Below the pieces are notes generated by a model. It did not search any database. It had not been told where the DNA came from and worked only from the letters and a program-made list of their open reading frames with translations. Shown one piece after another: positions 1-64,000 of a stretch of 64,000 bases of DNA; positions within the stretch are counted from its first letter, which is position 1; each line of letters starts with the position of its first letter. Location of the stretch: positions 2,294,001-2,358,000 of the forward strand of contig NZ_CP073104.1 of the NCBI RefSeq assembly GCF_018138145.1, written 5' to 3'. Source of the stretch: Pseudomonas sp. SCA2728.1_7. GTDB taxonomy: Bacteria; Pseudomonadota; Gammaproteobacteria; Pseudomonadales; Pseudomonadaceae. The translations under genes and the position numbers were made by a program.

Positions 1-391
1 GCTTGCCCAATCCCGGTGGCACGCCGTGGATGTTGGTGTCTTCCCACGGGCCGTTCGGGCTGATGGAGCGGCTCCAGCCGTTGTTCCAGCGGTAGTAGGT
101 GCGCTGGCGGTAGAAGGTGTTGGGCTGGTCGTCGAGGACGTAGACGCCGAGTTTCTGGTCCCAGTGGCTGTTGCCGCCCGGTGGCGGTGCGAAGCTGGCC
201 GAGGTGCGCGGAACTGGTTTGGCTGGTTTCGCCGGGATGCTTTTTCCCGGTGTTGGTGAGGTCGATGGGGTCGGGCTTGGTTGCGACGGCGGGATCGGCG
301 GCAGGTTGGTGGTCGGTTCCGGTCGTTGCACCGCACATGCACTCAAGCCCAGGGCCAGTGTGAGGACTGTGATTCGGGCGATGGTGTGCAT
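1..391 (-). CDS. Proline-rich lipoprotein, C-terminus cut by window edge
   Basis: The gene starts at 391 and runs off the left edge, so only about 130 residues are visible. The N-terminus is a lipoprotein signal (a hydrophobic stretch ending LALGLSAC), which predicts lipidation at Cys19 and anchoring to an envelope membrane. A Pro/Thr/Ser/Lys-rich linker of about 45 residues follows, then a Trp/Tyr-rich globular part (SHWDQKLGVYV, YYRWNNGWS). I do not recognise the family; the second part resembles small envelope proteins with a repeated surface motif. It starts 25 bases after the ccmI stop in the same direction, so it may be read from the ccm transcript. Function unknown. Confidence 0.75.
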   Translation of the reverse strand, partial: MHTIARITVLTLALGLSACAVQRPEPTTNLPPIPPSQPSPTPSTSPTPGKSIPAKPAKPVPRTSASFAPPPGGNSHWDQKLGVYVLDDQPNTFYRQRTYYRWNNGWSRSISPNGPWEDTNIHGVPPGLGK

Positions 392-416
392 GGCGGTGCT
401 TTCCTGTTGTGTCCGG

Positions 417-1619
417 CTATTGGTCCGGGCTGTCGATGGTCAGTTTTTGTAGCGCAGTGGTGCTGCTGGCCAGAGGGCCGCTGCGACCGACCCACTCGCC
501 GGCAGTCGGTTGGCCGGCGCGGGAGATGCGCGCAACCAGTTGGACTTCAGGGAAGTTCGACAGTTTCAACTGCGGCATCATTGCATCGGCATCGCCCAGT
601 TCGACAGTCACTGGCAGATCGGCCACGGTCAGGCGCTTGGCTGCCAGCGGTGCCGGTGGGCCGGAGGTGGCGCGAGCGAAGATGAACACGCTGTCGCCCG
701 GTTGCACTTTGCTTCTGAGTTCGCTGGCCAGATCGACGCTGACTTTCAACAGCGCGGCTTTCGCGGCTACCGGTGCCTGAGCGACTTTGCCGCCGCTGGC
801 TTCCAGGCGTTCGGCGGCACGCTTGATCCCGCCTTGCAGTGCGGCGCGGGAGTTGTCCTCCGGCGGTAGTTGAGCGAGCAGACGGTTCCAGTAATCGATG
901 GCTTCTTGATAACGCTCGCCTTCAAACGCAGCGATGCCGAGCAGACCGAGGCTGGTGACTTCTTTCGGATCCGCCTTCAGTGCTTCGTCGGTCAGCGTCT
1001 GAATCTTCGCCGACCACTTTTTGCCATCCGCAAAATACTGCGCCTGGGCCCACTGGCCGAGCAGTTCCGGCTGGCGACCGGCCAGATTGGCGGCGCGTTC
1101 GAACATCTTCGCCGCGTCCGCCGGACGCTCTTGCGCCATGTAGGTACGGCCGAGGAAATACAGGCCTTCGGCAGAATCCGGTTGCGCCGCGACGGCGCGT
1201 TCCAGACGTTGGGTCATTTCTTCCATCGACTGCGGCGCCTGGGCGAATTCGCGGGTCAGCTCGACCTTGTCGGCAGCACCGAAGTGCATATAGAGGCCCA
1301 GACCCAACACAGGCACCAACACCGCCGCCAGCAACGGCAACGGTTTACCCAGTTTCGAGATACGCGGCGCGGCAACACCTTCGGTATCGGCCAGCAACTC
1401 ACGCGCCGCCTCGGCACGACCGCTGTCCATTTGTGCAGCGTCGAGCACGCCTTCAGCCTGTTGCGCTTGCAACTCGGCGACACGCTCCTGATACAGCGCA
1501 ACGTTCAGGGCAGTACGATCCTCTTCACGCTGGGCGCGACGCTCACGCAACACCGGGATCAGCAGAAAACTCAGGGCGACCAGAAGCAACAGCCCTGCGG
1601 CAAGCCAGAAATCAATCAT
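417..1619 (-). CDS. ccmI: Cytochrome c maturation protein CcmI (TPR apocytochrome chaperone)
   Basis: About 400 residues. CcmI holds unfolded apocytochrome c in the periplasm and presents it to the CcmF/H haem ligation complex. The N-terminus has two membrane segments (residues about 1-22 and 95-115) with a charged, coiled-coil-prone loop between them rich in Arg/Glu. Tetratricopeptide-type repeats follow (around [21 protein letters not shown] and [19 protein letters not shown]), then a long C-terminal domain. The ATG at 1619 (MIDFWLAAG) is preferred over an upstream ATG because it begins directly with the membrane helix and overlaps the ccmH stop by 8 bases, as is normal in this operon. Last gene of the ccm set. 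Confidence 0.93.
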
Positions 1620-2085
1620 TCTTGGTTTTATCCAACAGTTGGTCGAGGCGCTGACGTTCTTCAACGGACAGCGCTTGCGGAGTCTCGGCGCGCTGGCCAC
1701 GACGACGGCGGACGATCACCGCGATCACCACCAGACCACCGAGCAGCAGCCCGGCCGGGCCGAACCACAGCAACGCCGTTTTGGCATTGAGCGCCGGTTT
1801 GTAGCGGACGAAATCACCGTAGCGATCGACCATGAAGTCGATGATCTGCTGGTTGTCCTTACCCTCACCGAGCATGCGGAAAATCTCTTTGCGCAGGTCA
1901 GCAGCAATCGGCGCGTTGGAGTCGGCGATGTCCTGGTTCTGGCACTTGGGGCAGCGCAGTTCCTTGGTCAGTTCGCGGAAACGCTCACGGTCGCCTTCTT
2001 TGGCGAACTCGTAGGTGTCGATGGCGGCATGGGCCACACCGACCAGACTCAAGCCCAACACCACAGCGGCTAAAAAACGCTTCAT
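1612..2085 (-). CDS. ccmH: Cytochrome c maturation protein CcmH (apocytochrome thiol oxidoreductase)
   Basis: 157 residues. CcmH is a membrane-anchored periplasmic thiol protein that works with CcmG to keep the CXXCH cysteines of apocytochrome c reduced for haem attachment. A signal peptide ends near residue 20 (AHA). The family motif LRCPKCQ lies at residues 43-49 with the redox pair Cys45/Cys48, and a membrane helix ([21 protein letters not shown]) is followed by an Arg-rich stop-transfer near residue 130. The length is typical of the short pseudomonad CcmH, with the TPR part encoded separately as ccmI. It overlaps ccmG by 4 bases. Confidence 0.95.
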
Positions 2086-2618
2086 GGCTTGGCCTCATCG
2101 ACCAGCGCCTGATACTTGGCAGCGAGTTTTTCGCGCCAGACCTGCTCGTCGATCACGCCGACATACTTGTCGCGGATGATGCCCTTGGCGTCGATGAAGA
2201 AGGTTTCCGGCGCGCCGTAAACCCCGAGGTTGAGGCCCAGAGAGCCTTCGTCGTCACGAATATCCAGCGCATACGGATTGTGGAATTCGGCCAGCCATTT
2301 CAAGGCATCGGCGTTGGTGTCCTTGTAGTTGATGCCGTAGATCACCACACCGCGCTCGGCGAGTTTGTTCAGCACCGGATGCTCGACCCGACAGGAAATG
2401 CACCAGGTGCCCCAAACGTTGACCAGCGCAGGTTTGCCGAGGATGTCAGCCTTGGTCAGGCTCTTGTCGCCCTGCACATTGGGCAAGGAAAACTCCGGGA
2501 ACGGCTTGTTGATCATCGCCGACGGCAGTTCCGCCGGATCGAGGTACAGACCGCGATAAAGAAACACCGCCACCAGCAGGAAAATCGCCAGTGGCACCAG
2601 CATCAACCAACGTCTCAT
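2082..2618 (-). CDS. ccmG: Thiol:disulfide interchange protein CcmG/DsbE
   Basis: 178 residues. This periplasmic thioredoxin-like reductase passes electrons to CcmH and apocytochrome c. An N-terminal membrane anchor (residues about 4-22) is followed by a thioredoxin fold with the active site WCISC (Cys73 and Cys76) and the GVYGAPETFFID stretch carrying the conserved cis-Pro region of the CcmG family. Its start overlaps the ccmF stop by 4 bases, consistent with translational coupling inside the ccm operon. Confidence 0.95.
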   Translation of the reverse strand: MRRWLMLVPLAIFLLVAVFLYRGLYLDPAELPSAMINKPFPEFSLPNVQGDKSLTKADILGKPALVNVWGTWCISCRVEHPVLNKLAERGVVIYGINYKDTNADALKWLAEFHNPYALDIRDDEGSLGLNLGVYGAPETFFIDAKGIIRDKYVGVIDEQVWREKLAAKYQALVDEAKP

Positions 2619-4603
2619 GCAGCCGCTCCCGTCATGCCCAGCGCTTCACGCACCTTGGCTTTCACCTTGACCCGATAACGTCGATCCAGCGCTGCCAGCA
2701 AGCCACCGAAACCGGTGAGCAAACCGCCGAACCAGATCCAGCGCACGAACGGTTTGACGTGCACGCGCACGGCCCAGGCGCCATTTTCCAGCGGTTCGCC
2801 GAGAGCGACGTAAAGGTCACGGGTGAAACCGGCGTCGATACCGGCTTCGGTCATCATTGAACTTTGCACGGTGTACAAACGTTTTTCCGGGTGCAGCACG
2901 CTGATTTCCTTGCCGTCGCGGATCACCCGAATGGTGCCTTTGTCGGAGGTGAAGTTCGGGCCTTCGAAGTGCTTGGCGCCTTCGAAGACGAAGTGATAAC
3001 CGGCCAGGTCCATCGACTCGCCCGGCGCCAGACGCAGGTCGCGCTCAGCACTGTTCTGACTCGACAACACCACGCCCAACGCACACACGGCGATGCCGAG
3101 GTGAGCGATCTGCATGCCCCAATAGCTACGGGTCAACGTCGGCAGGCCTTTGATCAGGCCTTTGTGGCGGGTCTTGTCGACGATGTCGCGCGCACCGGCG
3201 AGCAACACCCATGCAGCGAGCAGGAAAGTCGCGAGCACTGCCCAGTTGAAATCGCCGTAAGCGACACCGGCAACCACCGCCAGCGCGACGCTGCCGAGCA
3301 ATACCGGGGCTAGCATGCCGGCCAGCCATTTCACCGGAGTGTCCTTCCAGCGCACGATCACACCGACCGCCATCACCATCATCAGCAACGCCATCAACGG
3401 AATGAACAGCGCGTTGAAGTACGGCGGGCCGACCGACATTTTCGCGCCGCTCAGGGCATCGAGAATCAGTGGATAGAGCGTACCGAGCAGGATCATCGAC
3501 GCCGCCACCACCAATACCAGGTTGTTGCCCAGCAGCAGAGTTTCCCGCGACCACAGGTTGAAACCGACCTGACTCTTGACCACTGGCGCGCGCAGGGCGA
3601 ACAACGTCAGCGAACCGCCAACCACGAACAGCAGGAAGATCAGGATGAACACGCCGCGCTCAGGGTCCGAGGCAAACGCGTGCACCGAGGTCAGCACGCC
3701 GGAACGCACCAGGAAAGTACCGAGCAAACTCAACGAAAACGCGGCAATCGCTAGCAACACCGTCCAGCTCTTGAACACGCCACGTTTTTCCGTGACCGCC
3801 AGCGAGTGAATCAGCGCGGTGCCGACCAGCCAAGGCATGAAGGAAGCGTTTTCCACCGGGTCCCAGAACCACCAGCCGCCCCAGCCGAGCTCGTAATAAG
3901 CCCACCACGAACCGAGGGTGATGCCGATGCCGAGGAAGGCCCAGGCGACGATGGTCCACGGACGCGACCAGCGTGCCCACGCGGCATCAAGGCGACCGCC
4001 CATCAACGCGGCGATGGCGAAGGCGAACGCCACCGAAAAGCCGACGTAACCCATGTACAACATCGGCGGGTGAACGATCAGGCCGATGTCTTGCAACAGT
4101 GGATTGAGGTCAGCGCCATTGCTCGGCATTTGCGGCAGGATGCGTTTGAACGGGTTGGACGTGAGGATCAGGAACAGCAGGAAACCGGTGCTGATCATGC
4201 CCATCACCGCCAGCACGCGGGCGAGCATCACCTGCGGCAACTGCCGGGAAAACACCGACACCGCGAAGGTCCAGCCACCGAGAATAAGTGCCCACAGCAG
4301 CAACGAACCTTCGTGGGCACCCCACACGGCGCTGAATTTGTAATACCACGGCAACGCGGTGTTGGAGTTGTTGGCGACATAAGCGACGGAGAAGTCATCG
4401 GTCATGAACGCGTAGGTCAAAATGCCGAACGCGAACAGCAGAAAAGCAAACTGCCCCCACGCCGCTGGCTGGGCCAGACTCATCCAGAAACGGTCGCCGC
4501 GCCAGGCACCGACCAATGGCACCACGGCCTGCACCAGCGCAAAACACAGCGCCAGAATCATCGCCAGATGACCGAGTTCTGGAATAAAAATCGCCGAGGT
4601 CAT
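2615..4603 (-). CDS. ccmF: Haem lyase subunit CcmF
   Basis: 662 residues, the normal size. CcmF is the large polytopic inner-membrane protein that accepts haem from CcmE and, with CcmH/I, ligates it to apocytochrome c. The Trp-rich WWD domain is clear (GWGGWWFWDPVENASFMPW, around residue 230), as are the conserved histidines around it and many hydrophobic helices. A long periplasmic C-terminal part (LAPGESMDLAGYHFVFEGAK) is also visible. It begins 3 bases after the ccmE stop. Confidence 0.96.
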   Translation of the reverse strand: MTSAIFIPELGHLAMILALCFALVQAVVPLVGAWRGDRFWMSLAQPAAWGQFAFLLFAFGILTYAFMTDDFSVAYVANNSNTALPWYYKFSAVWGAHEGSLLLWALILGGWTFAVSVFSRQLPQVMLARVLAVMGMISTGFLLFLILTSNPFKRILPQMPSNGADLNPLLQDIGLIVHPPMLYMGYVGFSVAFAFAIAALMGGRLDAAWARWSRPWTIVAWAFLGIGITLGSWWAYYELGWGGWWFWDPVENASFMPWLVGTALIHSLAVTEKRGVFKSWTVLLAIAAFSLSLLGTFLVRSGVLTSVHAFASDPERGVFILIFLLFVVGGSLTLFALRAPVVKSQVGFNLWSRETLLLGNNLVLVVAASMILLGTLYPLILDALSGAKMSVGPPYFNALFIPLMALLMMVMAVGVIVRWKDTPVKWLAGMLAPVLLGSVALAVVAGVAYGDFNWAVLATFLLAAWVLLAGARDIVDKTRHKGLIKGLPTLTRSYWGMQIAHLGIAVCALGVVLSSQNSAERDLRLAPGESMDLAGYHFVFEGAKHFEGPNFTSDKGTIRVIRDGKEISVLHPEKRLYTVQSSMMTEAGIDAGFTRDLYVALGEPLENGAWAVRVHVKPFVRWIWFGGLLTGFGGLLAALDRRYRVKVKAKVREALGMTGAAA

Positions 4604-4606
4604 CGA

Positions 4607-5062
4607 TCAACCCTCCTTCGCAGGTGTTGGTGCCGATTGACCACTGTCTTTCAAGGCTTTGGTCACTTCCGGCGGCATGTACTTCTCGTCGTGCTTGGCC
4701 AGCACTTCATCGGCCACCACCACGCCGTCAGCATTGAGCTTGCCGAGGGCGACGATGCCCTGCCCTTCGCGGAACAGATCCGGAAGGATGCCGCGATAGG
4801 CGATGGTCACGGATTTGTTGAAGTCGGTGACGACGAATTTGACGTCGAGGGAATCCGGCGAGCGTTGCAGCGAACCCTTCTCGACCATGCCGCCGGCGCG
4901 GATGCGCGTGTCTTGCGGGGCTTCGCCATTGGCGATCTGGGTCGGGGTGTAGAACAGATTGATGTTCTGCTGCAGGGCGCTGAGGGCCAGGCCGACGGCA
5001 GCGCCGACCCCGACCAGAATGGCCAGAATGATGATCAGACGTTTCTTGCGCAGCGGATTCAC
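4607..5062 (-). CDS. ccmE: Haem chaperone CcmE
   Basis: 151 residues. CcmE is a periplasmic, membrane-tethered haem chaperone that binds haem covalently through a histidine and carries it from CcmC to CcmF. The single N-terminal membrane helix (residues about 8-29), OB-fold core and haem-binding HxxxY motif (His124 and Tyr128 in [10 protein letters not shown]) are all present. It overlaps the ccmD stop by 4 bases. Confidence 0.96.
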
Positions 5063-5235
5063 TTGCCGTTCTCCCGGCGCAGACGACGCGCCTCTTGTTG
5101 CAGATAGCGCTTGCGGGCCGCGATCGGCGCCACCACGTTGAGGATCAGCACCGCCAGACAGATGCCGTAGGCCGACCAGACATACAGGCCATGATGGCCC
5201 ATGGCGAGGAAGTCGCCGAATGAAGCAAAACTCAT
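5059..5235 (-). CDS. ccmD: Haem exporter accessory protein CcmD
   Basis: 58 residues: one membrane helix ([18 protein letters not shown]) followed by an Arg/Lys-rich cytoplasmic tail ([15 protein letters not shown]). This is the standard CcmD layout; the protein helps release holo-CcmE from the CcmABC complex. The ATG at 5235 (MSFASFGDF) is chosen over an in-frame start 42 bases upstream because it overlaps the ccmC stop as ATGA and gives the usual family length. Confidence 0.9.
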
Positions 5236-5987
5236 CGAGCGGCCTCCAGACTGTGCTGCACTTCTTCTTTCACCCAACTGGCGCGAGCTTCACGCTTGAG
5301 CACTTCAAGGCGCATGCGCAGCAACAGCACGGCGCCGAAGAAGCAGTAGAAACCCAGCACCGTCAGCAGCAGTGGCAGCCACATTTCCGCCGGCATCGCC
5401 GGTTTTTCCGTGAGGGTAAAGGTCGCGCCCTGGTGCAGGGTGTTCCACCACTCCACCGAGTATTTGATGATCGGGATGTTGATCACACCAACGATGGCCA
5501 GCACCGCGCAGGCCTTGGCGGCGCTGTCGCGGTTGCTGATGGCATTGCCCAGCGCGATCACGCCGAAATACAGAAACAGCAGAATCAGCATCGAGGTCAG
5601 GCGCGCGTCCCAGACCCACCATGAGCCCCAGGTCGGTTTGCCCCAGATCGCCCCGGTGACCAGCGCTACAGCGGTCATCCACGCGCCAATCGGAGCGGCG
5701 CATTGCAGGGCGACGTCGGCCAGTTTCATCTTCCACACCAGCCCGACCACACCGCACACCGCCAGCATCACGTAGATCGACTGAGCGAGCATCGCGGCAG
5801 GTACGTGGATGTAGATGATGCGAAAGCTGTTGCCTTGCTGATAATCCGGCGGCGCGAAGGCCAGGCCCCAAACGACGCCGACACCAATCAGCAGCAACGC
5901 TGCGATGCTCAACCACGGCAGAAACTTGCTGCTGATGCCGTAGAACCACTTGGGCGAGCCGAGCTTGTGAAACCAGGTCCAGTTCAT
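5232..5987 (-). CDS. ccmC: Haem exporter CcmC
   Basis: About 251 residues. CcmC is an inner-membrane protein that attaches haem to CcmE. Six hydrophobic segments are visible, together with the Trp-rich haem-handling motif [12 protein letters not shown] around residue 120-130. The start at 5987 ([10 protein letters not shown]) is the usual pseudomonad start; another ATG 27 bases upstream would add a short polar extension and cannot be excluded. The gap to ccmB is about 80 bases. Confidence 0.93.
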
Positions 5988-6065
5988 ACTGTTTCCATCA
6001 CGGGTGCCGCTCATCGGTGTGAGCAGTCTCAGGGTCTTTGCTGGTTAAATTTTAACCAGACCTCA

Positions 6066-6734
6066 TTATTCGCCGACGCTGATCTTCAGGCCAGCCGCTA
6101 TTGCAAAAGGTGTCAGGGTGATCGCCAGGGCGGTCAGGCTACCCAGCCACAGCAGATACCCGGTCGCCGGCATGCCTTGCAAGGCGGCCTGCAAGGCGCC
6201 ACTGCCAAGGATCAACACCGGGATGTACAACGGCAGAATCAGCAACGCCAGCAACAGGCCGCCACGCTTCAAACCGACCGTCAGCGCCGCGCCCACCGCG
6301 CCGAGCAAGCTCAGCACCGGTGTTCCCAGCAGTAACGAAAGCAGCAAAACCGGCAGACAGGCGGCAGGCAAACCGAGCATCAACGCCAGCAGCGGTGAGA
6401 GCAGAACCAGTGCCAGACCGGAGAAAAGCCAGTGTGCCAGCACCTTGGCCAAGACCAGAAGTGGCAGCGGGTGCGACGAAAGGACCCACTGCTCCAGCGA
6501 GCCATCTTCGAAATCACTGCGGAACAGCCCGTCCAGCGAGAGCAGGACCGACAACAGCGCCGCCACCCAGACTAACCCGGGGGACAGGTTTTGCAACACC
6601 TGAGTTTCCGGGCCGACGGCCAGCGGGAATAATGCGATGACGATGGCGAAGAAAATCAGCGGATTGGCCAGCTCCGCCGGGCGGCGAAACAGCAGTCGGG
6701 ATTCACGGGCAACCAGCAGGCCGAACACACTCAT
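6066..6734 (-). CDS. ccmB: Haem exporter membrane subunit CcmB
   Basis: 222 residues, almost entirely hydrophobic with about six membrane helices. CcmB is the permease partner of the CcmA ATPase in the CcmABCD complex, which drives release of haem-loaded CcmE. The N-terminal [20 protein letters not shown] stretch is typical of the family. It overlaps ccmA by 4 bases. Confidence 0.93.
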
Positions 6735-7366
6735 ACTGCCCAGTTCCCCAGATCGATGTCGCGATAACCGGCCGGCATCCGGCTCAGCGTGTGGTGCGTG
6801 GTCAACACCACCAGGCCACCGCGTTCGCAGTGCCCGGCCAGATGTTCTTCAAGTTGCGCCACGCCCTGCTTGTCCAGCGCGGTAAACGGCTCATCGAGAA
6901 TCCACAGCGGCGGGCTGTCCAGATACAACCGCGCCAGCGCCACGCGGCGTTGCTGACCGGCGGACAGACTATGGCAAGGAACATCTTCGAAGCCGCGCAA
7001 TCCTACAGCTGCCAGCGCTTGCCAGATGGCCTCGCGTTCGGCGGGATGATGCAAGGCGCAGAGCCAGGAGAGGTTTTCTTCCGGGGTCAGCAAATCCTTG
7101 ATCCCGGCGGCGTGGCCGATCCACAGCAGGTTGCGTGCGAGTTCGCTGCGTTGTTCGGTCAGCGGCTGGCCATTGAGCAGGACTTGCCCGGCGGTCGGCT
7201 GCATCAACCCGGACAGCAGGCGTAACAGGCTGGTTTTACCGCTGCCGTTGGGGCCGCTGATCTGCACCATATCGCCACTGGCCAGTCTCAATTCGAGATT
7301 TTCGAAGAGCAGCCGCAGATCACGTTCACACGCGAGGGCAACGGTTTGCAGGACAGGACTGGTCAA
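6731..7366 (-). CDS. ccmA: Haem exporter ATP-binding subunit CcmA
   Basis: 211 residues. This ABC ATPase energises release of holo-CcmE from CcmC/D. It has the Walker A motif GPNGSGKTS (residues about 38-46), the ABC signature [14 protein letters not shown] and Walker [13 protein letters not shown]. It is the first gene of the ccmABCDEFGHI operon and is transcribed away from the plus-strand fliK-like gene. The roughly 200-base divergent region contains a possible sigma-70 promoter. Confidence 0.95.
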
Positions 7367-7506
7367 GGGATCACGGGCCTTATACGGTTCAAGTCGGCTC
7401 TGGCGCGGCCGTTAAAGAGATGCAGCATAGATGCATTGACGGCTCGATCTAGAGAGCTGGGTCAAACAATTGCTATGTTTTTTGAACGAAGCGCAAGACG
7501 GGCGGC

Positions 7507-7535
7507 ATTATACATGCCGTGCCTTACTCTCAAGA
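7507..7535 (-). promoter_or_regulatory. Possible sigma-70 promoter for the ccm operon
   Basis: On the minus strand a perfect TATAAT (7507-7512) is preceded by TCTTGA (7530-7535) at a 17-base spacing, about 140 bases upstream of ccmA. The -10 is strong and the -35 weak, so this is a candidate only. Confidence 0.4.
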
Positions 7536-7563
7536 GTGCATTTTCCTCAGGTTGTGTCCGCGT

Positions 7564-9138
7564 ATGACAGGCGAAATGAACATCCTCCCGCTCCCGCCCA
7601 CCACCCCGGCGACCGTTCGCCCGCAGGTCGGTGAGCTGCTCAAGCTGCTGACCCCGGTCGAAGGCCTGATCGGCGCCGGGCAAAGCGCCAAGGCCGAGGT
7701 GTTATCGCTCAAGCAGGCGGACCAGACCTTTCAGTTATTGCTCAAGGTGACCGTCGATGGCGGCCGCCAGACCACCGTGCAGGCGACCAGCAATCTGCCG
7801 CTGCCGCAAGGCACCAGTCTGGCGATCACTCAGCCATCGGCGGGCAACCTGGCGATTACCGTGCAGCAGACGATTGCCAGCAGCGTCGCCGCCCTCACCC
7901 GCATCGACACCGCACAATTGCCGGTCGGTACGCTGCTGCAAGGCAAGGTGCTGACCTCGCAGGCGCTGCCGCAGACGACGGGGCAAGCGGCGGTATTCCG
8001 TTCGCTGGTCACTCTGCTCAACACCGCACAGAGCGGCAGCACACTGACCATCGACAGCCCGCAGCCACTACGCATCGGCACCCTGCTTTCGGCGCTGGTG
8101 GAAGACGCTCAAAACCTCAAGTTCCTGCCGATGAGCAGCCGCCAGGAACAACTCGCCGTGAGTCAGCAACTGGTTGGCCAGCAAAGTCGTCAGGCGTCCC
8201 TGACGGGGTTACTGAACGCGTTGCAAAATCTGCCGAGCGATAGCGATCAGACATCGCAGGATTTGCGCGCCGTGGTCGACAAACTGCTCGCCAGCCTGCC
8301 GGACGTGCAACAACTGAGCACCGCCAAGGGCGTGGCACTGGCGCTGGCCAACAGCGGCGCGTTCCTCGAAGCCAAACTGTTGACCGGCCAGAACCCGACG
8401 CTGGCTCCGGACATGAAGGCCGACCTGCTCAAGCTGATCGCACAACTGACCCCGGGCCTGCCGAGCAGCACCAGTTTCAACGCGATCATCGCCGCCAACA
8501 CCCTGGCGCAAGCGCTGCCGAGTTTCGTCCGCAACGCCCTCGGCATGCTCGGCCAGGTCAGCGCGAAACCGGTACCGAGCAGCTTCCCGCTGCCCGAACG
8601 CCTGCTGCAAAGTCTGGACGGCGAAGGCGATCTGGAACAGTTGTTGCGCCTCGCCGCCGCTGCGGTATCGCGCCTGCAAAGCCACCAACTGTCGAGTCTT
8701 GAACAGACCGGCGTTACCGACGATGGGCGTCTGCTCAGCACCTGGCAGTTGGAAATCCCCATGCGCAACCTGCAAGACATCGTGCCGTTGCAGGTCAAGT
8801 TCCAGCGTGAAGAAGCGCCAGAGCGAGAGCCGCAACCGAACGAACGTCGTGATGAGCGCGAGCCCAAACAGCAACTGTGGCGCATCGATCTGGCATTCGA
8901 CATGGAGCCGCTCGGGCCGATGCAGATTCAGGCGCAGTTGATCGCTGGCAGCCTGTCCAGCCAACTGTGGGCCGAACGGCCGTACACCGCCGATCTGATC
9001 GGCAACAACCTGTTCGCCCTGCGCCAGCGCCTGCTCGATCGCGGGCTCAACGTCGGCGACATCGACTGCCACCTCGGCACCCCGCCGCAGGGCAACCAAA
9101 CCCGTCTCGAACACCGCTGGGTCGACGAAACCGCATGA
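7564..9138 (+). CDS. FliK-like flagellar hook-length control domain protein
   Basis: About 524 residues, on the plus strand between the ccm and che operons. The C-terminal third (around GRLLSTWQLEIPMRNLQDIV to the end) resembles the Flg_hook domain of FliK. The N-terminal two thirds are Gln/Ala/Leu-rich, as in FliK proteins that double as secreted rulers. The true fliK is elsewhere (39440-40813), so this is a paralogue. It overlaps by ATGA with a FlhB C-terminal-like gene, which suggests a pair that interacts with the export gate. Start choice is uncertain: ATG at 7564 or 7576, neither with a strong ribosome site. Confidence 0.75.
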   Translation: MTGEMNILPLPPTTPATVRPQVGELLKLLTPVEGLIGAGQSAKAEVLSLKQADQTFQLLLKVTVDGGRQTTVQATSNLPLPQGTSLAITQPSAGNLAITVQQTIASSVAALTRIDTAQLPVGTLLQGKVLTSQALPQTTGQAAVFRSLVTLLNTAQSGSTLTIDSPQPLRIGTLLSALVEDAQNLKFLPMSSRQEQLAVSQQLVGQQSRQASLTGLLNALQNLPSDSDQTSQDLRAVVDKLLASLPDVQQLSTAKGVALALANSGAFLEAKLLTGQNPTLAPDMKADLLKLIAQLTPGLPSSTSFNAIIAANTLAQALPSFVRNALGMLGQVSAKPVPSSFPLPERLLQSLDGEGDLEQLLRLAAAAVSRLQSHQLSSLEQTGVTDDGRLLSTWQLEIPMRNLQDIVPLQVKFQREEAPEREPQPNERRDEREPKQQLWRIDLAFDMEPLGPMQIQAQLIAGSLSSQLWAERPYTADLIGNNLFALRQRLLDRGLNVGDIDCHLGTPPQGNQTRLEHRWVDETA

Positions 9139-9464
9139 ACGATTCCACTGCCCCACGCCAGGCCATCGCCCTCAAATACGACGGCAACCACGCCCCGACC
9201 CTCACCGCCAAAGGTGATGACGAACTGGCCGAAGAAATCCTGCGCATCGCTCGCGATTGCGAAGTGCCGATTTACGAGAATGCCGAATTGGTGCGGCTGT
9301 TGGCGCGGATGGAATTGGGCGACAGCATTCCCGAGGAGCTGTATCGCACCATCGCCGAAATCATCGCGTTTGCGTGGAATCTGAAGGGCAAATTCCCTGA
9401 GGGGCAGGACCCGAATGCGCCGATGGTCGAGAAGGACGTCACCGATCGCGGGGATGATTACTGA
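9135..9464 (+). CDS. FlhB C-terminal domain-like protein (EscU/YscU/FlhB cytoplasmic family)
   Basis: 109 residues. It matches the part of FlhB after the autocleavage site: compare ALKYDGNHAPTLTAKGDDEL here with ALKYDSEKGGAPMLIAKGSD in FlhB at 32659-33798, and ELYRTIAEIIAFAW with GLYLAVAQVLAYVY. It has no membrane domain and lacks the NPTH cleavage tetrapeptide. The ATG at 9135 overlaps the stop of the fliK-like gene, so the two are translationally coupled. It probably mimics the FlhB_CC half at the export gate; the precise role is not established. Confidence 0.85.
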   Translation: MNDSTAPRQAIALKYDGNHAPTLTAKGDDELAEEILRIARDCEVPIYENAELVRLLARMELGDSIPEELYRTIAEIIAFAWNLKGKFPEGQDPNAPMVEKDVTDRGDDY

Positions 9465-9478
9465 GACTTCGAAGACGC

Positions 9479-9541
9479 CTTCGCGAGCAGGCTCGCTCCC
9501 ACATTAGACCGAGATCGAATGTGGGAGCGAGCCTGCTCGCT
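9479..9541. repeat. REP palindrome pair (inverted)
   Basis: Two REP units in opposite orientation, TTCGCGAGCAGGCTCGCTCC at 9480-9499 and GGAGCGAGCCTGCTCGC at 9524-9540, separated by about 20 bases. The pair can form a long cruciform or hairpin. It sits between the convergent ends of the FlhB-like gene (plus) and the DUF2802 gene (minus), and could act as a bidirectional transcription barrier. Confidence 0.85.
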
Positions 9542-9569
9542 AATGGCTATTTCAGCGTGAGCGCAAAAA

Positions 9570-9962
9570 TCAGTTCTTGTGAAGTTTGCGCATCAACTCC
9601 GCCTCAGCCTGGGTCAACCCGCAGGACTGAGTCAGTTCATCGACGCTGGCGCCCATCCCCACCAGTTTCGCCGCTTGGGCGAATGACAGGCTCGACGGGT
9701 CGCGCTGTTCCAGCTGAACGATTTTGTCCGGCAACGGACTGACTACCGCGCGCAGCTCGTGCAGGGCTTCGCCCATACGCACGTTGCCGTTCTGGTAATC
9801 GTCGACACGCTTGGCCAGGTCCTTGATGCGCTGATCACGCAGCGCATCGCCCTGAGCCTGTTGCGCAGCGATCACCCGCTGCGCCTTGATGTACGCCAGA
9901 AACATTGCCAGCGTGCCTGCCCAGAAGAGGAACAGGACAATGACCGCGACTTCGAGAATCAA
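9570..9962 (-). CDS. DUF2802 membrane protein, TTG start directly after cheW
   Basis: 130 residues: one N-terminal membrane helix (VAVIVLFLFWAGTLAMFLAYI), a coiled-coil-prone middle (ALRDQRIKDLAKRVDDYQNG), and a short C-terminal helical domain (SFAQAAKLVGMGASVDELTQ) resembling a DNA- or protein-binding helical pair. This matches DUF2802, which is regularly found after cheW in pseudomonads. No ATG is available ahead of the helix: the frame opens immediately after the cheW TGA, and the first usable codon is TTG at 9962-9960, which adjoins that stop and is in the same frame. Function unknown; probably part of the polar chemotaxis/flagellar apparatus. Confidence 0.8.
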   Translation of the reverse strand: MILEVAVIVLFLFWAGTLAMFLAYIKAQRVIAAQQAQGDALRDQRIKDLAKRVDDYQNGNVRMGEALHELRAVVSPLPDKIVQLEQRDPSSLSFAQAAKLVGMGASVDELTQSCGLTQAEAELMRKLHKN

Positions 9963-10448
9963 TCAGATGTTCTCCAGATCCGACCATTCTTCTTCGCTCA
10001 TCATCTTGTCCAGCTCGACCAGGATCAGCAACTCGTTGTTCTTGTTGCACACGCCCTGGATGAACTTGGCCGACTCTTCGTTGCCGACGTTCGGCGCCGT
10101 CTCGATTTCCGACTGACGCAGGTAAACCACTTCGGCCACGCTGTCGACCATGATGCCGACGACTTGCTTGTCGGCTTCGATGATGACGATACGGGTGTTG
10201 TCGCTGATCTCGCCGCTGTTCAGGCCGAAGCGCTGACGGGTGTCGATCACGGTAACCACGTTACCGCGCAGGTTGATGATGCCCAGCACGTAGCTTGGCG
10301 CGCCCGGCACCGGAGCGATTTCGGTGTAGCGCAGTACTTCCTGAACGCGCATCACGTTGATGCCGTAGGTTTCGTTGTCCAGTTTGAAGGTTACCCATTG
10401 CAGGATCGGATCTTCAGAACCTTTTGCATTCGTCGCCTGACTACTCAT
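9963..10448 (-). CDS. cheW: Chemotaxis coupling protein CheW
   Basis: 161 residues. CheW bridges chemoreceptors and the kinase CheA in polar arrays. The whole protein is one CheW/SH3-like domain (QWVTFKLDNETYGINVMRVQEV, INLRGNVVTVIDTRQRFGL, IMVDSVAEVVYL). A short N-terminal extension (MSSQATNAKGSED) precedes it. It lies downstream of parP and upstream of the DUF2802 gene. Its TGA stop is followed at once, in frame, by the DUF2802 TTG start. Confidence 0.96.
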   Translation of the reverse strand: MSSQATNAKGSEDPILQWVTFKLDNETYGINVMRVQEVLRYTEIAPVPGAPSYVLGIINLRGNVVTVIDTRQRFGLNSGEISDNTRIVIIEADKQVVGIMVDSVAEVVYLRQSEIETAPNVGNEESAKFIQGVCNKNNELLILVELDKMMSEEEWSDLENI

Positions 10449-10538
10449 ACCCTGACCCCTCGAAAAAACCGCTCTGGGCGGTGTGTGTTCTGTGTGGCGG
10501 CATTCAACAATGCCGTCGCCTGATTGTTATGTCGGCTG

Positions 10539-11504
10539 CTATGTCGGTTTATGTAGCGGTTTGTGGCCGCTGAGGTGCTTTGCCCCACCGCTGGCGATCA
10601 ACTCGGCCAGTGCGGAAACGTCAAGCAATGCACACATGTGCTCAATCACGGTGCCGGCGAGCCATGGCCGCTGACCCCGGTGACTTCTCCATTTGATTTC
10701 ATTCGGGTCCAGACGCAACGAGCGGCTGACCTGATGCACCGCCAGCCCCCACTCGTAACCTTGTACCGAAATCACGTACTGCAAGCCCTGACGGAAGTCA
10801 TCGCGATAGCGATCCGGCATGACCCAGCGCGCGGTGTCCAACACTTTCAGGTTGCCGGCCTGGCTCGGCAGGATCCCGAGGAACCATTCCGGCTGACCGA
10901 ATAACGGCGTCAGCTCGTGGCCGGCCAGCGAATAGATCGAGCCGAGGCACACCAGCGGCACCGCCAGCGTCAGGCCAGCGACATCGAACAGCAGGCATTC
11001 GAAGGCTTCCGAGGCCCAGGCCGGGCGACCATCGGTTTCCACCGGTGGCGGCGTGTTGTTCGGCGGCAGATGCACTTCGACCAGCGGCGGCACCAGCGTC
11101 TGCTCGACGGGTGCGGGTGCAACTGGAGCAGGTGCTGGAGCCGGTTCGACCACGGCCGGTTCCGGCGCGGTTTTCAGCAGTTGGGTTTGCAGCAGCGGTG
11201 CCAGTGTCGAGACCTGCGCGCGAACCGGCTCGGCTTCTTCGATCAATGCCAGCGGTGCCTTGGTCACCGCTGCGGCGGCAGGCGCGGCAACCGGCGCAGC
11301 AGGCCGGGCAGCCTTCTGCGCATCACGCGCCTGCTCTTCCAGCACTGCAGCCTGGAACTCGTCCAGCGCCTCGCTGCTTTCCACAACTTCAGGCTGCGCC
11401 TCAATGACCGGCGGCAGCTCTTCAGGCATTTCCAGCAGCAAATTATCCAGATAAGACTGCAGCGCCAATTGCGGACGCGATGTGAGCTTGACTGGGCGGT
11501 TCAT
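10539..11504 (-). CDS. parP: CheW-domain polar array protein, ParP-like
   Basis: 321 residues. An N-terminal segment (about 160 residues) ends in an Ala/Pro-rich disordered linker, and the C-terminus (from FECLLFDVAGLTLAVPLV) is a CheW-like domain. Its place between a ParA-type gene (parC) and cheW, and its architecture, match ParP, which tethers CheA to a polar anchor in Vibrio and Pseudomonas. The CheA here also carries a repeat-bearing linker that could be the docking site. The gene symbol is by analogy. Confidence 0.75.
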   Translation of the reverse strand: MNRPVKLTSRPQLALQSYLDNLLLEMPEELPPVIEAQPEVVESSEALDEFQAAVLEEQARDAQKAARPAAPVAAPAAAAVTKAPLALIEEAEPVRAQVSTLAPLLQTQLLKTAPEPAVVEPAPAPAPVAPAPVEQTLVPPLVEVHLPPNNTPPPVETDGRPAWASEAFECLLFDVAGLTLAVPLVCLGSIYSLAGHELTPLFGQPEWFLGILPSQAGNLKVLDTARWVMPDRYRDDFRQGLQYVISVQGYEWGLAVHQVSRSLRLDPNEIKWRSHRGQRPWLAGTVIEHMCALLDVSALAELIASGGAKHLSGHKPLHKPT

Positions 11505-11541
11505 CGGTCAACAGCGCCGGACAGGGAGACCGCGTCGCCTG

Positions 11542-11565
11542 CTTCGCGAGCAGGCTCGCTCCCAC
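11542..11565. repeat. Single REP palindrome
   Basis: CTTCGCGAGCAGGCTCGCTC plus CCAC, in the 105-base gap between parC and parP. Same family as the other REP units in the window. Confidence 0.75.
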
Positions 11566-11609
11566 AGGATTTGTGCAAGTCAGGCAGGTGTGATCGGGAC
11601 AGGTTCATC

Positions 11610-12398
11610 TCAAGCCACCTGCGGAACAAGTTGTTGCGCCAACAGGTGCTTGAGCAGCGCGCGATACGCCAGCACGCCACGGCTCTTGCCGTCGAATTGC
11701 GAAGGCGTGACACCGGCTCGGCTGGCATCGCGCAGACGGGTATCGACCGGGATGTAACCCTGCCAGATCTCGTCGGGAAATTTGTCACGCAGCACGCGCA
11801 AGGTATGCATCGATGCTTGTGTGCGGCGATCGAACAAGGTCGGCACGATGCTGAACGGCAGCGCCTGTTTGCGCGAGCGGTTGATCATCGCCAGGGTGTT
11901 GACCATGCGCTCCAGACCTTTGACGGCCAGATGCTCGGTCTGCACCGGGATTACCAGTTGCTGGCTCGCCGCGAGGGCGTTGACCATCAGCACGCCGAGC
12001 AACGGCGGGCTGTCGATCACCGCGTAATCGAAGTCCTGCCACAGCTGCGCCAGACTCTTGGCGATCACCAGGCCCAAACCACTCTGCCCCGGCGACTGAC
12101 GCTCAAGGGTCGCGAGTGCGGTGCTCGATGGCAGCAGGGAAATACGTTCATCGCTGGTCGACAAAAGCAACTGCCCCGGCAGGCCTTGCGGCACGCTGCC
12201 CTTGTGCAGAAACAGATCGTAGTTGCTGTGTTCCAGGCTGTCGGGATCGTAGCCGAAATAGCTGGTCATCGAGCCGTGCGGGTCGAGATCGACCACAACC
12301 ACGCGCTTGCCCGCCTCGGCCAGCAATCCGGCTAAAGCGATGGAAGATGTGGTTTTACCGACACCACCCTTTTGATTGGCGACTGCCCAGACTCTCAT
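11610..12398 (-). CDS. parC: ParA-family ATPase ParC, polar positioning of chemotaxis arrays
   Basis: 262 residues. A ParA/Soj-type ATPase with the deviant Walker A motif KGGVGKTTSS (residues about 9-18) and the A' region VVVVDLDPHGSMTSYFGYD; the Walker B region is FDYAVIDSPPLLGVL. Because it is unlinked to a parB-type gene and sits in the chemotaxis operon next to a ParP-like gene, it should position chemotaxis arrays at the pole rather than segregate DNA. It starts 43 bases after motD. Confidence 0.88.
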   Translation of the reverse strand: MRVWAVANQKGGVGKTTSSIALAGLLAEAGKRVVVVDLDPHGSMTSYFGYDPDSLEHSNYDLFLHKGSVPQGLPGQLLLSTSDERISLLPSSTALATLERQSPGQSGLGLVIAKSLAQLWQDFDYAVIDSPPLLGVLMVNALAASQQLVIPVQTEHLAVKGLERMVNTLAMINRSRKQALPFSIVPTLFDRRTQASMHTLRVLRDKFPDEIWQGYIPVDTRLRDASRAGVTPSQFDGKSRGVLAYRALLKHLLAQQLVPQVA

Positions 12399-12441
12399 TC
12401 AGTTCGTTCCTCCCGGCCGATATGCTCGACCGAGACATAGC

Positions 12442-13332
12442 TCAGCGTGTTAATGCGGGTGACGGAGAATTGACGGCACTCTCGCGTCCCGGCGTCTTGA
12501 CCGGGGTCGGTGCAGTTTGTGTGCCAGCCCGCTTCAATGCAGCGTCCGGTTGCGCGTTGGCGGTTCCGGTGCCCGTGAGGCTGCGGCGCACATCGAGATT
12601 GCGCGAGACCACCAGAACCACCCGGCGGTTTTTCCCCCGGCCTTCAGCGGTAGCGTTGTTGGCCACCGGTTGAAACTCGCCGTAACCCACCGATGCCAAT
12701 CGGCCAGGGTTTACGCCCTGCATGGCCAGCATGCGCACGATGCTCGCCGACCGCGCCGAGGACAGTTCCCAGTTGGTCGGGTACTGCGCGGTGCGGATCG
12801 GTTGATCGTCGGTGAAGCCTTCGACGTGAATCGGGTTGTCGAACGGTTTCAGAATCGCTGCAACCTTGTCGATGATGTTGAATGCAATGTCGCTCGGCAT
12901 GGCATCGCCACTGCCGAACAACAGGCTGGAGTTGAGTTCGATCTCGACCCACAACTCGTTGCCACGCACGGTCATCTGGTTGGAACTGATCAGGTCACCG
13001 AACGCGGCGCTGATGTCATCGGCGATGCTTTTCAGCGGATCGCTGGCACCGGCGATACCGGCATCGATCTGCTCGGCGTCCTTGACCAGCGGCTTGGCCG
13101 GGGTCACGGTTTTCGGTCGCTCGTCGCCGATCGGGATCGGTTTGAGCGCGCGGTCGGAGTCCTTGAAGACGCCGACCAGCGCTTCGGAAATCTCTTTGTA
13201 CTTGCCTTCGTTGATCGACGAAATCGAGTACATGACCACGAAGAACGCGAACAGCAACGTGATGAAGTCAGCGTAGGAAACCAGCCAGCGTTCGTGGTTT
13301 ACATGCTCTTCCTGGTGGCGACGACGGGCCAT
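12442..13332 (-). CDS. motD: Flagellar stator protein MotD (MotB family)
   Basis: 296 residues. MotD is the peptidoglycan-anchored half of the second (MotCD) stator of pseudomonads, important for swarming and a target of c-di-GMP control. A single membrane helix follows the basic N-terminus, with the proton-carrying Asp22 in VSYADFITLLFAFF. An OmpA/MotB peptidoglycan-binding domain spans about residues 140-250 (VEGFTDDQPIRT, NWELSSARSASIVRMLA, GYGEFQPVANN). The C-terminal tail is low complexity. It follows motC by 12 bases. Confidence 0.95.
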   Translation of the reverse strand: MARRRHQEEHVNHERWLVSYADFITLLFAFFVVMYSISSINEGKYKEISEALVGVFKDSDRALKPIPIGDERPKTVTPAKPLVKDAEQIDAGIAGASDPLKSIADDISAAFGDLISSNQMTVRGNELWVEIELNSSLLFGSGDAMPSDIAFNIIDKVAAILKPFDNPIHVEGFTDDQPIRTAQYPTNWELSSARSASIVRMLAMQGVNPGRLASVGYGEFQPVANNATAEGRGKNRRVVLVVSRNLDVRRSLTGTGTANAQPDAALKRAGTQTAPTPVKTPGRESAVNSPSPALTR

Positions 13333-13344
13333 GAGGTTATTCCC

Positions 13345-14085
13345 TTAATCCATGAAGCCTTGCAGCTTCAACTCAATGGAGCGAGGGTTTTCACCTTCGG
13401 CGATCGACAGGATCCCTTCCAACAACATTTCGCGATAACGCGACTGCCGCAACGCGATTGACTTCAGCTTGGCGGCGATTGGCAGCAACACCAGGTTGGC
13501 ACTGGCCACGCCGTAAATGGTCGCGACGAAGGCTACGGCGATACCGCTGCCCAGTTGCGTCGGATCGGCGAGGTTGCCCATCACGTGGATCAGGCCCATT
13601 ACCGCACCGATGATGCCGATGGTCGGCGCGTAGCCGCCCATGCTTTCAAAGACTTTCGCCGCTTCGATATCGCGCGCTTCCTGGGTGTAGAAATCCACTT
13701 CGAGGATGCTGCGGATCGCTTCCGGCTCGGCACCGTCGACCAGCAGTTGCAGGCCTTTGCGCGAGTAATTGTCGGGTTCGGCATCCGCCACGCCTTCCAG
13801 ACCCAGCAGGCCTTCCTTGCGTGCGGTGAGGCTCCAGTTGACGACGCGATCGATGCCACCGGCCAGATCGACCCGTGGCGGAAACAGAATCCAGGCAAGG
13901 ATCTGCATGGCGCGTTTGAACGCGCTCATCGGCGATTGCAGCAGTGCGGCACCGATGGTGCCGCCCAGTACGATCAATGCCGCCGGGCCGTTGGCCAGCG
14001 CACCGAGGTGACCACCTTCAAGGTAGTTACCGCCGATGATGGCGACGAACGCCATGATGATCCCGATAAGGCTTAAAACATCCAT
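13345..14085 (-). CDS. motC: Flagellar stator protein MotC (MotA family)
   Basis: 246 residues with four membrane helices, the partner of MotD in the MotCD proton-driven stator. Recognisable stretches include LIGIIMAFVAIIGGNYLEGGH at the N-terminus and the paired helices GYAPTIGIIGAVMGLIHVM and GIAVAFVATIYGVASAN, which line the ion channel. The ATG at 14085 is used: it overlaps the cheB stop by one base (TGATG), and the upstream in-frame start adds only three residues. Confidence 0.95.
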   Translation of the reverse strand: MDVLSLIGIIMAFVAIIGGNYLEGGHLGALANGPAALIVLGGTIGAALLQSPMSAFKRAMQILAWILFPPRVDLAGGIDRVVNWSLTARKEGLLGLEGVADAEPDNYSRKGLQLLVDGAEPEAIRSILEVDFYTQEARDIEAAKVFESMGGYAPTIGIIGAVMGLIHVMGNLADPTQLGSGIAVAFVATIYGVASANLVLLPIAAKLKSIALRQSRYREMLLEGILSIAEGENPRSIELKLQGFMD

Positions 14086-15233
14086 CAGATACACGCCTCG
14101 ACAATGTGCTTGCCGATGTCGTCGAGGCTATACACCGCGTCGGCGAGGTCGGCTTTGACGATGGCCATCGGCATGCCGTAGATCACGCAGCTTGCTTCAT
14201 CCTGCGCCCACACCGCGCTACCGCCCTGCTTGAGCAGACGCGCGCCTTCACGGCCGTCGGCGCCCATGCCGGTCAACACCACCGCCAGAACTTTGTCGCC
14301 GTAGGATTTCGCCGCCGAACCGAAGGTGATGTCCACGCACGGCTTGTAATTCAGACGCTCGTCGCCCGGGAGGATTTTCACCGCGCCACGGCCGTCGATC
14401 ATCATTTGCTTGCCACCCGGTGCGAGCAACGCCAGGCCCGGACGCAGGATGTCGCCATCCTCGGCTTCCTTGACGCTGATGCGGCAGAGCTTGTCGAGAC
14501 GCTCGGCAAACGCCTTGGTGAACGCTGCCGGCATGTGCTGGATCAGCACGATCGGCGCCGGAAAGTTCGCTGGCAACTGAGTCAGCACGCGCTGCAAGGC
14601 AACCGGGCCGCCAGTCGAGGTACCGATGGCAACCAGTTTGTAGGCTTTGCGTTTCGGTGCCGGCGACGACGCGCTGGCAGCCGGAGCACGGCTTGGAGCA
14701 GGTGCATGCACAGGCGCGGGTGCCGGACGTGCCGGTGCGCTGGTGCTGTGGCTGCTGAAGCTGGATGGCGCCGGAGCCGGTGCAGGCGTTGGCGCTGCGG
14801 CTGGAGCCGGCGCGCTATAAGCACTGAAACGACGATTACTGCGCGAAATGCTATGGACCTTTTCGCACAGCAACTGCTTGACCTTCTCCGGGTTGCGCGA
14901 GATGTCTTCGAAATTCTTCGGCAGGAAATCCACCGCGCCGGCGTCCAGCGCATCGAGGGTCACCCGGGCGCCTTCGTGGGTCAGCGAAGAGAACATCAAC
15001 ACCGGGGTCGGGCAGCGCTGCATGATGTGCCGCACTGCCGTGATGCCGTCCATCATCGGCATCTCGTAGTCCATGGTGATCACGTCCGGCTTGAGCGCCA
15101 GCGCCTGATCAATCGCCTCTTTACCGTTGGTTGCAGTGCCGACCACCTGAATGCTCGGATCCGCAGAAAGAATTTCCGAGACGCGGCGGCGGAAAAAACC
15201 CGAATCGTCCACCACCAGGACTTTGACTGCCAT
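14085..15233 (-). CDS. cheB: Chemotaxis protein-glutamate methylesterase CheB
   Basis: About 382 residues. CheB removes methyl groups from chemoreceptors, and its activity is switched on by CheA phosphorylation. An N-terminal receiver domain ([14 protein letters not shown], phospho-Asp in [13 protein letters not shown]) is joined by a long Ala/Pro/Ser-rich linker (about residues 140-195) to the CheB esterase domain. The catalytic motifs [21 protein letters not shown] and [12 protein letters not shown] are all present. The ATG at 15233 ([10 protein letters not shown]) is preferred over a longer frame that would add an Arg/Pro-rich leader. Confidence 0.95.
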
Positions 15234-15282
15234 AAACACTCCATTAGGTGCAGCGGGACGTTGTCGCCCCGCCGCCCCGGAT

Positions 15283-17547
15283 TCAAATACGCCGTGCGGC
15301 GTAACGCTTGAGCATGCTTGGAACATCGAGAATCAGCGCGATGCGGCCGTCACCGGTAATGGTGGCGCCGGACATGCCCGGAGTGCCCTGGAGCATTTTG
15401 CCCAATGGCTTGATGACCACTTCTTCCTGACCGACCAGTTGATCGACGACGAAGCCGATCCGCTGAGTGCCTACCGAAAGGATCACCACGTGGCCCTCAC
15501 GCTGCTCTTCGTGAGCGGCGGAGCTGACCAGCCAGCGCTTGAGGTAGAACAACGGCAGCGCCTTGTCCCGCACGATCACCACTTCCTGACCGTCCACAAC
15601 GTTGGTGGTCGACAGGTCGAGGTGGAAGATTTCGTTGACGTTGACCAACGGGAACGCAAACGCCTGATTGCCGAGCATCACCATCAGGGTTGGCATGATC
15701 GCGAGGGTCAGCGGCACCTTGATGACGATCTTCGAGCCCTGGCCCTTGGTCGAGTAGATGTTGATCGAACCGTTGAGCTGGGAAATCTTGGTCTTCACCA
15801 CGTCCATGCCGACACCACGGCCGGAGACGTCGGAGATCTCGGTCTTGGTCGAGAAACCCGGGGCGAAAATAAGGTTGTAGCACTCGGTATCGCTGAGGCG
15901 ATCGGCCGCGTCCTTGTCCATCACCCCGCGTTTTACCGCGATGGCGCGCAGGACATTCGGGTCCATGCCTTTGCCGTCATCGGAAATCGACAGCAGGATA
16001 TGGTCGCCTTCCTGTTCGGCCGCCAGCACCACGCGACCGCCACGGGCCTTGCCCGACGCTTCGCGTTCTTCCGGCGACTCGATGCCGTGGTCGACAGCGT
16101 TGCGCACCAAGTGGACCAGTGGGTCGGCCAGGGCCTCGACAAGGTTTTTGTCGAGGTCGGTTTCTTCACCCACCAGTTCCAGGTTGATTTCTTTCTTGAG
16201 CTGACGCGCCAGATCTCGAACCAGACGCGGGAAGCGCCCGAAGACCTTCTTGATCGGCTGCATCCGCGTCTTCATGACGGCGGTCTGCAAGTCAGCCGTG
16301 ACCACGTCGAGGTTCGACACGGCCTTTTGCATGGCTTCATCGCCGCTGTTCAGGCCCAGGCGCACCAGACGGTTACGCACCAGCACCAGCTCGCCGACCA
16401 TGTTCATGATTTCGTCGAGACGTGCCGTGTCGACGCGCACGGTGGTTTCGGCTTCGCTCGCCGGTTTTTCCGGTGGCGGTGTCGCCGGCGCACGGGCCGG
16501 AGCCGGTGCAGCAGCAGCCGGTTTTGGCGCTTCGGCTTTTGGCTCAGGCTTGGTGGCAGGCTTGGGCGCTGCAGCAGCGGCCGGTGCCTTGGCAGCCGGT
16601 GTGGCGACGGTCGAAGCACTGCCAGCAGCGGCAGTGCCGACTTCGGTGAACTTGCCTTTGCCGTGCAATTCGTCGAGCAGCGATTCGAACTCGTGATCGC
16701 TGATCAGGTCGCTGCCGGCAGCGGCGGCCGCTGGAGCAGCCGGCGCAGGTGCCGACGCAATCGCCGACTCCAGCGCATCCACGGCAAAGTTGCCCTTGCC
16801 ATGCAATTGATCGAGCAGGGCTTCGAATTCGTCGTCGGTGATGTCAGAGCTGTCGCCCTTGGCCGGAGCCGCAGGGGCTGCCGCCGCTGGCGCAACCGCG
16901 TCCACCGCGAACTGGCCCTTGCCGTGCAGTTGATCGAGCAACGACTCGAACTCGGCATCGGTGATTTCATCGCTCGCGGCTTCAGCGGCCGTTTGCGCAG
17001 GCGCAGCAGCGGCCGGGGCTTCAGCTTCAGCCTTGACGGCGTTCAGCGAATCCAGCAGTTGCTCAAATTCGTTATCGGTGATGTCGCCCGAGTCGCCTTC
17101 GACGACCAGTTCTTCGATCATCTCGGCCACTGGCGAAGCCGGGGCTGCGTCCGCCGATTGCGGTTCGGCCAGACGCGCCAGGGCGGCCAGCAGTTCCGGG
17201 GTGGCAGCGGTGATCGGAGCACGCTCACGAACCTCAGTGAACATGCTGTTCACCGCGTCCAGTGCTTCGAGGACAACGTCCATCAGTTCTGCATCAACGC
17301 GACGCTCACCCTTACGCAGGATGTCGAACACGTTTTCGGCGATGTGACAGCACTCCACCAGCTCATTGAGCTGAAGGAAGCCGGCGCCCCCTTTTACAGT
17401 GTGGAAACCGCGAAAAATTGCGTTGAGCAGATCTGCGTCATCCGGACGGCTTTCCAGCTCGACCAGTTGTTCGGACAGTTGCTCAAGAATCTCGCCGGCC
17501 TCAACCAGGAAATCCTGAAGGATCTCTTCATCGGCGCCGAAGCTCAT
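15283..17547 (-). CDS. cheA: Chemotaxis histidine kinase CheA
   Basis: 754 residues. CheA autophosphorylates and passes phosphate to CheY and CheB. Order: Hpt domain (residues 1-105, phospho-His49 in [12 protein letters not shown]), a long Ala/Pro-rich linker (about 110-365), dimerisation helix ([20 protein letters not shown]), HATPase domain ([18 protein letters not shown]), and a C-terminal CheW-like domain. Four copies of a short motif, DITDxEFExLLDxLHGKGxF, punctuate the linker at residues about 154-169, 192-216, 233-257 and 279-301. I see no obvious P2 CheY-docking domain, so these motifs may replace it or bind ParP. Confidence 0.96.
16645..17088 (-). repeat. Four in-frame LHGKG-type peptide repeats in the cheA linker
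   Basis: The part of cheA encoding residues 154-301 holds four imperfect copies of an acidic motif (S/D-D-I-T-D-x-E-F-E-x-L-L-D-x-L). The last three continue with HGKGxF. Spacers of 20-25 residues are almost pure Ala/Pro. The copies share protein sequence with diverged codons, so they look selected rather than recently duplicated. Confidence 0.85.
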
Positions 17548-17601
17548 TAATGGGGTGCTCCTACAGGTCTAAAAACCCAAAAAACCTAAAATTCCAAAAC
17601 A

Positions 17602-18390
17602 CTAGAACCCGAGGCTGGATAACAAATCGTCCACATCGTCCTGACCGGACACAACGTCTTCTCGTTTATCGGCATGAATCTGCGGACCTTCACCCTGCGA
17701 GAGATGTTTTTGTGGATCTTTTTCTGCAAGCATCGCGGCGCGGTCATGTTCGATGCCCGCAAAGCGGTCGACCTGACTGGCCATGAGCACAAGTTTGAGC
17801 AAATTGCTTTCGACTTCGGTGACCAGTTGGGTCACACGCTTGATCACCTGACCGGTCAGGTCCTGGTAATCCTGGGCCAGCAGGATGTCGTTGAGATTGC
17901 TCGACACCGCACGGTTGTCCGTGCTGCTGCGTGACAGAAAACCGTCGACCCGGCGCGCCAGTTCACGGAACTCTTCAGCCCCGACCTCGCGACGCATGAA
18001 GCGACCCCAATCGGCACTCAAGGTCTGCGCTTCATCAGCCAGACCATTGACCACCGGCGTGGCGCTTTCCACCAGATCCATGGTGCGGTTGGCCGCGGCC
18101 TCTGTCAGCTTGACCACATAGCCCAGGCGTTCGGTGGCGTCGGTGATTTGCGACACTTCCTCGGCCTGTGGCATGTTCGGGTCGATCTGGAAGTTGACGA
18201 TCGCACTGTGCAGTTCACGTGTGAGCTTGCCCACTTCCTGGTACAGGCCACGGTCACGGGTCTGATTGAGCTCATGGATCAGTTGCACAGCGTCGCCGAA
18301 CCTGCCTTTTTCAAGGCTTTCGACCAGTTCGACCGCGTGTTTTTTCAGGGTCGACTCGAAATCGCCCTGTGAAGATTCGTTATGCTCCAT
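17602..18390 (-). CDS. cheZ: Chemotaxis CheY-P phosphatase CheZ
   Basis: 262 residues. CheZ dephosphorylates CheY-P. It is mostly helical; the catalytic stretch AQDYQDLTGQVIKRV holds the conserved Asp and Gln that act on CheY, and the C-terminus DDVDDLLSSLGF is the amphipathic CheY-P-binding helix. It lies 18 bases after cheY and 54 bases before cheA. Confidence 0.95.
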   Translation of the reverse strand: MEHNESSQGDFESTLKKHAVELVESLEKGRFGDAVQLIHELNQTRDRGLYQEVGKLTRELHSAIVNFQIDPNMPQAEEVSQITDATERLGYVVKLTEAAANRTMDLVESATPVVNGLADEAQTLSADWGRFMRREVGAEEFRELARRVDGFLSRSSTDNRAVSSNLNDILLAQDYQDLTGQVIKRVTQLVTEVESNLLKLVLMASQVDRFAGIEHDRAAMLAEKDPQKHLSQGEGPQIHADKREDVVSGQDDVDDLLSSLGF

Positions 18391-18408
18391 AGCTCCCCCG
18401 CGCGTTCA

Positions 18409-18780
18409 TCAGCCGATGCGTTCGAAAATCTTCTCGATTTTGTCTTTCAACGCCTGAGCCGTGAAAGGTTTGACTACGTAGCCGTTTACACCGGCCTGAG
18501 CGGCTTCAATGATCTGCTCGCGCTTGGCTTCTGCAGTCACCATCAGCACTGGCAGGTGCTTGAGTTTTTCATCGGCACGCACGTGGCGCAGCAGGTCGAT
18601 ACCGGTCATGCCCGGCATGTTCCAGTCCGTTACCAGAAAGTCGATGCTGCCGCTGTTGAGCACTGGAATGGCAGTCACGCCATCGTCAGCCTCGACGGTG
18701 TTGGTGAACCCAAGATCACGCAGCAGGTTCTTGATGATCCGCCGCATCGTTGAGAAGTCATCAACGATGAGGATTTTCAT
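18409..18780 (-). CDS. cheY: Chemotaxis response regulator CheY
   Basis: 124 residues, a single receiver domain ([13 protein letters not shown], phospho-Asp in [13 protein letters not shown], switch Thr in MVTAEAK, Lys in VVKPF). The ATG at 18780 gives the family length. A strong ribosome site (GGAGG, 18798-18802) is, however, 17 bases from that ATG but only 5 bases from an in-frame TTG at 18792. A four-residue longer form starting at TTG is therefore plausible. Confidence 0.95.
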
Positions 18781-18846
18781 GTCTTTGTTCAATTCGACCT
18801 CCAAGCAGTCTTAAACGCGCCCAGCACCTGGACGCGCCACTTCAAT

Positions 18847-18873
18847 CAATCGGCGCAGCACTCGAAGACTGTC
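18847..18873 (-). promoter_or_regulatory. Possible sigma-28 promoter upstream of cheY
   Basis: On the minus strand GCCGATTG (18847-18854) matches 6 of 8 bases of the FliA -10 (GCCGATAA). At an 11-base spacing it is preceded by GACAGTCT, a weak match to TAAAGTTT. A FliA-dependent che operon would be expected, but the -35 match is poor. Confidence 0.35.
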
Positions 18874-18946
18874 TGGAGCACAACAGAGCAAGACCGGTGC
18901 CGTTCATCACCGCACCAGCCTCGTTCGCAGTGTCCCCACACTGCCT

Positions 18947-19687
18947 TCAGCGCGCTCGCCACTCCCCCAAACGCCCCCGCAAACGGGCCGCGCACTGGCT
19001 GTGTAACTGGCTGACCCGCGATTCACTGACGCCAAGGACTTCACCGATCTCCTTGAGGTTCAGCTCTTCGTCGTAGTACAGCGCCAACACCAGTCGCTCA
19101 CGCTCCGGCAAATTGGCAATCGCGTCCGCCAACGCCGCCTGGAAACGTTCATCTTCCAGATCGCGTGACGGCTCAAGATGAGCACTCGCGCCATCCTCGT
19201 GCAGCCCTTCGTGTTCGCCGTCCTGCAACAGATCGTCGAAACTGAACAGGCGGCTGCCCAAGGTGTCATTCAAAATCCCGTAGTAATCGTCGAGACTCAA
19301 TTGGAGTTCGGCCGCAACCTCGTGATCTTTAGCATCACGGCCGGTTTTAGCTTCAATTGAGCGAATTGCGTCACTGACCATACGGGTATTGCGGTGAACC
19401 GAGCGTGGCGCCCAGTCCCCTTTGCGCACTTCGTCGAGCATCGCGCCGCGGATTCGGATGCCCGCGTACGTTTCGAAACTGGCGCCTTTGCTGGCGTCAT
19501 ATTTGGTCGAGACTTCGAGCAGGCCGATCATTCCGGCCTGGATCAGGTCTTCGACCTGCACACTCGCCGGCAAACGTGCCAGCAAGTGATAGGCAATGCG
19601 TTTGACCAGTGGCGCGTAACGCTCGATCAGTTCGTACTGCGCGTCACGTGCCGACTTCTTGTAGTAGTTCATACCGCTTGCGGTCAT
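18947..19687 (-). CDS. fliA: Flagellar sigma factor FliA (sigma-28)
   Basis: 246 residues. FliA directs transcription of late flagellar genes such as fliC. Region 2 (YAPLVKRIAYHLLARLP, VEDLIQAGMIGLLEV) and region 4 (LPERERLVLALYYDEELNLKEIGEVLGVSESRVSQLHSQ) are intact. The start overlaps the fleN stop as ATGA, so it is translationally coupled to the number regulator FleN. Confidence 0.97.
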   Translation of the reverse strand: MTASGMNYYKKSARDAQYELIERYAPLVKRIAYHLLARLPASVQVEDLIQAGMIGLLEVSTKYDASKGASFETYAGIRIRGAMLDEVRKGDWAPRSVHRNTRMVSDAIRSIEAKTGRDAKDHEVAAELQLSLDDYYGILNDTLGSRLFSFDDLLQDGEHEGLHEDGASAHLEPSRDLEDERFQAALADAIANLPERERLVLALYYDEELNLKEIGEVLGVSESRVSQLHSQCAARLRGRLGEWRAR

Positions 19688-20514
19688 AGCACGGGCCCTG
19701 CCGTTTGCTGCACGAGGCGCTCGACGAAAAACTCAAGGTGGCCACGCGGGTTGGCGGGCAGCGGCCAGGTGTCGACCTTCTGCGCGATCGCCTTGAACGC
19801 CAGCGCGCACTTGGAACGCGGGAAGGCTTCATACACAGCACGCTGCTTCTGCACCGCTTTACGCACGCTTTCGTCGTAAGGCACGGCGCCGACGTATTGT
19901 AGAGCGACGTCAAGGAAGCGATCCGTGACCTTGGTCAACTTAGCGAACAGGTTGCGCCCTTCCTGCGGGCTCTGCGCCATGTTGGCCAGCACGCGAAAGC
20001 GGTTCATGCCGTAATCGCGGTTGAGCAACTTGATCAGCGCGTAGGCGTCGGTGATCGAGGTTGGCTCGTCGCAGACCACCAGCAACACTTCTTGTGCGGC
20101 GCGTACAAAACTGACTACCGAGTCACCAATACCCGCAGCGGTGTCGATCACCAGTACGTCGAGATTGTCGCCGATGTCGCTGAACGCCTGAATCAGACCG
20201 GCATGTTGCGCCGGGCTCAGGTGCACCATGCTTTGCGTGCCGGACGCGGCCGGGACGATGCGGATGCCACCGGGGCCTTGCAACAGCACGTCGCGCAATT
20301 CGCAACGGCCTTCGATCACGTCGGCCAGTGTGCGTTTAGGGGTCAGACCCAACAAAACGTCGACGTTCGCCAGTCCCAGATCGGCGTCCAGCAGCATGAC
20401 CCGACGGCCAAGCTCTGCCAGCGCCAGCGACAAGTTCACTGACACGTTAGTCTTGCCGACGCCACCTTTGCCGCCGGTCACCGCGATCACCTGTACGGGA
20501 TGCATGCTGCCCAT
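19684..20514 (-). CDS. fleN: Flagellar number regulator FleN (FlhG-type MinD ATPase)
   Basis: 276 residues. FleN is a MinD/ParA-like ATPase that binds FleQ and limits the flagellum number at the pole. It has the deviant Walker A motif TGGKGGVGKTNVSVN (residues about 13-27) and the A' region VMLLDADLGLANVDVLLG. It follows flhF after a 116-base gap and overlaps fliA. Confidence 0.96.
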   Translation of the reverse strand: MGSMHPVQVIAVTGGKGGVGKTNVSVNLSLALAELGRRVMLLDADLGLANVDVLLGLTPKRTLADVIEGRCELRDVLLQGPGGIRIVPAASGTQSMVHLSPAQHAGLIQAFSDIGDNLDVLVIDTAAGIGDSVVSFVRAAQEVLLVVCDEPTSITDAYALIKLLNRDYGMNRFRVLANMAQSPQEGRNLFAKLTKVTDRFLDVALQYVGAVPYDESVRKAVQKQRAVYEAFPRSKCALAFKAIAQKVDTWPLPANPRGHLEFFVERLVQQTAGPVL

Positions 20515-20630
20515 GTTATTTCTTTACCTTGTCTTGCATAGACGGAGGCCACATTACTGGCTGCGCGTTCACAACCGGAACAATGCATGGCAGACCATCG
20601 ATGTAGGTACAAAAACTGTTCATGAATACC

Positions 20631-21971
20631 TCAGCCTACCTGCTTGGTCGGGCTGTGATAGATATCAGCGAACATGTCAGCCATGGCTTCTTCGCTGGGT
20701 TCTTCCTGCATTTGCACGCTGACGGCGCGGCTGACCAGTTGATGACGGCGCGGCAGATGCAAATCATCCGGAATCCGTGGGCCATCGGTCAGGTACGCGA
20801 CCGGCAATTCATGACTGATCGCCAGGCTCAACACTTCGCCAAGGCTGGCCGTTTCATCCAGTTTAGTCAGGATGCACCCGGCTAGCCCGCAACGCTTGTA
20901 ACTGTGATAAGCGGCGGTTAGAACCTGTTTCTGGCTGGTGGTTGCCAAGACCAGATAATTTTTTGAACGAATGCCACGCCCGGCCAGACTTTCCAGCTGC
21001 ATGCGCAGCGCCGGATCACTGGCTTGCAGGCCGGCAGTATCGATCAATACCACGCGTTTGCGCAGCAATGGATCCAGCGCCTGCACCAGCGATTGGCCCG
21101 GATCGACGTGAGTCACTGGCACATTGAGAATGCGGCCCAGCGTCTTCAGTTGTTCCTGAGCGCCGATACGGAAACTGTCCATGCTCACCAGCGCGACATT
21201 CTGCGCGCCGTATTTCAGCACATAACGCGCGGCAAGCTTGGCGAGAGTAGTGGTCTTGCCCATGCCGGCAGGGCCGACCATGGCAATCACACCGCCCTCT
21301 TCCAGCGGCTCGACTTCCGGCACGGCAATCATCCGCGCCAGGTGCGCAAGCAACATGCGCCAGGCCTGACGGGGTTCTTCGATATCAGTGATCATCGCCA
21401 GCAGATCGCGCGACAACGGGCCGGACAGACCGATACGTTGCAGACGGCGATACAGGTTGGCTTGCGCCGGACGACTGCCTTGCAACTGATTCCAGGCCAG
21501 AGTGCCGAGCTGAACTTCCATCAGCTCGCGCAGGCTGTTCAATTCGAAACGCATCGAATCCAGTGCACGCGGATCAACGCCGCCGGAAGACTGCGCAGGC
21601 GCCGGGGCCGGACGCGCCGGGGCGGCGTAAGTCGGCTCGCTCAGCGGTTCGGCAGCGGTCAGCGGCAGGCCAGCCGTCAACGGCAGCCCGGCGAAGATCT
21701 GGCGATTGCTATTGCCATCAGCTTCGCCACGCAGGCTCAACTCGGCCTGAGCGGTGACGATGCGCGACTGGGTCTTGCGCAGCTCGTCTTCGAGTTCCAT
21801 GTTCGGAACCCGTGGCGCCAGGGCCGACAATTTGTAATCCAGTGCCGCCGTCAGCTCGACACCGCCGGCAATGCGGCGATTGCCAATGATGGCGGCATCA
21901 GCGCCCAGCTCATCACGAACCAGCTTCATGGCCTGACGCATATCGGCGGCAAAGAAACGCTTAACTTGCAT
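20631..21971 (-). CDS. flhF: Flagellar polar-placement GTPase FlhF
   Basis: 446 residues. FlhF is an SRP-type GTPase that sets the polar site of flagellar assembly. It has an N-terminal basic region (MQVKRFFAADMRQAMKLVRDELG), a Pro/Ala-rich middle, and an NG domain with G1 GPAGMGKTTTLAKLA, G3 VVLIDTAGLQ and G4 CILTKLDET. It lies 11 bases after flhA. Confidence 0.96.
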   Translation of the reverse strand: MQVKRFFAADMRQAMKLVRDELGADAAIIGNRRIAGGVELTAALDYKLSALAPRVPNMELEDELRKTQSRIVTAQAELSLRGEADGNSNRQIFAGLPLTAGLPLTAAEPLSEPTYAAPARPAPAPAQSSGGVDPRALDSMRFELNSLRELMEVQLGTLAWNQLQGSRPAQANLYRRLQRIGLSGPLSRDLLAMITDIEEPRQAWRMLLAHLARMIAVPEVEPLEEGGVIAMVGPAGMGKTTTLAKLAARYVLKYGAQNVALVSMDSFRIGAQEQLKTLGRILNVPVTHVDPGQSLVQALDPLLRKRVVLIDTAGLQASDPALRMQLESLAGRGIRSKNYLVLATTSQKQVLTAAYHSYKRCGLAGCILTKLDETASLGEVLSLAISHELPVAYLTDGPRIPDDLHLPRRHQLVSRAVSVQMQEEPSEEAMADMFADIYHSPTKQVG

Positions 21972-21982
21972 AAACCACTACC

Positions 21983-24112
21983 TCAGCCGTTGGGCCCTAC
22001 TGTCGCAACGATGGTCACTTGCTTGTTGTCCGGTATTTCCTGGTAGGCCAGCACATGCAATCCAGGGACTGCGAGGCGGCCAAAGCGCGAGAGCATCGCG
22101 CGGATCGGGCCAGCGACCAAAAGGATCACTGGCTGACCTTGCATTTCCTGACGCTGCGCCGCTTCGATGAGCGAACGCTGCAGCTTCTCGGCCATGCTTG
22201 GCTCCAGCAGAACGCCCTCTTCCGAGCCTTGTCCTGCCTTCTGCAGACTATTGAGCAATATTTGTTCCAACCTTGGTTCCAAGGTGATCACAGGCAGCTC
22301 GGACTCAGTGCCTACAATGCTTTGGACGATGGCGCGCGATACGCCAACCCGCACCGCAGCCACCAACGCGGCGGTATCTTGACTCTTCGCGGCGTTGTTG
22401 GCGATGGCTTCGGCAATGCTGCGGATATCGCGCACCGGCACGTGTTCGGCGAGCAACGCTTGCAGCACTTTGAGCAACTGCGACAACGAGACCACGCCCG
22501 GCACCAGCTCTTCAGCCAGTTTCGGCGAGCTTTTGGCCAGCAATTGCATGAGTTGCTGCACTTCTTCGTGGCCGATCAGCTCGCTGGAGTGCTTGTACAG
22601 AATCTGGTTCAAGTGGGTCGCGACCACGGTGCTGGCGTCGACCACGGTGTAACCGAGCGATTGTGCCTGCGCACGCTGGCTGATTTCGATCCACACCGCC
22701 TCCAGGCCGAAAGCCGGATCTTTGGCGTTGATACCGTTGAGCGTGCCGTAGACCTGGCCCGGGTTGATCGCCAGTTCGCGATCCGGGTAGATCTCGGCTT
22801 CGGCGAGGATCACACCCATCAGGGTCAGGCGATAGGCGCTGGGCGCCAGATCGAGGTTGTCACGAATGTGCACGGTCGGCATCAGAAAGCCCAGATCCTG
22901 CGAGAGCTTCTTGCGCACACCCTTGATCCGCGCCAGCAACTGCCCGCCCTGATTACGATCCACCAGCGGAATCAAGCGATAGCCGACTTCCAGACCAATC
23001 ATGTCGATGGGCGTCACGTCGTCCCAGCCCAGCTCCTTGGTTTCCATGGCGCGGGCTGGCGACGGCAGCAGTTCCTGCTGGCGCTTGACCTCTTCCAGCG
23101 CCACGACCTTGGCCACATTCTGCTTCTTCCAGAACAGGTACGCGCCGCCAGCGGCCAGCGCAGCCATGCTCAGGAACGAGAAGTGCGGCATGCCCGGCAC
23201 CAGGCCCATGACCGCCATCAGACCGGCCGCCACCGCCAGCGCTTTCGGCGAGGCGAACATCTGACGATTGATCTGCTTGCCCATGTCTTCCGAACCGGAA
23301 GCACGGGTCACCATGATCGCTGCCGCTGTCGATAACAACAGTGATGGCAATTGCGCCACTAAACCGTCACCGATGGTCAGCAAGGCGTAAACCCGACCGG
23401 CATCACCGAACGTCATGCCATGCTGGAAGATACCCACGGCCATGCCGCCGATAAGGTTGATGAACAGAATCAGCAGGCCAGCGATGGCGTCACCACGAAC
23501 GAACTTGCTGGCACCGTCCATCGAACCGTAGAACTCGGCCTCTTGGGCGACTTCCTGACGGCGCGCCTTGGCTTGGTTCTGGTCGATCAGACCGGCGTTG
23601 AGGTCGGCGTCGATCGCCATTTGTTTGCCGGGCATCGCATCGAGGGTGAAACGCGCGCTCACCTCGGAAATCCGCCCGGCACCCTTGGTCACCACGACGA
23701 AGTTGATGATCATCAAAATCGCGAAGACCACGATACCGACCACGTAGTTGCCGCCGATCACCACCTCACCGAAGGCCTGAATCACCTTACCGGCCGCGGC
23801 GTGGCCGTCCTGACCGTGGAGCATCACCACCCGCGTCGAGGCCACGTTCAACGCCAGCCGCAGCAGCGTCGCCACCAGCAGAATGGTCGGGAACACGGCG
23901 AAATCCAGCGGCCGCAGCGCATATACGCAGACCAGCAGGACGACGATCGACAGGGCAATATTGAAGGTAAAGAAGACGTCGAGCAGGAACGGCGGCACCG
24001 GCAACATCATCATCGCCAGCATGACCAGCAGCAACAACGGCACGCCCAGATTGCCTCGACTGAGGTCGGCAACGTTGGTGCGTGCTGTATTGAATAACTG
24101 AGTGCGATCCAC
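21983..24112 (-). CDS. flhA: Flagellar export gate protein FlhA
   Basis: 709 residues. FlhA is the main membrane component of the flagellar type III export gate. The N-terminal half has about eight membrane helices with the conserved FHIPEP-region motif (AGRISEVSARFTLDAMPGKQMAIDADLNAG, residues about 145-175). The C-terminal half is the cytoplasmic chaperone-docking domain. In many related genomes it follows flhB closely; here about 8.5 kb of accessory DNA separates them, and flhA has its own sigma-54 element. Confidence 0.97.
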   Translation of the reverse strand: MDRTQLFNTARTNVADLSRGNLGVPLLLLVMLAMMMLPVPPFLLDVFFTFNIALSIVVLLVCVYALRPLDFAVFPTILLVATLLRLALNVASTRVVMLHGQDGHAAAGKVIQAFGEVVIGGNYVVGIVVFAILMIINFVVVTKGAGRISEVSARFTLDAMPGKQMAIDADLNAGLIDQNQAKARRQEVAQEAEFYGSMDGASKFVRGDAIAGLLILFINLIGGMAVGIFQHGMTFGDAGRVYALLTIGDGLVAQLPSLLLSTAAAIMVTRASGSEDMGKQINRQMFASPKALAVAAGLMAVMGLVPGMPHFSFLSMAALAAGGAYLFWKKQNVAKVVALEEVKRQQELLPSPARAMETKELGWDDVTPIDMIGLEVGYRLIPLVDRNQGGQLLARIKGVRKKLSQDLGFLMPTVHIRDNLDLAPSAYRLTLMGVILAEAEIYPDRELAINPGQVYGTLNGINAKDPAFGLEAVWIEISQRAQAQSLGYTVVDASTVVATHLNQILYKHSSELIGHEEVQQLMQLLAKSSPKLAEELVPGVVSLSQLLKVLQALLAEHVPVRDIRSIAEAIANNAAKSQDTAALVAAVRVGVSRAIVQSIVGTESELPVITLEPRLEQILLNSLQKAGQGSEEGVLLEPSMAEKLQRSLIEAAQRQEMQGQPVILLVAGPIRAMLSRFGRLAVPGLHVLAYQEIPDNKQVTIVATVGPNG

Positions 24113-24173
24113 CGGTTTTCCCCGTTCCTTTAAAGCAAACTTTTGACGCCCAGAGCGGGCTCACGGCGGGTAC

Positions 24174-24189
24174 TGCAAGAAGCTTTCCA
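24174..24189 (-). promoter_or_regulatory. Sigma-54 promoter element of flhA
   Basis: TGGAAAGCTTCTTGCA on the minus strand has the GG and GC dinucleotides at correct spacing and matches 14 of 16 positions of TGGCACGNNNNTTGCA. It ends 62 bases upstream of the flhA ATG, matching the distance seen for fliE and fleS. Confidence 0.75.
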
Positions 24190-24244
24190 ACTTTTGCGAT
24201 TGATTGAAACAGAGAGGGAGGTGTACGCGACCACTGTAGGCCTT

Positions 24245-24322
24245 CGCCTGCTCGCGATAGCGGTGTGTCATCCAAAAAATTCGTCAACTGACACTCCGCT
24301 ATCGCGAGCAGGCTCACTCCTA
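24245..24322. repeat. Long REP-type inverted repeat
   Basis: GCCTGCTCGCGATAGCGG (24246-24263) is the reverse complement of CCGCTATCGCGAGCAGGC (24296-24313). TGTCA/TGACA continue the symmetry inward. The arms are REP-like, with an altered core (ATAGC). It lies upstream of flhA and before the first DUF6124 module. Confidence 0.8.
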
Positions 24323-24366
24323 CATTTGGTGTGCATTTCACTCTCACATTTGGAATGCAGTCTCTT

Positions 24367-24393
24367 GTGGGAGCGAGCCTGCTCGCGAAGAGG
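24367..24393. repeat. REP palindrome ahead of DUF6124 module 1
   Basis: GTGGGAGCGAGCCTGCTCGC followed by GAAGAGG. A REP in the same orientation stands about 30-60 bases ahead of the leader block in all three DUF6124 modules. Confidence 0.75.
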
Positions 24394-24420
24394 CCCTTAT
24401 GTCCGGCACAAATTTTTCGA

Positions 24421-24747
24421 TTTAAACGAAGCTGTTTAAAAGACACCTGCAGACACTGTCTCAAGGCTACAAATCCTTGCGCCATTGCCTACAGCTACGC
24501 CAGAATCCGCCGGCTTGTGCGCCTTGGGGGCGGGTTCTATTGTGAATCGGTCGCTGACGAATCAGCGATCGGGTCTCGCAGCCCGTCGATCTCTGGACGC
24601 ACAACACTCGCTTTTTTATGGCGGCTGTACGTGGGAGACCTTCGGGTCTGCCGGTTCTAGAGTCCCGGTCTGCGACCCGCGTATAGCTGCCACCTTCATT
24701 CGTCTCGCAGCGAACGCTGGCAACTCCAATGACTCTAGGAGCTTCAG
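24421..24747 (+). promoter_or_regulatory. Structured leader of DUF6124 module 1
   Basis: First of three homologous leaders. Visible elements in order: TTTAAAC/GTTTAAA inverted repeat; hairpin CGGTCGCTGA-CGAA-TCAGCGATCG (24548-24571, one G-U); box 1 TCTCGCAG (24574-24581); stem strand GGCGGCTGTACG (24620-24631); UUCG-capped hairpin AGACC-TTCG-GGTCT (24636-24649); box 2 CTGCGA (24670-24675); stem strand CGTATAGCTGCC (24680-24691); box 3 TCTCGCAG as the loop of a TTCG/CGAA hairpin (24699-24714); CTCC/GGAG pairing over the ribosome site (24724-24741). Box 2 is complementary to both box 1 and box 3. No gene is supported inside it. Confidence 0.75.
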
Positions 24748-25107
24748 ATGATCAAACCAACACCCAACCCACCCGAAATCGACCTCGCCTCCCCCTACGA
24801 ATCCCTCGATTCAAAAAAGCTCAACGACGCCGCCGAACGCGCCCTCGATCACTACCTCTGCCCACCCGGCTCCACCCATCCGCCACGCAAAGCCCGCCGG
24901 ATGTACGCCGTTACTGCCGACTTCAAAAACGAGGAGCTGCTGGCCGATGCCAGCGAAACGCTCGCTTCAGCCAGAACCATCGCCCATGACTTCGCTCATC
25001 TCATACCCGCGTCACAGCGCAGGACGCTTTTAGGGATCGCGCAACTGATCATGCTCGGCGAGCTGGCGGTGAATCGGGTGATGGATAATCTGGAGTTGCC
25101 GCAGTAG
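24748..25107 (+). CDS. DUF6124 (DUF3077-like) family protein, copy 1
   Basis: 119 residues, function unknown; of a family seen mainly in Pseudomonas. The N-terminus is Pro-rich (MIKPTPNPPEIDLASPYESLDSKKL). The rest is predicted helical, with a conserved ALDHYLCPPG segment and a hydrophobic C-terminal helix (RRTLLGIAQLIMLGELAVNRVMDNL). No signal peptide. The ribosome site TAGGAG is well placed. Nearly identical to the copies at 26221 and 31253; differences include Ile11 for Thr and His/Ala changes in the PPRK segment. Confidence 0.85.
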   Translation: MIKPTPNPPEIDLASPYESLDSKKLNDAAERALDHYLCPPGSTHPPRKARRMYAVTADFKNEELLADASETLASARTIAHDFAHLIPASQRRTLLGIAQLIMLGELAVNRVMDNLELPQ

Positions 25108-25121
25108 CACGTCGCCCCGGT

Positions 25122-25233
25122 GATCATTCCCACGCTCCCGCGTGGGAATGCCTCAACGGACGCTCCGCGTTCGGCTTTTGAAGTGACGCAGAGCGTCCCG
25201 GACTGCATTCCTTTGCTGCGCGTGGGAACGATC
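25122..25233. repeat. 112-bp palindromic element, copy A
   Basis: Begins GATCATTCCCACGC and ends GCGTGGGAACGATC, so its ends are inverted repeats. Inside, TTCCCACGCTCCCGCGTGGGAA forms one hairpin and GACGCTCCGCGTT/GACGCAGAGCGTC another. A near-identical copy follows DUF6124 copy 2 (26592-26703) but not copy 3. It resembles the non-autonomous palindromic repeats common in this species group. Confidence 0.8.
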
Positions 25234-25242
25234 AAAAAGACA

Positions 25243-25286
25243 TAAAAAAACCGCTGCCCGATTGAGCCGGGACAGCGGTTTTTTCG
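25243..25286. terminator. Bidirectional intrinsic terminator
   Basis: AAAAAACCGCTGCCCG pairs with CCGGGACAGCGGTTTTTT around an ATTGAG loop. It lies between the convergent DUF6124 copy 1 (plus) and the cold-shock-like gene (minus) and has T-runs on both strands. Confidence 0.85.
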
Positions 25287-25320
25287 TTTCAGCCGTTTTG
25301 TGAGGAGTACAAACGGGGGA

Positions 25321-25653
25321 TCAATAGCGAAGGTTTGTCACTTCCCGCGAGCCCTCTTCCACCAGATCAAATTTGACCGCCCTGTCTTTCCCTTTTTCTA
25401 AAGGGATATTCATCTTGTACTTATGCTCATCAGGGACGGTGAAGAAGTAATATCCTTCGCCTTCTTTTTTCTCCCACCCCCCCTGCGTATAGATGGATAC
25501 TGAATTGGCCTCTAAGGAGAATTTCGACGAGCGAGGAGCCAAAGGTATTTCTAGAAATCCGTGATTCTCGGGGTTTGCAGGAACTGCGGGGTCGACAGGA
25601 TTAATAGTGCCCCGGCCTTTGTCTGCGTCATAGCTTACGAATACACCGTCCAT
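25321..25653 (-). CDS. Small protein with cold-shock-domain-like ends
   Basis: About 110 residues from the ATG at 25653, which has GAGGG 9 bases upstream; an in-frame ATG at 25689 has no ribosome site. The N-terminus MDGVFVSYDADKGRGTINP follows the cold-shock pattern (G-x-V-x-x-Y/F-x-x-x-KG-x-G-x-I-x-P), and the C-terminus RAVKFDLVEEGSREVTNLRY follows the end of that fold. The middle (about residues 25-90) is longer than in CspA and the aromatic RNA-binding residues are missing (KGRGTI for KGFGFI). Possibly an OB-fold protein without classic RNA binding. AT-richer than the core genes, and preceded by the shared 20-bp palindrome at 25740-25759. Confidence 0.7.
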   Translation of the reverse strand: MDGVFVSYDADKGRGTINPVDPAVPANPENHGFLEIPLAPRSSKFSLEANSVSIYTQGGWEKKEGEGYYFFTVPDEHKYKMNIPLEKGKDRAVKFDLVEEGSREVTNLRY

Positions 25654-25739
25654 TTTCTTTATCCCTCGTCGCTGTAGAAATGCAAGCACCCAATGTGCTG
25701 CATCGCTCAGCCATCAAACCGCAAGGGCACGCTTTCCAC

Positions 25740-25759
25740 ACCTGTAAAACCTGACAGGT
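25740..25759 (-). promoter_or_regulatory. Shared palindromic operator-like site A
   Basis: ACCTGTAAAACCTGACAGGT: the outer ACCTGT/ACAGGT arms are intact and the centre has diverged. It is 87 bases upstream of the cold-shock-like gene. On the gene's strand it is preceded by GGTTACCGTTTGTCT, nearly the same as GGTTACCGTCTGTCT ahead of site C. Confidence 0.65.
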
Positions 25760-25807
25760 ACGGTCAGCTTTTAGACAAACGGTAACCGTCAGCAATCAGA
25801 TTCCAAA

Positions 25808-25834
25808 TGTGGGAGCGAGCTTGCTCGCGAAGGG
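25808..25834. repeat. REP palindrome ahead of DUF6124 module 2
   Basis: GTGGGAGCGAGCTTGCTCGC followed by GAAGG. The roughly 25 bases between this REP and the leader block (CCAGTGAAG...GCAAATCGCC) are also conserved at module 3, so the duplicated unit starts at the REP. Confidence 0.75.
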
Positions 25835-25859
25835 ACCAGTGAAGACAGTGCAAATCGCC

Positions 25860-26220
25860 TTTTAAACTCAGGTGTTTAAAAGACACCTCCAGACACGCCT
25901 TCCAGGCTACAAATTCTTGCGCCTTTGCCTACAGCTACGCCAGAATCCGCCGGCTTGTGCGCTTTGGGGGCGGGTTCTATTGTGGTGCGGTCGCTGACGA
26001 ATCAGCGATCGGGTTTAGCGACTCGAATTCAAGTCAAAGGTGCATCAGCGTTCCAGGCTTCGTTGCGGATCTGTATTTTCGCGATTTCGTCATGGTGGCT
26101 GTATGCGGGAGACCCTCGGGTCTGCCGGGTGCCTTTGACCGGTTCGCTAACCTGCGTACAGCCGCCACCCCTCCTGTTTAGCGACAGGTTGTAGCGGCTC
26201 CACTTCAAAGGAGTCTCACC
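25860..26220 (+). promoter_or_regulatory. Structured leader of DUF6124 module 2
   Basis: Homologous to the leaders at 24421 and 30891, with a longer spacer after box 1. Elements: box 1 TTTAGCGA (26014-26021); stem strand GGTGGCTGTATGC (26094-26106) pairing with GCGTACAGCCGCC (26154-26166); hairpin AGACC-CTCG-GGTCT; box 2 TCGCTAA (26144-26150); box 3 TTTAGCGA as the loop of CCTG/CAGG (26173-26188); CTCC/GGAG over the ribosome site AAAGGAG. Compared with module 1, boxes 1 and 3 have both changed to TTTAGCGA and box 2 to its complement. Confidence 0.75.
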
Positions 26221-26580
26221 ATGATCAAACCAACACCCAACCCACCCGAAACCGACCTCGCCTCCCCCTACGAATCCCTCGATTCCAAAAAGCTCAACGA
26301 CGCCGCCGAACGCGCGCTCGATCACTACCTCTGCTCACCCGGCTCCACGCCACCGCCGCGTAAAACCCGCCGGATGTACGCCGTCACTGCGGACTTCAAA
26401 AATGAAGAACTGCTGGCCGATGCCAGCGAAACACTCGCCTCCGCCAGAACCATCGCCCATGACTTCGCTCATCTCATACCCGCGTCGCAACGCAGGACGC
26501 TGTTGGGGATCGCGCAATTGATCATGCTCGGCGAGCTGGCGGTGAATCGGGTGATGGATAATCTGGAGGTGCCGCAGTAG
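26221..26580 (+). CDS. DUF6124 (DUF3077-like) family protein, copy 2
   Basis: 119 residues, unknown function, nearly the same as copies 1 and 3 (for example LCSPGSTPPPRKTRR here against LCPPGSTHPPRKARR in copy 1). The ribosome site AAAGGAG is 7 bases upstream of the ATG and could be masked by a short hairpin with the preceding CTCC. A 112-bp palindromic element follows it. Confidence 0.85.
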   Translation: MIKPTPNPPETDLASPYESLDSKKLNDAAERALDHYLCSPGSTPPPRKTRRMYAVTADFKNEELLADASETLASARTIAHDFAHLIPASQRRTLLGIAQLIMLGELAVNRVMDNLEVPQ

Positions 26581-26591
26581 CGACACGCGAT

Positions 26592-26703
26592 GATCGTTCC
26601 CACGCTCCCGCGTGGGAATGCCTCAACGGACGCTCCGCGTTCGGCTTTTGAAGTGACGCAGAGCGTCCCGGGCTGCATTCCTTTGCTGCGCGTGGGAACG
26701 ATC
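26592..26703. repeat. 112-bp palindromic element, copy B
   Basis: Starts GATCGTTCCCACGC and ends GCGTGGGAACGATC. Nearly identical to 25122-25233 and in the same position relative to the DUF6124 stop codon, so gene plus element were probably duplicated together. Confidence 0.8.
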
Positions 26704-26772
26704 GATCTCTAAGGCTTTTTCAGCTTCGACTCGACCTCTCCCAAAATCACCATCCGTCGGATTTCGGTCCAC

Positions 26773-26792
26773 ACCTGTCAGATCTGACAGGT
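26773..26792 (+). promoter_or_regulatory. Shared palindromic operator-like site B (perfect 20-bp palindrome)
   Basis: ACCTGTCAGATCTGACAGGT is its own reverse complement over 20 bases. It is 60 bases upstream of the ATG of the 1259-residue Ig-like protein and is preceded by CACCATCCGTCGG, which recurs before site D. Confidence 0.75.
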
Positions 26793-26852
26793 GCGCAAAT
26801 CGCTATTTAGCCGTTCAATCACTCCGTCACCTTCCCGACCGGAGTCGTTGCC

Positions 26853-29800
26853 ATGTCCGCCCCCAACAAACCCCTGGCACTCAAGGAACTCGACATCCCC
26901 GGGCGGACCGGCCCGGTGTCGAACAATCCCATAATCTGGGGCATCAACATCGCCGCCGCGCTGGGCAACTTTCCGCTTCATGGCCTGCTGTGCCGGGCGG
27001 GGCCGTGGGGGAACATGGCGATTGGCGACACGCTGAGGATCTCTTGGGGCAGCTGGCTGAACGTCTGGGTAGAGACCGTCGACAAGACCGAGGTCAACAC
27101 GCAACTGCAGATGTTCGTGCCTTTCAAGCACATGGTCGATGGCCGGTTCGCGGTGTCCTATGTCGTCAAGCCGTTGGGCGGCACAGATCAACCGTCCGAC
27201 GTCATGCAGGTGCTGGTCAAGCTGACTCGCCCGGGCGGTGATTCCCCGCTGATCATGATCATTCCCCAAGCGATTCTTGACGGCGGCATCGACAAGGACA
27301 ACGTCGCCGATGGCGTGCCGATCACCATTGGCATGGCCGACGGCACACCGCCCTACTCCAACGCTGCGGCCGGTGATGTGTGTCGCGTGAGTTGGGGCGG
27401 GATCTATGTGTTCAGTGATCCGCTGACCCAGGAGCAGGCCGAAGGCAAAGCGCCGATCATCATCACCATCATCGAAGCGGTCATCCGCGAGGCCGGTGAT
27501 GCGGATTTTCCCGGCGTGGCCGTGGTGTTCGACGTGTTCGACAAGGTCTTCAACCGCTCTGAAGACTGGAGCGCCGAACAGCGTGTGGTGGTGGCTGTCG
27601 ATGCGACCCGGCTGGTCGCGCCATTGCTCAAGGAAACGCAGAACAACGAGCTGGACGTCGACAAACTGGCCGACGCCGATGGCACCGTGCAAATCATCGC
27701 CACGGATACGAGCAAGTTCAAAGTCGGAGACAAGGTATTCATCAGGATCAAGGGCACTCCCGTCGAGGGGCCGCCGATTGATTGGGAACCGTCAGCAGGC
27801 GTCGAGTTGAAAAGTGTGCCGAGCATTTTGGAAACCACGGCTCCCAACGCCGTGCTGCGTCAGTTGGCCAAGTCCCAGATCACTTTGTCTTACCGCCTGG
27901 AAAAAGCCGACGGCTCCGCCGATCTGAAATCCAAAAGCCAATTTATCCGCGCCATCGGCGAAGTCCAGCGGCTGGCCGCGCCGAAGGTGCTGGACGAGAA
28001 CTCCGGAGCACTGGACCCCGCACTGGACAAGATACGCCTGGAGATTCGATTCGATAAATCCTTTGCCGAAGGCCAGGCTCTCAAGATATTCATGCTCGGC
28101 ACCACGCCTGGCCTCGAACCCTACCTGCCTGACCTGGCTTTACGTCCCATCACCCACAACGAAATCGTCGCCGGACTACCGCTGGCATACAGCATCGATG
28201 GCAAACATCTGGCCACGGTCAACGGTGGTACGGTGGAGTTCTATTACCAGCAATGGCTCCCGGACTCGGTGCTCGCCACGCTGGATCTGTTCGAGGCCAC
28301 TCACGCCATTCGCGAGTCGATCCACACCGACATCCTGCGAGTCGGCGAACCGCGCCTGGAACTGCCGGAACCGGAAGTGGCCGGCGTGGTGAACGGTGTG
28401 CTGCCCGCCGACACCGCCGGCACCACCGCGACGGTGACCTACACGAAAACGGTCAAAAACGATGAAGCGTTCATGTTCTGGAAGGGTTCAAAGACCGGCG
28501 AGTATACCGACTCGATCAAGCTGAACGAATTTACCGCCGGTCAGAGAGTACCGTTCCCGATCCCGGCGGCGGTGATCAAGGGCAATGAAGGCGGAACGGT
28601 GGAGGCCCGGTATCACATCGTGCGCGCGGCGGGCGGGACGAGTTATTCGGATACGTTGACGTTCAGTGTCGGCGTGGCGTTGGATCTGAAAGAGCCGAAA
28701 ATCAAGGAAGCCCCCAACGACACCAGCCTCGACCCGCTGGATGCCCAGAGCACACTGACGGCGGAGATCAACTATGACGGCATGCTGGTCGGTGACAAGA
28801 TTATTGCCAAGTGTACCGGCGCACCCGGAACACCGCCTGCCGGCTCGCACACCACGGATCCATGGCCGGTCACTCTCGTCGGCCCGCAGGACATACCGCT
28901 GGCCGTCCCGGTGATCGCCTTCAACGTCGCCAAGTCAATCACGCTTGACTACTCCGTGACACGCGACAGTCAGGAACCAAAAAAGTCGCCGCCGCGTACG
29001 TTGGCGGTGTTGCAACTGCGTGTGGATCTTTCGCATTCGCCGAAGATCATTCAGGCGGCCGACGGTGGTGACGGGACTGAACTGGATGTTTCCACGCTCA
29101 CCGGACCGGCCACCCTTCGCGGCGGTTTCTGGCCGCACATTGCCAACGGCCAGCGCGTATGGATGAGTGTAAAAGGCATAAAAAAAGACGGTACCGAGTA
29201 CAAGCGCGTCGTCTGGACTGGCCCGAACAATGCTGTGAACGGAACCTGGATCTCGCAAAAATACCTCGACGCAACCGTGTCATTGGTGGATATGCAGTCG
29301 TTGAAGAACCTAAGCCAACTGCTGGTGACGTTCATGACCACTCTGGATCGCAGCACGGATGAAAGTCAGGCGCTGAGTTTTCCGGTGCGGACCTATACGG
29401 TCAAAAACCTCGTAGAGGTGCTGCCGACCATTACCTCAATCAAGGAGTCGCCCGGTGGGGAGGAAATCCCACACGGCAGCCCGACAGTAAAAACAGCCGT
29501 CACGCTGAGTGGAACGGCCACCCCGGACACAAAAATCGATCTGGCCAATAACGGCGTACTGATGCCGAATACTGAAATTGAAGTAGATCCAAAGGGAGAA
29601 TGGACTTTCACACTGACTGCTCTGATTGCCGGAACTACCTACAGCCTGCGCGCCAGACGCAAGGACGGCACGCTCTCCAATACCTGGAATATTGTCGTGG
29701 TGGCATCGGTAGTGCCGACGCTGGACAATGTGCTGGATGACAAGGGGGTGGAAGTGCCGGACGGAAAAACGACTGTCAGCAATACACTGAAACTCAAAGG

Positions 29801-30632
29801 CACGGCAAGTGATGGTCAGAAGGTCGAAATTTTTGATGGTAACGGTGCAAGCGCGGAATCCAAGGGCATTGCAACGGCCGATGATGTGAAAGGAACATGG
29901 GAGCGCACGATAACTGTTGCACTAGGAACACGTCGGTTATACGCAAAATCGCTTTATCACAGTGGCTCGATTTATTCGGGTGTGCGTAACTTGACCATAA
30001 TCCCTTCACTGCAAATTGATCCATCGCGAATGGAACTTGATGGAGTCCAGTTGTACCTTGCACCCGCTCCTTACACTCCCCCATTTGAACGCACGGCTTT
30101 CAGACATCCGAACACATCACAAACGCGCGTCCCCACTGGAGGTACCCCACCTTATGAATACACGACGTCAAATCTGCAAGTAGCTACCGTAGATCTCAAA
30201 ACCGGACTTGTGGTCTCGACCGGAAACGGAACCGCACAAATCACCGTTACCGACACCGCAGGTGCCAGCGTCAGTTTTCCTGTCAGATGCCAACGAGTGT
30301 ACGAAGTGGTAACCGGGCCGCCAAAAAGTTTCAATCAAGGAATTGAATGGTTAGGGACAATTGGCGCATTCCATTTCATTCACATGAATTGGCTTCCTGC
30401 AATCGGGACAAGCCTTAATTACGGCTTTCAACAGATTACCGGTCAACGACATTTGTATTGGTACTGGGGGGGGCCCGCAGAGAACGAATCAGCTACTCAG
30501 TCATTTCCAGGCCAAGCGACTGGAAGCCAGGCTTCGTACCCCACGACCAAAGGATTCAGCGATAATACTCCTATGACGCTATACACTACCCCACTAAGCC
30601 CACTAGGTTTCAGACCAAGAACTCCCAGCTAG
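26853..30632 (+). CDS. Large multi-domain Ig-like protein without signal peptide
   Basis: 1259 residues. The N-terminus (MSAPNKPLALKELDIPG) has no signal peptide or membrane segment. Residues about 20-850 are a series of beta-rich modules of roughly 110-150 residues (DKVFIRIKGTP, DEAFMFWKGS, DKIIAKCTGAPG, QRVWMSVKGI) of a type I do not recognise. Residues about 855-1050 hold two bacterial Ig-like domains (VTLSGTATPDTKIDL, LKLKGTASDGQKVEIF). Residues about 1060-1150 resemble a Big2 domain (ATVDLKTGLVVSTGNGTAQITV). The last 100 residues are rich in Trp/Tyr/Gly. The 5' part has host-like GC; the 3' quarter is visibly AT-richer, suggesting an exchanged tip. The ribosome site GGAG is 8 bases upstream. 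Function unknown, possibly a surface or secreted structural protein. Confidence 0.8.
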   Translation: MSAPNKPLALKELDIPGRTGPVSNNPIIWGINIAAALGNFPLHGLLCRAGPWGNMAIGDTLRISWGSWLNVWVETVDKTEVNTQLQMFVPFKHMVDGRFAVSYVVKPLGGTDQPSDVMQVLVKLTRPGGDSPLIMIIPQAILDGGIDKDNVADGVPITIGMADGTPPYSNAAAGDVCRVSWGGIYVFSDPLTQEQAEGKAPIIITIIEAVIREAGDADFPGVAVVFDVFDKVFNRSEDWSAEQRVVVAVDATRLVAPLLKETQNNELDVDKLADADGTVQIIATDTSKFKVGDKVFIRIKGTPVEGPPIDWEPSAGVELKSVPSILETTAPNAVLRQLAKSQITLSYRLEKADGSADLKSKSQFIRAIGEVQRLAAPKVLDENSGALDPALDKIRLEIRFDKSFAEGQALKIFMLGTTPGLEPYLPDLALRPITHNEIVAGLPLAYSIDGKHLATVNGGTVEFYYQQWLPDSVLATLDLFEATHAIRESIHTDILRVGEPRLELPEPEVAGVVNGVLPADTAGTTATVTYTKTVKNDEAFMFWKGSKTGEYTDSIKLNEFTAGQRVPFPIPAAVIKGNEGGTVEARYHIVRAAGGTSYSDTLTFSVGVALDLKEPKIKEAPNDTSLDPLDAQSTLTAEINYDGMLVGDKIIAKCTGAPGTPPAGSHTTDPWPVTLVGPQDIPLAVPVIAFNVAKSITLDYSVTRDSQEPKKSPPRTLAVLQLRVDLSHSPKIIQAADGGDGTELDVSTLTGPATLRGGFWPHIANGQRVWMSVKGIKKDGTEYKRVVWTGPNNAVNGTWISQKYLDATVSLVDMQSLKNLSQLLVTFMTTLDRSTDESQALSFPVRTYTVKNLVEVLPTITSIKESPGGEEIPHGSPTVKTAVTLSGTATPDTKIDLANNGVLMPNTEIEVDPKGEWTFTLTALIAGTTYSLRARRKDGTLSNTWNIVVVASVVPTLDNVLDDKGVEVPDGKTTVSNTLKLKGTASDGQKVEIFDGNGASAESKGIATADDVKGTWERTITVALGTRRLYAKSLYHSGSIYSGVRNLTIIPSLQIDPSRMELDGVQLYLAPAPYTPPFERTAFRHPNTSQTRVPTGGTPPYEYTTSNLQVATVDLKTGLVVSTGNGTAQITVTDTAGASVSFPVRCQRVYEVVTGPPKSFNQGIEWLGTIGAFHFIHMNWLPAIGTSLNYGFQQITGQRHLYWYWGGPAENESATQSFPGQATGSQASYPTTKGFSDNTPMTLYTTPLSPLGFRPRTPS

Positions 30633-30665
30633 CTGGTACTGGCATCGGTTATTTCGGACAGACTA

Positions 30666-30740
30666 GGCGTTATCAGGGACAGACCCCGGATCTACGCCCG
30701 ACTTTTCGACCTTTGAAGAAAAGGGGACAGATTTATTTAA
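30666..30740. other. Possible remnant repeats containing GGGACAG
   Basis: Two nearby GGGACAG motifs (CAGGGACAGACCCCGG and AAAAGGGGACAGATTTATTT). The second resembles a repeat seen around REP-associated transposase genes in pseudomonads. No transposase gene is present, so this would be a remnant at most. Confidence 0.35.
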
Positions 30741-30794
30741 CCGGTGAGTTAAACAGTGGGGGTTGATCGAAATTTTTTCGCTGACCGGGATGGC

Positions 30795-30864
30795 CCTTTC
30801 GCGAGCAGGCTCGCTCCCACAGGGAAATGCATTGTAAATGTGGGAGTGAGCTTGCTCACGAAGG
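30795..30864. repeat. REP palindrome pair ahead of DUF6124 module 3
   Basis: TTCGCGAGCAGGCTCGCTCC (from 30798) and the inverted GGAGTGAGCTTGCTCACG (from 30843), about 25 bases apart. The second unit shows paired substitutions (GAGTGAG/CTCAC), which keep the hairpin. The leader of module 3 begins about 27 bases on. Confidence 0.8.
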
Positions 30865-30890
30865 GGCCAGTGAAGTCTGCGCAAATCGCC

Positions 30891-31252
30891 TTTTAAACTC
30901 AGATGTTTAAAAGACACCTTCAGACACGCCTTTCAGGCTACAAATTCTTGCGCCATTGCCTACAGCTACGCCAGAATCCGCCGGCTTGTGCGCTTTGGGG
31001 GCGGGTTCTATTGTGGTCCGGTCGCTGACGAATCAGCGATCGGGTTTAGCGATCCGATACCCTACAGACGCTCAATCCCCAGTCTCAATTGCGGCTTTTT
31101 CTATCTGCACTTGGCGTCATGGTGGCTGTGCGTGGGAGACCTTCGGGTCTACCCGGGGTTTCTGTGACCCGGATCGCTAACCTGCGTACAGCCGCCACCT
31201 TTACTCGTTTAGCGATGAGCCGTGGCGGCTAAATCAACCACGGAGCCTCACC
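30891..31252 (+). promoter_or_regulatory. Structured leader of DUF6124 module 3
   Basis: The clearest of the three. Hairpin CGGTCGCTGA/TCAGCGATCG (31019-31042); box 1 TTTAGCGATCCG (31045-31056); stem strand GGTGGCTGTGCG (31121-31132) pairing with CGTACAGCCGCC (31185-31196); UUCG hairpin AGACC-TTCG-GGTCT (31137-31150); box 2 CGGATCGCTAA (31170-31180), an 11-base complement of box 1; box 3 TTTAGCGA in a CTCG/TGAG hairpin (31204-31219). CCGTGG/CCACGG encloses the region just before the ribosome site GGAG. Box 1-box 2 crosses the long stem, giving a pseudoknot. Confidence 0.75.
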
Positions 31253-31612
31253 ATGATCAAACCAACACCCAACCCACCCGAAACCGACCCCACCTCCCCC
31301 TACGAATCCCTCGATTCAAAAAAACTCCACGAAGCCGCCGACCGCGCCCTCGATCACTACCTCTGCCCACCCGGCTCCACGCCACCACCGCGCAAAACCC
31401 GCCGGATGTACGCCGTCACCGCGGACTTCAAAAACGAAGAACTGCTGGCGGATGCCAGCGAAACACTCGCCTGCGCCAGAACCATCGCCCATGACTTCGC
31501 TCATCTCATACCCGCGTCACAGCGACGGACGCTTTTAGGGATCGCGCAACTGATCATGCTCGGCGAGCTGGCGATGAATCGGGTGATGGATAATCTGGAG
31601 TTGCCGGGTTGA
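31253..31612 (+). CDS. DUF6124 (DUF3077-like) family protein, copy 3
   Basis: 119 residues. Differs from copies 1 and 2 at a few positions (DPTSPY for DLASPY, KKLHEAADRALD for KKLNDAAERALD, LACARTIAHD for LASARTIAHD). No signal peptide or catalytic motif is evident. It lacks the 112-bp palindromic element found after the other two copies and is followed instead by a REP pair. Confidence 0.85.
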   Translation: MIKPTPNPPETDPTSPYESLDSKKLHEAADRALDHYLCPPGSTPPPRKTRRMYAVTADFKNEELLADASETLACARTIAHDFAHLIPASQRRTLLGIAQLIMLGELAMNRVMDNLELPG

Positions 31613-31660
31613 CGCAGGCACTGGGGACACCTGCTGATTGATCCTGGTCAATTCTGACGC

Positions 31661-31727
31661 CTTCGCGAGCAGGCTCGCTCCCACCGTTGAGCGGATTTCA
31701 GAGTGGGAGCGAGCCTGCTCGCGAAGA
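31661..31727. repeat. REP palindrome pair (inverted)
   Basis: CTTCGCGAGCAGGCTCGCTC and its reverse complement GAGCGAGCCTGCTCGCGAAG, about 27 bases apart, after DUF6124 copy 3. Confidence 0.85.
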
Positions 31728-31757
31728 CTGGCTCACCAGCAACAAAAAGCTTGAAGC

Positions 31758-31798
31758 AGAAAAACCCGCCGCCCCGTTTCAACCGGGGCGGCGGGTTG
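31758..31798 (-). terminator. Intrinsic terminator of the 31806-32480 gene
   Basis: Perfect 14-bp stem AACCCGCCGCCCCG / CGGGGCGGCGGGTT with a 7-base spacer. On the minus strand it is followed by a T-run, immediately after the stop of the minus-strand gene. Confidence 0.85.
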
Positions 31799-31805
31799 CA
31801 GATTA

Positions 31806-32480
31806 TTACGCGGTTAAAACCTGTTCAGGTGTAATCGGGCCGAAACTGAGCGTCTTGCCGTTGATATAGCGCACGCCCTCGAGCAACCGCGTACCCTCGA
31901 TAACTACGACGTTGTCCTTCGTGTACATAAACGTCACCACCGATATCGGCGTCGTACGCTCTGGCAGCCCCCAAGACACTTTTGTCCGCTGCTCTATGAG
32001 GGTGAGTGCCCAATCAAACCAAATGATGGGAAGGTCTTCGATCTTGATTTCGCGCTGCGGATCCTCCCAACGAAAGTCCTGCCGCGCCGTTATCAAAAGC
32101 GCATCTCCCTCGATGACGAACTCCGGTTTGCCAAATCGCCTCTCCATTTCATTGTTGATCCAGCCATCCAGGTACAGATCCGGATCGGTGAAGAGTTCGA
32201 AAAGCATCGCGCTGTTGACGATTTTTCCTGCAGAAGCACCAATCACACTGTAGTGATTGTGGTACGCCAACCCCTCCAGCTCCGGCCGAATCGCGTTACT
32301 CGACACTTCCAGATAATTGGCGCTGTAGGCGTTGGCCATCTGCTTGAAGTGGGTGAAATCCAGAATCAATCTGAACTTGACGGTGTACCCGATTGCGCGA
32401 TCGGCTGTACGTTGTTCCAACACTCCCGAGACGAATTCAACCTCCATACCTTGCAACTTTCTGTAGGGCTGGTCTGCCAT
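31806..32480 (-). CDS. Hypothetical protein of accessory region
   Basis: 224 residues, unrecognised. Soluble, mixed alpha/beta, no signal peptide or membrane helix. Notable stretches: MEVEFVSGVLEQRTADRAIGYTVKFRLILDF, LFTDPDLYLDGWINNEMERRF, IIWFDWALTLIEQRTKVSWG and a C-terminal IEGTRLLEGVRYINGKTLSFG. An alternative start is Met12 (32447). It carries the shared palindrome 130 bases upstream (site C) and its own terminator, so it is a single-gene unit lying between flhB and the DUF6124 modules. Confidence 0.75.
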   Translation of the reverse strand: MADQPYRKLQGMEVEFVSGVLEQRTADRAIGYTVKFRLILDFTHFKQMANAYSANYLEVSSNAIRPELEGLAYHNHYSVIGASAGKIVNSAMLFELFTDPDLYLDGWINNEMERRFGKPEFVIEGDALLITARQDFRWEDPQREIKIEDLPIIWFDWALTLIEQRTKVSWGLPERTTPISVVTFMYTKDNVVVIEGTRLLEGVRYINGKTLSFGPITPEQVLTA

Positions 32481-32609
32481 GATTGCTTCCTCTGAAACCT
32501 TATGCAGGCGCCGATCCCAGGTACTCGTATCAGATGATCAGAGCGACCAATGCAGGGAAATGCCAGGAGAATTCCCATGGCAATGAGAGCGCCGACGGGC
32601 ACAGCCGTC

Positions 32610-32629
32610 TACTGTCAGACTTGACAGGT
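32610..32629 (-). promoter_or_regulatory. Shared palindromic operator-like site C
   Basis: On the minus strand ACCTGTCAAGTCTGACAGTA, matching 16 of 20 positions of perfect site B. Its 3' flank CTGACAGTAGA also occurs in site D, and GGTTACCGTCTGTCT lies upstream as in site A. It is 130 bases upstream of the 224-residue hypothetical gene. Confidence 0.65.
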
Positions 32630-32658
32630 TCAGAGGTTTTCCAGACAGACGGTAACCA

Positions 32659-33798
32659 TCAGGTATCGCGGCGCAGATCCGGCGGAATCGGCAAATCATC
32701 CTTGAGCGGATCCGGGCGCTTGCCCTTGCCGGCACGGAACTGGCGGATCTGGTAGACGTAGGCCAAGACCTGAGCAACTGCCAGGTACAGCCCACCTGGG
32801 ATTTCCTGATCCAGTTCGGTGGAGTAGTAAATCGAACGCGCCAGCCCCGGCGATTCGAGGAGCATGACGTTGTTGGCCACAGCGATTTCACGGATTTTCA
32901 GCGCGAGGAAGTCGCTGCCCTTGGCGATCAGCATCGGCGCGCCGCCCTTCTCCGAGTCGTACTTGAGCGCGACGGCGTAGTGGGTCGGGTTGGTGATGAC
33001 CACGTCGGCGTCGGGAATCGCCGCCATCATGCGCCGCTGAGACATTTCGCGCTGGGTCTGGCGGATGCGCTGTTTGACTTCCGGGCGCCCCTCCTGATCC
33101 TTGTGCTCGTCGCGCACCTCCTGCTTGGTCATCAGCAGTTTCTTGTGGGCTTCCCAAAGCTGCACCGGCACATCGACGGCGGCGATGATGATCAGGCCGC
33201 AGGCCAGCCACAAGGTACTCCAGCCGACCAGCGTGACGCTGTGGATGATCGCCATTTCCAGCGGCTCGTGGGCGATCCGCAGAAAGTCATCGACGTCCGC
33301 CGACAACACCACCAACGCCACACCCAAAGTGATCAGAAACTTGGCCAGCGCCTTGAGCAACTCGATCACTGACTTGAACGAAAACATCCGTTTCAGGCCT
33401 GCCGCCGGGTTCATCCGGCTGAACTTGGGCGCCATGGAGCCCGCCGCGAACAGCCAGCCACCGAGGGAAATCGGCCCGATCAGCGCCGCCAGCAACAGGG
33501 TGATCATGATCGGCTGGATCGCCAACAGCGCCATCTGGCCCGACTGCAACAGGAACGCGCCCATGGAGCCCTGATCCATGATCACTTCGCGCGACAGCGT
33601 GAAGTTCAGGCGCATCAGCTCCATCAGGTCTTCGGCCAGCATGCCGCCGAACACCAGCAGCGCACCGGCACCGGCCATGGTCACGGCCAGGGTGTTGAGT
33701 TCTTTGGAACGGGCAATCTCGCCCTTCTCACGGGAGTCCTTTTTACGTTTCTCCGTGGGGTCTTCTGTTTTGTCCTGACCGCTTTCGCTCTCTGCCAT
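32659..33798 (-). CDS. flhB: Flagellar export switch protein FlhB
   Basis: 379 residues. FlhB is the autocleaving substrate-specificity switch of the flagellar export gate. A charged N-terminus (EDPTEKRKKDSREKGEIARSKE) precedes four membrane helices and the cytoplasmic domain with the NPTH cleavage site (VVITNPTHYAVALKY). It starts 3 bases after fliR. Its 3' end borders the accessory region that separates it from flhA. Confidence 0.97.
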   Translation of the reverse strand: MAESESGQDKTEDPTEKRKKDSREKGEIARSKELNTLAVTMAGAGALLVFGGMLAEDLMELMRLNFTLSREVIMDQGSMGAFLLQSGQMALLAIQPIMITLLLAALIGPISLGGWLFAAGSMAPKFSRMNPAAGLKRMFSFKSVIELLKALAKFLITLGVALVVLSADVDDFLRIAHEPLEMAIIHSVTLVGWSTLWLACGLIIIAAVDVPVQLWEAHKKLLMTKQEVRDEHKDQEGRPEVKQRIRQTQREMSQRRMMAAIPDADVVITNPTHYAVALKYDSEKGGAPMLIAKGSDFLALKIREIAVANNVMLLESPGLARSIYYSTELDQEIPGGLYLAVAQVLAYVYQIRQFRAGKGKRPDPLKDDLPIPPDLRRDT

Positions 33799-33801
33799 GA
33801 C

Positions 33802-34587
33802 TCAGCGCGCCCGTGCCAGTTCGCGTAACAGCTGCAAGGCTTCAGTGGCCAGCGGCTGATACTGGTTGAGAATGTCCGCCAGACCGACCCAGACAATGAA
33901 CAGGCCGAGCACCAGGGTCAAAGGAAAACCGATGGAGAAAATGTTCAGTTGCGGCGCGGCGCGGGTCATCACCCCGAAGGCGATGTTGACCACCAGCAGC
34001 GCGGTGACCGCCGGCAATACCAGCAACAACGCCGCACCAAGGACCCAGCCGAGTTTGCCGGCCAGCTCCCAGTAATGCGCGGTCATCAGACCGCTGCCGA
34101 CCGGTAGCGTGGTGAAGCTTTCGGTGAGCACTTCGAAGACCACCAGGTGGCCGTTCATCGACAGGAACAGCAACGTCACCAGCATGGTGAAGAACTGCCC
34201 GATCACTGCCACGGAGACCCCGTTGGCCGGGTCGACCATCGAGGCGAAACCCATGCCCATCTGGATCGCGACGATTTGCCCGGCCACGGCAAACGCCTGG
34301 AAAAACAGTTGCAGGGAAAACCCGAGCACGGCGCCGACGAGGATCTGTTCGGCAATCAACATCAAGCCACTCAGGTCGAGCGGGCTGACCGCCGGCATCG
34401 GCGGCAGGCTCGGCGCAATGCACACGGTGATTGCCACGGCGAAATACAGGCGCACACGGCGCGGTATCAGCGTGGTGCCGAACACCGGCATGACCATCAG
34501 CATCGAGGCGACGCGAAACAGCGGCAACATGAACGACGCCACCCAGGTACTGATCTGGGTGTCGGTCAGCTGAAGCAGCGATTGCAT
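33802..34587 (-). CDS. fliR: Flagellar export protein FliR
   Basis: 261 residues with about six membrane helices, part of the FliPQR export channel. N-terminal WVASFMLPLFRVASMLMVMPVFG and the GFSLQLFFQAFAVAGQIVAIQMGMGFASMVDP region are typical. It follows fliQ by 3 bases. Confidence 0.96.
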   Translation of the reverse strand: MQSLLQLTDTQISTWVASFMLPLFRVASMLMVMPVFGTTLIPRRVRLYFAVAITVCIAPSLPPMPAVSPLDLSGLMLIAEQILVGAVLGFSLQLFFQAFAVAGQIVAIQMGMGFASMVDPANGVSVAVIGQFFTMLVTLLFLSMNGHLVVFEVLTESFTTLPVGSGLMTAHYWELAGKLGWVLGAALLLVLPAVTALLVVNIAFGVMTRAAPQLNIFSIGFPLTLVLGLFIVWVGLADILNQYQPLATEALQLLRELARAR

Positions 34588-34590
34588 GGC

Positions 34591-34860
34591 TTAGCCGATG
34601 ACCATCGGGATGTTTTTGTACAACTGAATGATGTATTCCATGAACGTCTGCACGATCCACGGACCACCGATGATCAACGTGACCAGCATCACCAGCAGAC
34701 GCGGCAGGAAGCTCAGGGTCTGTTCGTTGATCTGCGTGGCGGCCTGGAACATCGCCACCAGCAAGCCGACCAACAGGCTCGGCACCACCAGAATCGCGAC
34801 CATCAATGTGGTCAGCCAAAGGGCTTCACGAAAGATATCGACCGCAACTTCCGGCGTCAT
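34591..34860 (-). CDS. fliQ: Flagellar export protein FliQ
   Basis: 89 residues, two membrane helices ([27 protein letters not shown] and [19 protein letters not shown]), the standard FliQ layout. Overlaps fliP by 4 bases. Confidence 0.96.
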
Positions 34861-35615
34861 GGCGAGACACCTCCAAAACTGCTGGCCAGGGTGCCGATGA
34901 TCAGCGCCCAGCCATCCACCAGCACGAACAGCATGATCTTGAACGGCAGCGAGATGATCAGCGGCGACAGCATCATCATACCCATCGCCATCAGCACACT
35001 GGCCACGACGAGGTCGATGATCAGGAACGGAATGAAGATCATGAAGCCGATCTGGAACGCGGTTTTAAGCTCGGAGGTGACGAACGCCGGCACCAGAATG
35101 GTCAGCGGCGCCTGATCCGGCGTGGCGATGTCGGTGCGCTTGGACAGGCGCATGAACAGCTCGAGATCGCTGGTGCGGGTCTGGGCGAGCATGAAGTCCT
35201 TGATTGGCACTTGAGCTTTTTCTACCGCTTGCTGGGCGGTGAGTTTTTCCGCCAGATACGGTTGCAGCGCATCGTTGTTCACCCGGTCGAACACCGGGGC
35301 CATGATGAACATGGTGAGGAACAGCGCCATGCCGGTGAGGATCTGGTTCGACGGCGTCTGTTGCAGGCCAAGGGCCTGACGCAGGATCGAGAAGACGATG
35401 ATGATCCGGGTGAAACTGGTCATCAGAATCACGGCCGCCGGAATGAAGCTCAGGGCGGTCATGATCAGCAGGATCTGCAGACTGACCGAATACTCCTGCG
35501 CGCCATCGGCGTTGGTGCCCAGCGTGATCGCCGGGATCGACAACGGATCGGCGGCGAACGCCAGCGGCGCGGCCAGCATCAGGGCCAGCGTCAAGACGAT
35601 GCGTAACGCACCCAT
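34857..35615 (-). CDS. fliP: Flagellar export protein FliP
   Basis: 252 residues. Cleavable signal peptide ([11 protein letters not shown]), then four membrane helices. Family motifs [19 protein letters not shown] and [20 protein letters not shown] are present. FliP forms the core of the export channel with FliQ and FliR. The start overlaps the fliO stop by one base. Confidence 0.96.
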
Positions 35616-36067
35616 TACTTCGTATCCTTCTGATCCTTGCCGAGTATCTTCAGCAACTGCTGGGCAAAATCCGGAGTGGCTTTTTCACTGGTGTGCGGCA
35701 CCGGCACGGGGTCCTTGAGCACATGCAGCGCGGTGATCGTGCCGGGGCTGAGGCCCAGCAGAATCTGCTCGTTGCCAACCTGCACCAGCAACAAACGGTC
35801 ACGCGGACCGAGCGCGCGCGAACCGATCAGTTCGATCACCTGGCCTTTGCCGGCCGGACCTGCCTGCTGCACCCGGCGCAATAGCCAGGCGAGGAAGAAG
35901 ATCAACCCCAGCACCAGCAACAGGCCGAACACCAGTTGCGTCAGTTGCCCGGCCACGCCGCTGCTAACCATCGGCGCGGTCGCGGCAGGTACCGTGGTGG
36001 CGGTCGACGGTTCGGCGGCCAGCACGCTCAGCGGCAATGCCAACAGAGCCCAGAGAAACCGTTTCAC
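35615..36067 (-). CDS. fliO: Flagellar biosynthesis protein FliO
   Basis: 150 residues: a signal-like N-terminus, a Thr/Ala-rich stretch, one membrane helix ([21 protein letters not shown]) and a cytoplasmic domain ([29 protein letters not shown]). It helps assemble FliP. It begins immediately after fliN. Confidence 0.93.
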
Positions 36068-36520
36068 TCAGCGCAGCTTCTTGATGCGTTCGCTTGGGCT
36101 GATCACGTCAGTCAGGCGGATGCCGAACTTTTCGTTGACCACTACCACTTCACCGTGCGCGATCAGCGTGCCGTTGACCAGCACGTCCAGCGGCTCGCCG
36201 GCCAGACGATCGAGCTCGATCACCGAACCCTGGTTGAGTTGCAGCAAGTTGCGGATGTTGATGTCGGTGCTGCCCACTTCCATCGAGATCGATACCGGGA
36301 TGTCGAGGATCACGTCCAGGTTCGGGCCGTCGAGGGTCACCGGGTCGTTGTTCTTCGGCACGCTGCCGAACTCTTCCATCGGCAGACGCGAGCCGCTGGC
36401 GGCGTCGGCGGCCAGCAGGGCGTCGATGTCAGCCTGACCATCACCGGTTTCTTCCAGGGCCGCAGCCCATTCGTCAGCCAGTGCCTGGTCGTCCTGGGCG
36501 TTCATATCGTCGTTCATCAT
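36068..36520 (-). CDS. fliN: Flagellar motor switch protein FliN
   Basis: 150 residues. The C-terminal SpoA domain (ILDIPVSISMEVGSTDINIRNLLQL, GSVIELDRLAGEPLDVLVNG) forms the C-ring base. An acidic N-terminal extension is present as in other pseudomonads. The start may be Met1 or Met2 (36520 or 36517), both next to the ribosome site GAGGA. Confidence 0.95.
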   Translation of the reverse strand: MMNDDMNAQDDQALADEWAAALEETGDGQADIDALLAADAASGSRLPMEEFGSVPKNNDPVTLDGPNLDVILDIPVSISMEVGSTDINIRNLLQLNQGSVIELDRLAGEPLDVLVNGTLIAHGEVVVVNEKFGIRLTDVISPSERIKKLR

Positions 36521-36573
36521 TTGTCCTCGGCGGGCAAAAATTCAGTTAAATGCTTGGGGGTTGGAGCGCCGTT

Positions 36574-37542
36574 TCAACGGCGCTCGATCGGCTCGATCAC
36601 TTGCAACGCGAGGTTGCCTTTGTGCGAGCCCATCTTGACCTTGAAGGCCGGCACGCCGTTGGCGCGCATGATCATTTCTTCCGGCATCTCGACCGGGATC
36701 ACATCCCCCGGCTGCATGTGCAGGATGTCGCGCAGCTTCAACTGGCGGCGAGCCACAGTGGCGCCGATCGGCACGTCGACATCGAGCACGTCCTGGCGCA
36801 GGGCGTTGACCCAGCGCTCGTCCTGATCGTCGAGGTCGGACTGGAAACCGGCGTCGAGCATTTCGCGCACCGGCTCGATCATCGAGTACGGCATGGTCAC
36901 GTGCAGATCACCGCCACCGCCATCGAGTTCGATGTGGAAGGTGGAGACCACGATCGCTTCGCTCGGGCCGACGATGTTGGCCATGGCCGGATTCACTTCC
37001 GAGTTGATGTACTCGAAATTGACTTCCATGATCGCCTGCCAGGCTTCTTTCAAATCGACGAAAGCCTGCTCCAGCACCATGCGCACCACGCGCAGTTCGG
37101 TCGGGGTGAATTCACGCCCTTCGATCTTGGCGTGACGGCCGTCACCGCCGAAGAAGTTGTCCACCAGCTTGAACACCAGTTTGGCGTCGAGGATGAACAG
37201 CGCGGTGCCGCGCAACGGTTTGATCTTGACCAGGTTAAGGCTGGTCGGTACGTACAGCGAGTGCACGTATTCGCCGAACTTCATCACCTGCACGCCACCG
37301 ACGGCAACGTCTGCCGAGCGGCGCAGCATGTTGAACATGCTGATGCGGGTGTAGCGGGCAAAACGCTCGTTGATCATTTCCAGAGTCGGCATGCGTCCAC
37401 GGACGATGCGATCCTGGCTGGTCAGGTCGTAGCTTTTGACACTGCCGGGTTCGGCAGCGTTATCGGTCTGTACCAGACCATCGTCGACGCCATGCAACAG
37501 CGCGTCGATTTCATCCTGGGACAGCAGATCCTGCACGGCCAT
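36574..37542 (-). CDS. fliM: Flagellar motor switch protein FliM
   Basis: 322 residues. The N-terminal CheY-P-binding peptide (DLLSQDEIDALLHGV) is followed by the CheC-like middle domain with the GGxG-type signature (NFFGGDGRHAKIEGREFTPTE) and a C-terminal SpoA domain. It lies 9 bases after fliL. Confidence 0.97.
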   Translation of the reverse strand: MAVQDLLSQDEIDALLHGVDDGLVQTDNAAEPGSVKSYDLTSQDRIVRGRMPTLEMINERFARYTRISMFNMLRRSADVAVGGVQVMKFGEYVHSLYVPTSLNLVKIKPLRGTALFILDAKLVFKLVDNFFGGDGRHAKIEGREFTPTELRVVRMVLEQAFVDLKEAWQAIMEVNFEYINSEVNPAMANIVGPSEAIVVSTFHIELDGGGGDLHVTMPYSMIEPVREMLDAGFQSDLDDQDERWVNALRQDVLDVDVPIGATVARRQLKLRDILHMQPGDVIPVEMPEEMIMRANGVPAFKVKMGSHKGNLALQVIEPIERR

Positions 37543-37551
37543 GTCGTGTTC

Positions 37552-38055
37552 CTACTGCAGTACGAAATTAGTGAAAAGCAACTGTTCGATCACCACTTTG
37601 CCCAGCTCTTTCTGCGCCACTTCCTGGACGCTGGCGGTGGCCTTCTGGCGCAACATCTCTTGGCCGACCGGGGTCGCCAAGGTGGCGAAATCCTGACCGG
37701 AGAAGAGCATCACCAGGTTGTTGCGGATTACCGGCATGTGCACTTTGAGCGCTTCCAGATCGGCCTGATTACGCGCCAGCATGGTGATGCTCACCTGCAT
37801 GTAGCGCTGACGGCCATTCTGGTTGTAGTTGGCGACAAAGGCTGGCGCCATCGGCTCGAAAATCGCCGGTTGCTTGCCGACAGGCGCTGCATCAGCGGCC
37901 TCGGCAGGCTTGCTCTGGGCACTGTGCATGAAGAACCAGGTCGCCCCCACGGATGCACCAATGGCCAATAGCAACGCCAGCACGATCACAATGATCAGCT
38001 TGAGTTTGCCTTTGGTTGCGGGGTCTTTCACTGCTGCGGTTTCGCTCTTCGCCAT
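37552..38055 (-). CDS. fliL: Flagellar basal body-associated protein FliL
   Basis: 167 residues: cytoplasmic N-terminus, one membrane helix (LIIVIVLALLLAIGASVGATWFFMH) and a periplasmic SPFH-like domain. It supports stator function. The 1.4 kb upstream of it, between fliL and fliK, is filled by a tandem repeat array. Confidence 0.95.
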   Translation of the reverse strand: MAKSETAAVKDPATKGKLKLIIVIVLALLLAIGASVGATWFFMHSAQSKPAEAADAAPVGKQPAIFEPMAPAFVANYNQNGRQRYMQVSITMLARNQADLEALKVHMPVIRNNLVMLFSGQDFATLATPVGQEMLRQKATASVQEVAQKELGKVVIEQLLFTNFVLQ

Positions 38056-38163
38056 GCCAATAATCCGTCACTATTCGGGTTTTCACAGTCGCACGGCAAG
38101 GCAAGAGCAAGTGTTATGCCAGAAGTGTCGGTGATGGTTGAGACAACGCTAAAGTCAAAGGCA

Positions 38164-38196
38164 CCCTCACCCCAGCCCTCTCCCGGAGGGAGAGGG
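38164..38196. repeat. Inverted copy of the array palindrome, left boundary
   Basis: The 33 bases beginning CCCTCACCCCAGCCCTCTCC are the reverse complement, with one mismatch, of the palindromic head of each 181-bp unit. With the last head at 39394-39426 they form terminal inverted repeats around the whole array. Confidence 0.8.
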
Positions 38197-38306
38197 AGCC
38201 GACCGAGTTGTTTTGTCGTGATGCGTCGATCTGAATTACCGAGTCGACTATGGATTCACAGCAGAAATATCCGGTCGGCGTACTTCGCAAGCATCCCCCA
38301 ATCAAT

Positions 38307-39427
38307 CCCCTCTCCCTCTGGGAGAGGGCTAGGGTGAGGGTTTTCAGGAGGCCGACCGAGGTGTCAGATGTCAAACATCGACCTGAAAGACCGCGTCGAT
38401 TAGGGAGTCATCCATCAATTCTTGGCGATCATCGATTCACAGACGCTATTTCAAGTCGGTGTAAATCTCCAATATCCCCCAATCAGTCCCCTCTCCCTCC
38501 GGGAGAGGGCTAGAGCGAGGGTTTTCAGGAGGCCGACCGAGGTGTCAGACGTCAAACATCGACCTGAAAGACCGCGTCGATTAGGGAGTCATCCATCAAG
38601 TCTTGGCGATCATCGATTCACAGACGCTATTTCAAGTCGGTGTAAATCTCCAATATCCCCCCAATCAGTCCCCTCTCCCTCCGGGAGAGGGCTAGGGTGA
38701 GGGTTTTCAGGAGGCCGACCGAGGTGTCAGACGTCAAACATCGACCTGAAAGACCGCGTCGATTAGGGAGTCATCCATCAAGTCTTGGCGATCATGGATT
38801 CACAGACGCTATTTCAAGTCGGTGTAAATCTCCAATATCCCCCAATCAGTCCCCTCTCCCTCCGGGAGAGGGCTAGGGTGAGGGTTTTCAGGAGGCCGAC
38901 CGAGGCGCCAGACGTCAAACATCGACCTGAAAGACCGCGTCGATTAGGGAGTCATCCATCAAGTCTTGGCGATCATGGATTCACAGACGCTATTTCAAGT
39001 CGGTGTAAATCTCCAATATCCCCCAATCAGTCCCCTCTCCCTCCGGGAGAGGGCTAGGGTGAGGGTTTTCAGGAGGCCGACCGAGGCGCCAGACGTCAAA
39101 CATCGACCTGAAAGACCGCGTCGATTAGGGAGTCATCCATCAAGTCTTGGCGATCGTGGATTCACAGACGCTATTTCAAGTCGGTGTAAATCTCCAATAT
39201 CCCCCAATCAGTCCCCTCTCCTCCGGGAGAGGGCTAGGGTGAGGGTTTTCAGGAGGCCGACCGAGGTGTCAGACGTCAAACATCGACCTGAAAGACCGCG
39301 TCGATTAGGGAGTCATCCATCAAGTCTTGGCGATCATGGATTCACAGACGCTATTTCAAGTCGGTGTAAATCTCCAATATCCCCCAATCAGTCCCCTCTC
39401 CCTCCGGGAGAGGGCTAGGGTGAGGGG
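38307..39427. repeat. Tandem array of 181-bp units between fliL and fliK
   Basis: Six complete units start at 38307, 38488, 38670, 38851, 39032 and 39213, with a final partial unit at 39393. The periods are 181, 182, 181, 181, 181 and 180 bases. Each unit starts with the palindrome CCCCTCTCCCTCCGGGAGAG. Identity between units is very high; the differences are single bases (for example ATCATCG/ATCATGG, GTGTCAG/GCGCCAG, one lost C). A degenerate unit lies at about 38190-38306. Unit length is not a multiple of three, so the open frames here are not genes. Confidence 0.95.
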
Positions 39428-39439
39428 CTCTTGATTTGA

Positions 39440-40813
39440 TCAGGCGTAGTAGTCGACGGCGCTGCTGCCGATCACGCTGGTGGTTTGCGCAGCGGCCTCA
39501 GCAATGGTGGCAGGCGCCAATTCTTCATCCGCCGAATCGAGGCGACCGCCGGCAGCGCGGGTGCGACCGCTCTGGCCCTGCTGCGCCTGTTCCTGACCCT
39601 GCTGACCCTGCCAGCCACGGCTCTGGTCGGAGACATTGACGTCGACCTGGCCCATGCCCTGCTGGTTGAACATCTCGCGCAGACGATGCATCTGCCCATC
39701 CAGCGCTTCACGCACGCTCGGGTGTGCACTCATGAACGTCACTTGCGTCTGTTGATCCGGAACCATGTTCACGCGGATATCCAGACGCCCCAGTTCGGCC
39801 GGTTGCAACTGAATATCCGCCGCCTTGAGATTGGCGCTCGACAGATACATGACGCGGTTGACCACTTCTTCAGTCCAGCCGCTCTGATGCATGGCGATCG
39901 GCTGGTTCACCGGCACCGCGTTTGCAGTCTTCGGCGTGGCAGCTTGTGTCAGGGCCGCCAGACGGTTGGCGAAGTCATCCACGCGGGTATCGCTGGTCGC
40001 TGTCTTGAGATCTTTGAGGCCGTCGTCGATCAAGCCGCTGAAGGCTTTTTCGCCGCCCTGACTGGTGCTGTCCTTATCGGCTTGCACGTCGAGCATGCTG
40101 GCCATGCCAGCGGCGAAGTTTTGCGCTGCAGTCAATTCGCCGTCGGCCTGAGCCTGAGCCGGCGAAGCCTTCGGTTGCGCCTGGCTGGTGGCGGAAATGT
40201 GCCCGCCCTGCTCCATCGCCATGCGCACGGCCGGCATCGAGTCGAGGGGATCAGCCGAAGGGTCGAAATCGCTGTCGGTGGTCGGCGTCGGATCTTTGAC
40301 CACACCCGGCAATGCGGCAAGTGCCGGGGTTTCGGTTTCTGGCTGGGCCGGGGCAACCGCAGCCGGGGCCTGCGCCACGGGGGCCGCGACCACCGGCTGC
40401 ACAGCGACGGCCAACGCCGGATCGAGCGTCGGGTCAACCGGCGCGGCATCAACCACTGGGGTCTGAGGAGTGTCGGTGCTGTCGTCGCTGCTGGCGGTGG
40501 TGGTGTCATCGGTCGCGGCGGTTTTGTCGGCAGGCAAGTCGTTGCCGCTATCGGCAACCACCGGTTGCGCAGCGGCAGACTGATCCTTGCCAACATCCTT
40601 TTTGCCACTGTTGTCTGCGACCTTGTCGCGCGACGCCTTGGACGAATTGTCCGCAGCCGCAACAGGCTTGCTCGATCCCTGATCGGCGAACACTTTCGCG
40701 AAGCTTGAGGCTTTATCCCCGGTATCTACGGCCATGGCCGACGTTTTGGCAGAGGCAGCTTGCGCCTTGGCCTGAGCGGCATTCTGAAGAAGGATGTTGG
40801 GGGTCGCAGGCAT
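39440..40813 (-). CDS. fliK: Flagellar hook-length control protein FliK
   Basis: About 457 residues. The long N-terminal ruler region is rich in Ala/Asp/Pro/Thr. The C-terminal Flg_hook domain is clear (RVMYLSSANLKAADIQLQPAELGRLDIRV, HPSVREALDGQMHRLREMF), followed by a Gln/Gly-rich tail. The ATG at 40813 (MPATPNILLQN) is preferred over an upstream frame extension because it sits 50 bases from a sigma-54 element. The stop is 13 bases from the tandem array. Confidence 0.93.
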   Translation of the reverse strand: MPATPNILLQNAAQAKAQAASAKTSAMAVDTGDKASSFAKVFADQGSSKPVAAADNSSKASRDKVADNSGKKDVGKDQSAAAQPVVADSGNDLPADKTAATDDTTTASSDDSTDTPQTPVVDAAPVDPTLDPALAVAVQPVVAAPVAQAPAAVAPAQPETETPALAALPGVVKDPTPTTDSDFDPSADPLDSMPAVRMAMEQGGHISATSQAQPKASPAQAQADGELTAAQNFAAGMASMLDVQADKDSTSQGGEKAFSGLIDDGLKDLKTATSDTRVDDFANRLAALTQAATPKTANAVPVNQPIAMHQSGWTEEVVNRVMYLSSANLKAADIQLQPAELGRLDIRVNMVPDQQTQVTFMSAHPSVREALDGQMHRLREMFNQQGMGQVDVNVSDQSRGWQGQQGQEQAQQGQSGRTRAAGGRLDSADEELAPATIAEAAAQTTSVIGSSAVDYYA

Positions 40814-40862
40814 GAAACGGTCTCCGCTGCACTGGGATCGTAGGTACAGTTGCGGAGATATC

Positions 40863-40878
40863 TGCAAGTGCCGGGCCA
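40863..40878 (-). promoter_or_regulatory. Sigma-54 promoter element of fliK
   Basis: TGGCCCGGCACTTGCA on the minus strand matches the RpoN consensus at all but one position and ends 50 bases upstream of the fliK ATG. It places fliK and the genes beyond it in the FleQ/FleR-controlled class. Confidence 0.8.
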
Positions 40879-40917
40879 GTTTTGTCCGGTGCCTCAGAAA
40901 AGCGCCGGACGGCGGGA

Positions 40918-41265
40918 TCAGTGTGTGTGAGCGGGATGTTTTTCGCTTTCGTAAACCGGGCGAACTTGAGCAAATTCGCCACTGATCTCAGCGACCAGTT
41001 TGACTATTTCCGCCGGGCTCTTGTCTTTGGCGTCCGATTCGAGTTCCTGGCAGAGCGCCGCCAAGCGCACAGCTCCCATGTTGCTGGCGCTGCCCTTGAA
41101 ACTATGGGCAACTTCCGACAACACCTTGGCATCAGAGGTCTTTTGCAACTCGCCCAAGCGACTTTCGGAATCCGTCAGAAAGGTATCCAGAAGCTCCGGA
41201 TAACCCTCCTCCATGACTTCGCGCAGTACGCTCAGCGTCTCGCGATCAATATGTTTGTCAGTCAC
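40918..41265 (-). CDS. hptB: Histidine phosphotransfer protein HptB
   Basis: 115 residues, a single Hpt domain with phospho-His54 in EVAHSFKGSASNMGA. In P. aeruginosa HptB relays phosphate from several hybrid kinases to the phosphatase HsbR and so tunes FlgM/FliA activity and biofilm formation. Its place next to hsbR and hsbA supports this assignment. The N-terminus ETLSVLREVMEEGYPELLDTFL is typical. Confidence 0.92.
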   Translation of the reverse strand: MTDKHIDRETLSVLREVMEEGYPELLDTFLTDSESRLGELQKTSDAKVLSEVAHSFKGSASNMGAVRLAALCQELESDAKDKSPAEIVKLVAEISGEFAQVRPVYESEKHPAHTH

Positions 41266-41296
41266 TTGTTCACTCCTTGATCAAGAATTGCGCGGA

Positions 41297-43009
41297 TTAT
41301 GCCTCAACCCCCCAGGAAAACTCCACGCGGGCACTACGACCTTCGTCCGACCAACTGGCGTTGCGCCCCAATTGCCGGACCAGGCTTACGCCGCGTCCCG
41401 ACAAACGGACGCCGTCCAGTGGCCGCTCCATGACCCGCGCCACATCAAAACCCTTGCCGCTGTCTTCGACACGAATCACCAGACAACCGCCCTCGCCTTG
41501 TGGCTGCACCTGCAAATGCACGCGTACGAAACCGTCCTGCAGCGCCTCCAGCCGATCATTGCGCTGCTGATAGTAGCGAGCGAAACCCGCCGCATCGCGC
41601 TTGAGGCTGGAATCCAGACCCAGCACGCCGTGCTCCAGCGCATTGGAATACAACTCGGCCAGCACACTGTACAAAGCACCACTCTGCGCCCGCAGCCCAT
41701 GCACCTCAAGCAGCAACTGCAACAGGTACGGCAACGGATTGAAGCGTTTGAGCGTGGCGCCGCGGAATTCGAAGCTCACCGACCAGTCGAGCGGGCACGA
41801 CTGGCCGCTGTCGGAGTACACCGGCGCCGACGGCTTGACCTGCGCCGGCTCCAGCAGGCTGACCTCGACCATGCTGACATCGTCGCGCGCCTCGCCGCGA
41901 AAATCCCGCAGTGCCTGCTCGATGTCCTCGAACAAGCGGTCCGGCTCGCGGTTGGTGGCGAATACCTGCTGCAGACGTTCGACACCGAACAGTTGATCAC
42001 TGGCGTCACTGGTGTCGATCACCCCGTCGGACAATACGAACACCCGATCACCGACGGCCATCGGATGCACTTCCGTACGGTCGTCGAACGCCTGCGCGCT
42101 CAGCACGCCCAACGGCAAATGCCGCGCCGCCAGCGGCACACGTTCGCCCGTGGCAATCCGATGCAGATAGCCGTCAGGCATGCCGCCGTTCCACACTTCG
42201 ACCGAACGCCGCTGAAAACTCAGGCACAGCAGCGTGGCGCAGCAGAACATGTCCACCGGCAGGATGCGCTTGAGCTTGGCGTTCATCTCGCGCAGGGTTT
42301 CGGCCAGGCCGTAGCCCTTGGCAGTCATGCCGTAGAAGACTTCGGCGAGCGGCATGGCGCCCACTGCTGCCGGCAGCCCGTGACCGGTGAAATCGCCGAG
42401 CAGCACATGCATGTCACCGGCCGGCGTGTAGGCTGCCAGCAGCAGGTCACCGTTGAACAGCGCATAAGGTGATTGCAGGTAGCGAATGTTCGGCGCGCTG
42501 AGGCAACCGGAATGCGCGACCTTATCGAACACGGCTTTGGCCACGCGCTGTTCGTTGAGCAGGTAATCATGGTGTTTAGCGATCAAGTCGCGCTGTTGCA
42601 AGACAGTTGCCTGCAAACGGCGCAAGCGATCCATCGCCTTGATTTTGGCGGCAAGGATCACCTGGTTGTAGGGCTTCGCCAGAAAGTCGTCACCACCGGC
42701 CTCAAGACAACGGGCCAGCGCTTCGCTTTCGGTCAGCGAGGTGAGGAAGATGATCGGCACCAGGGTTTCGCCCGCCAGCGCCTTGATCTGCCGCGCAGCC
42801 TCGAAGCCGTCCATCACCGGCATCAGCGCGTCCATCAGCACCAGATCGGGTTGCTGCCGGCGAAACAGCTCGACCGCTTCGGCACCGTTGGCCGCCGTCA
42901 GGACTTCGTGACCCTGGCGGCGGACGATGGTCGACAGCAATAAACGATCGGCAGCACTGTCTTCGGCGATCAGGATGGTCAGCGGCTCTTGCGCCTGCAT
43001 GGCCGTCAA
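41297..43009 (-). CDS. hsbR: Response regulator HsbR, PP2C phosphatase with anti-sigma kinase domain
   Basis: 570 residues. Receiver domain (residues about 10-125, phospho-Asp60 in LVLMDALMPVMDG); PP2C/SpoIIE-type phosphatase (about 170-385, LLGDFTGHGLPAAVGAMPLAEVFY); C-terminal HATPase/Ser-kinase domain (about 420-570, ELYSNALEHGVLG, RVEDSGKGFD). It receives phosphate from HptB and switches between phosphorylating and dephosphorylating the antagonist HsbA. It overlaps hsbA by 4 bases. Confidence 0.93.
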   Translation of the reverse strand: MTAMQAQEPLTILIAEDSAADRLLLSTIVRRQGHEVLTAANGAEAVELFRRQQPDLVLMDALMPVMDGFEAARQIKALAGETLVPIIFLTSLTESEALARCLEAGGDDFLAKPYNQVILAAKIKAMDRLRRLQATVLQQRDLIAKHHDYLLNEQRVAKAVFDKVAHSGCLSAPNIRYLQSPYALFNGDLLLAAYTPAGDMHVLLGDFTGHGLPAAVGAMPLAEVFYGMTAKGYGLAETLREMNAKLKRILPVDMFCCATLLCLSFQRRSVEVWNGGMPDGYLHRIATGERVPLAARHLPLGVLSAQAFDDRTEVHPMAVGDRVFVLSDGVIDTSDASDQLFGVERLQQVFATNREPDRLFEDIEQALRDFRGEARDDVSMVEVSLLEPAQVKPSAPVYSDSGQSCPLDWSVSFEFRGATLKRFNPLPYLLQLLLEVHGLRAQSGALYSVLAELYSNALEHGVLGLDSSLKRDAAGFARYYQQRNDRLEALQDGFVRVHLQVQPQGEGGCLVIRVEDSGKGFDVARVMERPLDGVRLSGRGVSLVRQLGRNASWSDEGRSARVEFSWGVEA

Positions 43010-43311
43010 CTGATGTCGAAGAGTTTGTCGAAATTGGAGATGGCGAGGATCTTGCGCACGTCGGAGTTGCTGTTGACCACGCGCACGTCCGAGTTATCGC
43101 CGCCGGCGTGATCCCGCAGCAGGAGCAGCATGCCCAGTGCGGAGCTGTCGAGGTAGGTGGCCTCTTTCAGGTCGACCACGATGGACTCAGGCTTCTTGGC
43201 AAGATGCTCATAGGACTCGCGAAATTCCTGATGGCGACCAAAATCGAACCGCCCCCTGACCGAAATCGTCAGTTTTTGACCATCTGGAGAGACTTCTGTA
43301 ACGACTGACAT
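43006..43311 (-). CDS. hsbA: Anti-sigma factor antagonist HsbA (STAS domain)
   Basis: 101 residues, one STAS domain with the phospho-acceptor segment ATYLDSSALGMLLLL (Ser56). In P. aeruginosa, HsbA binds FlgM when unphosphorylated, freeing FliA, and binds the diguanylate cyclase HsbD when phosphorylated. First gene of the hsbA-hsbR-hptB unit. Confidence 0.93.
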   Translation of the reverse strand: MSVVTEVSPDGQKLTISVRGRFDFGRHQEFRESYEHLAKKPESIVVDLKEATYLDSSALGMLLLLRDHAGGDNSDVRVVNSNSDVRKILAISNFDKLFDIS

Positions 43312-43437
43312 TGACTGGCTTCCTTGTCATTGACGAACCTGTACAAGGTTTAGCACTTGATCAAGCGAGCAGCAACCCGGACTACCGCAGGAGGAGGTCG
43401 ATCGGCGACTCGCAAGGCACCGCTTACCATCCGTCGG

Positions 43438-43457
43438 GACTGTCAGATCTGACAGTA
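43438..43457 (+). promoter_or_regulatory. Shared palindromic operator-like site D
   Basis: GACTGTCAGATCTGACAGTA: 16 central bases are perfectly palindromic and identical to the core of site B. Preceded by TACCATCCGTCGG as in B and followed by GACAGTAGA as in C. It is 79 bases upstream of the 43537 gene. The rest of 43312-43536 shows no gene. Confidence 0.75.
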
Positions 43458-43536
43458 GAAGTTACAACTCGCCTCGACGCCTACTGCGTGTGACTGGCAG
43501 GCCGCCAGCACTTACTCAGGATGGAGAAAATTTGCC

Positions 43537-43884
43537 ATGACCAGTAAAACCTTTGAAATCTCCCTGAAAGGAACAACCAACCCAAAAAGGGTTACGAAAA
43601 AAGAATTCGACGACGCCAAAGCGATATTGATGGCTTGTTACAGTTTCAAACTGAATGATGCGGTGACCTTTCATATCCGCGGCGGGAGCAACCCTGAATA
43701 CTCGAGATCGGCGAGCGTGTCGCCCTCAGGTGCAAAAAAGGGGGAAGTCGGCATAAAGCTCGATCCAACTCGGGATTGGCAGTTGCAGGGAAATGACGCA
43801 GTGGTTTACTTCACTGTTTCCAGAAACGCTACCCCGATCCCAGGCCAATCCCACGATTTGAACTTTTTTGTGGAAGAAAAATAA
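43537..43884 (+). CDS. Hypothetical small protein inserted between hsbA and fliJ
   Basis: 115 residues, unrecognised, on the plus strand against the direction of all neighbours. Predicted mostly beta (KLNDAVTFHIRGGSN, NDAVVYFTVSRNAT, HDLNFFVEEK) with a Lys/Asp-rich helix (VTKKEFDDAKAILMACYSF). No signal peptide. It is AT-richer than the flanking flagellar genes. It weakly recalls single modules of the large Ig-like protein (KVGDKVFIRIKGTP). It carries the shared palindrome upstream, which links it to the flhB-flhA accessory genes. Confidence 0.75.
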   Translation: MTSKTFEISLKGTTNPKRVTKKEFDDAKAILMACYSFKLNDAVTFHIRGGSNPEYSRSASVSPSGAKKGEVGIKLDPTRDWQLQGNDAVVYFTVSRNATPIPGQSHDLNFFVEEK

Positions 43885-43906
43885 CCAGTGTTTCCGCGGC
43901 ATGATC

Positions 43907-44359
43907 TTAGAACGGATTCTGCCGCGGTAACCGCTGGGACAACTCATCAAGCAATTTCTGCTCGCGCTTGTCCTCAAGGCGTTGCGCCTCTTCGCGATAA
44001 CGCTGCACCAGTTTGCGCAGGCCTTCGACCTTGGCAAACGCCTGTTGCCATTCCTCACGGGCCTTGTCGAGCTTGTTCTGGTGCCAGACCAGGCTCTGCC
44101 GCTGCTGATCAACCGCCGTGTCGAGCTGCGCCAGAAAGCCCTGGAAACCGAGCAGCCATTGCCCGCTCACGCCGGTGCTGCCGCGCACGATCCATTGCTG
44201 CGAGTAATCCAGACGAAAGGCATTGAGGTCGGCGAGTTTGCTTTCAGCGACTTTCACCTGGCCCTGAAAATAGCCCAGCCGTTGTACGGCAGTTTTCTCG
44301 GCCTGTTCGGCCATGTCCACCACCGGCGCCAGACGCGCGGCTCGACTGACAGTGGCCAT
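43907..44359 (-). CDS. fliJ: Flagellar export chaperone FliJ
   Basis: 150 residues, coiled coil throughout (GYFQGQVKVAESKLADLNAFRLDY, LVWHQNKLDKAREEWQQAFAKVEGLRKLVQRYREEAQRLED). FliJ couples the FliI ATPase to FlhA. It begins 6 bases after fliI. Confidence 0.93.
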   Translation of the reverse strand: MATVSRAARLAPVVDMAEQAEKTAVQRLGYFQGQVKVAESKLADLNAFRLDYSQQWIVRGSTGVSGQWLLGFQGFLAQLDTAVDQQRQSLVWHQNKLDKAREEWQQAFAKVEGLRKLVQRYREEAQRLEDKREQKLLDELSQRLPRQNPF

Positions 44360-44365
44360 GACCGG

Positions 44366-45724
44366 TTAGCCGCCCGCCGCGGGGGCGAACAGGGTTTCGA
44401 GGTAAGCCTGGCTTTCGCCCATGTTGATTTTGTCGTTGAGGCCCTGACGCTGGTACCGGACCAACTGCGGTTGCAGGGAGATCGCCAGATCGGTCTCGCG
44501 GTCGCCACCGGCAACGTAGGCGCCGACGCTGATCAGATCGCGGCTCTGCTGATAACGCGACCACAACTGCTTGAAGTATTGCGCGCGCTGCATGTGGTCC
44601 GGCGAGACCACGGCAGGCATTACCCGGCTGATCGACGCTTCGATGTCGATGGCTGGATAGTGACCCTCTTCAGCCAAGCGCCGGGACAGCACGATGTGGC
44701 CGTCGAGTACGCCTCGCGCCGAGTCGGCAATCGGGTCCTGTTGGTCATCGCCTTCGGACAGTACGGTGTAGAACGCGGTAATCGAACCACCGCCCTTCTC
44801 CGCATTACCCGCGCGTTCCACCAGTTTCGGCAATTTGGCGAACACCGACGGCGGATAACCTTTGGTCGCTGGTGGCTCGCCGATGGCCAGAGCAATTTCC
44901 CGCTGCGCCTGAGCGAAACGGGTCAGCGAATCCATCAGCAACAGGACGTTCTTGCCCTTGTCGCGGAAATATTCGGCGATGCGCGTGCAGTACATCGCTG
45001 CGCGCAGACGCATCAACGGCGCATCGTCCGCGGGCGAAGCAACCACGACGGAACGCTTGAGGCCTTCTTCACCGAGACTGTGCTCAATGAATTCCTTAAC
45101 TTCTCGACCCCGCTCACCAATCAGACCAACGACGATAATGTCGGCCTCGGTGAAGCGCGTCATCATGCCCAGCAGTACCGATTTACCGACACCGGTACCG
45201 GCAAACAGACCCAGACGCTGACCACGACCGACCGTCAGCAAACCGTTGATGCAACGGATGCCGACGTCGAGCGGCACGCTGATCGGGTCACGGTTGAGCG
45301 GGTTGATCGTCGGGCCGTCCATCGGCACCCAGTCTTCGGCCTTCATGCCGCCCTTGCCGTCCAGCGCACGTCCGGCGCCATCGAGCACACGACCGAGCAT
45401 GCTCATGCCCATCGGCAAGCGCCCGGTATCAGCCAGTGGCACCACACGGGCGCCGGGGGCGATGCCGGCAACACTGCCGACCGGCATCAAAAAGACTTTG
45501 CTGCCGGAAAAACCCATGACTTCCGCTTCCACCTGGGATGGGTGATAGCTGTCGTCATTGATCACCAGGCAGCGCGTGCCCATGGCCGCGCGCAAGCCTT
45601 CGGCCTCAAGGGTGAGGCCGACCATGCGCAGCAGGCGGCCTTCGAGAATCGGCGCACCGGCAATCTCGGTGGCCTCAGCGTAAGTGCTCAGGCGCTTGGC
45701 GAAACTGGTGCGTTCAAGGCGCAT
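44366..45724 (-). CDS. fliI: Flagellum-specific ATPase FliI
   Basis: 452 residues. The ATPase of the export apparatus, similar to F1-beta. Walker A is [13 protein letters not shown], Walker B is [22 protein letters not shown], and [13 protein letters not shown] is also present. It overlaps fliH by 11 bases. Confidence 0.97.
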
Positions 45725-46520
45725 CGGGGTCGTCCGCGAGCGGCTCTTCGGGTGCGGCCGCCGGTTTTACGTCTTCTGGAATGTCCAGGCTCAGATCCGC
45801 TTCAGCCGGGTGCAAAGCCTGTTCGTGCAACTGATCGAACAATTTTGCCATGACCTGAGCCACGCGGGTTTCAATGCTGGCGTCGATGCGGCTGTGCTCG
45901 GTTTCAACCCGGCAGCCACCCGCCAACAGCGATTCATCTTCGACGATGCGCCAGGTTTCCTCATGACGTTCGCGCAAGGCCTTGGCCTGTTCGAAGTCCT
46001 GCGGATTGACGTACAGACGCACGTTTTCCACACCCAGCGGCAACAGCTTGAGCGCATCGCGCATGACGTGTTCGATCTGGCTGGAATCGATGGCCAGTTC
46101 GCGCTTGATCACCTGTTTGGTGATGTGCTGCACGAGGTCGACCAGCGATTTTTCGATCTGCGTGTCTTGCTCAGCGATGGGTTCGAACAGGTTCGCCATC
46201 AACTGCTCAAGACTGGCAAGTTTTGCCGCCAGCGCCACTTCAGCTTCCTGACGGACCTTGAGCGTGGCGCTGTGAAAACCTTCTTTTTCGCCGATGCCGA
46301 AGCCCTCGTTGTAAGCCTCCTGACGGATGCTTTCGAGTTCTTCAAGAGTCAGTGGCTGGACTTCTTCCAGCGGCACTTCTTCCATTTCCGGCGGTTCGGG
46401 TTCCGGCTCGGGCTCGGGTTCCGGCTTCGGCGGGTCGAAGCTGGGCATGGCCCAGGATTCGAAACCACGGACATCGCGGGCACGGATCAGATCCGTCACA
46501 TCGTCGTCGTGCTTGTCCAT
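45714..46520 (-). CDS. fliH: Flagellar export regulator FliH
   Basis: 268 residues. An acidic Pro/Glu-rich N-terminus ([21 protein letters not shown]) is followed by a helical stalk ([39 protein letters not shown]) and a C-terminal V-ATPase-E-like domain that binds FliI. Confidence 0.93.
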
Positions 46521-46524
46521 GGGC

Positions 46525-47544
46525 TTAGATCATTTCCTCGCCACCTTTGCCACCGAGTACGATTTCGCCGGCTTCGGCCATACGACGGGCAATGGTGAGG
46601 ATTTCTTTCTGCGCGGTTTCGACGTCGCTGACGCGTACCGGGCCTTTGGCCTCGAGGTCGTCGCGCAACAGTTCGGCAGCACGTTTGGACATGTTCTTGA
46701 AGATCTTTTCTTTGACGCCTTCGTCCGAACCCTTGAGGGCCAGCACCAGCACGTCGGAAGACACTTCGCGCAGCAACGCCTGAATGCCACGATCGTCGAC
46801 ATCGGCAAGGTTGTTGAACACGAACATGAGGTCTTCGATCTGACCGGACAGGTCTTCGTCGACTTCGCGGATCGAGTCCATGAGCTGGCCTTCGATCGAG
46901 CTGTCGAGGAAGTTCATGATGTCCGCCGCACGCTTGATGCCACCCAGGGTGGTGCGCGAGGCATTCGAGTTGCCGGAGAACTGCTTCTCGAGAATCTGGT
47001 TGAGCTCTTTCAATGCCGCTGGCTGTACGGTGTTCAACGACGAGACGCGCAGGATGATGTCCAGACGCACCTTGTGGTCGAAGTTGCCCAACACTTCACC
47101 GGCCTGATCCGGGTCGAGGTACGCGACCACGATTGCCTGGATCTGCGGGTGTTCGTAACGGATCACGTCGGCAACCGCGCGCGGCTCCATCCATTTCAGG
47201 CTGTCGAGGCCACTGGTGTTGCCACCGAGCAGGATGCGGTCGATCAGGCCGTTGGCCTTGTCTTCGCCTAATGCCTGGGTGAGCATTTTGCGCACGTAGT
47301 CGTCGGAACCGACGCCGAGACTGGTCTGGTCGCCGACGATGTCGACGAACTCGCTCATGACCTGCTCGACCTGTTCGCGATGGACGTTGCCCATCTGGGC
47401 CATGGCCACACCCACACGCTGAACCTCTTTCGGGCCCATGTGGCGCAGCACTTGCGCAGCATCGGTCGAACCCAGGGACAGCAGCAGAATTGCGGCTTTG
47501 TCGACCCGGGACAGTTTAGCGACAGCGGCTCGGTTATCACTCAT
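46525..47544 (-). CDS. fliG: Flagellar motor switch protein FliG
   Basis: 339 residues. The rotor protein facing the stators. N-domain KLSRVDKAAILLLSLG; middle EHPQIQAIVVAYLDPDQAGEVL; C-terminal torque helix with the charged residues (VLVLALKGSDEGVKEKIFKNMSKRAAELLRDDLEAKGPV). It overlaps fliF by 8 bases. Confidence 0.97.
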   Translation of the reverse strand: MSDNRAAVAKLSRVDKAAILLLSLGSTDAAQVLRHMGPKEVQRVGVAMAQMGNVHREQVEQVMSEFVDIVGDQTSLGVGSDDYVRKMLTQALGEDKANGLIDRILLGGNTSGLDSLKWMEPRAVADVIRYEHPQIQAIVVAYLDPDQAGEVLGNFDHKVRLDIILRVSSLNTVQPAALKELNQILEKQFSGNSNASRTTLGGIKRAADIMNFLDSSIEGQLMDSIREVDEDLSGQIEDLMFVFNNLADVDDRGIQALLREVSSDVLVLALKGSDEGVKEKIFKNMSKRAAELLRDDLEAKGPVRVSDVETAQKEILTIARRMAEAGEIVLGGKGGEEMI

Positions 47545-49324
47545 CTGCGTTAATCCACTCTTTCACGACCTGGGCCACGCGACCCGGGTCTTCTGCCACC
47601 AGACTCTTGATTGCATTCAGTTGCGCGTCATAACCCTCACTTGGGCTCGGCAACAGAATGCTCTGCGGACCACCGAGGCTCACGCGGTCGTTGGAAAGTT
47701 CGCCGTCCAGGCCGCCCATCCCGCCGAGTTCCACGTCGCTGCCAAGACCGGCCAGCTCCTTGCCTTTGCCGCCGCCGGTGATGTTGTTAAGCACCGGACG
47801 CAGCACACCAAACACCAGCACCAGAATGAACAACACACCCAGCACTTGTTTGACGATGTCCCAGAACCATGGCTGGGAGTAGAACGGAATATCGGCAATC
47901 ACTTCACCGCGCTCGGCGGAGAACGGCATGTTGATCACGCTGACGCTGTCGCCACGGCTGGCGTCGAAACCGACGGCGTCCTGAACCAGACGGGTGAAGC
48001 GCGCCAATTCGTCGGCGTTCCATGGCGCACGGGTGGTTTCGCCGTTGGCCGCGTTGACTTTGACCTGATCGTCGACAACAACCGACACCGACAGACGATT
48101 CAGGCGACCCTGCTGCTGTTTGGTGTGGCTGATGGAACGGTCGAGTTCGAAGTTCTTGGTCGATTGTTGACGCTTGTCGGCCGGGTACGGCGCGAGCATT
48201 GGCTGGCCGGTGGCCGGGTCCATGATCTGCTGACCGTTGGCATCAACCAACGGCTGACCTGGCTGCACCATGGCGGCTGGCGCTGCGGCACCACCGGTGG
48301 TTTGCGGTGCCGAGGCTGGCGAAGGCGGCTGGTTGCTCAGGGCACCCGGCACACCTTGCGGGCCATTGCTGGCGGTGCGTTGTTCGTTGACCGATTGTTC
48401 GCTGCGCAACGCCGGTTGATCCGGGTTGAACTGCTCGGCGGTCGACTCGACAGCGTTGAAATCGATGTCAGCGGAAACTTCCGCCTTGTAGCGATCGTTG
48501 CCCAGTACCGGTTGCAGAATGTTGTGCACGCGCTGGGTGAGCATGCTTTCCATGCGGCGGCTGTAATCGAACTGCTTGCCGGCCATGGTCATTTCGGAGT
48601 TTTCCGCCTGATCGGAGAGCAAAGTGCCCTTCTGGTCGACGACGGTGATCTGCGATTTGCTCAACTCGGGAACGGAAGTCGCGACCAGGTTGATGATCGC
48701 AATCACCTGACCCGGCTCCAGCGAACGACCGGAGTACAACTCAACCAGAACCGAAGCACTTGGCTTGCGTTCGTCACGGACGAACACCGAGCTTTTCGGA
48801 ATCGCCAGATGCACGCGGGCACCCTTGACGTTGTTCAGGCTGGAAATGGTCCGCGCCAGTTCACCTTCGAGGCCGCGACGATAACGCGTCGCTTCCATGA
48901 ACTGACTGGTGCCCAGACCCTGTTCCTTGTCGAGGATTTCGAAACCGATATTGCCGTCGCTGGGAGTGACACCAGCAGCGGCGAGTTTCATCCGCGCACG
49001 GGACAGGTCATCGGCCTTGACCAGCAAGGCACCGGAGTTCGGTTCGACGTTGTAAGGAATGTCGGCGGCGGCCAGGGTGTCCATGACCTGTTTTGCGTCC
49101 ATGCCGGCAAGGCTGCCGTACAACGGACGGTAATCCGGCTGCTGCGACCACAGCACCACGGCAAAGCCAATCGCCACGCTCGCAGCCAGGCCGACCAACA
49201 GGCCCACCTGACGCAGCATGGTCATCTCGGAGAGGTTTTCCAGGAAGGACAGGCCGAACAACGGCGGTTTGCCGTCTATCGGGGTGGCCTTGGCCGGAAC
49301 GTTATCGGCGACTGCTTCTGCCAT
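47537..49324 (-). CDS. fliF: Flagellar MS-ring protein FliF
   Basis: 595 residues. Two membrane helices (residues about 38-58 and 455-475) flank a large periplasmic region with YscJ-like ring-building motifs and an unstructured Gln/Pro/Ala-rich insert. The C-terminal cytoplasmic tail (AQLNAIKSLVAEDPGRVAQVVKEWI) binds FliG. Confidence 0.97.
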   Translation of the reverse strand: MAEAVADNVPAKATPIDGKPPLFGLSFLENLSEMTMLRQVGLLVGLAASVAIGFAVVLWSQQPDYRPLYGSLAGMDAKQVMDTLAAADIPYNVEPNSGALLVKADDLSRARMKLAAAGVTPSDGNIGFEILDKEQGLGTSQFMEATRYRRGLEGELARTISSLNNVKGARVHLAIPKSSVFVRDERKPSASVLVELYSGRSLEPGQVIAIINLVATSVPELSKSQITVVDQKGTLLSDQAENSEMTMAGKQFDYSRRMESMLTQRVHNILQPVLGNDRYKAEVSADIDFNAVESTAEQFNPDQPALRSEQSVNEQRTASNGPQGVPGALSNQPPSPASAPQTTGGAAAPAAMVQPGQPLVDANGQQIMDPATGQPMLAPYPADKRQQSTKNFELDRSISHTKQQQGRLNRLSVSVVVDDQVKVNAANGETTRAPWNADELARFTRLVQDAVGFDASRGDSVSVINMPFSAERGEVIADIPFYSQPWFWDIVKQVLGVLFILVLVFGVLRPVLNNITGGGKGKELAGLGSDVELGGMGGLDGELSNDRVSLGGPQSILLPSPSEGYDAQLNAIKSLVAEDPGRVAQVVKEWINADE

Positions 49325-49339
49325 GACTCAATCTCGTCC

Positions 49340-49669
49340 TTAAACCGGCATCTGCATGATGTCTTGGTAAGCCTGAACCAGCTTGTTGCGCACCTGGGTC
49401 AGAGCCTGGAACGACACGCTGGCTTTTTGCGAAGCGACCATCACATCCGTCAGATCGACGCCGCTCTTGCCCACTTCGAATGCGTTGGCCAACTGAGTCG
49501 ACGCCTGCTGGGTATCGCTGACCTTGTTGATCGCCTGACCGAGCATGTCGGAAAAGCTGCTGCCCGCCAGTTCAGGGACAGCGGTCGTCGATTTCGGTGC
49601 AGACATGGCGTCCATTTTCATGGCCTTCATGTCCATCATCAACCGATTAAATTCAATACCTTGGCTCAT
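49340..49669 (-). CDS. fliE: Flagellar hook-basal body protein FliE
   Basis: 109 residues. It links the MS ring to the rod. The C-terminal half ([39 protein letters not shown]) is typical. First gene of the fliEFGHIJ operon, with a sigma-54 element 62 bases upstream. Confidence 0.95.
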
Positions 49670-49730
49670 GGTCTACTCTCTTGGGCGGCCCGCAATTTTT
49701 TGACACTCACTCGGCGGGTACACAGGTATT

Positions 49731-49746
49731 AGCAACAAGGGTGCCA
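49731..49746 (-). promoter_or_regulatory. Sigma-54 promoter element of fliE
   Basis: TGGCACCCTTGTTGCT on the minus strand matches the RpoN consensus except for C at the seventh position. It ends 62 bases before the fliE ATG. Control by FleR or FleQ is expected from the P. aeruginosa hierarchy. Confidence 0.85.
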
Positions 49747-49797
49747 GCTCATGGGCACCCCTTTCAGAAAAGCGTTTTCAAATCGTTGCACCAGACG

Positions 49798-51189
49798 TCA
49801 GGTGGCGAACAGATAACCTTCGACGTCCATCCCGGCATCGCGCATTTGCGCCAGCTTGTAACGCAGGGTGCGCGGGCTGATACCGAGCTTTTCCGCCGCT
49901 TCCTTGCGTCGGCCGCGCTCGGCGCGCAGGGTGTCGATAATCATCTGAAACTCCCGGCGGCGCAGGTCATCGCCCAGTGCGCCGGCCGAATCCGCTTCGA
50001 TTTCCACCTCGCGAATCACCGATGACAGCGGCGCGGCGACGGGCATCGCGGTGTACGTCACGGGACCGGCCAGACAGAAATCCTGCGGCTGAATCAAACC
50101 GCCCTGCTGCAGGATCAGCGCACGCTGAATGGCGTTATCCAGCTCACGCACATTGCCCGGCCACGGGTACGCGGTCAGACACGCTTGCGCGTCAGGCGAA
50201 AGTTTCGCCGCGGCGTGCTTCATTTTATTGACGTGTTTGGCCAGCAACCTTTCGGCCAGCGGCAGGATATCGGCAGTGCGCTCGCGAAGTGGACGCCAGG
50301 CCAGGGGGAAAACCGACAGACGGTAAAAAAGGTCCTCGCGGAAACGCCCCGCCGCTACTTCGCCGGCCAGATCACGGTTGGTGGTGGCGACCACGCGAAT
50401 ATCCAGAGCAATCGGTTTACGCGCACCCACGCGCTCGACCTCGCGCTCCTGCAACACACGCAGCAGTTTGGCTTGCAGACCGAGGGGCATTTCGGAGATT
50501 TCGTCGAGCAGCAGCGTGCCGCCGTCGGCTTGTTCGAACTTGCCGGCCTGCGCCGCGATGGCGCCGGTGAACGAACCCTTTTCGTGGCCGAACAACGTGG
50601 CTTCGAGCATGTTGTCCGGGATCGCCGCACAGTTGATCGCAATGAACGGCTGACTGGCGCGATGGGACTGCTGATGAATGTAGCGCGCCAGCACTTCCTT
50701 ACCGGTGCCGGATTCGCCAGAGATCAGCACCGTGGAATCACTGCGCGCCACCCGCGCCGCCAACTCGAGCAATTGCGCACTGGCCGGTTCGACCGCCACC
50801 GGACCTTCGCCGTCACTTGCACCGATGCTGCCCAACGCATGCCGCGCCACCAGATCGAGCAGAGCCTTGGGCTCAAAGGGTTTGACCAGATAGTCCGCCG
50901 CCCCCTGGCGCATCGCATCGACCGCGCGCTCGACCGCACCGTGCGCCGTCATCAGTAACACCGGCAATTGCGGTTGGCGGGCGCGCAGCAGGGCGAGCAA
51001 TTGATGACCGTCCATGCCGGGCATGTTGACGTCGCTGACCACCAGATTGAACGCTTCGCGCGCCACCGCCGTCAGCGCCTCCTCGGCGCTCCCGACCGCG
51101 TGGTAATCGTGACCGGCGAGCAACAACGTGTCGGCCAGCGCCTCGCGCAATGAGCGGTCATCCTCGACCAGCAAAACCTTGATGCCCAT
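49798..51189 (-). CDS. fleR: Sigma-54 response regulator FleR
   Basis: 463 residues. Receiver (phospho-Asp53 in LVVSDVNMPGMDG), AAA+ domain with Walker [12 protein letters not shown] and Walker B GGTLLLDEISEM, and a Fis-type HTH (KEAAEKLGISPRTLRYKLAQM). The sigma-54 contact loop reads GSFTGA instead of the usual GAFTGA. It activates class III flagellar genes and lies 5 bases after fleS. Confidence 0.95.
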   Translation of the reverse strand: MGIKVLLVEDDRSLREALADTLLLAGHDYHAVGSAEEALTAVAREAFNLVVSDVNMPGMDGHQLLALLRARQPQLPVLLMTAHGAVERAVDAMRQGAADYLVKPFEPKALLDLVARHALGSIGASDGEGPVAVEPASAQLLELAARVARSDSTVLISGESGTGKEVLARYIHQQSHRASQPFIAINCAAIPDNMLEATLFGHEKGSFTGAIAAQAGKFEQADGGTLLLDEISEMPLGLQAKLLRVLQEREVERVGARKPIALDIRVVATTNRDLAGEVAAGRFREDLFYRLSVFPLAWRPLRERTADILPLAERLLAKHVNKMKHAAAKLSPDAQACLTAYPWPGNVRELDNAIQRALILQQGGLIQPQDFCLAGPVTYTAMPVAAPLSSVIREVEIEADSAGALGDDLRRREFQMIIDTLRAERGRRKEAAEKLGISPRTLRYKLAQMRDAGMDVEGYLFAT

Positions 51190-51194
51190 GTCTT

Positions 51195-52403
51195 TTACTC
51201 AGCTCCGTGTACAGCGGAAAACAGCGGCAGGATCACCTGCGCGCACGTGCCGCGCCCGACCCGCGAACGCAGCAGCAATTCTCCCTGATGCGCCCGGGCC
51301 ACTGCCTTGACCACGGTCAGGCCCAGACCGGTGCCGGTGACTTTGGTGGTAAAAAATGGCTCGCCGAGCCGCGCCAGAATCGCCGGCTCGATGCCGCTGC
51401 CACTGTCGCTGATGCTCAAGCGCAGGCTGTTGTCGCGGCTGTAGCAATGCACTTTCAGGCGGACGTTGCCGGCACTCGCCTGAATCGCGTTCTCGATCAG
51501 ATTCAACAGCGCGCCGACCAGCGTGTCGCGATTGCACAGCAACTCTCCGGCATGACTGTCGCACTGCCAGCGGATTGGCAGATCCTGCACATGGGTCAAC
51601 GCCGCCGCTTGCAGCGCCTGCATCAAAGCATTTGGGGTCAGGCGATCGGTCAGCGGCAATTCACCGCGAGCGAACACCAGCATGTCGCGCACTTGATGCT
51701 CGAGTTCATGCAGACGCTCTTTCAGGCGACCGGCGAAACGCTGCTGAGTGGCCACCGGCAATTCCTGCTCAGTCAAATGACTGGCGTAGAGCAAAGCGGC
51801 AGACAGCGGCGTGCGGATCTGATGGGCCAGCGAGGCGACCATGCGGCCCAGTGAGGACAAACGCTCATGGCGCGCCAGTTGGTCTTGCAGATGACGGGTT
51901 TCTGTCAGGTCGTTGAGCAGCACCAATTGCCCCGGCTCGGCGTCCAGCGAGCGGGTGGCAATCGACAGGCGTCGACCGTTTTTCAGGGAAATTTCATGAC
52001 CGTCGTCTTCACGCGGGGCGAAGCAGCGCGCAATCACCTGGCGCCACAGCTCGCCCTCAAGCGGCAGACCGAGCAGTTCGATGGCGGCCGGATTGGCTTC
52101 ACGCACCATGCCGTGACCATCAATGACGATGACGCCACCGGGCAACAGATCAAGGAGGTTTTGCAGACGGTTGGCCAAGCGTTCTTTTTCCGCCAGCTCC
52201 TGCATGCGCTGGGCGCTGACCACCGCCAGCTCCCCCTTGAGCTCGGTCACCCGTGCTTCAAGCATGCTGTAGGAATCTGTCAGTTGGCTGGACATCTGGC
52301 TGAACAGCTCGAATGCCTGCTCAAGGCCCTGTCGGCTCGCCTGCTCTACGGAGGACGGTTGCCCCTCGGGATTGGAGGCAGAAGACATCTGGGCTTGGGG
52401 CAT
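51195..52403 (-). CDS. fleS: Sensor histidine kinase FleS
   Basis: 402 residues, no membrane segments, so a cytoplasmic sensor. PAS domain (LLDLLPGGVIVIDGHGMVREAN, about 85-180), HisKA with His in GRMVASLAHQIRTPLSAALL, and HATPase (LLNLIENAIQAS, DSGSGIE). It phosphorylates FleR. The start may be Met1 (52403) or Met6. Confidence 0.95.
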   Translation of the reverse strand: MPQAQMSSASNPEGQPSSVEQASRQGLEQAFELFSQMSSQLTDSYSMLEARVTELKGELAVVSAQRMQELAEKERLANRLQNLLDLLPGGVIVIDGHGMVREANPAAIELLGLPLEGELWRQVIARCFAPREDDGHEISLKNGRRLSIATRSLDAEPGQLVLLNDLTETRHLQDQLARHERLSSLGRMVASLAHQIRTPLSAALLYASHLTEQELPVATQQRFAGRLKERLHELEHQVRDMLVFARGELPLTDRLTPNALMQALQAAALTHVQDLPIRWQCDSHAGELLCNRDTLVGALLNLIENAIQASAGNVRLKVHCYSRDNSLRLSISDSGSGIEPAILARLGEPFFTTKVTGTGLGLTVVKAVARAHQGELLLRSRVGRGTCAQVILPLFSAVHGAE

Positions 52404-52456
52404 TGTGCTTTCTCGCTTGGCTGACCGTCAGTTAAACGGAACGTTGCGAGGGCTGT

Positions 52457-52472
52457 AGCAATACCCGTGCCT
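52457..52472 (-). promoter_or_regulatory. Sigma-54 promoter element of fleSR
   Basis: AGGCACGGGTATTGCT on the minus strand matches the RpoN consensus except for the first base. It ends 54 bases upstream of fleS and abuts the fleQ terminator, as expected for FleQ-activated fleSR. Confidence 0.85.
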
Positions 52473-52507
52473 AAAAAAAACCGCTTATAAATGAAGCGGT
52501 TGAAAAA
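52472..52507 (-). terminator. Intrinsic terminator of fleQ
   Basis: AACCGCTT and AAGCGGTT pair around a 7-base loop. On the minus strand a run of eight T follows. It isolates fleQ from the sigma-54-driven fleSR. Confidence 0.88.
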
Positions 52508-52513
52508 CAGGCG

Positions 52514-53989
52514 TCAATCCTCCGCCTGTTCATCTCCATCGCGGCGGCTCATGCCGTACTTGCGCATCTTCTCGACCAGGGTGGTACGACGGATACGCAG
52601 ACGCTCAGCGGCACGCGCAACAATGCCATTGGCATCGTCCAGCGCCTGTTGAATCAGGCCCTGTTCCAGACCGCCGAGGTAGTCTTTCAGGTCCAGGCCT
52701 TCCGGCGGCAGCATGGCATTGGCGGTGAAGTCCGGCGTATGGCCATTGATCGCCACACGCTCTTCGAGGTCGCTGCGCAGGCTGTCGACCATTTGCTCGT
52801 CTTCGTCATCGACGTAGCGGAATTTCTTCGGCAGTTCGACCACGCCGATCACCCCGTACGGATGCATGATCGCCATGCGCTCCACCAGGTTGGCCAGTTC
52901 GCGGACGTTGCCCGGCCAGCCGTGACGGCACAGCGACATGATCGCCGCCGAGTTGAATCGGATCGAACCGCGCTTCTCGTGCTCCATGCGCGAGATCAGC
53001 TCGTTCATCAACAACGGAATGTCTTCGACGCGCTCACGCAGCGGCGCCATCTCGATCGGGAACACGTTCAGGCGATAGTAGAGGTCTTCGCGGAAGGTGC
53101 CGATCTCGATCATGCTTTCGAGATTCTTGTGCGTCGCAGCGATGATGCGCACATCGACGCTCTGGGTCTTGTTGCTGCCCACGCGTTCGAAGGTGCGCTC
53201 CTGCAGGACGCGCAGCAGTTTGACCTGCATCGGCAGCGGCATGTCGCCGATTTCGTCAAGAAACAGCGTACCGCCATTGGCCAGTTCGAAACGGCCGGCA
53301 CGGCTGGTGATCGCGCCGGTGAAGGCACCCTTCTCGTGGCCGAACAATTCGCTTTCGAGCAGCTCTGCCGGGATCGCCCCGCAGTTGACCGGAACGAATG
53401 GCGCATCGCGACGCTTGGAGTGGTAATGCAGATTACGTGCAACCACTTCCTTGCCGGTCCCGGACTCACCGAGGATCAGCACGCTGGCATCGGTATCTGC
53501 GACTTGCTGCATCATCTGACGCACGTGCTGTATCGCACGACTGGTGCCGACGAGGCTGCGGAACAGATTGGGTTCGCGATGACGACCGCGCTCACGGGCC
53601 TGGTCATACATCTCGCGATAGACCTGGGCACGGTGCAGGGAGTCGAGCAATTTGCTGTAGCTGGGTGGCATTTCGAGGGTCGAAAGCACGCGGCGACGCT
53701 GATCTTCAGGCAGGTCAACGGAAGAATTATCGCCCATCAACAAAACCGGAAGGAACTCATCCCAGGTTGAGAGTGTCTTTAGCAAGCCCAAAAGCGCACC
53801 AGGAGCATTAACCGTCCCGATCAGTACGCAAATGACCTCACGACTAGACGACAAAGAGCCGACTGCCTGCTGCCAGTCATGGCTGCCGCAGGGTAAATTT
53901 TCTTCGCCAAGAAAATTTAGAATCACCGCCAGGTCGCGGCGGCGGACGCTATCGTCATCGATCAGCAGAATTTTGGTTTCACGCCACAT
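52514..53989 (-). CDS. fleQ: Master flagellar regulator FleQ
   Basis: 491 residues. A c-di-GMP-binding bacterial enhancer-binding protein that activates class II flagellar genes and controls exopolysaccharide genes. The N-terminal FleQ domain ([24 protein letters not shown]) is receiver-like but lacks the phospho-Asp at the usual position ([11 protein letters not shown]). AAA+ domain with [11 protein letters not shown], intact GAFTGA and [13 protein letters not shown]-terminal HTH ([22 protein letters not shown]). It is read from its own promoter region (53990-54161). Confidence 0.97.
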
Positions 53990-54161
53990 GCAATAGCAAC
54001 TTCCCTAGTCAACTCAATGCCCAAAATAAGGGGCAAGCGAGACGCTTGCAGGACACCATGTGCCTGTAGACGCCTGAAATCTGAAAACAGCCACTAGTTA
54101 AGTCAAAAAACCGTGCACAGTCAAATTTATGGCGCACATGTCTGGATTAACTGGAGGTTAA

Positions 54162-54458
54162 TTAACCAAACAGATGGTAAACCTTTGCCGCCTTTTGCGC
54201 TTGGGTGATCTGCGACATCTCGTTGGCTATCGCCTGCCGCTCACCCATCGCCACCTCAAGAAGCTCCTTGTAGACGTGGAGCAACTCCTCAAGATTGTTG
54301 CGCAACGCGTCTTCATCCAGTGCAGCTTCAGCCATGACGTCTTCCATGCAGGAACGGCAAGCCAGATCCAGCTCGCCAATGGCTTCCCAATTGCGTTCGG
54401 CCAGCGCAGTGACCAACGCTTCACGGGTATCGGCGATTCGCTGCAATACAAGACTCAT
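54162..54458 (-). CDS. fliT: Flagellar protein FliT
   Basis: 98 residues, helical, in the position of fliT after fliS. The ATG at 54458 (MSLVLQRIADTREALV) has the perfect ribosome site AAGGAG 6 bases upstream, so the longer frame is not used. FliT is an export chaperone for FliD. Confidence 0.88.
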   Translation of the reverse strand: MSLVLQRIADTREALVTALAERNWEAIGELDLACRSCMEDVMAEAALDEDALRNNLEELLHVYKELLEVAMGERQAIANEMSQITQAQKAAKVYHLFG

Positions 54459-54468
54459 GGTGATCTCC

Positions 54469-54864
54469 TTAAAACTGGGGGCCTGGCGGAGCAATGCCGT
54501 CCCAACCTTCCTTCACGGTGCGCAGCAGCCCGGCAACTTCGTCGAGGATCTTCGGATCACTCTTGATGTTGGCCTCAGCCAGTCGCTTCATCATGTAGAT
54601 GTAGAGCTGGTTGAGCTCAGCAACCGAATCGGCGCTGTTTTCCAGGTCCAGACCTTCACACAAGCCACCAATGATGCCCACGGCCTTGCTGATGGCCGTG
54701 CATTTGGCAGCAATGTCCTTGCGCTCAATCGCGCCCTTGGCCTCAGCGATACGCCCCAGGCCACCTTCCATCAACATTTGCACCAGGCGGTGCGGGCTCG
54801 CTTCGGACGTCTGTGCATGTGCGCCGACTTTCTGGTATTGCCGAAGGGCTAACATCGGATTCAT
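54469..54864 (-). CDS. fliS: Flagellar export chaperone FliS
   Basis: 131 residues. Flagellin chaperone with the family pattern MLALRQYQKVGAHAQTSEASPHRLVQMLMEGGLGRIAEA. It is driven by a near-consensus sigma-28 promoter immediately upstream and lies 10 bases before fliT. Confidence 0.96.
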   Translation of the reverse strand: MNPMLALRQYQKVGAHAQTSEASPHRLVQMLMEGGLGRIAEAKGAIERKDIAAKCTAISKAVGIIGGLCEGLDLENSADSVAELNQLYIYMMKRLAEANIKSDPKILDEVAGLLRTVKEGWDGIAPPGPQF

Positions 54865-54901
54865 GTTCTACCTCATTGCCACATTGACTCGTATAACCAG
54901 T

Positions 54902-54928
54902 GTATCGCCAACGAATCAGAGAACTTTA
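54902..54928 (-). promoter_or_regulatory. Sigma-28 (FliA) promoter of fliST
   Basis: TAAAGTTC, 11 bases, then GGCGATAC on the minus strand, against the consensus TAAAGTTT-N11-GCCGATAA. It ends 38 bases upstream of the fliS ATG. Confidence 0.82.
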
Positions 54929-54940
54929 GATCAAAAAGAC

Positions 54941-54980
54941 AAAAACCCGGCACACGCCGATAAAGCGTAGCCGGGTTTTT
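54941..54980 (-). terminator. Intrinsic terminator of fliD
   Basis: AAAAACCCGGC and GCCGGGTTTTT pair; an inner ACGC/GCGT extends the structure. It lies 15 bases after the fliD stop and just upstream of the fliST promoter. Confidence 0.88.
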
Positions 54981-54994
54981 GTCGTGCCTGTCTG

Positions 54995-56455
54995 TTACTT
55001 CGCGGACTGCTGAGCGTTCAGCGAGCTGAAGAACGACGTGATGTTACTCGCCGTCGCCTTCATCTGGCCTACCAGCAAGTCCATGGCGTTGTACTTGGCA
55101 GTCAACGTCTTGGTCAGGTTCTCGACACGCAAATCCAGCGCCGCTTGCTGGTCGGTCAGGTTTCTGGTGTTTTTAGTGAGAATGGCCATGCGCTGATCAA
55201 GCAAGCCGACGCCGTTAATGCTACCCGCTGGCGGCTTGAGATACGGATCAACCACCTTGCTCATGCGCGTCAGCAGACCATTGGTGTCGTCGGTGCCGGT
55301 AAACAACTGCTGAACCTGGCCGGTCATGCCTGGCTGCGCCATGGTTTTGGTGAAAGCAGCGGTGTCAAACTTCAGGTTACCGGTGTCGCGGTCGGTCATC
55401 ACACCCAACTGCGACAGCACTGACAACGGGCCGCCAGCGCCTGTTGCCGTCAACTGTTCACGAATATCGGCAATCAGTGCACGCGGCATCGCGTCGCCGG
55501 TGAACGCCGCTTGCACGGTCAGCTTGCCATCGGCATCCGGCGTCGCCTTGGACAGCGTATCAATGGTGGTCTTCAACGTGTTGTAAGCGTCGACGAACGA
55601 CTGAATCGATGTCTGCAGGCCTTTGGTGTTGGCGTCCACGCTGACCACAGTCGGCGTCGCAGCGTTACCCACGACAGGACTGACCGTCGTCAGGTTCAGG
55701 GTCAAGCCACTGATTGCGCCGGTCACCGTATTGCTTTTGCTGGTGACTTCAAGGCCGTCGATGGTCAGCTTGGCGTTGCCCGCAACGTCGTTGACAGCGC
55801 CTGAAGCGCCTGCAGCCGGGCTAGCGCCCATCTTCTGGGTGCCATCGATTTCCAGACCGGCAATACCGCTGACTTTGAGGTCAGAGCCTTCGCCGGTCTT
55901 GCTCGAACTGATCACCAGGCGCGACGAACCGGAGCTGTCGGTCACGATGTTGGCGGAAATCCCGTTGGCGCCCTGAGCCTTGTTGATGGCGTCGCGGGTG
56001 GTTTGCAACGTGGCATTTGCCGGAATGTCGACATTGTAATCAGTGCCATTCTGACTGATTTTCAGGGTACCACTCGGAATGGCACTGGCGGCACCGCCGG
56101 CGAAAGAGGCGCTGGCGATTTTCGAGCCAGTGGCCAATTGACTGACAACGACGTTGTAATTGCCCGTCACTGCGGTGCTGTCGGACGTCGCGCTCAGATT
56201 GGTATTGCTCGAAGTCGCGGTGAAGCCGGCAAAGGCAGGATTGGTCTTGCTGCCCAGATTGGTCATCGCCGTCTGGAACGTGGTCAATGCACTCTTCAGC
56301 GAACCGACGCCGGAAATCTTCAGCGTATTGGCTTTGGTCGCGGTATCGATCTGCGTCTGCTTCGGCGCCTTGTCGGCGTTGACCAGCGCAGTGACGATCG
56401 CACCGATGTCCAGGCCGGAACCCAGTCCGGAACCCGGTAGAATTGGACTTGCCAT
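54995..56455 (-). CDS. fliD: Flagellar filament cap protein FliD
   Basis: 486 residues. N-terminal ASPILPGSGLGSGLDIGAIVTALVNADKAPKQTQI, variable central domain, and C-terminal coiled coil (LDLRVENLTKTLTAKYNAMDLLVGQMKATASNITSFFSSL). The ATG at 56455 has GGGAG at a 6-base spacing; the ATG 6 bases upstream would have none. Confidence 0.96.
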   Translation of the reverse strand: MASPILPGSGLGSGLDIGAIVTALVNADKAPKQTQIDTATKANTLKISGVGSLKSALTTFQTAMTNLGSKTNPAFAGFTATSSNTNLSATSDSTAVTGNYNVVVSQLATGSKIASASFAGGAASAIPSGTLKISQNGTDYNVDIPANATLQTTRDAINKAQGANGISANIVTDSSGSSRLVISSSKTGEGSDLKVSGIAGLEIDGTQKMGASPAAGASGAVNDVAGNAKLTIDGLEVTSKSNTVTGAISGLTLNLTTVSPVVGNAATPTVVSVDANTKGLQTSIQSFVDAYNTLKTTIDTLSKATPDADGKLTVQAAFTGDAMPRALIADIREQLTATGAGGPLSVLSQLGVMTDRDTGNLKFDTAAFTKTMAQPGMTGQVQQLFTGTDDTNGLLTRMSKVVDPYLKPPAGSINGVGLLDQRMAILTKNTRNLTDQQAALDLRVENLTKTLTAKYNAMDLLVGQMKATASNITSFFSSLNAQQSAK

Positions 56456-56537
56456 TTGCATCTCCCTTCAGATTGTTGCCATTCTTTTGACCGTTACCCG
56501 CGTCCTGAGAATGGACAAACATTATTCATGCCAGCTA

Positions 56538-56894
56538 TCAGACTTTGGCGTCGAACAACACGTGGCTTGCATTGGCCAGGCTGTCTGCCAGCTTGAGAGC
56601 TTCTGCGGAGGGAATCTGTCGAACGACCTCACCCGTCTCGCTTGCGATCACCTTGACGATGACCTTCCCGGAATGCTCGTCGATAGAGAACTCCAGATTG
56701 CGCTTGATCGATTGAACAAACTTCTCGATCTCCTGCACGGCCAGCTTCAACTTGGCATCGTCCGTATCCTGACTCTTGGCAGTGGCCGGAGCTTCAGTCT
56801 TGGCAACCTTAGGCGTTTCTGACGGTTTGTCAGCAACCGGCGCTACTGGCTTGGGAGCCGGATAAGACTGGTTAAGCTTGACGCTCATGTCCAT
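56538..56894 (-). CDS. flaG: Flagellar protein FlaG
   Basis: 118 residues. A Pro/Ala/Lys-rich N-terminus is followed by the FlaG domain (LNFEFSxDExxG pattern seen as LEFSIDEHSGKVIVKVIASETGEVVRQIPSAEALKLA). It influences filament length. Several starts are possible; ATG at 56894 lies 8 bases from AGGAGG and is chosen. Confidence 0.9.
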   Translation of the reverse strand: MDMSVKLNQSYPAPKPVAPVADKPSETPKVAKTEAPATAKSQDTDDAKLKLAVQEIEKFVQSIKRNLEFSIDEHSGKVIVKVIASETGEVVRQIPSAEALKLADSLANASHVLFDAKV

Positions 56895-56967
56895 GCTCAT
56901 CACCTCCTAACGTAAAAAGGCGAGAGAGCACGACCAGCGCACCCTCCCGCCCAAACTTGTTCCGATA

Positions 56968-57819
56968 TTACTGAAGCAGCTTCAGTACAGCGGAAGGCAG
57001 TTGGTTGGCTTGAGCCAGAACGGAGGTCGAAGCCTGCTGCAGAGTTTGCTGCTTGGTCAGGTTAGCAGTTTCTGCGGCGAAGTCGGTGTCTTGTACACGA
57101 CCCTGAGCAGCGGTGGTGTTCTCAACGATGTTCTGCAGGTTGGAGATGGTGCTGGTCAGACGGTTTTGCGAAGCACCCAGGCTCGAACGAGTGCTGTTGA
57201 TCGCGGCAATTGCAGCGTCGATCGCGGTGATTGCGTTGTCGATGTTGGCAGCAGCGCCCGATACGCTTGCACCGGTCAGAACTACAGTACCGCTACCTAC
57301 GGACAGGCTGACGGCGTCGAACTTGGAGCTCAGTACCAGGTCGATGTGGTTAGCCGAACCGGTGTTTGCGCCCACTTGCAGGGTCACAGTACCAGCCGAA
57401 CCGTCCAGCAGGTTTTTGCCGTTCAGGTTGGTGGAAGCAGAGATACGGGTCAGTTCGTCCGACATCTGGGCGAATTCGTCGTTCGTTGCTTTCTGGTCGA
57501 TGCTGCCGTTGGTACCGGTACGGGCTTTAACAGCCAGTTCACGCATACGCTGCAGAATGTCGGTCGAAGCTTGCAGAGCGCCTTCAGCGGTCTGAGCAAC
57601 GGAGATACCGTCGTTGGCGTTCTGGATCGCCTGGTTGCCACCACGGATCTGGGAAGTCATACGGGTAGCGATCTGCAGGCCAGCGGCGTCGTCTTTAGCG
57701 CTGTTGATTTTCAGGCCGGAAGACAGGCGCTGCATCGAAGTCGACAGAGCGTCGGAAGCGCGGTTCAGGTTTTTCTGAACGTTCAACGACGTGGTGTTGG
57801 TGTTTACTGTTAAAGCCAT
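56968..57819 (-). CDS. fliC: Flagellin FliC
   Basis: 283 residues, a short flagellin. The D0/D1 ends are canonical (ALTVNTNTTSLNVQKNLNRASDALSTSMQRLSSGLKINSAKDDAAGLQIATRM and the C-terminal TNLTKQQTL-like helix ending LPSAVLKLLQ). The central domain is only about 90 residues and rich in Ser/Thr/Gly/Ala, giving possible O-glycosylation sites for the Pse genes nearby. The ribosome site AGGAA precedes the ATG. Confidence 0.97.
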   Translation of the reverse strand: MALTVNTNTTSLNVQKNLNRASDALSTSMQRLSSGLKINSAKDDAAGLQIATRMTSQIRGGNQAIQNANDGISVAQTAEGALQASTDILQRMRELAVKARTGTNGSIDQKATNDEFAQMSDELTRISASTNLNGKNLLDGSAGTVTLQVGANTGSANHIDLVLSSKFDAVSLSVGSGTVVLTGASVSGAAANIDNAITAIDAAIAAINSTRSSLGASQNRLTSTISNLQNIVENTTAAQGRVQDTDFAAETANLTKQQTLQQASTSVLAQANQLPSAVLKLLQ

Positions 57820-57898
57820 GACGAATTCCTCGTTGGTTGGGTACTGCGGCTTCCGGCCCTGGCAACCGCCGGGTATGGCCTAGAGAACCTTCGTAATA

Positions 57899-57927
57899 GT
57901 TATCGTCGGGTTTGCAGGTTGCTTGAG
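57899..57927 (-). promoter_or_regulatory. Sigma-28 (FliA) promoter of fliC
   Basis: CTCAAG, 14 bases, then GACGATAAC on the minus strand. This matches the TCAAG-N15-GCCGATA form of pseudomonad fliC promoters. It ends 80 bases upstream of the ATG. The rest of 57820-58064 shows no gene. Confidence 0.82.
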
Positions 57928-58064
57928 GGCTTTTTGAAAAAAATTTGCCATCACCCTGCCACTCCCAAAAAAACAAGGGCTTAGCGCACCCCACCCACGA
58001 AAAAATGACGCCATAAAACTGCCCACACCAACAACCCTTGTGCCAGAGCGGTCGCCCCCCGCCC

Positions 58065-58331
58065 TCAGCGCTGCGCACCGTCCAGCAATTCAATCAGCTC
58101 ATACTCGATGAAATCGGCGAGCCCCAGCCAATCCTGGCGTTCCTGACACGCCAGGATGTGTGTCAGCACCTGTGCCCACGACTGCTGGACATCCTCACGG
58201 GCGAGCGAAAAAAACTGCTGCGCCTCATCGAACACATCGACCATGGTCAGCGCCGCTTCGACATCACGGCCCAAACGAAACAATCCCGCACATTGCCGGC
58301 AGGCGCTGATGCAATTCACTTGCGCACTCAT
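58065..58331 (-). CDS. Small hypothetical protein linked to Maf gene
   Basis: 88 residues, unrecognised. Helical, Cys-containing N-terminus (CISACRQCAGLFRLG), acidic middle (DVFDEAQQFFSLAREDVQQSW) and C-terminus (IEYELIELLDG). It overlaps the Maf-like gene by 4 bases, so it is probably coexpressed with flagellin modification genes. Confidence 0.75.
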   Translation of the reverse strand: MSAQVNCISACRQCAGLFRLGRDVEAALTMVDVFDEAQQFFSLAREDVQQSWAQVLTHILACQERQDWLGLADFIEYELIELLDGAQR

Positions 58332-59617
58332 TGCACAAACTCCGGATTGAATTGTGTGCCCACGATCATCGCGCCCGCCCGACTGCTGTTAAGGAAGCTG
58401 ACTTCTGGATGCAACGCGATATAACGCTCCAGCACGCACAGGTAGCCACGAAAATTCAACTGCGTCCGGACACGTTCGCCATTGCCGTCACGCACCCAGT
58501 GCCGAGCCTGCTCCAGCGCTGGCCCCAGATCGCCATCGTCCCAGCCGGCATGTGTCTTGTTCATCGGGAAGGCAAAGTCGGCGCCGAACAGCGTGATGCG
58601 CGTGCCGCCCATTTTCACCGCCAGATCCACGGCGGGGTGAATCACGCTGCCGCCGGCATTCAATTCGGCTCGTGGGTGTTGCTGACGCAACGTGGCGTAG
58701 ACGGGGCTGGCGGTATAGGCGCCATAGCGTTTGCCCTTCCAGGCCTTCAACACCGTCGGCGAGCTCATGGGCAGGTACACCAGCGGGATGCCGTCCGACT
58801 CCTCGAAAGGCAAGTGCCGAAAGCTGATCAACCGATCGATCGTCACCACCAGATCGGGGATGATCCCGTGCTGACGCAAAGGCCGATAAGCCGTGTCGAC
58901 ACAAATGAACAGCGGCCGCTCGGCCTGAGCGCGGACCGCCGCCAGTCGTTCAAAATGGCCTTCCAGGCTCGGCCCGGTGCCGATCACATAGATTTCGCGG
59001 CCGACACAGGTACCAAACAGTCGCGCCACGTCATCATCGGCAAGCAGCACCTCCAGGCTATCGCGCAAGCGCTGCTGGATCGCCGGCAATTGCGGATCGA
59101 ACTCGCGATTGTTGAAACTCAGGTGAACCTCATTGACCAGCCGATCACGAATCTTCGCGCTGAAGTCATCGGCCAGGAGCATTTCCGCGGGCAGCGCAAA
59201 AAACGGCGTGTAGATATCTGCATGATCGCCGGCATACATCAGCTCGACTCTGGGGTCTTCAAGCCATTGCCGCTGGTCGAGCAACTGCAGAACCAACGCA
59301 AACAAGGCGCCGTTGAGGATGTGCACGTACAACCGCTCAAGTGCCGCGCGTTCCAGCAACACCGACGGCAGGTCGCCAAGGCCGGTGCCGTAGACGTGCA
59401 ACCGAGGTTTTTCCGCCAGGCTGGCTGCCTGGACCCGGGCCTCGTGGATCCGGTCGTGACGACTGGTCAGTTGAATCCCGTCGACACTCAGCGTAGAGCC
59501 CAGGCCTTGCACCAGCTCGGCGTGAATGACCGAAGTGTCTTCAGCCAGCAATCGTGCAAACAGCGCCGGCCAGCGCCGCTGCAACACCTCGGCATTGGCT
59601 TGGAAAAACTCGCTCAT
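58328..59617 (-). CDS. Maf-like (DUF115/MptE-type) motility accessory factor
   Basis: 429 residues. The central domain with GREIYVIGTGPSLEGHFERLA and ITLFGADFAFPMNKTHA matches the DUF115 family, which includes the Maf proteins that transfer nonulosonic acids to flagellin in Campylobacter, Aeromonas and Clostridium. Its location between pse genes and fliC supports a role as the pseudaminic-acid transferase for FliC. It is preceded by a terminator (59644-59681). Confidence 0.82.
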   Translation of the reverse strand: MSEFFQANAEVLQRRWPALFARLLAEDTSVIHAELVQGLGSTLSVDGIQLTSRHDRIHEARVQAASLAEKPRLHVYGTGLGDLPSVLLERAALERLYVHILNGALFALVLQLLDQRQWLEDPRVELMYAGDHADIYTPFFALPAEMLLADDFSAKIRDRLVNEVHLSFNNREFDPQLPAIQQRLRDSLEVLLADDDVARLFGTCVGREIYVIGTGPSLEGHFERLAAVRAQAERPLFICVDTAYRPLRQHGIIPDLVVTIDRLISFRHLPFEESDGIPLVYLPMSSPTVLKAWKGKRYGAYTASPVYATLRQQHPRAELNAGGSVIHPAVDLAVKMGGTRITLFGADFAFPMNKTHAGWDDGDLGPALEQARHWVRDGNGERVRTQLNFRGYLCVLERYIALHPEVSFLNSSRAGAMIVGTQFNPEFVQ

Positions 59618-59643
59618 GGCGCCTCGCGCTCCCTTACAGGCAA

Positions 59644-59681
59644 AAAAATAGCGTTCAAGGTTAACCTTGAACGCTATTTTT
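59644..59681 (-). terminator. Intrinsic terminator, perfect 38-bp palindrome
   Basis: AAAAATAGCGTTCAAGGTTA and its continuation form a fully self-complementary 38-base element. It follows the ketoacyl synthase stop by 24 bases and has T-runs on both strands. Confidence 0.85.
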
Positions 59682-59704
59682 GTATCCGCCGTTTTTGCTC
59701 TGGC

Positions 59705-60631
59705 TCAAGGGCGGTAGATGATCGCCGAGCCCCACGACAGACCGACACCAAAACCGCTCAGCGCAATACGCTGCCAATCGGAATCGATGACGTGTTTTTC
59801 CAGCAGCAACGGAATGCTCGACGACACGGTATTGCCGGTCTCGACCATGTCCTTGATGAACTTCTCCGGCTCGCCTTCGAAGCGACGCGCCACGGCATCG
59901 ACAATCGCCGCGCTGCCCTGGTGAATGCAGAACGCATCAATGTCGTCAGCCTTGAGGCCCGAATCATCGAGCAGCTCATGCAGGTGCGCTGGCACTTTCA
60001 GCAACGCAAAGTTGAACACCTGACGACCGTTCATGAAGAACACGCCATCGGTGACTTTCAAGTGCGGCGCACCGGAGCCGTCAGTGCCGAACTTGGCCTT
60101 GCCCAGCGCCCAGACCGGATCTTCGCCCATCCACGTAGCGGTCGCGGCATCACCGAACAGCATGGTGGTGTTGCGGTCTTCCGGGTCGACGATTTTCGAA
60201 TACGGGTCAGCGGTGATCAGCAGGCCGTTCTTCAGGCCGGCGGCTTCCATGAAGCCCTTGATCGCGTAGATGCCGTAGACATAACCGGAACAGCCCAGGG
60301 AAATATCGAACGCCGCCACATTGGTCGGCAGACCGAGTTTGTCCTGCACGATCGCGGCGGTGTGCGGCAGACCTTCTTCGTCACCGTTCTGAGTGACGAC
60401 GATCAAGGCGTCGATCGATTCACGCTTCAGATCAGGGTTACTGGCAAACAGCGCATTGGCCGCTTCCACGCACAGATCGGAAGTTTCTTGTTCAGCGTCT
60501 TTGCGCGGCAGGAATGCCGAGCCGATCTTGCCAAGGATGAATTCTTCATCCTTCTCGAATTTTGCACCTTGTGCGTAATTGTCCACGCCGGCTACAGGAA
60601 CGTAGCTCGCAATGCTTTTTATGCCAATCAT
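59705..60631 (-). CDS. 3-oxoacyl-ACP synthase III-like protein (FabH family)
   Basis: 308 residues. The KAS III triad is complete: Cys114 in DISLGCSGYVYG, His in CIHQGSAAI and Asn in ETGNTVSSSIPLLLE. A similar gene accompanies flagellin-glycosylation genes in P. syringae and related species, where it may provide an acyl group for the glycan. The start at 60631 (MIGIKSIASYVP) is typical; the longer frame would add an unlikely Cys/Arg-rich leader. The 226 bases up to pseI contain no gene. Confidence 0.88.
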   Translation of the reverse strand: MIGIKSIASYVPVAGVDNYAQGAKFEKDEEFILGKIGSAFLPRKDAEQETSDLCVEAANALFASNPDLKRESIDALIVVTQNGDEEGLPHTAAIVQDKLGLPTNVAAFDISLGCSGYVYGIYAIKGFMEAAGLKNGLLITADPYSKIVDPEDRNTTMLFGDAATATWMGEDPVWALGKAKFGTDGSGAPHLKVTDGVFFMNGRQVFNFALLKVPAHLHELLDDSGLKADDIDAFCIHQGSAAIVDAVARRFEGEPEKFIKDMVETGNTVSSSIPLLLEKHVIDSDWQRIALSGFGVGLSWGSAIIYRP

Positions 60632-60857
60632 TACGGCTTCCCAATAAAAAACAGCCCAAGACCACCGCTCGCAAGGATTTCGAGGGGCGCCGACAAACAG
60701 AAAACGGCCGCCACAACGGGCAGCCACGGGGAGCACAAAGGGCTATCACTGGAATCGAAAACGAGCCAGGCGCCATCTCCCCGATCAATACAATACAGTG
60801 AAGATGCGCGTTATGACTCGCAGGTCACGCTATTTTGCCGAATCGGTGCAGATCGGC

Positions 60858-61910
60858 TTATTCGACCAACGACCAGTCCAGCGGCGTGCCACGCTTGATC
60901 GGCGCGCGCGCGCGGCGGCCGAGGACGGCGTCGGTGTGCTTGGGCGGCAGACCGAGGCCGGGGCGAATGGCGCGCAGATTGTCCCCGGTAAAGGTGTCAC
61001 CGGCCGCCATATCGGCGGTGACGTACAGCGAGCGGCGATAGACCAGCGACTTGCGCTCAGCCTCTGTGACGCCGTAATGCACCTGGCCCATGGCTTGCCA
61101 GGCGCGCTCGGTTTCCACCACCAGACTGGCCATTTCCGCTGGTTCCAGCGAGAAGCTCGCATCGACGCCACCTGCTGAACGGTCGAGGGTGAAGTGTTTT
61201 TCCACCACCGTCGCGCCGAGTGCCACGGCAGCTACGGACACACCGACGCCCATCGAGTGATCCGACAGCCCCACTTCGCAGCCGAACAACTCACGCAGAT
61301 GCGCGATCGTGCGCACGTTGCTGTTGAGCGGTGTCGCCGGATAGGTGCTGGTGCATTTGAGCAGCACCAGATCCTTGCACCCCGCCTCGCGGGCAGCGCG
61401 CACGGCTTCATCCAGCTCAGCGATGCTGGCCATGCCGGTGGAGATGATCAGTGGTTTGCCGGTGGCCGCGACGCGACGGATCAGCGGCAGATCGGTGTTT
61501 TCAAAACTGGCGATCTTGTAGGCCGGCACATCGAGGCTTTCGAGAAAGTCCACGGCGCTGTCGTCGAACGGCGTGGAAAACGCGAGCATGCCCAGCTCTT
61601 TCGCTCGGGCGAAAATCGGCGCGTGCCATTCCCACGGCGTATGGGCCTTTTCATACAGAGCATAAAGCGAAGTGCCGGCCCACAGACTGCCCGGATCCTT
61701 GATGAAGAACTCGCCTTCAGCCAGGTCCAGCGTCATGGTTTCAGCGGTATAGGTTTGCAGTTTCAAGGCATGCGCCCCGGCCTTGGCCGCTGCCTCGACA
61801 ATTTGCAGGGCGACGTCCAGCGACTGGTTATGGTTGCCGCTCATCTCGGCAATGATGAATGGCGGCGCGTCGGCGCCGATCAAGCGGTTGCCGATCTTGA
61901 AACTAGTCAT
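60858..61910 (-). CDS. pseI: Pseudaminic acid synthase PseI
   Basis: 350 residues. It condenses 2,4-diacetamido-2,4,6-trideoxy-L-altrose with phosphoenolpyruvate to pseudaminic acid. NeuB domain (FIIAEMSGNHNQSLDVALQIVEAAAKAGAHALKLQTYT, VGLSDHSMGVGVSVAAVALGATVVEKHFTLDRSAGGVDASFSLEP) and C-terminal SAF/antifreeze domain (VTADMAAGDTFTGDNLRAIRPGLGL). The SGNHN and GGVDA variants favour PseI over LegI or NeuB. It overlaps the pseG gene by 8 bases. Confidence 0.92.
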   Translation of the reverse strand: MTSFKIGNRLIGADAPPFIIAEMSGNHNQSLDVALQIVEAAAKAGAHALKLQTYTAETMTLDLAEGEFFIKDPGSLWAGTSLYALYEKAHTPWEWHAPIFARAKELGMLAFSTPFDDSAVDFLESLDVPAYKIASFENTDLPLIRRVAATGKPLIISTGMASIAELDEAVRAAREAGCKDLVLLKCTSTYPATPLNSNVRTIAHLRELFGCEVGLSDHSMGVGVSVAAVALGATVVEKHFTLDRSAGGVDASFSLEPAEMASLVVETERAWQAMGQVHYGVTEAERKSLVYRRSLYVTADMAAGDTFTGDNLRAIRPGLGLPPKHTDAVLGRRARAPIKRGTPLDWSLVE

Positions 61911-63408
61911 GCGGGTGATCCTTCAAAACACGGGTGAACGCACAGGCACTTTGAGTGAACCCGGCGTCACGAAACACATTCAACGAGGGACGATTGTCCG
62001 GCAACACCTGAGCGGTGATGACCTGCAGTTGCGGCCAGTGCGTAGCAACAAACGCCTCACCATGGGCCAACAGCGCCCTGCCCCACCCCAAGCCCATCCG
62101 CCCTTCAAGCAGGTAGATCGAGACTTCGGCTTCAAACCCGCGCAGGTCATAACGCACGACGCCGACCGCGCCGTCGTCCGCCTCAGCGATCAACAACAGG
62201 CGCTGTGGATTGCGCAAACTCGCCGTCAGCCAGTTCAGGTGCTGCGGCCAGTCGATCACGCCACTGTCCAGCGACCAGCGCCGTACCGTTTCGGCATTAC
62301 GTCCATCGAACAGTAACTGCGCATCGTCCAGGGTCGCCGCGCGCACCTTGAGCACCGCACCGGCCAGTGCCACCGCAATTCGCTCGGCACCGCGCCCGTC
62401 GACCAGTCGTCGCGAGCGTTCGGCCAGGCTCTGGCGCAAATAACGATTGCCGGTGACAAAGCCGATAGCGTCGCGCAATTGCTCGACACTGACCTGTTCA
62501 CGGGCGCCCATGAACACATGCGCGCCTGCTGCCGCCATGACTTCGCCGTTGGCCTGCTGATTGTTCGACACGGCAATACAGATCGTCGGCAGCCCCATCG
62601 CCGCCCGCTCCCAACTGGTGCCGCCCCCGGCGCCGATAAACAGATCAGCCTCGGTCATGCGCTGGTAGAAGTCGCTGACAAAACTGTGCAGACGCCAGTT
62701 CGGCCGTGTCTCGGACAAGGCCTGCATCTGCGCCCATGCCGGGTTATCGGCGCCAGCGACGAAGTCCACCTGCAACTCGGGAAAATCCGCCAGCGCGAGC
62801 ATCGCGTGATGGGTTTGCATCGCGGCATCGAAACCGCCGAAATTGACCAATACCCTTCGCGCCGTGGGTTTGATCTCGATGGCCGGGCAGCGGAATTCTT
62901 CGCGCAGCATGGCATAGCGTGGGCCGAGCAAGGTGCGACACCCTGCCGGCAACAGCGGCCGATAATTTTCGTGCAGGCCCGAGAGATTCTGATTGAGCAG
63001 CAGATCGACGCTGTAGCGCCGCGTAGCAAGATCATCCACTGCCGCAATCCGTGGCGCCCACTGTCGAGCAGCCGTTTGCCATTGGTGATCGAGGCCGTAG
63101 TGATCGACGATGACCCAGTCGAATTCGGCGTGCCCCTCGAGCACCGCCGCCAACGCGTCGATGTCGGCCTGCCACGGCAGCATCGATTCGATGGCCTGCT
63201 GTGGGTCTTCCGCGGTATAGCGCTCAGGCAGCGCAAAAGTCTCGAAGCCCTCGGCGCGCAAGGCAGCAAGGCGATGCCCCGGCAGACAGCGGCAGGCAAA
63301 CGCGACGTGGCTGCCCTGCCCGCGCAACACTCGCGCCAGCGTCAGACAGCGGGCAATGTGGCCGCTGCCGATGGTTGGCGAAGCGTCGGCACGAATCAGC
63401 ACTCTCAT
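61903..63408 (-). CDS. pseG: PseG-PseH fusion: UDP-sugar hydrolase plus N-acetyltransferase
   Basis: 501 residues. Residues about 1-350 are PseG, the hydrolase that removes UDP from the diacetamido sugar (LIRADASPTIGSGHIARCLTLARVLRGQG, GAGGTSWERAAMGLPTICI). Residues about 355-501 are a GNAT acetyltransferase of the PseH type (VRAATLDDAQLLFDGRNAETVRRW, GLGWGRALLAHGE, NRPSLNVFRDAGF). PseH acts one step before PseG, so two successive steps are joined in one protein. It overlaps pseF and pseI by 4 and 8 bases. Confidence 0.9.
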   Translation of the reverse strand: MRVLIRADASPTIGSGHIARCLTLARVLRGQGSHVAFACRCLPGHRLAALRAEGFETFALPERYTAEDPQQAIESMLPWQADIDALAAVLEGHAEFDWVIVDHYGLDHQWQTAARQWAPRIAAVDDLATRRYSVDLLLNQNLSGLHENYRPLLPAGCRTLLGPRYAMLREEFRCPAIEIKPTARRVLVNFGGFDAAMQTHHAMLALADFPELQVDFVAGADNPAWAQMQALSETRPNWRLHSFVSDFYQRMTEADLFIGAGGGTSWERAAMGLPTICIAVSNNQQANGEVMAAAGAHVFMGAREQVSVEQLRDAIGFVTGNRYLRQSLAERSRRLVDGRGAERIAVALAGAVLKVRAATLDDAQLLFDGRNAETVRRWSLDSGVIDWPQHLNWLTASLRNPQRLLLIAEADDGAVGVVRYDLRGFEAEVSIYLLEGRMGLGWGRALLAHGEAFVATHWPQLQVITAQVLPDNRPSLNVFRDAGFTQSACAFTRVLKDHPHD

Positions 63409-64000
63409 TGCAGCTCTCCACCGGCCTTGAGCGCGGCGTACAGGTATTCGGCGCGTTTCCAGTCTTCAAGGGTGTCGATGTCCTGCACCAGATGTCGGGG
63501 CAGAATCACCGGCAGACTGGCTGGCGAATAGAGCACTTCGCCACGCAACCATGCGTCACTGCGCCCCCAGTAAAACTGGCCGGCGTCCTGAAACGCTTCG
63601 GGCAGATCCTGCGAACGGGTGTTGCGAAATTCGGGATACAACGCCGTCAAGGCGCCCTGCGCATCCAGCGTCAGTGCGCGCTGCACCGGAAAACCAAAAC
63701 CGCACACGGAGAACGTGAATGACTTGTCTGGACGTTGCTCCAGCAACTCGATGCCCTGGCGCAGATAACGTGCCTGCAACAGCGGCGCCGTGGCATACAC
63801 ACAACAGGCGTAATCAAAGCCAGGCAATTGCTGCAGGGCGTGCACGATCACCGCTGCGGTACCGGTGAAATCATCGGCCAGCGCCGCCGGGCGCATAAAC
63901 GGCACCTGCGCACCGTGCGCTCGCGCAACGTCGGCAATCTCGGCATCGTCGGTGCTGACCACCACCTGATCGAACAACCCGGAGTCGAGCGCGGTGCGAA
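63405..64000 (-). CDS. pseF: CMP-pseudaminic acid cytidylyltransferase PseF, N-terminus cut by window edge
   Basis: About 198 residues visible; the first 30 or so, with the PARGGSKRI-type nucleotide loop, lie beyond the right edge. LFDQVVVSTDDAEIADVARAHGAQVPFMRPAALADDFTGT and YACCVYATAPLLQARYL match the nonulosonate cytidylyltransferases. PseF activates pseudaminic acid with CTP for transfer to flagellin. Confidence 0.9.
   Translation of the reverse strand, partial: RTALDSGLFDQVVVSTDDAEIADVARAHGAQVPFMRPAALADDFTGTAAVIVHALQQLPGFDYACCVYATAPLLQARYLRQGIELLEQRPDKSFTFSVCGFGFPVQRALTLDAQGALTALYPEFRNTRSQDLPEAFQDAGQFYWGRSDAWLRGEVLYSPASLPVILPRHLVQDIDTLEDWKRAEYLYAALKAGGELQ

What the first reader, a model, noticed from the sequence alone, without database searches (positions are those of the whole stretch)
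24574..31219. Three-element co-changing switch (box 1, box 2, box 3) with two mutually exclusive pseudoknots
In module 1, box 1 and box 3 both read TCTCGCAG and box 2 reads CTGCGA. In modules 2 and 3, box 1 and box 3 both read TTTAGCGA and box 2 reads TCGCTAA. All three places changed together, keeping complementarity. Box 2 lies between the two strands of a long stem (GGYGGCTGTxxG / CGTAYAGCYGCC); box 1 is upstream and box 3, displayed in a hairpin loop, is downstream. Pairing of box 2 with either crosses the stem, so two competing pseudoknots are possible. In module 3 box 1-box 2 extends to 11 bases. Stem differences between copies are all Watson-Crick or G-U, and one hairpin is capped by UUCG, both signs that the molecule acts as RNA.
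Basis: seen in the sequence. Interest (0 to 1): 0.88.

Follow-up and report, generated by a model that had tools for sequence, protein, structure and literature searches.

The report
Phage-type silencing RNA multiplied across chromosome
The three-box switch is a known phage-type silencing RNA called C4, but in this Pseudomonas chromosome it occurs at least 45 times, and most copies are matched in sequence to the start of their own neighbouring small gene, which makes it a natural test bed for how antisense RNAs find their targets.

Summary
Boxes 1, 2 and 3 are a1, a' and a2 of the C4 antisense RNA system of phage P1: Rfam finds C4 (RF01695) and c4-a1b1 (RF03163) in all three modules above curated thresholds, and P1's annotated leader has the same order and pairings.

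The genome holds at least 45 such modules, before DUF6124, DUF3077, Bro-N or unnamed small genes. Own-target pairing far exceeds swapped pairing (z -15 to -17) and this replicates in 88 loci from 68 other genomes of the genus (z -26.5 and -18.9). All 45 P3 loops differ, though 14 of 990 loop pairs share 7 nt or more; with both pairings summed, 41 of 45 C4s pair best with their own gene. Mechanism, inferred from P1/P4: C4 is cut from the leader and blocks translation of its own gene. The effectors' role is unknown. Verdict: a known RNA class in an unusual, expanded, chromosomal, individually addressed form.

The parts
24499..24543 (+). Module 1 promoter-like element: 18-mer GCCAGAATCCGCCGGCTT (24499-24516), -35 TTGTGC 24515-24520, 17 nt, -10 TATTGT 24538-24543
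   Evidence: 18-mer: 21 exact copies in the genome, each 98-132 nt upstream of a C4; hexamers read by eye
24537..24589 (+).
   Evidence: RF03163 48.0 bits, cutoff 46.7
24591..24597 (+). Module 1 b1-like site CTCTGGA, pairs with the P3 loop (one G-U)
   Evidence: sequence; own b1 region ranks 1 of 44
24614..24697 (+).
   Evidence: RF01695 72.7 bits, cutoff 45
24703..24710 (+).
   Evidence: junction pairing -9.8 kcal/mol, rank 4 of 45
24731..24741 (+). Module 1 b2 GACTCTAG overlapping the SD AGGAG
   Evidence: duplex with own P3 loop -15.9 kcal/mol, rank 1 of 45
24748..25107 (+). DUF6124 gene, module 1, 119 aa
   Evidence: PF19619 69.4 bits
25939..25983 (+). Module 2 promoter-like element
   Evidence: (18-mer 25939-25956)
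25977..26029 (+). Module 2 c4-a1b1; a1 (box 1) 26014-26021
   Evidence: RF03163 50.6 bits
26033..26040 (+). Module 2 b1-like site GTCAAAGG
   Evidence: sequence; own b1 region ranks 2 of 44
26088..26172 (+). Module 2 C4; P3 loop (b') 26130-26138, junction (a', box 2) 26144-26150
   Evidence: RF01695 77.4 bits
26177..26184 (+). Module 2 a2 (box 3)
   Evidence: junction pairing -8.8 kcal/mol, rank 7 of 45
26205..26213 (+). Module 2 b2 TCAAAGG overlapping the SD GGAG
   Evidence: duplex -10.8 kcal/mol, rank 1 of 45
26221..26580 (+). DUF6124 gene, module 2, 119 aa
   Evidence: PF19619 69.3 bits
30970..31014 (+). Module 3 promoter-like element
   Evidence: (18-mer 30970-30987)
31008..31060 (+). Module 3 c4-a1b1; a1 (box 1) 31045-31052, complementarity to 31056
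   Evidence: RF03163 48.8 bits
31063..31068 (+). Module 3 b1-like site TACAGA
   Evidence: sequence; own b1 region ranks only 9 of 44
31115..31202 (+). Module 3 C4; P3 loop (b') 31158-31167, junction (a', box 2) 31174-31180
   Evidence: RF01695 64.8 bits
31208..31215 (+). Module 3 a2 (box 3)
   Evidence: junction pairing -9.9 kcal/mol, rank 1 of 45
31238..31245 (+). Module 3 b2 CCACGGAG including the SD
   Evidence: duplex -15.3 kcal/mol, rank 1 of 45
31253..31612 (+). DUF6124 gene, module 3, 119 aa
   Evidence: PF19619 66.6 bits

Best explanation
Each module is a chromosomal copy of the phage P1-type C4 antisense leader, attached to a small gene. Shown by sequence: a promoter-like element sits just upstream of a leader that carries, in order, a1, b1, the C4 RNA (P3 loop = b', junction = a'), a2 (usually in a hairpin), b2 at the Shine-Dalgarno region, and the start codon; a1, a' and a2 change together, and so do b1, b' and b2. 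Inferred from P1, P7 and P4: C4 is excised from the leader by RNase P, pairs by a' and b' with a2 and b2 of mRNA from its own locus, and stops ribosome binding, perhaps also causing early transcription termination; a1/b1 is a second site that competes for the same RNA. In this genome at least 45 modules each carry a different P3 loop, so each effector gene is probably silenced mainly by its own C4.
For: Rfam C4 and c4-a1b1 above cutoffs in all three modules. P1 leader: same order; a1 -13.3, b1 -9.9, a2 -10.8, b2 -17.6 kcal/mol to C4; a2 and b2 annotated there as sites for repression of icd ant translation. 45 C4s in the genome. Native versus permuted: b'-b2 z -17.5, a'-a2 z -15.3 (n = 45); a'-a1 z -16.3, b'-b1 z -15.7 (n = 44); controls z -0.4 and -0.7. 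DUF6124-only: z -14.8 and -12.1, n = 33. Replication in 88 of 89 loci: z -26.5 and -18.9, coding control -0.4. With both pairings summed, 41 of 45 C4s prefer their own target. SD-like core paired in 40 of 45. RNase P cutting of P1/P7 C4 and the b'/ribosome-site model: PMC5320573 (section 16).
Against: No expression, processing or repression data here. A reversed-target control gave z -4.2, so part of the energy is base composition. Taken singly, own target is best for 28 of 45 (P3 loop-SD), 18 of 45 (junction-box 3), 32 of 44 (junction-box 1) and 17 of 44 (P3 loop-b1 region), and for 31 and 34 of 88 in the other genomes. Only 35 of 45 targets are best served by their own C4, and 97 of 1980 non-cognate pairs lie within 3 kcal/mol of the cognate pair, so insulation is incomplete.
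Confidence: 0.85

Rival explanations
1. Cis-acting riboswitch-like leader: the two competing pseudoknots switch expression within one transcript in response to a ligand or to translation.
For: All elements lie on one strand of one leader; box 2 can pair with box 1 or box 3. In P4 the CI RNA pairs with seqA upstream and seqC downstream (described in PMC4825925, passage seen).
Against: C4 family hit, the P1 geometry, and pairing elements that differ between modules (45 different P3 loops), whereas a ligand pocket would be expected to be conserved. Only C4 and c4-a1b1 reach gathering score in the window.
Confidence: 0.08
2. Relics: decaying remains of phage immunity regions with no present function.
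For: Phage-type RNA; two copies precede Bro-N genes, and the one of these tested matches phage anti-repressor families; some copies have short ORFs, e.g. 24, 52 and 52 aa.
Against: The pairing elements stay complementary while the sequences change. 110 of 119 genomes of the genus hold C4. 32 of 36 DUF6124 genes have C4 within 400 nt upstream.
Confidence: 0.05
3. Toxin-antitoxin-like unit: the small protein is toxic and C4 acts as its RNA antitoxin.
For: Small ORFs under likely antisense RNA control in many copies; in P1 the C4-controlled Icd is annotated as inhibitor of cell division.
Against: No PADLOC match for the four effector proteins tested; the predicted DUF6124 model (pLDDT 71.6) has no PDB match with E <= 0.001. 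The question of toxicity was not tested directly.
Confidence: 0.2

Closest known systems
C4 antisense RNA of phages P1/P7 (Rfam RF01695, RF03163; P1 c4-icd-ant region)
   Same: RNA fold, order a1-b1-C4-a2-b2-ATG, which part of C4 pairs with which site, b2 at the SD
   Different: Chromosomal and multi-copy; downstream genes are DUF6124, DUF3077, Bro-N and unnamed small ORFs instead of icd/ant; a C1-type repressor was not looked for
P4 CI RNA (seqA/seqB/seqC)
   Same: One RNA pairs with a site on either side of it in the same transcript (described in PMC4825925; the name seqB is recalled)
   Different: P4 sequence was not compared here; P4 acts by transcription termination, not tested here
Acinetobacter baumannii Group 1 C4-like sRNAs (21 copies, PMC5320573)
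   Same: Many chromosomal C4-type RNAs with variable loops, apparently processed as in P1/P7 (section 16 read)
   Different: The parts read name no mRNA targets; here most copies have a matching target in their own downstream gene leader
IsrK of Gifsy-1 (RF01394)
   Same: Weak similarity to the a1b1 hairpins (E 3e-4 to 8e-3); described as a structural homologue of P4 SeqA
   Different: 27.3-32.6 bits, below the gathering score of 50

Membership tests
C4 antisense RNA (RF01695) | C4 fold and sequence above the curated score | tested here: met
   72.7, 77.4 and 64.8 bits against cutoff 45
C4 antisense RNA (RF01695) | upstream a1b1 element (RF03163) | tested here: met
   48.0, 50.6 and 48.8 bits against cutoff 46.7
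C4 antisense RNA (RF01695) | a' and b' complementary to a2 and b2, with b2 at the ribosome-binding site | tested here: met
   same geometry as P1
C4 antisense RNA (RF01695) | excision by RNase P | not testable with these tools
   needs RNA; reported for P1/P7 in PMC5320573, which cites Hartmann 1995
C4 antisense RNA (RF01695) | translational repression of the downstream gene | not testable with these tools
   annotated for P1; not shown here
P1-type c4-icd-ant immunity operon | icd and ant downstream of c4 | tested here: not met
   window genes are DUF6124; elsewhere in the genome Bro-N genes follow 2 of 45 C4s, one tested and Ant-like
IsrK (RF01394) | score above the gathering score of 50 | tested here: not met
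   27.3-32.6 bits
Metabolite riboswitch | match to a known riboswitch family | tested here: not met
   only C4 and c4-a1b1 reach gathering score in the window

The most novel reading that the evidence does not exclude
Pseudomonas has turned the P1-type immunity RNA into a genus-wide set of largely insulated gene silencers: dozens of small effector genes per genome, each under its own C4, with selection keeping the addresses different even between nearly identical effectors, so that each unit can be released alone, for example when a phage or a stress disturbs that C4.
Probability: 0.3. Interest if true: 0.78.

Novelty: new variant of a known kind. Interest (0 to 1): 0.56.

Why it matters
One chromosome offers at least 45 natural variants of one antisense RNA-target pair with 45 different P3 loops, so the rules of antisense specificity and cross-talk could be measured directly. 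It also gives the DUF6124 and DUF3077 families of unknown function a shared control logic, and ties a phage immunity RNA to host genes on a scale that, in the papers found here, is reported only for Acinetobacter (PMC5320573).

Tried and rejected
Metabolite riboswitch: only C4 and c4-a1b1 reach gathering score in the window. Phage or plasmid cargo: DUF6124 has no plasmid match, one phage record, near its edge, and 5 viral contigs, all at contig ends; four of those five carry a C4 beside it. Anti-phage defence family: no PADLOC match for the 5 proteins tested. Fold of DUF6124: AlphaFold2 model pLDDT 71.6, pTM 0.45, a helix plus a helical hairpin; no PDB match with E <= 0.001. A 46th module suspected at 2444310 from a one-mismatch promoter match: no C4 match up to E 0.1 in 901 bases. 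A pair count on an alignment (count of structure pairs) was not run, because P3 loops and SD regions do not align column by column; native-versus-permuted energies were used instead.

My first labels had a and b exchanged: in scripts and in notes 21, 39 and 55, "a'" is the P3 loop and "b'" the junction. P1 shows the reverse; the report uses the P1 names.

Rows dropped or chosen: start codons were picked by script (ATG 42-62 nt after C4 with the longest ORF, 40-66 nt). One search dropped 1 of 89 loci (L131, no ATG in range); 10 of the 88 kept have ORFs under 45 aa. The box 1 tests use 44 of 45 (one a1 not parsed). One search left out 2 of 77 loci as too short and merged 4 identical leaders into one. 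One search placed the first hairpin in 41 of 45 modules, and at least one of these placements is off by eye.
Full report
WHAT IS THERE. The boxes are at the stated places. Rfam finds the C4 antisense RNA and the c4-a1b1 element in each of the three modules above the curated scores. Each module ends in a DUF6124 gene (PF19619); the second and third proteins are 96% and 91% identical to the first.

NAMES FROM P1. Phage P1 (AF234172) annotates a1, b1, C4, a2, b2 and then icd, with a2 and b2 marked for repression of icd ant translation. Pairing P1's C4 with these sites shows that the junction after stem P3 pairs with a1 and a2, and the P3 loop with b1 and b2. For each of these three P3 loops its own SD region ranks first of 45.

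GENOME SCALE. The window lies in a 6.78 Mb single-contig genome with 45 C4 matches, all above cutoff; 150 of 1781 first-look candidates were scored, so 45 may be low. It has 36 DUF6124 genes; 32 of 36 have C4 within 400 nt upstream. In each of the 45 modules the start codon chosen by script, from a range of 42-62 nt, lies 45-56 nt after C4; three of these ORFs have only 24, 52 and 52 aa. By blastp linkage the 42 proteins of 70 aa or more form groups of 33 (DUF6124-type), 4 (unnamed), 3 (DUF3077) and 2 (Bro-N) (Pfam; one of the unnamed four was not scanned). A fourth DUF3077 ORF, at 3820457, needs a later start, 120 nt after C4. One Bro-N protein was compared with PHROGs and matches nine families described as anti-repressor.

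IS THE PAIRING MORE THAN CHANCE? Each C4 was paired with its own and with every other module's target (RNAduplex, 10,000 permutations). P3 loop against SD region: -12.86 own, -6.65 permuted, z -17.5, n = 45, own best in 28. Junction against box 3: -9.41, -5.11, z -15.3, n = 45, own best in 18. Junction against box 1: -10.54, -5.31, z -16.3, n = 44, own best in 32. P3 loop against the b1 region: -13.37, -7.98, z -15.7, n = 44, own best in 17. Controls on the P3 loop: reverse complement of the SD region z -0.4, coding stretch z -0.7, reversed SD region z -4.2. The last shows a composition effect. With DUF6124 modules only (33): z -14.8 and -12.1. In the window alone, own SD is best in 3 of 3, own box 3 in 1 of 3. 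An unbroken Watson-Crick run of 6 or more joins the junction to box 3 in 44 of 45 and to box 1 in 44 of 44 (swapped box 3: 8.5% of pairs); the exception, 4333993, pairs through a G-U (sequence).

REPLICATION. C4 occurs in 110 of 119 sampled genomes of the genus, this genome included, 109 above cutoff; only 33 candidates per genome were scored, so counts saturate there. The genus name Pseudomonas rests on the named relatives. I took 89 high-scoring loci from 69 other genomes (29 returned, 60 picked from the list); 88 from 68 genomes had an ATG in range. P3 loop-SD z -26.5 (own best in 31 of 88), junction-box 3 z -18.9 (34 of 88), coding control z -0.4, junction-upstream z -19.2, P3 loop-upstream z -9.8. 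These loci were the strongest C4s and include related ones. In the order sample 13 of 95 genomes had C4, this genome included; the 12 others had 1 to 6. All 75 distinct leaders from the named DUF6124 loci and the window give a C4-like match with a profile made from the 45 own C4s; the 77 named loci were the best 80 matches of 482, so close relatives.

ADDRESSES. All 45 P3 loops differ, with or without their stem edges, but 14 of 990 pairs share 7 nt or more and 4 share 9 or more. The junction has 25 different 7-mers. With both pairings summed, 41 of 45 C4s prefer their own target, and 35 of 45 targets are best served by their own C4; 97 of 1980 other pairs come within 3 kcal/mol. In 20 pairs of DUF6124 modules with coding identity of 85% or more, mean identity is 0.92 in the coding sequence, 0.81 in the C4 scaffold, 0.66 in the junction and 0.47 in the P3 loop. 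Loops thus differ far more than the genes they stand before. Selection for difference fits this, but recombination between modules would too; it was not tested on a tree.

PROMOTER. The 18-mer GCCAGAATCCGCCGGCTT occurs 21 times exactly in the genome and twice with one mismatch (backwards control 0); 22 of the 23 lie 98-132 nt upstream of a C4, the one exception being a one-mismatch copy. A second type, TTCAGGTTGTCCGTCGGA, occurs 7 times, all 124-127 nt upstream of a C4. The other modules have neither. Spacing of -35, -10 and the first hairpin was read by eye. No promoter was tested.

MECHANISM. Shown: anatomy, complementarity, its maintenance, and partial specificity, all in silico. Inferred: excision of C4, repression of translation, the role of a1/b1 as a competing site. 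RNase P cutting and the ribosome-site model for P1/P7, and 21 C4-like RNAs in A. baumannii, are from PMC5320573 (abstract, passages and section 16 seen). The P4 scheme is from PMC4825925 (passages). The 2010 paper that lists the C4 and c4-a1b1 motifs (PMC2864571) was seen only in passages. PMC12197685 and PMC8201110 were seen in passages. What the effectors do remains open.

LITERATURE. Searches for C4 antisense RNA with DUF3077, DUF6124, PF19619, PF11275 or Pseudomonas listed no paper that links C4 to these families by the terms used; one search listed 20 of 30. The one paper naming DUF3077 (PMC9630843, passage) concerns a mutation in an evolved P. putida. Most subscription journals are not in that library, so other reports may exist.

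One search was added; it recounted the proteins (42), the genomes behind, the promoter distances and the loop overlaps.

Noticed in passing
window 26853-30632 (+): ORF of 1259 aa between modules 2 and 3 with only weak domain matches (HL_N-beta below cutoff; weak PHROG tail and Ig-domain hits).
   Followed up: partly
window 25321-25689 (-): 122-aa ORF between modules 1 and 2 with no Pfam or NCBIfam match at E 0.001.
   Followed up: partly
window 24210-24390, 30790-30870, 31660-31730: Inverted repeats of the type GCGAGCAGGCTCGCTCCCAC around the modules, like Pseudomonas REP elements (name recalled, not tested).
   Followed up: no
G000:C1:2318499 and 20 other exact copies: An 18-base element whose exact copies all lie just upstream of C4 modules suggests a shared regulator for about half of the set.
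   Followed up: partly
L041: A DUF6124 gene without C4 at gathering score lies near a PrrF RNA match.
   Followed up: no
G000:C1:1231925-1236316: Three neighbouring modules whose genes are 95-97% identical, while their P3 loops differ strongly and one C4 scaffold is only 63-64% identical to the others, as if leaders had been exchanged.
   Followed up: partly
L084-L172 (several): In other genomes C4 precedes further small ORF types, for example a 52-aa ORF beginning MHALNPSKIRAAAHRAMALAALHANSSL.
   Followed up: no
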